A stretch of 35,823 nt of DNA, taken from assembly GCF_900166625.1 (NCBI RefSeq), contig NZ_LT800499.1:687787-723609 (forward strand), read 5' to 3'. Position 1 is the first letter of the stretch, and every line of letters begins with the position of its first letter. The notes below the pieces were generated by a model. It saw only the letters and a list, made by a program, of their open reading frames with translations, had not been told where the DNA came from and ran no database searches. The stretch comes from Halobacillus massiliensis. Its GTDB lineage: Bacteria; Bacillota; Bacilli; Bacillales; Halobacillaceae. Shown in pieces: positions 1 through 35,823 of the stretch. The translations under genes were made by a program, and so were the position numbers.

Positions 1-528
1 GCTCATCGCCGTGAAAACCTTGGCAGCAATATGAAGCAGATGTTTCGTGCGATAAAACGACTAGTAGAAACTCATGATGATATTGAAGTCGTTTATCCCG
101 TACACTTAAATCCGGCTGTACGGGAGACGGCGGATGAGATACTAGGAAAAGATGACAGAATTAAGCTGATTGAACCACTGGGTGTCATTGACTTTCATAA
201 TTTTGCTTCCCGTGCTCACTTGATTCTTACCGATTCTGGGGGTGTGCAGGAAGAAGCGCCTTCTCTGGGCGTGCCTGTACTTGTGCTTCGAAATACAACC
301 GAAAGACCAGAAGGAATTGAAGCAGGAACGCTTAAACTCGCCGGAACGGACGAGGATCGTATCTATAATTTGGCTCACGAACTTTTATCTGATCAGGCTA
401 AACATGCCGCCATGGCTCGTGCTTCCAATCCTTATGGAGATGGACAGGCTTCTAGGCGGATTGCAGAAGCGCTCCGCTTTTATTTTAAACAGCGGGAAGA
501 TAAACCCGAGCCTTTCAAAACAGAATAA
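1..528 (+). CDS. mnaA: UDP-N-acetylglucosamine 2-epimerase (non-hydrolysing), 3' part
   Basis: The reading frame is open from the first base, so the start lies before the window; 175 C-terminal residues are present, just under half of the usual length of about 375. The enzyme interconverts UDP-GlcNAc and UDP-ManNAc in the cytoplasm and supplies ManNAc for the linkage unit of wall teichoic acid and other surface glycans. The visible sequence begins with the family's HRRENLG motif and contains the DSGGVQEEAPSLGVPVLVLR segment that binds the UDP moiety, followed by NTTERPEG. A strong terminator follows, so it ends its own transcription unit. The family call is secure; the symbol (mnaA, equivalent to wecB) is by analogy with B. 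subtilis. Confidence 0.93.
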   Translation, partial: AHRRENLGSNMKQMFRAIKRLVETHDDIEVVYPVHLNPAVRETADEILGKDDRIKLIEPLGVIDFHNFASRAHLILTDSGGVQEEAPSLGVPVLVLRNTTERPEGIEAGTLKLAGTDEDRIYNLAHELLSDQAKHAAMARASNPYGDGQASRRIAEALRFYFKQREDKPEPFKTE

Positions 529-537
529 CAACAGCTG

Positions 538-571
538 AATCAAGCTCTATTTTATAGAGCTTGATTTTTTT
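538..571 (+). terminator. Rho-independent terminator after the epimerase gene
   Basis: A perfect 12-bp stem, AATCAAGCTCTA paired with TAGAGCTTGATT, encloses a TTTTA loop and runs directly into a T tract. It lies 10 bases after the stop codon. Confidence 0.9.
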
Positions 572-677
572 AATTTCAAGTCTTACCGTTCGCATTTTGC
601 AATTCTTAAAACGGTTAACTTATCTTTGCATAACGCTGCTTCTCCTAACACACACTATTCAAAAAAGGAGACACGTT

Positions 678-2834
678 ATGCGGTATAAAATCTCGGTTTT
701 TCTGCTGCTGGCAGCTGTTCTAATGGGATTCAGCCAGCCTGATCCAGAGGAAGAACTTACGATTATTGTGGAACTAAAAGAGATGGATGTGTCTACCTTT
801 AAAAAACAGGTGGAAGCCCGGCTGCCGCGTCTTGAAGTTGTGGCGGAATATGACACTATTTTTAATGGAGTGGCTGTAAAAGGCTTGCCCGGAGAGCTTG
901 ATAAAATGATACGCGTGCATAAAGGGATTCAGCCGTATCCTGTACAAATGTATAAAGCTCAAGCGGAGCCTCTTGCATATAAATCAGGTATAACGCTTAC
1001 TACAGACTTCATCCGGCCAGACACAGAGTTTACCGGCCGAGGGGTGAAAGTAGGAGTGATTGATACAGGGATGGATTACAATCACCCTGATTTAAAAGTT
1101 AACTATCAGGGAGGCTTTGATGTCGTTGATTTTGATGATGATCCGATGGAAACGATGGAAGAAGGAGCTACTATTCACGGAACGCATGTAGCGGGAGTAA
1201 TTGGGGCGGACGGCGATATGAAAGGGGTGGCTCCTGATGCGGAACTTTATGCGTACAGGGCGCTCGGTCCAGGCGGGATGGGTTCTTCAGTCCAGGTAAT
1301 AGCTGCGATAGAGGAAGCGGTGGAAGATGGCATGGATGTTATAAACCTATCGCTCGGTAACGACGTGAATGGTCCGGACTGGCCGACGACAAAAGCGGTT
1401 GATAAAGCGATTGAGCTGGGGACGACAGTTGTAGTAGCTGCTGGAAACGCCGGGCCGAACCCATGGACAGTCGGTTCACCTGCTACTTCCCCGTCTGCCA
1501 TAACGGTTGGTGCTGCTGCTCTTCCTTCTGAGAAGCCTTTATTAAAAATACCAGGAGAACGACGGGAGATTCCTGTCCTGCTCCTTCAGGGGTCCAGACC
1601 CTGGACTTTTACTAAAAAGATGCCGTTATTTAATGGTTCAAATGAAGACTTTTTTGGTGTGACAGGAAAAATTGTGTTGATGAGGCGGGGGGATACTTCC
1701 TTTGCTGAAAAAGCACAAACTGCTTACCAGCGTGGAGCAGAGGGAGTCATCATTATCAATAACAGTGATGAACCATTGTATGGATCGATGGAAGGACTGG
1801 ACCTGCCGATTCCTGTGGCAGCGGTGACTAAAGAACAGGGAGAGTGGCTCATTGAAAAAGGAATCAACGAGGATCAGTGGCTTGAAACAGAGACTGAGGA
1901 AACGAATTACGATATTGCTCCATTCAGCTCACGTGGTCCGGTAACAGCCAACTGGAGTATGAAGCCGGATATCCTCGCACCAGGTGTCGATGTAATTAGT
2001 ACAGTACCCGGAGGTTATCAGTCATTACAGGGAACGAGTATGGCATCACCGCATATTGCAGGCGTAGCAGCACTTCTGAAGCAAGCTTACCCTGAGTGGA
2101 CTCCTCGAGAAATAAAACAGTCGATTATGAGCTCTGCCGAACTCTTACGAAAAGAGAATGGGGAGTTTTTGCCGACAGAGCAGGGTGCGGGTTACGTTAA
2201 TCCGGAGGAGGCGCTGAGTCCTGAGGTTTGGATTAGCCCGGGGGCTCTTTCTTTTGGCAGGGTGGAGGATAACTTCTTTCGGAAAAAAGTAAGCGTGACA
2301 GTAAGAAATATGGGGAGCGGAACAAAGACGTTTCGATTTCCACAACCTAAGCAGCAGACAGGCTTGATGTGGCAGCTGCCGAAAAGTTTTACATTGTCCC
2401 CTGGAGAAGAAAAGGAAGTTCCTCTGGAAGTTCAAATGAATAAGTCGTTTGTTAAAAATGGAGTGCATCAAGGCTATTTGCGTATCGAAAGTGATAATAA
2501 GGATTATCACGTGCCGTATTTGTTTATGATGGAGACGGCAGATTATGAAAAAGTTTCGGGTCTGGAGCTATATAAGGATTGGGAGACCGACAGCGACTTA
2601 TCCTATCGTTTTCATTTAACTGAAGAGGCAGATAGCGTATCGATTGATTTGTATAGGGCTGGAACGCTGCTTCATCAAGGCCGGCTTATGGAAATTAACG
2701 ATCTGCAGGAAGGACTAAATGAAGGGGAAGTCGATCTCCGAATGGATGAAGATTTTTCCGGTCCATATATAGCTGTAGTGACTGTCGAAATTGACAGGGA
2801 AAAATTCACTTCAAACTTTCAAGTTCAGATGTAA
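678..2834 (+). CDS. vpr: Secreted subtilisin-like serine protease, Vpr type
   Basis: 718-residue exported peptidase of family S8. Order of parts: signal peptide (about residues 1-20, ending in a leucine/alanine stretch), an inhibitor I9-type propeptide (about 25-85), the S8 catalytic domain with Asp129 (VIDTG), His167 (HGTHVAG), oxyanion Asn257 (AAGNAGP) and Ser454 (GTSMASPHIAG), a protease-associated (PA) domain inserted at about 316-391, and a C-terminal beta-rich region after about residue 520. This matches B. subtilis Vpr, though somewhat shorter than that roughly 800-residue protein. The open frame extends upstream to a TTG at 561 inside the preceding terminator; the ATG at 678, preceded by AAAGGAG and followed by a signal peptide, is the real start. 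It is monocistronic, bounded by two terminators. The role, nutrient protein degradation or processing of other exported proteins, is inferred from the family. Confidence 0.92.
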   Translation: MRYKISVFLLLAAVLMGFSQPDPEEELTIIVELKEMDVSTFKKQVEARLPRLEVVAEYDTIFNGVAVKGLPGELDKMIRVHKGIQPYPVQMYKAQAEPLAYKSGITLTTDFIRPDTEFTGRGVKVGVIDTGMDYNHPDLKVNYQGGFDVVDFDDDPMETMEEGATIHGTHVAGVIGADGDMKGVAPDAELYAYRALGPGGMGSSVQVIAAIEEAVEDGMDVINLSLGNDVNGPDWPTTKAVDKAIELGTTVVVAAGNAGPNPWTVGSPATSPSAITVGAAALPSEKPLLKIPGERREIPVLLLQGSRPWTFTKKMPLFNGSNEDFFGVTGKIVLMRRGDTSFAEKAQTAYQRGAEGVIIINNSDEPLYGSMEGLDLPIPVAAVTKEQGEWLIEKGINEDQWLETETEETNYDIAPFSSRGPVTANWSMKPDILAPGVDVISTVPGGYQSLQGTSMASPHIAGVAALLKQAYPEWTPREIKQSIMSSAELLRKENGEFLPTEQGAGYVNPEEALSPEVWISPGALSFGRVEDNFFRKKVSVTVRNMGSGTKTFRFPQPKQQTGLMWQLPKSFTLSPGEEKEVPLEVQMNKSFVKNGVHQGYLRIESDNKDYHVPYLFMMETADYEKVSGLELYKDWETDSDLSYRFHLTEEADSVSIDLYRAGTLLHQGRLMEINDLQEGLNEGEVDLRMDEDFSGPYIAVVTVEIDREKFTSNFQVQM

Positions 2835-2865
2835 AAACAGCCGCCAAACGCGGCTGTTTTTATTT
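2833..2865 (+). terminator. Terminator after the vpr-like gene
   Basis: A 12-bp stem (AAAAACAGCCGC with GCGGCTGTTTTT) with a CAAAC loop overlaps the stop codon and is followed by TATTTT. Its A-rich left arm could also serve the opposite strand, but no minus-strand gene is seen here. Confidence 0.88.
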
Positions 2866-2955
2866 TGAAAAATAGGGGGGGAGACACGAGGTTCCTAATT
2901 GTGACAAAAATGTGAGCAATCCGTGTCGGACAATTGTATTTTTCCTCACAAAAGA

Positions 2956-2984
2956 TTGACATGAAAACACCCCTATTGTATTCT
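2956..2984 (+). promoter_or_regulatory. Candidate sigma-A promoter of the atp operon
   Basis: A consensus -35 box TTGACA (2956-2961) is followed after 17 bases by TATTCT (2979-2984, 4 of 6 matches to TATAAT). It lies about 75 bases before atpZ and after the vpr terminator, where the operon promoter must be. Assignment is by motif only. Confidence 0.5.
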
Positions 2985-3057
2985 TACATAGTGTGGAATG
3001 ATAAGGTTTTCATACTTACCTGCATCTCTTTTTTAATAATGAAAAGAGGGTGTCGAA

Positions 3058-3276
3058 ATGAAACATTCACAGTCCCCTTTCCAGGCAATGGCTATTGTCA
3101 GTGTCATTTTGTCCCAGTTAGCAGGAGGAGCGATTGGTGGTGTTTTTTTAGGGAAATGGGTTGATAGCCAGTTTTCCACAGCTCCGTTATTTCTAATCAT
3201 CGGACTGTTATTCGGAATCGGCAGCGGTACATACGGAACCATTCATTTAGTTCGATCGATAACGGGAGACGATTAA
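3058..3276 (+). CDS. atpZ: AtpZ/AtpI-family small membrane protein
   Basis: A 72-residue protein with two hydrophobic segments joined by a short basic/glycine turn (roughly residues 10-34 and 42-66), including the GGAIGGVFLGKWVD pattern typical of AtpZ-type proteins encoded ahead of bacterial F-type ATPase operons. AtpZ has been linked to AtpI, c-ring assembly and Mg2+/Ca2+ handling in Bacillus; that role is family knowledge. It is the first gene of the operon, preceded by AAAGAGGGTG, and is followed after one base by atpI. ATG start. Confidence 0.8.
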   Translation: MKHSQSPFQAMAIVSVILSQLAGGAIGGVFLGKWVDSQFSTAPLFLIIGLLFGIGSGTYGTIHLVRSITGDD

Positions 3277-3277
3277 C

Positions 3278-4385
<1,108 letters not shown>

Positions 4386-4416
4386 TAAAAAAACATAAAT
4401 TATTCTTAAAAAATAA

Positions 4417-4644
<228 letters not shown>

Positions 4645-4660
4645 CTATACAAGAGCTAAT

Positions 4661-4692
4661 AGCGAAGTTCATATTCGTGAATCTTCGCTTTT
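4661..4692 (+). other. Hairpin after atpE with a short T-rich tail
   Basis: AGCGAAG-TTCA (from 4661) pairs with TGAA-T-CTTCGCT (to 4689), one base bulged, followed by TTTTCCTTT. It looks like a weak or partial terminator within the operon. It lies 16 bases after the atpE stop, so it could also be an mRNA-stabilising 3' structure for atpE. Confidence 0.6.
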
Positions 4693-4737
4693 CCTTTATA
4701 CCTTAACGGGGATAAAATACCCTGATGACTAAGATTA

Positions 4738-4761
4738 AAACTTCGGCAGGTGCCGAAGTTT
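4738..4761 (+). other. Second, perfect hairpin between atpE and atpF
   Basis: AAACTTCGGCA is followed by GG and then TGCCGAAGTTT, an 11-bp inverted repeat whose innermost pairs would open to form a loop. No proper T tract follows (TTTCTAAAATG), so it is better seen as a processing, stability or pausing element than as a terminator. Confidence 0.65.
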
Positions 4762-4796
4762 CTAAAATGACTAGCTATATTTTCTGCTTTTTCTAA

Positions 4797-5905
<1,109 letters not shown>

Positions 5906-5911
5906 GGGTGA

Positions 5912-7426
<1,515 letters not shown>

Positions 7427-7465
7427 GTAAAGCAAAAAGATCATGCCAGCTAGAAAGGATGGTGA

Positions 7466-8335
<870 letters not shown>

Positions 8336-8361
8336 AATTCTTGGATTTGTACGATAAGTAA

Positions 8362-9786
<1,425 letters not shown>

Positions 9787-9800
9787 GCATATCATTGCAA

Positions 9801-9835
9801 GTGTCACTCAGGCGTTCTTTTCGGACGCCTGACAC
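9801..9835 (+). other. Hairpin between atpD and atpC
   Basis: GTGTC pairs with GACAC and AGGCGT with ACGCCT in one stem interrupted by a four-base bulge (ACTC) on the 5' side. No T tract follows, so termination is unlikely. It lies 15 bases after the atpD stop and may affect mRNA processing or the lower output of subunit epsilon. Confidence 0.55.
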
Positions 9836-9856
9836 AGGCGCTTATGATCTGCCTAA

Positions 9857-10271
<415 letters not shown>

Positions 10272-10273
<2 letters not shown>

Positions 10274-10301
10274 AACTGCTTTCGAAAGAAAGCAGTTTTT
10301 C
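10272..10301 (+). terminator. Terminator of the atp operon
   Basis: AAAACTGCTTTC pairs with GAAAGCAGTTTT around a GAAA tetraloop and is followed by a T tract. It begins at the stop codon of atpC. Confidence 0.92.
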
Positions 10302-10474
10302 TATATATTGAAATGTTAGTTCAGCTATTGTATAAACGAACAATGCAGGCCCCTGTGGAAAGTGTCACTATTCCCCGGGAAATAATAAATACTGCCTTAT
10401 TTGAGTTTTTTTTGTCGAATGATAATGTTCACATATTTGTCACACATTTACAGGGATATGACCGTCTTTGTTCA

Positions 10475-10503
10475 TTGACAAATAAACAGAAACATGTGAT
10501 TCT
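10475..10503 (+). promoter_or_regulatory. Candidate promoter upstream of the DUF1146 gene
   Basis: TTGACA (10475-10480) is spaced 17 bases from GATTCT (10498-10503), which has an upstream TG in the extended -10 position. The -35 is perfect and the -10 is weak. It lies about 50 bases before the next gene. Confidence 0.38.
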
Positions 10504-10551
10504 TGAGTATGTGTGTTGAACTGGTAAACCACGTAAATGGGGTGGACCTTA

Positions 10552-10785
10552 ATGGAACAATATTTTGTAGAAGAAGCGATTCTTAGCATGACGTCGCACA
10601 TTATATTTATTATCATCACGTGGAAAGTACTTCAGGCTGTAAACCTGGATGCTTTTTTTAGAAAAGGACGTGTGTTTGAGATCCGGGTGTTAATGATTCT
10701 GATAACAATCGCGATCGCCACTTCGGTAAGCAGCTTCTTTATAGATTTAATCCGCTGGTCCAACAGCATCGCTTATCTTTTTTAA
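10552..10785 (+). CDS. ywzB: DUF1146 family small membrane protein (YwzB-like)
   Basis: 77 residues with two hydrophobic helices (about 11-27 and 44-66) separated by a short basic loop (FFRKGRVFEIR). This size, pattern and position between atpC and ywmB/murA match B. subtilis YwzB; its function is unknown. ATG 10552 is chosen because GGGGTGG lies upstream; the frame is open further back to a codon overlapping that site, which I do not use. Confidence 0.8.
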   Translation: MEQYFVEEAILSMTSHIIFIIITWKVLQAVNLDAFFRKGRVFEIRVLMILITIAIATSVSSFFIDLIRWSNSIAYLF

Positions 10786-10886
10786 AAGAGAAAACCTGTC
10801 AAAAGTTGTCGTCAGATTACTCGTATGAAATTCTCTTTCAATGTTCAAACTTGTAGTTATACAAGGGAGAATGGGGAGAGATACAT

Positions 10887-11606
10887 ATGAAGTTTTTTTG
10901 GATTTGTTCAATTGTTGCTGTAGTCCTAGGGATAGGTGTTCATCCGCAGGGAACGGCTGAAGGCTGGAGCGAAGTTTCCCCGCTCATCGAAATGGCGGCT
11001 TTCGCTGAGGGTGAGCAGCTTGAGATTAGGGAATTAAATATCACTTTAAAAGAGACAATGAACATAAAAGATTTAGCAGCAGTTGAATCAGCAATTAGAC
11101 ATTACTTTCAATCCACTCATATTAGAGAAGAGAACAGCGCTGAAGCAAGCAAGCTTATCTTTACTGACGGTCATAAAAGAAACTCAGGTTTCGAAACATT
11201 TACCGTAATCGTGCCGAAAAATGACAGGAAGTCATTTGAGGTAGTTTACACGTCATCATCAGGGGGTACAGCACCACTAGCAGCGCAATTAATGGAACAT
11301 CTGATCGATAGAGTGAAAGCCCATGTATTTACCGATAAAGTCTCTTTATATTCATACGTTAAAGCAGAGAAGAATGGTAATATGGATGAGGTTTTATTCT
11401 ATCAGAAATTTAAGCAATCATTCAATATAGCAACAGTAGAGCAATCCATTGAAGACAGTTGGACCAGCAGATCCGGCTATACAACGAGATGGGGAGAGGC
11501 CATTGATTTACCGGGGGGCCCAATGAATATCCAGATAGGCACTCGAAATTTGGGCAACCGGACGGTCGTCACAATTGGCACACCCATCCTAACTGCTGAA
11601 TATTAA
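10887..11606 (+). CDS. ywmB: YwmB family exported protein
   Basis: 239 residues with an N-terminal signal peptide (MKFFWICSIVAVVLGIGVHP) and a mixed alpha/beta mature part. Position directly before murA and overall size match B. subtilis YwmB, a family sometimes labelled 'TATA-box binding' on structural resemblance only. A role outside the membrane is inferred from the signal peptide. The ribosome binding site GGGGAG precedes the ATG. It ends 34 bases before murA, so the two are probably co-transcribed. Confidence 0.78.
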   Translation: MKFFWICSIVAVVLGIGVHPQGTAEGWSEVSPLIEMAAFAEGEQLEIRELNITLKETMNIKDLAAVESAIRHYFQSTHIREENSAEASKLIFTDGHKRNSGFETFTVIVPKNDRKSFEVVYTSSSGGTAPLAAQLMEHLIDRVKAHVFTDKVSLYSYVKAEKNGNMDEVLFYQKFKQSFNIATVEQSIEDSWTSRSGYTTRWGEAIDLPGGPMNIQIGTRNLGNRTVVTIGTPILTAEY

Positions 11607-11640
11607 TAATAATGAATATGGACGCGGAGGAGAATGAACC

Positions 11641-12948
11641 TTGGAAAAAATCATCGTCCGTGGTGGAAGGCAGCTTAAAGGCACTGTAAAAGCTGAAGGT
11701 GCAAAGAATGCCGTACTGCCTGTCATCGCAGCAAGTATAATCGCAAGTGAAGGAAAAAGTGTTTTACATGACGTACCAGCTTTAGCTGACGTCTATACAA
11801 TTAACGAAGTAATAAGACATATGAATGCGGATGTTCATATGGATGGTAGAACAGTAACAATTGATGCTTCTGGAGATTTAAAAACAGAAGCCCCAATAGA
11901 ATATGTACGCAAAATGAGAGCTTCTGTGCTTGTATTGGGACCACTTTTAGCCCGGTATGGACACGCAAAAGTTGCCCTTCCCGGCGGCTGTGCAATCGGC
12001 TCTCGCCCCCTTGATCAGCACTTAAAAGGCTTTGAAGCTATGGGAGCTGAGATTACAGTTGGGAACGGTACTATTGAAGCAAATGTAGACGGTCGTCTGC
12101 AGGGCGCTAAGATTTATTTAGATGTACCCAGCGTAGGTGCTACTGAAAATATCATTATGGCAGCCGCACTAGCAGAAGGTAAGACGGTTCTTGAAAATTG
12201 TGCTAAAGAGCCAGAAATTGTAGACCTTGCCAATTACTTAAACAAAATGGGTGCCCGCATCGTTGGTGCAGGTACGGAAACTATTCGCATTGAGGGTGTC
12301 GACAAGCTTCGTGGCACTACTCATAACATTATTCCAGACCGGATCGAAGCAGGAACGTTTATGGTAGCAGCTGCAATTACTGGTGGTAATGTCCTTGTAA
12401 AAGGAGCTTTGCCAGAACATTTACGCCCAGTTATTTCGAAAATGGAAGAAATGGGTGTTGTGATCGAAGAAGAAGATGACGGGCTGAGGGTTATTGGACC
12501 GAAGCAGTTAAAATCCACTGACATTAAAACAATGCCTCACCCTGGTTTTCCAACAGATATGCAGTCCCAGATGATGGCTTTAATGTTAGGAGCAGAAGGA
12601 ACCAGCGTTATTACAGAAACTGTTTTTGAAAACCGCTTCATGCATGTCGAAGAATTTCGCCGTATGAATGCAAAGATGAAAATCGAAGGCAACAGTGTGT
12701 TTATAAAAGGACCTGCTGATCTTCAAGGTGCTGAAGTACAGGCAACGGACTTACGTGCCGGAGCCGCTCTTATATTGGCAGGACTTATTGCCGAAGGGTA
12801 TACTCGTGTCACAGAATTAAAGCATCTGGACAGAGGGTATGTAGAATTTGCTGAAAAACTTGCACACCTAGGCGCTGATATTGAGCGCGTCAATGAAGCC
12901 GAGTTTGCTGAAGAATTAGAACCTAGTGAATCTGTATCGACCTTATAA
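11641..12948 (+). CDS. murA: UDP-N-acetylglucosamine 1-carboxyvinyltransferase (MurA)
   Basis: 435 residues. It transfers enolpyruvate from PEP to UDP-GlcNAc, the first committed step of peptidoglycan precursor synthesis in the cytoplasm. Visible are the Lys22-Asn23 pair ([10 protein letters not shown]) and the fosfomycin-target Cys117 in [14 protein letters not shown]. The start is TTG at 11641 with GGAGGAG eight bases before it. The neighbourhood corresponds to B. subtilis murAA, the essential paralogue. The C-terminal tail is acidic. A terminator follows. Confidence 0.97.
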
Positions 12949-12964
12949 CATCATTATATCCACG

Positions 12965-13001
12965 GCAATCCCCATTTAGTCATATGGGGATTGCTTTTTT
13001 T
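12965..13001 (+). terminator. Terminator after murA
   Basis: GCAATCCCCAT pairs with ATGGGGATTGC, followed by a run of seven T. Confidence 0.92.
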
Positions 13002-13032
13002 GTTCTATTAAAGGGTCCAACTGGATATATTT

Positions 13033-13052
13033 TTAGTAGAGAGGTCTACTAA
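13033..13052. promoter_or_regulatory. 20-bp palindrome upstream of spoIID
   Basis: TTAGTAGA and TCTACTAA form a perfect inverted repeat around GAGG, ending about eight bases before the spoIID ribosome binding site. It has no T tract, so it is either a protein-binding operator or a 5' leader hairpin. A sigma-E promoter is expected in this 70-base gap; ATATATT at 13025-13031 is a possible -35 but I cannot place a convincing -10. Confidence 0.4.
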
Positions 13053-13071
13053 CGTTTCAGGAGGACGGTAT

Positions 13072-14112
13072 ATGAGAAATAAACATAAGGTAGGGATTAT
13101 TACAATTATCAGTATTTTTGTGGGCATTCTATTTATTCCAGCCCTCATCGTCGTACCATACATCGGTAAAAATGACACGGCCACTATTCAGCCTGCCGAG
13201 GAGAAGAAGGAAGAATACACAACTGAGATTCCAGAAAATCTCTCGCCTTTTTCAATCAAAGTTCTGAGAAGCCAGTCTCAACAAGTTGAGGAAGTTCCAT
13301 TGGAATCTTACGTAGCAAGGGTGGTTGCTTCTGAAATGCCGGCAAATTTTCAAATAGAAGCTCTAAAAGCTCAGGCGTTGGCAGCACGTACTTACATTAC
13401 ACAGCACCTGGTGCAGGAAGAACCTTTTTCCAATCAGGCAGATGTAACGGACACGACTCAGCATCAAGTATATAAAAATGAAGAAGAGCTGAAGAAGCAG
13501 TGGGAGCACGATTATAATAAGAATATGGGGAGGATTGCTCGAGCTGTCCAGGAGACAGCCGGTGAAATTATTACTTATAAAGAACAGCCGATTACAGCGG
13601 CTTTCTTCTCTACAAGCAACGGCTATACGGAGAATTCTGAAGATTACTGGGAAAATGAAATTCCTTATTTGAAAAGTGTAGAAAGTCCGTGGGATCAGAA
13701 GTCTCCTAAATTTACAGACCAGAAGATTGTGCCGATTACAAGTCTTGAAGCTTCTCTTAATGTTCAAGTGGAAAATGGGCTTAGCAACTTAAAGCTCACA
13801 AAAACAGATGGTGGTCGAGTGGCTAGCGTTTCATTTGGAAATCAAACCTTTACCGGCCGTGAGATCCGTGAAAAATTTGAACTGCCGTCCAGTGATTTTA
13901 CAATTGAACAAAAAGAAGATCACTTGATTTTCAAAACGAAAGGCTACGGTCACGGTGTAGGGATGAGTCAATATGGAGCTAACGGGATGGCAGAAGACGG
14001 AAAGAGTTATAAAGAAATTATTAAACACTACTATCAAAATACAGAAATAACACCAGTTACCAAACAAACAGCTGCACGGCCGCTCGAAGCCAAAGAAGGC
14101 AGAATGGATTGA
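13072..14112 (+). CDS. spoIID: Stage II sporulation protein D (lytic transglycosylase)
   Basis: 346 residues: a single N-terminal membrane anchor (about 7-30), then an extracytoplasmic SpoIID domain. The catalytic glutamate corresponds to Glu88 in VVASEMPANF, followed by EALKAQALAARTYI, and the family's end motif GYGHGVGMSQYGANGM lies at about 291-306. The enzyme cleaves denuded glycan strands during forespore engulfment, working with SpoIIP and SpoIIM in the mother cell. The ribosome binding site AGGAGG is strong. It is monocistronic here, between two terminators. Confidence 0.96.
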   Translation: MRNKHKVGIITIISIFVGILFIPALIVVPYIGKNDTATIQPAEEKKEEYTTEIPENLSPFSIKVLRSQSQQVEEVPLESYVARVVASEMPANFQIEALKAQALAARTYITQHLVQEEPFSNQADVTDTTQHQVYKNEEELKKQWEHDYNKNMGRIARAVQETAGEIITYKEQPITAAFFSTSNGYTENSEDYWENEIPYLKSVESPWDQKSPKFTDQKIVPITSLEASLNVQVENGLSNLKLTKTDGGRVASVSFGNQTFTGREIREKFELPSSDFTIEQKEDHLIFKTKGYGHGVGMSQYGANGMAEDGKSYKEIIKHYYQNTEITPVTKQTAARPLEAKEGRMD

Positions 14113-14113
14113 T

Positions 14114-14152
14114 AAAAAGGTATCAGGCTCATGATGTGCCTGGTACCTTTTT
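14114..14152 (+). terminator. Terminator after spoIID
   Basis: AAAAAGGTATCAGGC pairs with GCCTGGTACCTTTTT (one T-G wobble), with a nine-base loop and a T-rich right arm. Confidence 0.88.
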
Positions 14153-14240
14153 AAATGATTAAACTTGATACCATACAAAATACTGAAGCTGTGCCCTTCT
14201 TGTTTCAATTTTCCTCTAAAATAAATTTTTTCATCAGGAT

Positions 14241-14269
14241 GTATATATTTCCAAAAAAGCGTTCAGAAT
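14241..14269 (+). promoter_or_regulatory. Candidate sigma-F/sigma-G promoter of spoIIQ
   Basis: GTATA (14241-14245) is followed after exactly 15 bases by GTTCAGAAT (14261-14269), which agrees with the forespore consensus GGnnAnAnT at every fixed position except the second. B. subtilis spoIIQ is a forespore gene, so the match is in the expected place. The box overlaps an ATG at 14268, which is one reason to reject that codon as the start. Confidence 0.55.
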
Positions 14270-14288
14270 GACTCCTGAGGTGATGAAC

Positions 14289-15203
14289 ATGAGAGAGGAA
14301 AAGAAAAGCGTAACTAAATTAAAGTTCAAACGCTTGATGCGCAAGAAATGGTTGTTCCCTGCTTTGTATTTAGGCGTTGCAGCTCTTGTACTAGTAGGAG
14401 TGTTCTGGTATCAGCAAAGTTCTAATGAAGTAGCTGACCAGTTCAAAGAAGGACAAAGTCAAGACGATGTTTATGTTGATCAGGAGAATCCATCTGTACC
14501 GGTAACCTCCCAAAACGAAAACCTTCAGATGCCGGTATCCGATCAGGATCAAGCCACTGTCGTAACGAAGTATTTCGACTATGAAGCAAGTGATGAAGAA
14601 CAAGAAAATGCACTAGTCCTTTACAACAATAAGTATTATCAGAGCAAAGGTATCGATATTACACAAGGTGAAGGCGAAGCATTTGATGTCACAGCTTCTC
14701 TTTCCGGTACAGTCACAGAAGTGAAAGAAGATCCGCTATACGGAAATGTGATCGAACTTACTCATGGTGATGAGGTAACTACTGTTTATTCAAGTCTAAC
14801 TGAAGTAAAGGTACAATCTGGAGATAATGTGAAACAGGGCGATGTACTTGGTCAATCTGGACAAAGTACTTTTGGAAAAGATAACGGAGTACACGTACAC
14901 TTTGAAGTCCGCAAAAACGGAGAGCCTGTTAACCCTGAGACTTTCTTCGGACAAGCCGTAAGTACAATTGAAGCTCCTGCTGCTGAAGAAGAAACTGCAG
15001 CTGCAGCTGAAGAGGATGGAACAGCTGATGAAGCTAAAGAGTCCACAAATGCTGTTGAAGGTGAAGATAGTGTAGGATCTGAAGAAAATCAATCAGATGA
15101 AAACATAGACACACCTGCAGAAGATGAAGCAGATCAAGGAACTAACGAAGCTGATGAGCCATCTTTAGATGATGAAGGTTCCAGTGAAGATACTCAGTCA
15201 TAA
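14289..15203 (+). CDS. spoIIQ: Stage II sporulation protein Q (LytM-like, degenerate)
   Basis: 304 residues: a short basic cytoplasmic tail, one membrane helix (about 22-39), a LytM/M23-like domain (about 115-215), and a very acidic Glu/Asp/Ala tail (about 230-304). SpoIIQ is the forespore half of the channel/ratchet with SpoIIIAH during engulfment. In the zinc motif the first histidine is replaced by Ser119 (SKGID, Asp123 kept), while H202-V-H204 is retained, as in the inactive B. subtilis protein. The start at 14289 follows GAGGTGA with a five-base gap; ATGs at 14268 and 14283 overlap the promoter or the ribosome binding site. The long acidic tail is unusual and fits a halophile. Confidence 0.94.
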   Translation: MREEKKSVTKLKFKRLMRKKWLFPALYLGVAALVLVGVFWYQQSSNEVADQFKEGQSQDDVYVDQENPSVPVTSQNENLQMPVSDQDQATVVTKYFDYEASDEEQENALVLYNNKYYQSKGIDITQGEGEAFDVTASLSGTVTEVKEDPLYGNVIELTHGDEVTTVYSSLTEVKVQSGDNVKQGDVLGQSGQSTFGKDNGVHVHFEVRKNGEPVNPETFFGQAVSTIEAPAAEEETAAAAEEDGTADEAKESTNAVEGEDSVGSEENQSDENIDTPAEDEADQGTNEADEPSLDDEGSSEDTQS

Positions 15204-15226
15204 GATTTAGAAAAATCTCATGTGCC

Positions 15227-15260
15227 AAAAATGGAGGCTGTTTCGGTCTCCATTTTTTTA
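15227..15260 (+). terminator. Terminator after spoIIQ
   Basis: AAAAATGGAG pairs with CTCCATTTTT around an 11-base loop and is followed by further T residues. Confidence 0.85.
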
Positions 15261-15551
15261 TTTTCCTTAGATCTGATTGATTTTCCCCATGTTCTCTGAT
15301 TATCTCCCTCAAATATAAAATCATTCTCCTGAGAGCTGGAAATTTTCTTAACCTGTTACATAAAACGAAAAACAAGCAACATGGCACCTTAAAATAGCGC
15401 ATAACTGCACATCTTAAATAATAGAATGGTCATAACCGAACTTTCGGTACCATCCAGGGTGATACAACAAGAGCTTTCAATCCAACACAGAGAAAAACCC
15501 TAACCCGTCTCAACCACCCCCTTGGATAGTCAATATCAGGAGGCGAGAGAT
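15261..15551. other. Gene-free stretch between spoIIQ and spoIIID
   Basis: About 290 AT-rich bases with no convincing gene on either strand (the gene-free interval including the terminator is 348 bases). It must contain the spoIIID promoter, expected to be sigma-E dependent, but I could not pair a -35 with a CATACA-like -10. A short CCGAA/TTCGG inverted repeat lies near 15437-15448. The minus-strand open frame at 15142-15402 runs into spoIIQ and looks spurious. Confidence 0.5.
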
Positions 15552-15830
15552 GTGCATGACTACATCAAAGAACGGACAATCAAGACTGGCGAGTACATTG
15601 TAGAGACGAAAAAAACAGTACGTATGATTGCAAAGGAGTTTGGTGTCTCCAAAAGCACCGTGCATAAAGACCTAACGGAGAGGCTTCCGGAGATCAATGC
15701 TTCCCTTGCTAAAGAAGTGAAAAAAATCTTAGAGCACCATAAAGACATCCGGCATCTTAGAGGAGGCGAAGCTACCCGGATGAAATACCAGACGCTTGGC
15801 AAAGATTCTCCTGCTGAAACCACACGTTAG
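15552..15830 (+). CDS. spoIIID: Mother-cell sporulation transcription factor SpoIIID
   Basis: 92 residues, nearly colinear with the B. subtilis protein: VHDYIKERTIKTGEYIVETK, a helix-turn-helix at about 23-42 (MIAKEFGVSKSTVHKDLTER), a helical segment, then the basic LRGGEATRMKY DNA-binding tail. It activates and represses sigma-E regulon genes and switches the mother cell towards sigma-K. The start is GTG at 15552, preceded by AGGAGGCGAG; the frame extends upstream to TTG 15522 but the family starts at this Val-His-Asp. The last ten residues differ from B. subtilis, which is normal. Confidence 0.96.
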   Translation: MHDYIKERTIKTGEYIVETKKTVRMIAKEFGVSKSTVHKDLTERLPEINASLAKEVKKILEHHKDIRHLRGGEATRMKYQTLGKDSPAETTR

Positions 15831-15994
15831 TGGAAGGCATCCTCCCGACGATTTACCCCCTCCCTATATGGAACTTTTTTCTTAAGATATTACACGAATG
15901 TTGCAAATTTATGATAGTATATAATATTAGATGTGCGGCTTTAGAGTATAGCAATAGGAAATCGTTTTTGGGAAATAGGGAGGATCTACTCACG

Positions 15995-16999
15995 ATGTTT
16001 GCAAGAGATATTGGAATCGATTTAGGTACAGCCAATGTACTTATACATGTTAAAGGGAAGGGCATTGTCCTGAATGAGCCCTCTGTTGTCGCAATGGACC
16101 GGAATACAGGCAAGGTTCTGGAGGTAGGTGAAGCAGCTCGCCGAATGGTGGGTCGTACGCCAGGAAACTTTGAAGCTATACGTCCTTTGAAAGACGGTGT
16201 GATTGCTGACTTTGATGTGACTGAAGCGATGCTGCGTCACTTTATTCAGAAGATTAATGTCAAAGGCTTCTTATCTAAGCCGCGTATGCTGATTTGCTGC
16301 CCGACGAACATTACAAAAGTTGAGCAGAAAGCGATTCGTGAAGCGGCCGAGAAGTCTGGCGGCAAAAATGTATATTTAGAAGAAGAGCCTAAGGTGGCAG
16401 CAATTGGAGCCGGAATGGATATTTTCCAGCCAAGCGGTAACATGGTCGTCGATATCGGTGGCGGGACGACGGATGTAGCCGTACTCTCAATGGGAGATAT
16501 TGTTACGGCTTCTTCTATTAAAATGGCTGGGGACAAGTTCGATGGCGAAATCTTAAATTATATTAAAAAGCAGTACAAGCTTCTAATTGGTGAGCGTACG
16601 GCGGAAAATATTAAAATGGAAGTAGCAACAGTCTTTAAGGGTTCCCGCAATGAGGAAATTGATATTCGCGGACGTGATATGGTGACAGGTCTGCCCCGTA
16701 CGATTACGGTGAATTCTGAAGAGATTGAAGGTGCGCTTCACGAGTCTGTACAATCGATTACTCAAGCGGCAAAATTTGTACTTGAGCGGACTCCGCCTGA
16801 GTTGTCTGCAGATATTATTGACCGGGGGGTTATTGTGACAGGAGGAGGCGCGCTTCTCCACGGAATCGATCAGCTGCTGGCTGAAGAGTTGAAGGTGCCA
16901 GTCTTTATAGCGGAAGATCCAATGGACTGTGTCGTAAAAGGTACAGGGATTATGCTGGATAACATCGATAAAATTACGCGTAATAAAATCGGTTCATAA
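15995..16999 (+). CDS. mbl: Rod-shape actin homologue Mbl
   Basis: 334 residues, MreB family. The phosphate-binding motifs DIGIDLGTANVLI (residues 5-17) and VVDIGGGTTDVAVLS are intact, as is TGGGALLHGID near the end. It polymerises on the inner membrane and guides elongation of the cell wall. ATG 15995 follows GGGAGGATC; the frame is open back to 15830 but that part lacks family sequence. TATAAT at 15920-15925 is a perfect -10 box; the nearest TTGCAA (15901) is only 13 bases away, so the promoter is not settled. The pairing with spoIIID upstream and flhO-flhP downstream is the usual Bacillus order. Confidence 0.97.
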   Translation: MFARDIGIDLGTANVLIHVKGKGIVLNEPSVVAMDRNTGKVLEVGEAARRMVGRTPGNFEAIRPLKDGVIADFDVTEAMLRHFIQKINVKGFLSKPRMLICCPTNITKVEQKAIREAAEKSGGKNVYLEEEPKVAAIGAGMDIFQPSGNMVVDIGGGTTDVAVLSMGDIVTASSIKMAGDKFDGEILNYIKKQYKLLIGERTAENIKMEVATVFKGSRNEEIDIRGRDMVTGLPRTITVNSEEIEGALHESVQSITQAAKFVLERTPPELSADIIDRGVIVTGGGALLHGIDQLLAEELKVPVFIAEDPMDCVVKGTGIMLDNIDKITRNKIGS

Positions 17000-17022
17000 G
17001 TTTATAAGAAGGAGCGATCGTC

Positions 17023-17841
17023 TTGCTGAGAGGATTTTACACGGCTGCGTCCGGAATGATTGCCGGACAGCGTATGCAGGAAACACTTACGAACAACATG
17101 ACTAACTCAAACACCCCGGGATACAAAGCAGATACAGGAACCTTGAGGGCTTTTCCAGAGTTACTCATACAGGAAATGGGTGCAGCCGCGATTTCGACAA
17201 GCCAGGGAGGTTTTAAGCTTCCGGTTCGAAACATTGCAGGTACTCTAAACACTGGTGTTTACATGCAGGAAACCGTGCCTGAATTTTCTCAGGGCGATTT
17301 AAGGGAGACAGGCCAGACGACAGATTTGGCTCTTTTAAATGGCAATTTACCTGATGATACAGGGTTTATCTTTTTTAATGTACAAAATGAAAACGGAGAG
17401 ATCCGTTATACCCGGAATGGGAACTTTACTATAGACAGCGAGGGTTTCCTGACAACAAATCAAGGATATTTTGTCCTTGATAATAATGGCCATCCTATTC
17501 AGACAGAAGGTCTTGATTTTACGGTGAGCAGTGATGGAACAATGGATATGGGTGGACAAGAAGTTCTTCTTGGATTATCTTACACCCCCAATGCGCTGAA
17601 TATGATTAAAGAAGGAAATAATTTATTTAGACTTGATGAAGGCGACGCTCAGAACGCGCGCGAGACGGAAGCTGATTATGAAGTCCGCCAGAAGGTTCTT
17701 GAAGGTTCAAATGTTGATCCGGCCCGGACGATGACAGAAATGATCCATACGTACCGTACCTTCGAGATGAACCAGCGGGCACTTAAAGCTTATGATCAGA
17801 GCCTGCAGCGGACCGTTAATGATATTGGAAAATTAGGGTGA
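17023..17841 (+). CDS. flhO: Flagellar hook-basal body protein FlhO
   Basis: 272 residues, FlgG/FlgF family. The N-terminal Flg_bb_rod motif (MLRGFYTAASGMIAGQRMQE, then NNMTNSNTPGYKAD) and the C-terminal SNVDPARTMTEMIHTYRTFE helix, both used to assemble rod and hook proteins, are present. In B. subtilis flhO and flhP lie downstream of mbl and encode the distal rod. The start is TTG at 17023 with AAGGAG upstream. It is separated from mbl by 23 bases with no terminator, and from flhP by 13 bases, so these may be one transcript. Confidence 0.94.
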   Translation: MLRGFYTAASGMIAGQRMQETLTNNMTNSNTPGYKADTGTLRAFPELLIQEMGAAAISTSQGGFKLPVRNIAGTLNTGVYMQETVPEFSQGDLRETGQTTDLALLNGNLPDDTGFIFFNVQNENGEIRYTRNGNFTIDSEGFLTTNQGYFVLDNNGHPIQTEGLDFTVSSDGTMDMGGQEVLLGLSYTPNALNMIKEGNNLFRLDEGDAQNARETEADYEVRQKVLEGSNVDPARTMTEMIHTYRTFEMNQRALKAYDQSLQRTVNDIGKLG

Positions 17842-17854
17842 GGAGTAAAAGACT

Positions 17855-18667
17855 ATGAATCTTTCAATGATCCAGGCTTCCAATACGCTGGGACAGCTGC
17901 AGCATAAGCTTGATCAGATCGGACACAATTTATCTAATACAAGCACCACCGGTTACAAAAGCAGACAATCAAACTTCTCCTCCATGCTCACCCAGCAGAT
18001 AAATAACCAATCCAATGTGCAGGCAGAAGACAGCAGGCTGACACCAAACGGCATCCGTTCTGGGGCTGGAGCTAAAATTGGTCATACAAACCTCAATTTA
18101 ACGCGTGGGACTTTTCAACAGACAAATAGAGAACTCGATACGGCCTTAAAACAGGAGAACCACCTGTTCAAGGTACAAAAGGAGTCTTCTGCTGGTCTTA
18201 AGACTGAATATACGAGAGCGGGAAACTTTTATTTAAATGTACTGGAAAATGGGAATATGCTGCTGACTACTTCAGCGGGAGATCCGATTCTTGGAGTGAA
18301 TGAAGAGCCGATTGTGATCGAAGGAAATGCAGAGGATATTACGTTTCGAGAAGATGGAGCCGTCCTTGTGACACGGAATGGAACGATAGCTGTAGAGGGG
18401 CAGCTTGGTGTCATGGAAGCTATTCGTCCAGGAGTATTAGAATCTGTGGGTGGGAACCACTTCAAGCTTCCAGAGAATATGGATACTGGTGGAATCTTAC
18501 AGCAGGCAGACGCCCAAATAGTAACAGGAATGCTCGAATCATCTAATGTTGATTTAGCCCGGGAAATAACAGAATTACAAACCGTACAGAAGGGTTATGA
18601 ATTTAATACCCGTTCCATCTCAATGGGCGATCAGATGATGGGGCTCGTCAATCAGTTAAGATCATAA
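17855..18667 (+). CDS. flhP: Flagellar hook-basal body protein FlhP
   Basis: 270 residues, paralogue of the preceding gene: N-terminal rod motif (GQLQHKLDQIGHNLSNTSTT, then GYKSRQ) and C-terminal SNVDLAREITELQTVQKGYE helix. It is expected to form the distal rod with FlhO. ATG at 17855 preceded by TGAGGAG, which overlaps the flhO stop, so translation is probably coupled. Confidence 0.93.
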   Translation: MNLSMIQASNTLGQLQHKLDQIGHNLSNTSTTGYKSRQSNFSSMLTQQINNQSNVQAEDSRLTPNGIRSGAGAKIGHTNLNLTRGTFQQTNRELDTALKQENHLFKVQKESSAGLKTEYTRAGNFYLNVLENGNMLLTTSAGDPILGVNEEPIVIEGNAEDITFREDGAVLVTRNGTIAVEGQLGVMEAIRPGVLESVGGNHFKLPENMDTGGILQQADAQIVTGMLESSNVDLAREITELQTVQKGYEFNTRSISMGDQMMGLVNQLRS

Positions 18668-18685
18668 TGTAAGGAGAATATGTCA

Positions 18686-18934
18686 ATGGCAACAGAGGAG
18701 AAACAACTAAGAAAACAAAAGAAAGAGCAGAAGCCAAAGGATCAGCGGTTAAAAACAGAACGGCGCCGTTTAATTCCCATTTGGCTGCGAATTGTAATAG
18801 TCGTCGTTCTTAGTGTTATCGCTCTTGCAGCAGGATTGATGATCGGTTATGGGGTGCTGGGAGACGGTGAGCCGCTGGATGCCCTGAAATGGTCAACATG
18901 GCAGAGAATTATCGATTTTATATCAGGTATGTAG
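18686..18934 (+). CDS. EpuA-family single-pass membrane protein (often mislabelled RNA polymerase beta subunit)
   Basis: 82 residues: a highly basic N-terminus of Lys/Glu/Gln (about 1-28), one membrane helix (about 33-56), then a short tail ending WSTWQRIIDFISGM. This is the DUF/EpuA family that databases often title 'DNA-directed RNA polymerase subunit beta'; it has no relation to RpoB. Function unknown. I start at ATG 18686 because AAGGAG (18671-18676) is nine bases away; ATG 18680 is only three bases from it. It follows flhP by 18 bases and is probably the last gene of that transcript. Confidence 0.75.
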   Translation: MATEEKQLRKQKKEQKPKDQRLKTERRRLIPIWLRIVIVVVLSVIALAAGLMIGYGVLGDGEPLDALKWSTWQRIIDFISGM

Positions 18935-18970
18935 AAAAACACGAGCTTTTTTCGGAGCTCGTGTTTTTTT
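18935..18970. terminator. Bidirectional terminator between convergent genes
   Basis: AAAAACACGAGCT pairs with AGCTCGTGTTTTT, 13 bp around an eight-base loop. A tracts and T tracts on the two arms allow termination of the plus-strand flhP unit and of the minus-strand lipoprotein gene ending at 18981. Confidence 0.9.
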
Positions 18971-18980
18971 ATTGGAAAAA

Positions 18981-19385
18981 TTATTTAACACTATCGATGA
19001 CCGGACTTTCAATAATAGGAGTGCCTGCATCATCTGTTCCCTGGAATGTTCCATAAACTTCTACGATTTCGCCTGTTTCATAGTTAGCGTCTGGGTCTAT
19101 ATTTTCTACATTATATGTACCATATCCGCCTTCTTCTTCAGTTGTTACTACATAGCTGCTTTTGTCTTCAGATGTCTCTTCGGCTGTAATAGCTCCTGAG
19201 ATCGAAATTTTTTCGCCAACTTCCACTTCACCGCCGGAAACTGTTACATAATCAACGGCCATTGCTTCTTTTCTTAATTGTTCATCGAGTTCCTGCTGGG
19301 TTGGTTTTTCTTCATTAGCACTTGTACTTGCTGAACAGCCGATTAGGGTTGCCGTTAAACCAAATATAATCAGGTATTTTTTCAT
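18981..19385 (-). CDS. Exported lipoprotein, OB-fold-like, unknown function
   Basis: 134 residues on the minus strand. A type II signal peptide ends at the lipobox LIGC (Cys17), so the protein should be anchored to the outer face of the membrane. After an acidic linker the mature part (about 47-130) is a run of predicted beta strands with spaced glycines (GEKISISGAI, YVVTTEEEGGYGTYNVEN, GEIVEVYGTFQG), which resembles exported OB-fold/tRNA_anti-like domains. This is a weak structural guess; no specific function can be given. Strongly acidic overall. AGGCTTG/GGAGG precedes the ATG. It is alone and convergent with the flhP unit. Confidence 0.75.
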   Translation of the reverse strand: MKKYLIIFGLTATLIGCSASTSANEEKPTQQELDEQLRKEAMAVDYVTVSGGEVEVGEKISISGAITAEETSEDKSSYVVTTEEEGGYGTYNVENIDPDANYETGEIVEVYGTFQGTDDAGTPIIESPVIDSVK

Positions 19386-19669
19386 TGCTCAAGCCTCCAT
19401 GTTGGTTTTATAACATCTATTTCGATAGGAGAATCCCATTTCCTTCAACAAAGATTGTCGTCAAGTGAGAAAAATACCGACAGTGCTCGCGTAAAAACGA
19501 GGGTTTAAGATTAAAGGTCTACAAGAGGGAAAGAGGCTGAAAATCAATAATTAGAGCTCATTTTTTATAGCTTTTCGCTGGAACACATCCAGGATTTCTT
19601 TAGGTTTTTTATGACCCAATTTGTGGAATTAACTCAGTATTAGAAAAAACAGGGGGAGGGAAAAAGCTG

Positions 19670-20980
19670 GTGAAAACCGAGGTATTTATTGCAGGGGGAG
19701 GAGTCGGCGGTCTGGCATTAGCCGCGAAGCTTGCAAGCCGAGGGGTACACGTGACGGTTGCCGAGCAGCTGAAATCAAAGTCGAGGGCCTATAAAGGTGA
19801 ACTGCTGCAGCCCAAAACACTGGAAATTCTGGATCGTATCGATGTTCTCGAACAAATCGAAGCCAGCGGCCACATTATCGATCAGCTCCGTTTTCAGGAG
19901 ATTAAACACTGTCATGGACAGGAGCCTGAGAGCATGCAGATGACTGAGCTGAATTACAGCAGAGTAGCCAGTCCTTATGGCCATGCCCTGATGGTCCCCC
20001 ATGAAATGACGAAAGATATCCTTCGAGCAAAAGCGCAGGAATATGAGGAATACTTTCATTACCTGCCAGGAGCGCGGTTTCAAGGCTTTGAGAAGGGTAT
20101 GGCTAAAGTCCGCCAGAAAAAAGAAACACTAAACATAGAAGCGGATGTCTATATCGGAGCAGAGGGACGCTCATCTCCAACGCGGGAAGCGATGAATGTA
20201 AATATTAAGCGCAAAGAGTACAATCATCACTTTTTAACAGTGACGATTCCTCGTCCGGAAACTTTTACAAAGGGAAAAATCATCACAACTACAGACTGTT
20301 TTCTCGGGCTTTTTCCATTACCTGATAATGAAGTCAGAACTGTTTATTTAATTAAAGCCGGGGAATTTAAAAGAATTAAAGAAAAAGGTTTGGAATATGT
20401 GTATCGTGCATATGGCGACTTGGAACCCGAGCTGAAACAAACCGTTAAAGCTATAACAGACTGGAAGGATATTCAGCTAATGATTCCTTATACCTATCAT
20501 GTTGACCGCTATGTATCGGGTAACTTGGCTCTGGTAGGAGATGCAGCCCATACCGTCCATCCTATGGCGGGAGAAGGGATGAACCTTGCCATACAGGATG
20601 CTGATATTTTAGGGGAACTGCTCGCCTGGTGCAAAGAAGAGAACAAGGACTTCCACCAGTATTTGCACTATTATGAATCTGTACGCAAGCCGCGTGTCTC
20701 ATTTTTACTGGCATTAAGTCATATGTCTGCACTCGTTTACTCCTTTCCCAATCCATGGTGGAGAAAGCTGAGAATGCGAGCGGTCCAGCGCATTTATGAT
20801 GATGACCAGCTTCATGTGAAGCAGATGCTGAATATTTCCGGCCTTGGCATGTGGGATTTTTCACTGCTTGACCGTGCGATTCAAGGAAGTGTGCTGCCAC
20901 CGAGGAGGAAAACAATCTCCGATCAGAAACAGCTGAACAGGTTATTTCATGAAAAGGAAGATTATCCATGGAAATTTTAA
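19670..20980 (+). CDS. FAD-dependent monooxygenase (UbiH/PHBH-like)
   Basis: 436 residues, class A flavoprotein monooxygenase. The Rossmann fingerprint GGGVGG is at residues 9-14, and the second FAD/ribityl motif is VGDAAHTVHPMAGEGMN at about 291-307. The family hydroxylates aromatic, quinone or polyketide substrates with NAD(P)H and O2; the substrate here cannot be told from sequence. The start is GTG 19670 with GGGGGAGGG nine bases upstream. It lies 18 bases before a SAM-dependent methyltransferase, and the pair suggests hydroxylation followed by O-methylation of a small molecule. No cyclase, polyketide synthase or prenyltransferase is beside it. Confidence 0.85.
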   Translation: MKTEVFIAGGGVGGLALAAKLASRGVHVTVAEQLKSKSRAYKGELLQPKTLEILDRIDVLEQIEASGHIIDQLRFQEIKHCHGQEPESMQMTELNYSRVASPYGHALMVPHEMTKDILRAKAQEYEEYFHYLPGARFQGFEKGMAKVRQKKETLNIEADVYIGAEGRSSPTREAMNVNIKRKEYNHHFLTVTIPRPETFTKGKIITTTDCFLGLFPLPDNEVRTVYLIKAGEFKRIKEKGLEYVYRAYGDLEPELKQTVKAITDWKDIQLMIPYTYHVDRYVSGNLALVGDAAHTVHPMAGEGMNLAIQDADILGELLAWCKEENKDFHQYLHYYESVRKPRVSFLLALSHMSALVYSFPNPWWRKLRMRAVQRIYDDDQLHVKQMLNISGLGMWDFSLLDRAIQGSVLPPRRKTISDQKQLNRLFHEKEDYPWKF

Positions 20981-20998
20981 AAAAGAAGGAGTCATCAT

Positions 20999-22072
20999 AT
21001 GAATGAATGGATCCATGCTATACAGGCACGCAAATGGATGAAAAAGAACGAATCTTTTCTTCCGGTCTGGCATGCTTACGTAGGGGCAGAGCTGGACTTA
21101 TTTCACCATTTTAAAAAAGCACGTACAGTGGAAGACGTAAGCAAAGAAACGGGATTTCCAATTGATTTGCTCGCTTCATGGACAAACGTAGGGGTAGCCG
21201 TTAAGCATTTAAAAAGGCGCCCGAACCAGACGTTTCGCACATCGAAAAGGCGCTGTGCCTCTCTTGTAGGAAATAACGTTTCACCAGGAGTAAAAGCTCT
21301 GCTCAAAGAAATTATGGAGCTTCATATGCCGACACTGCTGAATTATCCGGAGTACATGAGATCGGAGAAGAGAGCTCGGTTTGATCATGAGCGTCATGGA
21401 GGGATAGTGGCAGAAACTTCTTCACTTCTCGAGCATTTCGCTATCAAAAAGATTAAGAAAATGATCGCTGACCGGCAAGTCACTCGTATTGTTGATTTAG
21501 GCTGCGGACATGGAGGCTACTTACGGAAATTAGCCGATGAGCACCCGGAAGTGGAGATGATCGGGGTTGATATTAATCAGGTTGTCATTGAAGAAGCGCG
21601 TGAGAAGTCACAGAATTATGAGCATGTCCACTTTGATGTAGGCGATATCCACTCATGGAGACCGGAAGAAGGAAAAGCTGATGTCATCCTGTTGCATAAT
21701 ATTTTTCATTATATACATCCAGATTCACGTCAGGGGCTGCTTGATCACCTGAACAGTTACTTATCGAAAGACGGGCTGATCTCTGTTATTACACCTATAA
21801 GTGAAACAGAACATGGCGAGGCCTTTTCTTCGGCTTTCAACAGCTTTTTTGTTGCCCATTCAAACCTTTTTGCACTTCCTACAAAAAATCAGCTGCGGCA
21901 GATTACGGCAGACTGCCAATTTGAGCTTTTTGACTTAGATCCGATTATAAAGGAAGGCTCCTGGTTTACGTTCTGGCTGAGTCCGGGAATTACCCTGCAG
22001 GATCTCAGGCAGACACAGATAGCCGGCAGTTCAGAGCAGACACTGACAAGGCAGCAGCAAATGTCGTCCTGA
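20999..22072 (+). CDS. Class I SAM-dependent methyltransferase, O-methyltransferase-like
   Basis: 357 residues. The N-terminal part (about 1-110) looks like the helical dimerisation/winged-helix domain of small-molecule O-methyltransferases; the SAM site is VDLGCGHGGYLRKLA at about 165-179, followed by EMIGVDINQ and ILLHNIFHYIHP. Methyl acceptor unknown. AAGAAGGAG precedes the ATG. Its stop is followed by a terminator it shares with a minus-strand gene. Together with the upstream monooxygenase it forms a two-gene tailoring unit (inference). Confidence 0.85.
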   Translation: MNEWIHAIQARKWMKKNESFLPVWHAYVGAELDLFHHFKKARTVEDVSKETGFPIDLLASWTNVGVAVKHLKRRPNQTFRTSKRRCASLVGNNVSPGVKALLKEIMELHMPTLLNYPEYMRSEKRARFDHERHGGIVAETSSLLEHFAIKKIKKMIADRQVTRIVDLGCGHGGYLRKLADEHPEVEMIGVDINQVVIEEAREKSQNYEHVHFDVGDIHSWRPEEGKADVILLHNIFHYIHPDSRQGLLDHLNSYLSKDGLISVITPISETEHGEAFSSAFNSFFVAHSNLFALPTKNQLRQITADCQFELFDLDPIIKEGSWFTFWLSPGITLQDLRQTQIAGSSEQTLTRQQQMSS

Positions 22073-22096
22073 TTGAGGAAAAAAGAAACAAACAAT

Positions 22097-22137
22097 AAAA
22101 ACCGCAGCTGGCATAAGGGCCGCTACGGTTTTTTTCT
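22097..22137. terminator. Bidirectional terminator
   Basis: AAAACCG pairs with CGGTTTT, extended by AGC/GCT past one mismatch, followed by T residues on the plus strand and preceded by A residues. It separates the methyltransferase gene from the convergent small membrane gene at 22123-22269, whose stop lies inside the element. Confidence 0.7.
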
Positions 22138-22269
22138 GCCGCGAACAAGTTTCATAATAATAATAATGGCTGCTACAATAAGCAATAAGTTTATCAGACC
22201 GCCGGCTATGTCGAGCATAAGACCTAAAAGCCAGACGACAAGTATAATAACTACGATAGTCCAAAGCAT
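22123..22269 (-). CDS. lmo0937-family small membrane protein
   Basis: 48 residues on the minus strand, almost wholly hydrophobic with two membrane segments (about 3-20 and 24-42) and a basic end, RGRKKP. Pattern LWTIVVIILVVWLLGLMLD followed by GGLINLLLIVA matches the widespread lmo0937 family of Firmicutes, often stress-induced; function unknown. The start at 22269 follows GAAGGAGGG; an upstream in-frame ATG at 22341 would add 24 unrelated residues and has no site. It is divergent from fabZ. Confidence 0.72.
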   Translation of the reverse strand: MLWTIVVIILVVWLLGLMLDIAGGLINLLLIVAAIIIIMKLVRGRKKP

Positions 22270-22350
22270 GATTGTCCCTCCTTCTTTAGATGATGATCTT
22301 CTCATTCCATTTCCTAAAACAAACGAAATCAAACCTGTCACAGAAAAACT

Positions 22351-22379
22351 TTGTCCTTTCAGCAGGCTGCCTTTATAAT
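22351..22379 (+). promoter_or_regulatory. Sigma-A promoter of fabZ
   Basis: TTGTCC (22351-22356), a 17-base spacer, and a perfect TATAAT (22374-22379), 32 bases before the ATG. The best sigma-A match in the window. Confidence 0.72.
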
Positions 22380-22410
22380 AGGAGTAGTTTGTACGGAAAG
22401 GAGCATTTCT

Positions 22411-22833
22411 ATGCTAGACATTCAGCAAATTAAAGAAATTATCCCCCATCGCTATCCCTTCCTGTTGATCGATCAGGTGGAAGAAATTGAAGAAGGAAAG
22501 CGAGCGGTCGGCTATAAAAACGTAACGATAAATGAACCATTTTTCCAGGGGCATTTTCCCGACTACTCAGTAATGCCCGGAGTATTGATTACAGAAGCGC
22601 TTGCACAGATGGGTGCTGTCGCTATGCTGAAAAAAGAAGAAAATCAAGGGAAGCTCGCTTTTTTTACAGGAATCGATAAATGCCGCTTCAAACGACAAGT
22701 AAAGCCGGGAGACCGCCTGAAGCTTGAAGTTGAGATCGTCCGTCTCAAGGGCCCGATCGGCAAAGGTAAAGCAACAGCCAGCGTTGATGGTGAAGTCGCC
22801 TGTGAAGCTGAAATAATGTTTGCCCTTAAATAA
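22411..22833 (+). CDS. fabZ: (3R)-hydroxyacyl-ACP dehydratase FabZ
   Basis: 140 residues, hot-dog fold. It dehydrates 3-hydroxyacyl-ACP in type II fatty acid synthesis in the cytoplasm. Catalytic His48 ([14 protein letters not shown]) and Glu62 ([11 protein letters not shown]) are present with the usual 14-residue spacing, and the N-terminal [11 protein letters not shown] motif is intact. ATG 22411 follows GGAAAGGAG. In B. subtilis fabZ also lies downstream of flhP, so the order is kept with the accessory genes inserted between. Confidence 0.97.
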
Positions 22834-22840
22834 AACAGAT

Positions 22841-22871
22841 AAAAAGCCGTCCGTAATGGGCGGCTTTTTTT
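22841..22871 (+). terminator. Terminator after fabZ
   Basis: AAAAAGCCGTCC pairs with GGGCGGCTTTTT (one T-G wobble) around GTAAT, followed by T residues. Confidence 0.92.
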
Positions 22872-22937
22872 GCATAATCCTCCTAATACATGGACAAACT
22901 AGCAACCGAAAACATCTAAACAAAAGGAGGAAGACCT

Positions 22938-23225
22938 ATGAAAAACGCTTTACTTAAACTACTTACAGCGATGTTTGCCATTTCTCTTCTTGGTGCTTGT
23001 GCAACAGAAGAAGAGCCGGCACAGGAAGATCAGCAGAATGAGGATCAAATGCAAAATGATGTCCAGGAAGACGAGGATCAAATGGATGAAGATATCCAGG
23101 AAGATGAGCAGCAAATGGAAGATGACATCCAGGAAGATGAGAATGAAATGGATAATAACGATAATACGAACGAAGACACCATGGATGGTGCAAACGACGA
23201 CAACAATAAAGACGATAACCAATAG
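22938..23225 (+). CDS. Small, very acidic repeat lipoprotein
   Basis: 95 residues. A lipoprotein signal peptide ends at LLGAC (Cys21). The mature part is almost only Asp, Glu, Gln, Asn and Met, built on an 11-residue repeat of type QM-acidic-DIQEDE: three full units and a partial fourth (DNA 23046-23157), ending in an Asn/Asp-rich tail. No enzyme motif exists. It is a disordered polyanion on the membrane's outer face, perhaps cation-binding or a spacer (inference). AAAGGAGG lies upstream of the ATG and a strong terminator downstream, so it is a real monocistronic gene. Similar low-complexity lipoproteins occur in halophilic Bacillaceae, but no named family is assigned. Confidence 0.8.
   Translation: MKNALLKLLTAMFAISLLGACATEEEPAQEDQQNEDQMQNDVQEDEDQMDEDIQEDEQQMEDDIQEDENEMDNNDNTNEDTMDGANDDNNKDDNQ
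23046..23157 (+). repeat. 33-bp tandem repeat inside the acidic lipoprotein gene
   Basis: Three full in-frame 33-bp units begin at 23046, 23079 and 23112, and a partial fourth at 23145. Units share ATG and CCAGGAAGA cores; differences are mostly in acidic codons. The period of 11 codons keeps the frame. Confidence 0.85.
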
Positions 23226-23227
23226 GA

Positions 23228-23268
23228 TTAAAAGCCGCTTTCATTTCCTGAAGCGGCTTTTAATTTTT
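23228..23268 (+). terminator. Terminator after the acidic lipoprotein gene
   Basis: TTAAAAGCCGCTT pairs perfectly with AAGCGGCTTTTAA around a ten-base loop, followed by five T. Confidence 0.92.
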
Positions 23269-23386
23269 GAGGAAGGAACATTAGAAGAATTATCTGATAT
23301 AAATCTCTTCTTTCATACCGTAGGGAAAAAAGTTGAAAAAAGCAGAAAGAAAATTTGGAAATCAACGGAAAAAAACGTCACATCCC

Positions 23387-23416
23387 TTGTGATACCCCTG
23401 TTTATTCAGCTAGAAT
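23387..23416 (+). promoter_or_regulatory. Candidate promoter of the 23496 gene
   Basis: TTGTGA (23387-23392), an 18-base spacer and TAGAAT (23411-23416). The -35 lies at the end of a 12-base sequence, GTCACATCCCTT (23377-23388), that recurs upstream of the efflux operon at 24220-24231. Confidence 0.42.
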
Positions 23417-23495
23417 ATAAAATAACAGCAATTATCCTTAAAAAAAAGTTTTCCCTATTAGAAAGTGTGGAATAGGGGAAGAGAGGTGATTTCCG

Positions 23496-24119
23496 ATGAA
23501 ATACAGAACTGCTTCAGACTTAAAACCACTACTGTTTGATGAAGAAGAGAAAGTCGTCAATCAAATTACGCGGGAAAAGGTAGAAGTGTACGCCTATCTC
23601 CACGAGAATTTTAAACATACTTATATACCAGATGATACCCTCTATCAATTCATCTTTCGCTACTTCTTCAAACTGGATAACCCAAGTCTGACTAATGAAT
23701 TTGAAGAAGAGTATTTTAAAGTGATGGAAGAACAGCGTGACAAAGAACGGCCGAGCATTGTTCAGATTACAAAGCGTCTTTATGAAATCAAAAATCATAA
23801 AGGCAACCCAACGATGCAATTCCCACTCGCAGCGGCAATGCTGCACGTCATTAATCCTGCATTTCCGTCTTATGACAGTGACATTGCCAAAGCCTTTGAC
23901 TTCTCATCCACCTATCATCTTTCCGGATTTGATAAAAAGATGAAACGCTACATCGGCCAATACCAGCATACCTTTAAAACATATAGAGAACTGCTGGAAG
24001 ATGAAGCTGTAAGGCCGCTGATTAATCACTTCAATGAAAAATTCCCAGATTATAAAGACCTGCCGGAAGTGAAAAAAATCGAGCTTGTGGTCTGCCAACT
24101 TGGCCACAGTCTTTTATAA
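23496..24119 (+). CDS. Unrecognised cytoplasmic helical protein, possible OGG/HhH-like fold
   Basis: 207 residues, no signal peptide or membrane segment, predicted mostly helical and rich in Lys/Glu and aromatics. I do not recognise it as a named family. The segment LAAAMLHVINPAFPSYDSDIAKAF (about 110-133) has the shape of the 'LH..NP..P.YDS' stretch seen in helix-hairpin-helix/8-oxoguanine-glycosylase-fold proteins of unknown function, but the glycosylase Lys/Asp pair cannot be placed with confidence. GAGAGGTGA precedes the ATG at 23496; a candidate promoter lies upstream and a strong terminator downstream, so it is an independent gene. Confidence 0.7.
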   Translation: MKYRTASDLKPLLFDEEEKVVNQITREKVEVYAYLHENFKHTYIPDDTLYQFIFRYFFKLDNPSLTNEFEEEYFKVMEEQRDKERPSIVQITKRLYEIKNHKGNPTMQFPLAAAMLHVINPAFPSYDSDIAKAFDFSSTYHLSGFDKKMKRYIGQYQHTFKTYRELLEDEAVRPLINHFNEKFPDYKDLPEVKKIELVVCQLGHSLL

Positions 24120-24138
24120 CCGTCTCAAATGTATACAT

Positions 24139-24168
24139 AACCGCCGCACATGCTGCCGGCGGTTTTTT
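24139..24168 (+). terminator. Terminator after the 23496 gene
   Basis: AACCGCCG pairs with CGGCGGTT around a ten-base loop and is followed by T residues. Confidence 0.9.
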
Positions 24169-24244
24169 GTTGCACTATTTCCAATGTTAACGAAAACCTT
24201 TTCAAATGGTCATATAACTGTCACATCCCTTCTTTGTCGGAACC

Positions 24245-24273
24245 TTGCATACCCCCTCGAATTCTAGTAACAT
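24245..24273 (+). promoter_or_regulatory. Candidate promoter of the RND efflux operon
   Basis: TTGCAT (24245-24250), a 17-base spacer and TAACAT (24268-24273). Both boxes are weak, which would fit a regulated promoter. ATACCCC just after the -35 is shared with the promoter at 23387. Confidence 0.3.
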
Positions 24274-24285
24274 TATCCATATCTA

Positions 24286-24310
24286 TGACCACTCAGTCAC
24301 CGATTGTCAC
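24286..24310. promoter_or_regulatory. Candidate operator before the efflux operon
   Basis: TGAC (24286-24289) and GTCA (24296-24299) form an inverted repeat with a six-base centre, and GTCAC recurs ten bases on (24306-24310). TetR-type regulators of efflux pumps often bind TGAC...GTCA palindromes; none is encoded nearby, so this is only a motif-level suggestion. Confidence 0.25.
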
Positions 24311-24349
24311 TTATGATTTTTAGCCATATATAGGAGAGGAAGACAACTC

Positions 24350-25702
24350 ATGAGACGTACGATGTTCAGCCTCCTTTTACTGGCAGCTGTTCTAATTACT
24401 TTAACAGCGTGCAGCCAGGATGAAGGTGAAGAAACGACAGAAGAACGGATAACGCCTGTAGAAACCGCTCAAGTTGAGCAGGGAGACTTTGTTATTGATC
24501 GTAAAATAACGGGGAGAGCTGCTCCCGGGGAGAGCTCTCCAGTAGTGCCAAGCGCTCCTGGAGAACTCGTTACGCTTAATGTAGCAAAGGGAGACCGAAT
24601 TGAGAAAGGACAGACCGTTGGAGTGGTTGATCCTGGAGATCAGGGGAACCAGGTAGAACTTCAGGAGGTGGCGGTCCGTCAGGCAGAATCACAGTTGGAA
24701 AGTGCCCAAACACAGTATAACCAGGCTGTCGAAGGAGTAGAGATGGCAGAAGAGCAGCTTGAATTAATCCGTGAAACGGCCGGGGCAGGTGGGAATGTTC
24801 CCACACAGGCGTTCCAGCAGCAGGCTGATGACGCCCGGGAACTGGCAAATGAAGCCGAAGAACTGGTCAATGAGGGAACCATTCCTGAATCGATGTATCA
24901 GCAGGCAAAAAGCCGTGCAGACCAGGCTGGCCAATTCATTAATCAAACGCTTGACCAAGTCTCAGGTTCCGCTCAAGGCCAGGCTTCCCAAGCAGAGGCA
25001 GAAGCAGAAGTCCGGCTGGAACAGGCAAAGCAGGCTGAAGCCCAGTCTGAACAGGCTTTAGAACAGGCACAGCTGGGATTAGAGCAGGCTCAGGTGCAGC
25101 TTGAAGCTGCCCGTTCGCAAACGGAAAATGAAGCCGTAGCCGCGCCGCGTACAGGGGTAGTCACCACCCTGGAAGCAAGTGAAGGCGATAACGTAACCAA
25201 TCAGCAGCCGTTTGCGACAATTACGAGCCTTAATCCAATGACAATTGTTGCCTCAGTCACAAGTGACCAGCTGTCTCTTTTTCAAGTAGGAGAAGAGCTG
25301 GAAGTAGAGATAAAGTCGCTGAATGAAACGTTTACTTCAACCATTGATTATGTTCCTTCCATACCTGACGATACAAATCTTTATCCTGTTGAAGCTACAG
25401 TCAGCAATGATGAGGAAAACATTAAACCAGGGATGATGGCTTCTTTCATTATGCCTGAAACATCTGTGGAGGATGCACTCATCGTTCCAACTGATGCAGT
25501 TAGCGAGCAGAGCGGTCAGTCTTTTATTTACCGATTAAATGGGGACCAAGTTGAGCGGGTTGATGTAGAAGTTGTCGAAGCTCAATCTGATCGAAGTGCT
25601 GTTGAGGGAGATCTTGAAGCTGAAGATGTAGTGGTTACTAGCGGACAGTTGACACTTGAAGACGGGGCGAAGGTAGAAGTCATGGAAGAGGAGGACGATT
25701 AA
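24350..25702 (+). CDS. RND efflux periplasmic-adaptor-type lipoprotein (HlyD/MFP family)
   Basis: 450 residues. A lipobox, LTAC (Cys21), anchors it outside the membrane. It has the MFP order: a lipoyl half (about 45-90), a long helical hairpin rich in Gln/Ala/Glu (about 100-255), the second lipoyl half with TGVVTTLEASEGDNV, a beta-barrel domain, and a membrane-proximal domain ending VTSGQLTLEDGAKVEV. Its stop lies directly before the GTG of the transporter gene, so the two are coupled. With no outer membrane in this organism the pump must discharge outside the membrane or into the wall. AGGAGAGGAAG precedes the ATG. Confidence 0.9.
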   Translation: MRRTMFSLLLLAAVLITLTACSQDEGEETTEERITPVETAQVEQGDFVIDRKITGRAAPGESSPVVPSAPGELVTLNVAKGDRIEKGQTVGVVDPGDQGNQVELQEVAVRQAESQLESAQTQYNQAVEGVEMAEEQLELIRETAGAGGNVPTQAFQQQADDARELANEAEELVNEGTIPESMYQQAKSRADQAGQFINQTLDQVSGSAQGQASQAEAEAEVRLEQAKQAEAQSEQALEQAQLGLEQAQVQLEAARSQTENEAVAAPRTGVVTTLEASEGDNVTNQQPFATITSLNPMTIVASVTSDQLSLFQVGEELEVEIKSLNETFTSTIDYVPSIPDDTNLYPVEATVSNDEENIKPGMMASFIMPETSVEDALIVPTDAVSEQSGQSFIYRLNGDQVERVDVEVVEAQSDRSAVEGDLEAEDVVVTSGQLTLEDGAKVEVMEEEDD

Positions 25703-28700
25703 GTGAAGCTCGTCAACCTCTCAGTTAAACGTCCGGTCGGAGTTATAATGGTCGTAGCAGCGATCCTCGCCCTGGGATTCGTCTCTCTTAGATCGCTTAC
25801 GATTGATTTATATCCGGATATTGATTTACCTGTTGCTGTTGTTTCTACTTCTTATGATGGGGCAGCCCCGCAGGAAGTTGAACGTCTTGTCAGTCAGCCG
25901 ATTGAATCATCAGTCAGTGCGATAGAAGGAATGGAAGTGCTGCAGTCTCAATCCCAGGCTGGCGCTTCCCTTGTTTTTATGCAGTTTAGTACAGGAACAA
26001 ATCTTGACAGTACATTGCTTGAAGTGAGGGAGCGGGTGGATCAAGTAAGAGAAGCTCTTCCTGAAGGAGCCGGAGAACCAAGCGTTCTCCGATTTGACCC
26101 CCAGCAGCTGCCGATTATGACGATTGGCCTTCAAGGAGCCGAACCGGAACAGCTTCAAAAGGTGGCCGAAGACCAGATCATTCCTCAGCTTGAACGTCAG
26201 GAAGGGGTCGCATCCATTAATATTGAGGGCGGCCAGACTCGTCAAGTCGATATTTTAATCGACCAGTCTCTAATGGCCAACTATGAGATTACCTCTGATC
26301 AAATCATTCAGGCACTCAATGCTTCAAACCAGTCTGATTCTGCCGGCACGATTCAAAAAGGGGATCAAGACCTGCAGATTCGTATTGAAGGTGAGTATCA
26401 ATCGATTGAGGATATCGAGGATACAATCATTCAATCCTCTTCAGGAGCCCAGGTGACGGTAGACCAGATTGCCGAAGTAGAAGAAACTTATGAAACAGAC
26501 AATGTTTCACAGGTAAACGGTCAGCAGTCCGTGGCCCTGTCGATTTTGAAAAAGACAGATGCCAATACTGTGGAAACTGCAGACAATGTAAGTGAGGCAC
26601 TCGAGGAAATAAAAGAGGATTTACCAGGAGATGTGAAGACATCCATTATTCTCGATACGAGTGAATTTGTAAAAATCTCCATCAATAGTGTTGTGCTCAA
26701 TATTATTATCGGCGGTATTATTTCTATTGGTATCCTTATGCTGTTTCTAAAAAGCTTACGGGCGACACTCGTTATTGGGATTTCTATTCCGATTGCGATT
26801 ATCTCTACATTTATTCTCATGTATTTTACAGGTGAGACGCTTAACGTCCTAACAATGGGCGGACTTGCTCTTGGAATTGGGATGATTGTTGACAGCTCAA
26901 TCGTTATTTTAGAGAACATCGTCAGCTACCGGCAGAGAGGATTCAATATGATCGAAGCGGCAAAGCGCGGTGCTTCTGAATTGGCTCCAGCCGTTATTGC
27001 CTCCGCCACAACGACATTAGTTGTCTTTTTGCCGATCATTTTCGTAGAAGGAATAGCATCCGAGCTGTTTACCCCGCTCGCGCTTACGATTTCCTTTGCA
27101 ATGATTGCGTCCCTGGCTGTATCAGTTACGCTCGTTCCGATGCTGTCTTCGAAGCTGCTGACTAAACCGCTTCAGACGAGCGGCCGGCGGTACTGGTTTG
27201 ATCGTTTCTTGCATTATATAAATAAGAAATACCGTAGCCTGTTGCAGCGTGTCCTTAAATGGCGGAAAACGACAGTTGCTGTGACACTTGCGCTGATCGC
27301 CGGCTCGATTGCCATTATCCCTTGGATCGGCACCGAATTTATCCCGCCATCGGATCAGGGTCAAATATCGATTTCGGTTGATATGCCGGCAGCCACCTCG
27401 CTTGAAAGCACGCAGGAAACCACAGCGTCTATTAATGAGCGACTGGAAGACTTCGGCGATGAAATTGAAGTCAGCTATCTGACGATTGGCGGAGGAATGT
27501 TTGGCGGCCCTGGGGGAGGTTCTAATGATAGTGCAGATTATACTCTCCAGCTTGTACCGCCTGACCAAAGGGAACGTACAACCCAGCAGGTGATGCAGAA
27601 TATAGATGAAACTCTTCAAGACGTTCCAGGTGCGGAAATTGCCGTCAGCGAGCTAGAAGCAGGCCTTGGTACAGGAGCACCTCTACAAGTGCAGCTGAAT
27701 GGGAATGAATATGAAGTACTTGATGAACTGTCCCGGCAAGTTGTTTATATGATGGAAGATATTGAAGGTGTCAGCACCCCGGAGTCCAGCACAGATGAAG
27801 GACGACCTGAGATGCAGATTAATGTCGATCATCAACAGGCAGCACAGTATGGACTTACAGAACAGCAGGTGATTTCCCAGGTGCAGACGGCGTTCACCGG
27901 TCAGGTTGCTACCCGGTACCGTGAAGGCGGTGAAGAGATTAATGTAACATTAATTCTTCCCGAAGATCAGCGTCAAACGATCGCTGATTTAGAAGGTATG
28001 TCGCTGCAGACACCGGCAGGAAATATAATCCCGCTGGCATCTATTGCTGATTTAGAACAAGTACAGGGACCAGTTACCCTGCAGAGGGAAGACCAGCAGC
28101 CGCAAGTAAATGTCGAAGCAGAAATCAATGGACGCGACCTTGGAAGTGTAACAGAAGACGTAAGGGCCGAGCTGGAACGTCTTAATTTTCCAGATGGCTA
28201 TACGTTTGAAATAGGAGGACAGGCCCAGGATATGGAGGAAGCCTTTGGTGACCTTGCGCTGGCCCTGATCTTTTCCATATTCCTTGTCTATGCCGTCATG
28301 GCCGTTCAGTTTGAAAACTTCCTGTTTCCATTTATTATTATGTTTTCCCTGCCTGCTACAATTATCGGCGTCACCGGAGGCCTGTTAGTAACCGGTCTGC
28401 CGTTTAGTCTCCCGGCTTTTGTCGGGATCATAATGCTCGCGGGAATAGTTGTAAATAATGCTATCGTACTCGTTGATTATATCAACATTTTAAGGCGGCG
28501 CGGTTATGATCGGACCGAAGCGATATTAGATGCTGGCCCCAACCGTCTTCGTCCAATTTTGATGACGACGCTCACCACTGTCCTGGGTATGGTGCCCCTG
28601 GCAATCGGTATCGGACAGGGAGCAGAAGCCCAGCAGCCTTTAGCCGTTACTATCATTTTTGGCTTAACAATTTCCAGTTTCTTTACGCTTATTTTAATTC

Positions 28701-28777
28701 CAGTCGTTTACACTTATTTTGATGACCTTTCCCAAAAAATTAACCGTTTTTTTCGAAGAAGACGAGATAAAGCTTAA
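25703..28777 (+). CDS. RND-family efflux transporter (AcrB/SwrC-like)
   Basis: 1024 residues in the AcrB layout: helix 1 (about 11-30), a large extracytoplasmic loop, helices 2-6 (about 330-480), a second loop containing the Gly-rich stretch GGGMFGGPGGGSN (about 594-606), and helices 8-12 (about 850-1010). The proton-relay aspartate of helix 4 is Asp397 in GMIVDSSIVILEN; the neighbouring second Asp of AcrB is Ser here, as in several Gram-positive members. It resembles B. subtilis SwrC, which exports surfactin and other amphiphiles, but unlike SwrC it is paired with an adaptor gene. The start is GTG with GAGGAGG upstream, inside the end of the adaptor gene. Substrate not predictable. Confidence 0.95.
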   Translation: MKLVNLSVKRPVGVIMVVAAILALGFVSLRSLTIDLYPDIDLPVAVVSTSYDGAAPQEVERLVSQPIESSVSAIEGMEVLQSQSQAGASLVFMQFSTGTNLDSTLLEVRERVDQVREALPEGAGEPSVLRFDPQQLPIMTIGLQGAEPEQLQKVAEDQIIPQLERQEGVASINIEGGQTRQVDILIDQSLMANYEITSDQIIQALNASNQSDSAGTIQKGDQDLQIRIEGEYQSIEDIEDTIIQSSSGAQVTVDQIAEVEETYETDNVSQVNGQQSVALSILKKTDANTVETADNVSEALEEIKEDLPGDVKTSIILDTSEFVKISINSVVLNIIIGGIISIGILMLFLKSLRATLVIGISIPIAIISTFILMYFTGETLNVLTMGGLALGIGMIVDSSIVILENIVSYRQRGFNMIEAAKRGASELAPAVIASATTTLVVFLPIIFVEGIASELFTPLALTISFAMIASLAVSVTLVPMLSSKLLTKPLQTSGRRYWFDRFLHYINKKYRSLLQRVLKWRKTTVAVTLALIAGSIAIIPWIGTEFIPPSDQGQISISVDMPAATSLESTQETTASINERLEDFGDEIEVSYLTIGGGMFGGPGGGSNDSADYTLQLVPPDQRERTTQQVMQNIDETLQDVPGAEIAVSELEAGLGTGAPLQVQLNGNEYEVLDELSRQVVYMMEDIEGVSTPESSTDEGRPEMQINVDHQQAAQYGLTEQQVISQVQTAFTGQVATRYREGGEEINVTLILPEDQRQTIADLEGMSLQTPAGNIIPLASIADLEQVQGPVTLQREDQQPQVNVEAEINGRDLGSVTEDVRAELERLNFPDGYTFEIGGQAQDMEEAFGDLALALIFSIFLVYAVMAVQFENFLFPFIIMFSLPATIIGVTGGLLVTGLPFSLPAFVGIIMLAGIVVNNAIVLVDYINILRRRGYDRTEAILDAGPNRLRPILMTTLTTVLGMVPLAIGIGQGAEAQQPLAVTIIFGLTISSFFTLILIPVVYTYFDDLSQKINRFFRRRRDKA

Positions 28778-28788
28778 TCCTGCTTTTG

Positions 28789-28823
28789 ACCCCGGCGGTT
28801 CTGAACCGTTGGGTTTTTTTTAT
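28789..28823 (+). terminator. Terminator after the RND operon
   Basis: ACCC-GGCGGTT pairs with AACCGTT-GGGT (two G-T wobbles and one bulged C) around CTG, followed by a T tract. Confidence 0.82.
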
Positions 28824-29071
28824 GTGCTTTATAACAGATTTTTATCCGAAAGAGTCTTTTGAACCGGGGCTGCAAACTGTTTTTAAAGGTATCTGATGGC
28901 ATTAAAACCATTTTTTAACTATTTAATATCAGAAATGAAACATAATGTTACTTCAATGAAATATTTCCTACTTTATATCCTTCAACCCATTAAAGTGTTG
29001 ACAATATAGGTAAATATGTAATTTAAATAGTTCTATATTACTTATAAAAAGGTACTTTATGGATAAATTAA

Positions 29072-29089
29072 TCCTGAATTTTTCGAAAA
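29072..29089 (+). repeat. Upstream block shared by both PGA cassettes, copy 1
   Basis: TCCTGAATTTTTCGAAAA matches 32986-33003 at 17 of 18 positions, in otherwise diverged DNA. It lies 95 bases before the second conserved block. Function unknown; an activator site is possible. Confidence 0.5.
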
Positions 29090-29166
29090 ATAAGTGTGTC
29101 CATCCTGGTTATGAAGTTTCTTGTCGATTTTTGTTGTAATTGAGATGATATATTTTTTTACCCATA

Positions 29167-29199
29167 TGTAACCTACAAGACAGGAATCTTTAGTATATT
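29167..29199 (+). promoter_or_regulatory. Conserved promoter-like block of PGA cassette 1
   Basis: TGTAACCTACAA (29167-29178) and TAGTATATT (29191-29199) recur ahead of cassette 2 with exactly the same spacing (24 bases start to start). The latter contains a TATATT -10-like box; no standard -35 exists. TGTAAC resembles the -35 of ECF sigma factors such as sigma-X, but the -10 does not. An activator-dependent sigma-A promoter is the alternative. Confidence 0.48.
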
Positions 29200-29242
29200 G
29201 ATCAACGGCTTATTAATTATACAAGTTTATTGGAGGTAGAGC

Positions 29243-30436
29243 ATGGGAGTCGCACTGAGTATTATTTTACTGCTAGGGTTTACGGCTTTTTTCCTTGGCG
29301 TTAAGGAAAAAGTAAGGAACAAGAAGAATGTCGAAAGCATCCCGGTAAGGGTGAATGTTAACGGCATCCGCGGAAAATCGACGGTGACTCGTTTAATCAC
29401 GGGGGTTTTGCAAAAGGCTGGCTACAAGACGATTGGAAAAACAACAGGAACCGATGCTAGAATGCTGTACTGGTTTGACGGCCAGGAAGAGCCGATCAAG
29501 CGAAGGATGGAAGGACCTAACATCGGCGAACAGCGGAAAGTTCTTGAGAAAACAGTACAGCTGAATGCAGATGCACTTGTCAGTGAGTGTATGGCAGTAA
29601 AGCCGGACTACCAGGTTATTTTCCAGGAAGAACTGCTTCAGGCGAATATCGGACTAATCGTCAACGTTCTTGAGGATCATATGGATGTTCTCGGGCCGAC
29701 TCTCGAAGAAGTGGCAGATTCCTTTGGAAACGCGATCCCGTACGATGGTGATTTAATTGTGAATGAAAGCCCTTATGTACCTCGCTTTAGAGAGATTGCG
29801 GCTGAGCGCAATACAAAGGTGCATGTCTGCGATACATCGCTTGTCTCCGAAGACTTTTTAAAGAAATTTGAGTATATGGTTTTTCCGGAAAATGCTGCCC
29901 TTGCTCTAGCTGTCGCTGATGTATTGGGGATTGATCATGAAACAGCTCGTCAAGGAATGCTTGAAGCATGGCCGGATCCAGGAGCGATGCAGATTCTGCC
30001 GATTGGCGATGAAGAGAACCCTACATTTCTAGTTAATGGATTCTCGGCGAACGATCCGACATCCACCTTAAATATTTGGGAGCGAGTTAAGCAGTTAAGT
30101 TATCCGACAGATGAACCTGTTGTGATTATGAACTGCCGCTCGGATCGTGTCGACCGTACGGAACAGTTTGCAAAACAAGTACTGCCGTATCTTCCAGCTG
30201 AGACATTGATTTTAATGGGGGAAACGACTGGGCCAATTGTTGATACTTACAAAAACGGTGCACTGCCAGTGAAGAATCTCCTTGATCTAGAAGGATATGA
30301 AACAGAAGAGATTGTAAGAGTATTAGGTCCATACATGTCTGGAAAAACTATTTATGGAATGGGTAACATTCATGGCGGAGCCGAAGAACTTGTTAAACGA
30401 CTTGAACAGAAAAAAGTAGATAAAGCTACGGCTTAG
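29243..30436 (+). CDS. pgsB: Poly-gamma-glutamate synthase ligase subunit PgsB/CapB, copy 1
   Basis: 397 residues. N-terminal membrane helix (about 3-20), then a Mur-ligase-like amide ligase domain with the ATP loop GIRGKST at 41-47 and ECMAVKPDYQ, EDHMDVLGPT and GNIHGGAEELV motifs. It forms the catalytic core that adds glutamate through gamma-amide bonds, at the inner membrane with PgsC. GGAGG lies seven bases before the ATG. First gene of a four-gene unit that ends at the terminator at 32760. Copy 2 (33142) differs at about 32 of 391 aligned residues by my hand count, and cassette 1 has six extra C-terminal residues. Confidence 0.95.
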   Translation: MGVALSIILLLGFTAFFLGVKEKVRNKKNVESIPVRVNVNGIRGKSTVTRLITGVLQKAGYKTIGKTTGTDARMLYWFDGQEEPIKRRMEGPNIGEQRKVLEKTVQLNADALVSECMAVKPDYQVIFQEELLQANIGLIVNVLEDHMDVLGPTLEEVADSFGNAIPYDGDLIVNESPYVPRFREIAAERNTKVHVCDTSLVSEDFLKKFEYMVFPENAALALAVADVLGIDHETARQGMLEAWPDPGAMQILPIGDEENPTFLVNGFSANDPTSTLNIWERVKQLSYPTDEPVVIMNCRSDRVDRTEQFAKQVLPYLPAETLILMGETTGPIVDTYKNGALPVKNLLDLEGYETEEIVRVLGPYMSGKTIYGMGNIHGGAEELVKRLEQKKVDKATA

Positions 30437-30448
30437 AGAGGATGTACT

Positions 30449-30925
30449 ATGTTTATATTTGACGCTTCAGATGTATATTTAGCTTTAGTGGCTGGAATCG
30501 TTCTCAGCTTGTTCTACACGGAAAAAACAGGCATTTTACCGGCTGGGCTGGTAGTGCCTGGTTATATCGCGATGCTATTTACTTTCCCAGTCAGTATTGC
30601 TGTTGTTTTTATGATTAGTTTCTTAACTTATTTGATTGTGATGAAAGTAATAGCGAGGTTTACGATTCTTTATGGAAGAAGGAAGTTTACTGCAATGTTA
30701 ACGGTCGGTATTACGCTGACTATTATATTCGACATGATCGTTCCTATGTATTCTACACCAGCGATTGTGGAAGGAATGATGGCGATTGGGGTCATTATTC
30801 CAGGCTTAATTGCAAATACGATTCAGAAGCAGGGCGTCCTGCCTACAACGGCAAGCACCTTACTATTAAGTGCTGTAACCTTCGGTGTTGTAACACTTTC
30901 CAGTTTTATAGGAGGAGGAATTTAG
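30449..30925 (+). CDS. pgsC: Poly-gamma-glutamate synthase membrane subunit PgsC/CapC, copy 1
   Basis: 158 residues, with about five membrane helices and the conserved SLFYTEKTGILPAGLVVPGY and IGVIIPGLIANTIQKQG segments. It partners PgsB as the membrane part of the polymerase. AGAGAGGATG precedes the ATG, 12 bases after the pgsB stop. It is followed by GGAGGAGG, which serves the next small gene. Copy 2 differs at eight residues, all conservative. Confidence 0.95.
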   Translation: MFIFDASDVYLALVAGIVLSLFYTEKTGILPAGLVVPGYIAMLFTFPVSIAVVFMISFLTYLIVMKVIARFTILYGRRKFTAMLTVGITLTIIFDMIVPMYSTPAIVEGMMAIGVIIPGLIANTIQKQGVLPTTASTLLLSAVTFGVVTLSSFIGGGI

Positions 30926-30928
30926 AAA

Positions 30929-31102
30929 ATGGAAGCAACTTTAAGTTATAGAAAGAGAAAGAAAGCGGCAAAAAAAGAAGACCAGTTGACGTTCAGCCAG
31001 TGGATGCTCAAAACGATTAAGAAGCATAAAAAAAGGACAACGAAAGATGCCACGATCGGTTTAGGCATTACAATCGTTCTCTTTTTAATCGGTATGGTAT
31101 AG
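30929..31102 (+). CDS. Mini-PgsA: 57-residue membrane-anchor protein in the pgsA slot, copy 1
   Basis: A gene of 57 codons. Layout: a basic cytoplasmic N-terminus (SYRKRKKAAKKEDQ), a conserved core TFSQWMLKTIKKHKKRTTKD (21-40), and a hydrophobic end (41-57, ATIGLGITIVLFLIGMV) at which the protein stops. From memory, the same pattern (LSFHEKLLK...KKKTNKH then a membrane helix) opens PgsA/CapA of B. subtilis and B. anthracis. The remaining roughly 330 extracellular residues of PgsA are missing. GGAGGAGG lies before the ATG at 30929. The parallel gene in cassette 2 has the same core and the same end, which shows selection. A CapE/PgsE-like role is the alternative: it is also a tiny membrane peptide of these operons. 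Confidence 0.85.
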   Translation: MEATLSYRKRKKAAKKEDQLTFSQWMLKTIKKHKKRTTKDATIGLGITIVLFLIGMV

Positions 31103-31106
31103 AAAA

Positions 31107-32759
31107 ATGCTGAAAAAAAACCGTTTCAACATCATCATCATCAGCTTATTTGCCGTCATTTTACTATTGCTGATTATTCAGGATAGTGATGGGACGGACG
31201 AACGTCAGTCAGATGATTTTACCCTGAACGATACTATGCCAGAAGAAGAAATTGGCGCATATGGTGTGACATCAGATAGCGATATTGCAACAGAGGTAGG
31301 AATGAAGGTGTTGGAACAGGGGGGCAATGCCGTTGATGCAGCCGTTGCCGTCAGTTATGTACTAGGTGTAGTCGAGCCTTATGGATCAGGGATTGGCGGG
31401 GGAGGTACAATGCTTATCCACCCTGAAAAAGACAGTGACAAGTCTCCTGTCGTGTATGATTACCGGGAGACAGCGCCCGATTCAGAAAGCGTTCCTGAAA
31501 GTGGAACGGGAGTGCCTGGATTTGTCAAAGGCATGGACCGTGTACATGAAGACTTTGGCTCGATGAAAATGGAACAGCTTATTGAACCAGCGATAAATTC
31601 AGCCAGTAATGGAGCAGCGGTATCCCAAACACTCCACAATCGGTTAAAGGACGCGGAGTACCGCATGCCGAGTTTGGATCATATGTATCCAGACGGTAAG
31701 CCGATTAAAGCCGGAGAGATTCTAACACAGAAGCAGCTGGCAGAAACGCTAAAAGCGATTCAGCAGGACGGACCAAGTGCATTCTATTCTGAAGACATCG
31801 CTGAATCCATTAACGATAAAGAATCAAAAATTGATAAAGATGATCTTGAATCCTACGAAATAGATGTGAAGAAGCCAATCAAGGGTGAGTTTGGCGGATA
31901 TGACGTCTTAGCACCGCCACCGCCATCGGGAGGTATTATGCTGCTTCAAAACCTCGAAATGGCCGAGATGCTGAAGATCGAAGAGGCGAAAGAGAAACCG
32001 ACTGATTTCGCCATGCTGATGGGAATGATTAATCGAGCGAGCTATAAGGACCGCCTGGAAAACGTAGGTGATCCAGAATTTGAGGATGTAGCTGTCAAAA
32101 AAATGCTCTCTGAGGATCACCTTAAGACCATCGCGTCGGATATTGGCGATGGAACTAAGATCTCGGATAAATACCTGACAGAGCTTGATTCCGATGCAGA
32201 CCTCGAAGATCATGAAAATACGACACATTTCGTTGTTGTCGATAAAAACGGTATGATGGTATCGGTGACAAATACGTTAAGTAACTTCTTTGGATCTGGG
32301 GAGTATGTGGATGGATTTTTCCTAAACAACCAGCTGAAAAATTTCAGCAACAACGAAGACTCACCGAATCGTGCGGAACCAGGGAAACGTCCATTCAGTT
32401 ATACGTCACCAACGATCCTTGCCAAGAACGACAACCCTATCATTGGTATCGGAGCCTCTGGCGGGCAAAGGATTACATCCATGGTAGCCCAGCAGCTTGT
32501 CAAAATGATCAAGTTTAATGAACCTGTCCAGTCTTCTGTCGAAGCACCCCGGTCATTCCTTGAGTTTGATAAGAATACACTTCAAGTCGAAGGTAACCAC
32601 GTCTTCTTGGAAGACCCCGAGAAGCGCGGGATCGACGTCAGCTATTCCGACAGTACGACCTACTTTGGAAGTGTCCAAGGTTTGATAATAGATTATGAAA
32701 ATGAAAAAATTTATGGAGCCAGCGACCCAAGACGGAATGGAAGCTGGGATTCTAAATAA
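31107..32759 (+). CDS. ggt: Gamma-glutamyltransferase of the PGA operon (CapD/GGT type), copy 1
   Basis: 550 residues: an N-terminal membrane anchor or signal (about 9-25) then the complete Ntn-hydrolase GGT fold. The self-cleavage nucleophile is Thr372 in HENTTHFVVVD. Also visible: GGNAVDAAVAVSYVLGVVEPYGSGIGGGG in two pieces, APPPPSGG, and the C-terminal small-subunit motif GASGGQRI. Outside the cell it would cleave PGA or, as B. anthracis CapD does, transfer it to peptidoglycan. It starts four bases after the preceding stop with no clear ribosome binding site, so translation is probably coupled. A terminator follows. Confidence 0.93.
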   Translation: MLKKNRFNIIIISLFAVILLLLIIQDSDGTDERQSDDFTLNDTMPEEEIGAYGVTSDSDIATEVGMKVLEQGGNAVDAAVAVSYVLGVVEPYGSGIGGGGTMLIHPEKDSDKSPVVYDYRETAPDSESVPESGTGVPGFVKGMDRVHEDFGSMKMEQLIEPAINSASNGAAVSQTLHNRLKDAEYRMPSLDHMYPDGKPIKAGEILTQKQLAETLKAIQQDGPSAFYSEDIAESINDKESKIDKDDLESYEIDVKKPIKGEFGGYDVLAPPPPSGGIMLLQNLEMAEMLKIEEAKEKPTDFAMLMGMINRASYKDRLENVGDPEFEDVAVKKMLSEDHLKTIASDIGDGTKISDKYLTELDSDADLEDHENTTHFVVVDKNGMMVSVTNTLSNFFGSGEYVDGFFLNNQLKNFSNNEDSPNRAEPGKRPFSYTSPTILAKNDNPIIGIGASGGQRITSMVAQQLVKMIKFNEPVQSSVEAPRSFLEFDKNTLQVEGNHVFLEDPEKRGIDVSYSDSTTYFGSVQGLIIDYENEKIYGASDPRRNGSWDSK

Positions 32760-32796
32760 GAAAAGTGGAGCTGATAGAAAGCTCCACTTTTTTATT
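32760..32796 (+). terminator. Terminator after cassette 1
   Basis: AAAAGTGGAGC (32761-32771) pairs with GCTCCACTTTT around a nine-base loop, followed by TTTATTT. Confidence 0.9.
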
Positions 32797-32985
32797 TAGT
32801 TTCATCTTATGTATAGTAAAAAACTATAATTTTAATAGTCGATTTACATGAAATTATTATTTTCGTCGATTCTCCCTCTTTTTGTCATAAGACTATTAGA
32901 TTACATAACGATGTACTTTTAAGGTTTTTCATTATGATTTTAGGTTTTGGGAAACCTGAAATATCATTTTATAACAGTTTATTAT

Positions 32986-33003
32986 TCCTGAATTTTTTGA
33001 AAA
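32986..33003 (+). repeat. Upstream block shared by both PGA cassettes, copy 2
   Basis: TCCTGAATTTTTTGAAAA, one mismatch from copy 1, 86 bases before the second conserved block. Confidence 0.5.
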
Positions 33004-33071
33004 CGAAGGGTTTTAGCCCTAATTTATGCAAGTAAATACTTTAACTTAATAAATACATAATTTTACTTTCA

Positions 33072-33104
33072 TGTAACCTACAAACGGTGAAACTCTAGTA
33101 TATT
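33072..33104 (+). promoter_or_regulatory. Conserved promoter-like block of PGA cassette 2
   Basis: TGTAACCTACAA (33072-33083) and TAGTATATT (33096-33104), the same elements and spacing as at 29167, while the bases between them differ. Confidence 0.48.
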
Positions 33105-33141
33105 TGGCATCGGATCACAAATAAGTTTATGGAGGGAAAGC

Positions 33142-34317
33142 ATGGAAATTGCATTAACCATTATTATACTTCTCGGTTTAGCTGCTTTTTTTCTAGGAGC
33201 AAAGGAAAAGGCGAAAAACAAGAAGAATGTTGAAAGCATCCCGGTACGGGTGAATGTCAACGGCATCCGCGGGAAATCGACGGTAACCCGGTTAATTACG
33301 GGAGTCTTGCAAAAGGCTGGCTATAAAACTGTAGGGAAAACAACGGGAACAGATGCTAGAATGCTGTACTGGTTTGATGGTCAGGAAGAGCCAATCAGGC
33401 GCAGGCTGGAAGGACCTAACATCGGCGAACAGAGAAAGGTTCTTGATAAAACGGTGCAGCTGAACGCTGATGCCCTTGTTAGTGAATGTATGGCGGTTAA
33501 ACCGGATTATCAAATTATATTCCAGGAAGAACTGCTCCAAGCGAACATTGGGCTAATCGTTAACGTCCTTGAGGATCACATGGATGTTCTCGGACCAACT
33601 CTTGAAGAAGTGGCAGATTCCTTTGGAAGCGCGATCCCTTATAACGGAGATCTTATTGTAAATGAAAGCCCCTATGTACCATACTTTAGAGAAATAGCGG
33701 CTGAGCGAAACACGAAGGTCCATGTATGCGATACATCGCTCGTTTCCGAAGAATTTTTGAAAAAGTTCGAGTATATGGTTTTTCCAGAAAATGCTGCTCT
33801 TGCTCTGGCTGTAGCCGATATATTGGAAATTGATCATGAAACAGCCCGTCAAGGAATGCTCGAAGCATGGGCGGATCCTGGGGCCATGCAGATTCTGCCG
33901 ATTGGAGATTATAATAATCCCACTTATTTAGTCAATGGATTCTCTGCGAATGATCCGACATCCACATTAAACATTTGGGAACGTGTCAAGCAGTTGAGTT
34001 ACCCGACTGAAAACCCAGTGGTGATTATGAACTGCCGCTCGGATCGTGTCGATCGTACGGAACAGTTTGCCAACCAGGTACTTCCACACCTGCCTGCAGA
34101 AACTCTAATATTAATGGGAGAGACGACATCACCTATTGTTAATGCCTATAAGAATGGAGCTTTGCCAGTAAAAAACCTGCTCGATTTAGAAGGATACGAA
34201 ACAGAGGAAATTGTCAGAGTCTTAGGGCCGTATATGGCCGGAAAAACAATTTATGGGATGGGTAACATTCATGGCGGAGCGGAAGAACTTGTTAAACGGC
34301 TGGAACAAAAAAAATAG
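33142..34317 (+). CDS. pgsB: Poly-gamma-glutamate synthase ligase subunit PgsB/CapB, copy 2
   Basis: 391 residues with the same layout as copy 1: membrane helix (3-20), ATP loop GIRGKST at 41-47, and the Mur-ligase-like body. All motifs are intact, so it should be active. Differences from copy 1 cluster in the first 25 residues and in short surface patches (for example NPTYLV near residue 254 and the ENPVVIM region). GGAGGG lies before the ATG. The gap to pgsC is 30 bases, longer than in cassette 1. Confidence 0.95.
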   Translation: MEIALTIIILLGLAAFFLGAKEKAKNKKNVESIPVRVNVNGIRGKSTVTRLITGVLQKAGYKTVGKTTGTDARMLYWFDGQEEPIRRRLEGPNIGEQRKVLDKTVQLNADALVSECMAVKPDYQIIFQEELLQANIGLIVNVLEDHMDVLGPTLEEVADSFGSAIPYNGDLIVNESPYVPYFREIAAERNTKVHVCDTSLVSEEFLKKFEYMVFPENAALALAVADILEIDHETARQGMLEAWADPGAMQILPIGDYNNPTYLVNGFSANDPTSTLNIWERVKQLSYPTENPVVIMNCRSDRVDRTEQFANQVLPHLPAETLILMGETTSPIVNAYKNGALPVKNLLDLEGYETEEIVRVLGPYMAGKTIYGMGNIHGGAEELVKRLEQKK

Positions 34318-34347
34318 AAAGAGTAACGGCATAGGGAGGAGTTCACG

Positions 34348-34824
34348 ATGTTTATATTTGAAGCTTCAGATGTATATTTAGCTTTAGTGGCTGGGATCGT
34401 TCTCAGCTTGTTCTATACAGAAAAAACAGGAATTTTACCGGCAGGGCTGGTAGTTCCAGGTTATATCGCGATGCTGTTTACATTTCCTGTCAGTATAGCC
34501 GTGGTCTTTATGATTAGTTTTCTAACCTATTTGATTGTAATGAAAGTAATTGCCAAGTTTACGATCCTTTATGGGAGAAGGAAGTTTACTGCCATGTTAA
34601 CAGTTGGTATTACGCTGACTATCGTATTTGACCTTGTCGTCCCAATGTATTCTACACCGGCGATTGTGGAAGGAATGATGGCGATTGGGGTCATTATTCC
34701 AGGTTTAATTGCTAATACGATTCAGAAACAAGGAGTACTCCCAACAACGGCAAGTACACTGCTTTTAAGTGCGGTTACTTTCGGTATTGTGACATTATCA
34801 ACCTATATTGGAGGAGGAATTTAA
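34348..34824 (+). CDS. pgsC: Poly-gamma-glutamate synthase membrane subunit PgsC/CapC, copy 2
   Basis: 158 residues, full length, with the same membrane topology and motifs as copy 1. Eight substitutions: D5E, R/K and six I/V, M/L, V/I, S/T or F/Y changes. TAGGGAGGAG lies before the ATG. Stop and next start are one base apart (TAACATG), so the mini-PgsA gene is coupled to it. Confidence 0.95.
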   Translation: MFIFEASDVYLALVAGIVLSLFYTEKTGILPAGLVVPGYIAMLFTFPVSIAVVFMISFLTYLIVMKVIAKFTILYGRRKFTAMLTVGITLTIVFDLVVPMYSTPAIVEGMMAIGVIIPGLIANTIQKQGVLPTTASTLLLSAVTFGIVTLSTYIGGGI

Positions 34825-34825
34825 C

Positions 34826-34996
34826 ATGGAAGCTATTTTAAATAATAAAAAAAAGAGAGCAGTAAAAAAAGAATATAAACTGTCCCTTAGTCAGTGGATG
34901 CTTAAAACAATAAAGGATCATAAAAAAAGGACAACAAAAGATGCCGCGATCGGTTTATCAGTTACAGCTGTCCTCTTTTTAATTGGTATTATATAG
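34826..34996 (+). CDS. Mini-PgsA: 56-residue membrane-anchor protein, copy 2
   Basis: 56 residues with the same structure as copy 1: variable basic N-terminus (NNKKKRAVKKEYK), core SQWMLKTIKDHKKRTTKD and terminal hydrophobic segment AIGLSVTAVLFLIGII, stopping at the equivalent position. GGAGGAGG (within the end of pgsC) lies before ATG 34826; the frame is open upstream to 34808 but that ATG overlaps the ribosome binding site. As in copy 1 no extracellular PgsA domain follows; the next gene is the glutamyltransferase. Confidence 0.85.
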   Translation: MEAILNNKKKRAVKKEYKLSLSQWMLKTIKDHKKRTTKDAAIGLSVTAVLFLIGII

Positions 34997-34999
34997 GAT

Positions 35000-35823
35000 A
35001 TGTTAAAGAGAAAACATTTTTATTCCATTATCCTCTGTGTCTTTGCTGTTATTTTGCTGTATTTTTTTGTGCAAAACAGCAATGGGAGGGATGAACAACA
35101 ATCTGAGGAATTTACTTTGAATGATAGAATGCCTGAAAAAGATGAATTATATGGAGTATCTTCCGATAGTGAAATTGCGACAGAGGTAGGAATGAAGGTT
35201 CTGGGCCAGGGGGGCAATGCCGCTGATGCGGCCATAGCTGTAAGCTATGTGCTGGGTGTGGTCGAGCCTTATGGATCAGGAATTGGCGGGGGAGGCACAA
35301 TGCTTATACATCCTGAAAAAGGTAGTGAACAAGCCCCGGTCGTTTATGATTACAGGGAGACAGCCCCCGACTCAGAAAACGTTCCTGAAAGTGGAACAGG
35401 AGTGCCCGGCTTCGTTAAAGGTATGGAACGGGTACACAATGATTTTGGAACGCTGAAAATGGAGAAGCTTATTGAACCCTCGATAAATTTTGCCAGCAAT
35501 GGCGCAGCTGTCTCAAATACTCTTCATAATTATTTGAAAAAGGAGAAGGATCGTATGCCAAAACTGGATCATATGTATCCAGACGGTGATCCGATTGAGG
35601 CAGGGAAAGTCCTTAAACAAAAGCAGCTGGCAGAAACGTTAAAATCGATACAGCAGGATGGCACGAGCGCGTTCTATTCCGGAGACATTGCTGAATCCAT
35701 TAATGATGAAGAATCAAAAATGGATAAAGATGACTTGGAGTCTTACGAAGTAGAAGCCAAAAAGCCGATCAAGAGCAGGTTTGGCGGGTATGATGTCTTT
35801 GCACCGCCCCCGCCATCGGGAGG
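35000..35823 (+). CDS. ggt: Gamma-glutamyltransferase of the PGA operon (CapD/GGT type), copy 2, 5' part
   Basis: 274 N-terminal residues are present; the frame is open to the window end. Membrane anchor (about 8-25), then the GGT large-subunit sequence matching copy 1, with GGNAADAA, VVEPYGSGIGGGG, DYRETAPDSENVPESGTGVP and APPPPSGG. The first 50 residues are more diverged than the rest, and one residue is missing near position 50. The catalytic threonine lies beyond the window. It starts three bases after the mini-PgsA stop, in the same frame as that gene, without its own clear ribosome binding site. Confidence 0.92.
   Translation, partial: MLKRKHFYSIILCVFAVILLYFFVQNSNGRDEQQSEEFTLNDRMPEKDELYGVSSDSEIATEVGMKVLGQGGNAADAAIAVSYVLGVVEPYGSGIGGGGTMLIHPEKGSEQAPVVYDYRETAPDSENVPESGTGVPGFVKGMERVHNDFGTLKMEKLIEPSINFASNGAAVSNTLHNYLKKEKDRMPKLDHMYPDGDPIEAGKVLKQKQLAETLKSIQQDGTSAFYSGDIAESINDEESKMDKDDLESYEVEAKKPIKSRFGGYDVFAPPPPSG

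Follow-up and report, generated by a model that had tools for sequence, protein, structure and literature searches.

Anchor-only PgsA, a recurrent natural variant in polyglutamate operons

What takes the place of PgsA in a polyglutamate (PGA) operon in which a gene of only 57 codons lies between pgsC and ggt? This question is raised by a stretch of 35,823 nucleotides of Halobacillus massiliensis (hereafter the window; host genome of 4.31 Mb in 2 contigs), the final 6.6 kb of which hold two tandem polyglutamate operons, each ordered pgsB-pgsC-small gene-ggt and encoded on the plus strand. In operon 1, pgsB (29243..30436; 397 aa, polyglutamate ligase; TIGR04012, E 5.8e-162) and pgsC (30449..30925; 158 aa; TIGR04011, E 2.5e-43; PF14102, E 5.5e-35) precede the small gene, hereafter anchor-only pgsA copy 1 (30929..31102; 57 aa), and ggt (31107..32759; 550 aa), which encodes a gamma-glutamyltransferase with an N-terminal hydrophobic segment (TIGR00066, E 2.5e-109; PF01019, E 1.3e-117). 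Copy 1 starts with ATG just 3' of a Shine-Dalgarno-like site, AGGAGGAGG (30910..30918), and is tightly packed, the pgsC stop lying 3 nt upstream and ggt 4 nt downstream. Operon 2 comprises pgsB (33142..34317; 391 aa; TIGR04012, E 1.5e-159), pgsC (34348..34824; 158 aa; TIGR04011, E 3.8e-43), anchor-only copy 2 (34826..34996; 56 aa, with ggaggagg upstream), 68% identical to copy 1, and the start only of a ggt that runs off the window (35000..35823; TIGR00066, E 4.5e-53 over the first 274 aa). Both PgsB (538.8 and 530.8 bits in operons 1 and 2; curated TIGR04012 cut-off 222.7) and both PgsC (147.5 and 147.0 bits; curated TIGR04011 cut-off 96.45) passed their thresholds, and among named genomes the nearest matches of the window PgsC were from Halobacillus.

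The copy 1 product is composed of a basic tail, the core LTFSQWMLKTIKKHKKR and a single hydrophobic helix, and then stops. No Pfam or NCBIfam family fits the 57-aa protein, and the PGA_cap domain (PF09587) with its MslH-like catalytic residues is absent from it (no Pfam match; the protein ends after the helix). On a profile built from 41 non-redundant PgsA N-termini (59 before the redundancy filter), copy 1 scored 36.0 bits (E 1.6e-9), copy 2 29.4 bits and all 24 anchor-only proteins between 22.7 and 45.2 bits, whereas the best control scores were 12.1 bits for 2,400 shuffled anchor-only proteins, 11.4 for 81 GGT N-termini, 10.8 for 3,554 other small ORFs of the same loci and 6.3 for 80 PgsB N-termini. 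Comparison of profiles by hhalign gave a probability of 98.0% for the anchor-only family against the PgsA N-terminus (E 1.8e-13 over 40 columns), compared with 0.66% against PgsE, 14% against GGT and 0.64% against PgsB N-termini. Profiles of the anchor-only proteins themselves retrieved PgsA starts. With nine members, a six-frame search of 44 family genomes gave 21 rows at E <=0.1 (10 anchor-only genes, 8 PgsA starts in 385-390-aa frames adjoining pgsC and 3 others), and one of 397 order genomes gave 27 rows at E <=0.01 (10 anchor-only genes, 11 frames of 384-407 aa and 6 others), all 11 of these frames being located directly after pgsC and typed as PgsA. With 24 members, 398 phylum genomes gave 9 rows at E <=0.001, namely the two window genes, the PgsA of a further host operon, operon 3 (1.8e-8), two PgsA (9.1e-9 and 1.7e-8) from genomes that we take to be B. 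subtilis-like, two PgsA-like frames and two new, distant anchor-only genes. Weak profile matches at L030, L033, L074-L077 and L082 were considered as further anchor-only genes and judged unrelated from their ORFs; another, L031 (E 0.0975), is a 23-residue open frame. An earlier note, written from the sequence alone, had described a tiny 57-codon gene between pgsC and ggt, in the pgsA position and devoid of the outer domain, and had pointed to a likeness to PgsA N-termini; both statements held, and the better match to CapE/PgsE that would have refuted it failed to appear. It made no mention of the second tandem operon with copy 2.

How widespread such genes are was assessed in several sets of genomes. 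From a PgsC scan, the best 80 of 221 relatives were kept, all in named genomes; a full pgsA comes next in 59 of these loci and none is present in 21, and in each of these 21 the interval from pgsC to the ggt position holds instead a small ORF (40-70 aa) recognised by the PgsA N-terminus profile. A ggt frame is found downstream in 20/21. The carriers belong to Halobacillus, Evansella, Oceanobacillus, Sporosarcina, Bhargavaea, Peribacillus, Bacillus sp. and Geomicrobium. Of the 11 genomes in the genus sample, 7 have an anchor-only homologue directly after pgsC. The order sample comprises 397 genomes, of which 70 hold a total of 91 PgsC genes that pass the cut-off (one row below it, G049, being excluded); PgsA comes next in 82 cases and an anchor-only gene in nine. 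The anchor profile was significant (E <= 1e-3) in all 82 PgsA and all nine anchor-only proteins of this sample, that is 91/91. As these sets share genomes, the named-locus, genus and order counts are not independent. Most anchor-only genes have a Shine-Dalgarno-like site, they stop right after the helix, and ten Halobacillus and Evansella copies gave a median dN/dS of 0.19 over 34 of 45 pairs, dS being saturated in the other 11. Anchor-only PgsA is a recurrent natural variant, and many of its carriers are salt-loving.

Several loci depart from this layout. In Halobacillus sp. A5, two of the three anchor-only operons have no intact ggt frame (none found at L089, an 86-aa piece at L083); in Bhargavaea cecembensis, pgsC and ggt are separated by two anchor-only genes in tandem (L095:2678-2872 and 2950-3132); in genome G219 (L236:2915-4907; also L066), one copy retains the anchor-only frame and ggt with pgsC gone, the upstream part of the frame resembling a pgsB remnant; and in two small-genome Bacillota (L279, L280), pgsC is followed by a PgsA-like frame of 333-334 aa that includes the anchor.

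A tree of PgsB plus PgsC was built from the 66 operons left of 83 after a redundancy filter, L153 having been excluded earlier for a split pgsB. In this tree, the 18 anchor-only operons form one side of a single branch (support 99/95), among full-PgsA operons. The two further anchor-only proteins from distant Bacillota (77 and 44 aa; 22.4 and 23.8 bits) are encoded at L281:1408-1641 and L282:1519-1653; the former gene is followed by a poly-gamma-glutamate hydrolase (PF05908) in place of ggt, and a similar-looking gene occupies that place at L282. When nine rows including both were added (75 rows, 21 of them anchor-only), the anchor-only state needed two changes and a single anchor-only group was rejected (AU p 0.023), this second origin being less certain because of a joined-long-branch warning and because the group was defined post hoc. 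Loss of the domain and an ancestral small anchor later fused to a domain cannot be distinguished in the tree. Comparison shows that the product of the 57-codon gene is homologous to the PgsA N-terminus, occupies the pgsA position and belongs to an old and selected family without the extracellular PGA_cap domain.

Among the rival explanations, the one that survives best, although we consider it unlikely, is that full-length PgsA from other operons of the cell partners the anchor-only protein and lends it the outer domain in trans (a mixed complex or dosage control). The host genome contains four PgsB genes over cut-off, each in a pgsB-pgsC operon, and three of these four operons cluster on one strand. 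Operon 3, which lies downstream of operons 1 and 2 in the same orientation, is composed of pgsB, pgsC, a full pgsA, ggt and a PgsE-like gene, and operon 4, elsewhere in the genome, of pgsB, pgsC, a full pgsA and ggt. Two pgsA genes of full length are hence linked to a PgsC gene, one of them some 11 kb downstream; a further PF09587 gene is not PgsC-linked and adjoins a gene that we take to be bioY (our own reading of the gene, without a database match). All 7 genus genomes with an anchor-only gene likewise carry at least one full-length PgsC-linked PgsA, and help in trans is therefore possible in the genus, the window organism included. Against this explanation, 9 of 19 genomes with anchor-only operons have PgsC only in these operons, and two distant genomes (G522 and G784) have one PgsC each, plus one non-linked PF09587 protein that scores only 0.8 and 1.5 bits, respectively, on the anchor profile. 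In 7 of the nine genomes, PF09587 genes are present away from pgsC, and none of eight strong stand-alone proteins from these 7 exceeded 8.3 bits on the anchor profile (one received no score), compared with 58.7 and 72.1 bits for the host PgsA of operons 3 and 4; this scoring covers strong matches only, weaker ones existing in four of the seven genomes. Of the 11 genomes examined in total with PgsC only in an anchor-only operon, two, both among the nine and both drafts, have no PGA_cap protein. No PF09587 match was found in the Bhargavaea draft genome. In Sporosarcina sp. E16_8, two weak PF09587 matches were considered as PgsA and rejected, being S-layer 5'-nucleotidases that scored 24.4 and 21.4 bits when fetched, below cut-off; one match in this organism had reached 28.4 bits against a cut-off of 27 in the genome search.

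It is very unlikely that the protein belongs to the small subunits of the CapE/PgsE type and has only its gene position in common with PgsA. In favor of this possibility, such subunits are of similar size, have one hydrophobic helix and belong to PGA operons, and none of the 21 anchor-only operons has a PgsE of its own in the fetched flanks. Against it, the two families are not linked by profile-profile comparison (the 0.66% given above), a PgsE profile, grown from two seeds, gave at most 4.3 bits on the 24 anchor-only proteins, these have no NCBIfam CapE_47_fam or EdmS match at E up to 1, and PgsE has its helix first and then an acidic tail, the reverse of the anchor-only order. The window gene also lies between pgsC and ggt, and not after pgsA or ggt as PgsE/CapE do. 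The terminal 61-aa gene of operon 3 has weak NCBIfam matches to EdmS (E 0.0052) and CapE (E 0.0069), below cut-off. PgsE homologues follow or flank at least 22 of the 59 full operons (the limited flanks make this a minimum), and three PgsE matches occur upstream of anchor-only operons, each directly after a neighboring ggt. As a side observation, loss of the outer PgsA domain may go along with loss of PgsE (0/21 against at least 22/59; L083-L098, L124, L133, L134, L136, L149).

That the gene is a decayed, functionless remnant of pgsA is all but ruled out. In favor of a remnant, the protein is a truncated homologue and the second copy in G219 persists beside ggt with pgsC gone. Against it, the family is spread over many genera, most of its genes have a Shine-Dalgarno-like site and they end right after the helix, it falls in one well-supported PgsBC clade, its dN/dS is low (median 0.19), and it has been duplicated in tandem in Bhargavaea. 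An unrelated small membrane peptide, for example a toxin, with a convergent basic tail and helix can be practically dismissed, its only support being a weak NCBIfam TsaT match (NF047370, 18.4 against a cut-off of 80 bits; a CrcB match, 14.7 of 99, is likewise far below cut-off), while the PgsA N-terminus profile gives far lower scores to composition-matched shuffles and to the 3,554 small ORFs mentioned above, and the operon position is constant.

What, then, is missing from these operons? The operon-3 PgsA matches the NCBIfam family epimerase_MslH (E 5.1e-21, 74.6 of 700 bits) and the solved MslH (E 1.3e-14), a lasso peptide epimerase in which the His88/Asp91 and His295/Asp11 pairs are required for epimerization (PMC10406935). 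PgsA itself has been reported to epimerize L-Glu in the growing PGA chain (Ogasawara 2019, as given in PMC7168211). Placing the MslH catalytic residues on a B. subtilis-like PgsA by motif and spacing, without a structure, we found the full set in 36 of 64 PgsA sequences, operon 4 among them. The His88 position is Asn in 6/64, including operon 3 and its two Halobacillus counterparts (L109, L111), so that the operon-3 pgsA (L005:13834-14991) may also be without epimerase activity despite having the domain; changes at catalytic positions need not mean inactivity, since the His259 position is commonly variable (18/64). Regarding the polymer, D/L ratios of 4/96 (5/95 in the abstract) were reported for pgsBC alone and 75/25 with pgsA (Sawada 2018, PMC6029982), and 11/89 for Oceanobacillus iheyensis pgsBC (PMC6029982). 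Engineered B. subtilis has produced L-PGA (PMC6029982), which is also reported as a secreted product of Natrialba, a halophilic archaeon (PMC4187202). Reports on the role of PgsA in PGA production conflict (PMC6029982, PMC5751247): some work called it essential and later work obtained abundant PGA without it, the ATPase activity of PgsBCA was about 3 times higher than that of PgsBC, and a xylose-inducible pgsBC gave no PGA (all recounted in PMC6029982). In B. subtilis, overexpressed pgsBC yielded 26.0 g/L PGA and pgsBCA 3.0 g/L (PMC6029982); no anchor is hence required at high expression, and PgsA did not raise the yield there.

We consider it likely that the anchor is the core partner of PgsB-PgsC and the outer domain an optional L-to-D epimerase, anchor-only operons making L-polyglutamate, with function, topology and stereochemistry all being inferred. 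The basic tail and the LTF...K..K..KK segment would be cytoplasmic and continue into one membrane helix (orientation from the positive-inside rule), and the anchor would bind or activate the PgsB-PgsC ligase/translocon. The absent domain would be a separable extracellular epimerase converting L-Glu into D-Glu in the growing chain, and this large outer part of PgsA seems optional, as natural operons exist with PgsA cut to its membrane anchor. Since this likely epimerase is absent, operons 1 and 2, and others alike, are predicted to yield L-rich polyglutamate. This last step is made by analogy: it rests on the domain assignment and on another species, with no experiment on these genes. An anchor that holds or activates the machine and an epimerase acting on the chain would account for the retention of the anchor in the natural operons surveyed, even though PgsA can be bypassed by strong overexpression. 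The single-chain fold of the 57-aa protein (helices 2-18 and 22-56; mean pLDDT 73.2, pTM 0.32) is too slight to read contacts from, and there is no guide from a solved PgsBC complex, PDB searches having given no match for PgsC or the anchor-only profile and only a RecA chain for PgsB. A plasmid search with the 57 aa gave no match. A bolder reading, which we would neither favor nor discount, is that throughout Bacillota the third component always present beside PgsB and PgsC is the PgsA anchor and not the capsule-synthesis domain. The outer domain would be an epimerase that is optional and that at least two separate PgsBC lineages lack; the presence of the domain would then predict an L- versus a D-containing polymer, and a cell with several operons, such as the present host, could make chemically different polymers.

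The suggestion of the earlier note that PgsB-PgsC may need only the anchor is strengthened by the presence of the anchor after 91/91 pgsC and by the genomes without other PgsA, in the absence of experimental data. A full-length pgsA in the same operons would have told against it, but operon 1 has none and operon 2 has none in the interval from pgsC to ggt; the genome search that it proposed for a PF09587-type PgsA did find the two PgsC-linked genes of the other operons, which stand as a caveat. For its alternative, export by another protein, the neighboring ORFs of 12 anchor-only loci were listed and no common extra gene was recognised. It had not seen that the absent domain is a likely epimerase, from which a sharper prediction follows. 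The earlier reading is hence supported with the caveat of the other PgsA genes, and the finding widens to a recurrent variant of the known PgsA system. We recognised no description of an anchor-only PgsA in the open-licence literature searched. In a PgsA that lacks the domain in nature and is under selection, two proposed roles come apart, assembly for the anchor and stereochemistry for the outer domain, both of which are testable. Such a PgsA also points to natural, possibly dedicated L-polyglutamate operons, many of them in halophiles.

Among known systems, MslH (PMC10406935) is a relative of the domain absent here, although the residue that it epimerizes is the C-terminal Trp of a peptide precursor and no such anchor is mentioned in the sections bearing on it. 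PgsE/CapE (EdmS) is also a small single-helix protein of PGA operons, but it has no detectable sequence similarity to the anchor-only protein, its layout is reversed and its gene position is another one. With PgsC-linked PgsA/CapA (PF09587), the anchor-only protein shares the position after pgsC, the homologous basic tail, a core of the L-T/S-F-x-x-x-x-L-K-x-x-K-x-x-K-K type and the first helix; it differs in having neither the PGA_cap/calcineurin-like domain nor its catalytic residues, and in its length of 40-77 aa, as against mostly about 380-515. Finally, engineered pgsBC without pgsA (Sawada 2018, PMC6029982) makes L-rich PGA without the PgsA outer domain, as is predicted for the anchor-only operons, but there the anchor is missing too and expression is strongly forced, whereas in nature the anchor has been kept by selection.
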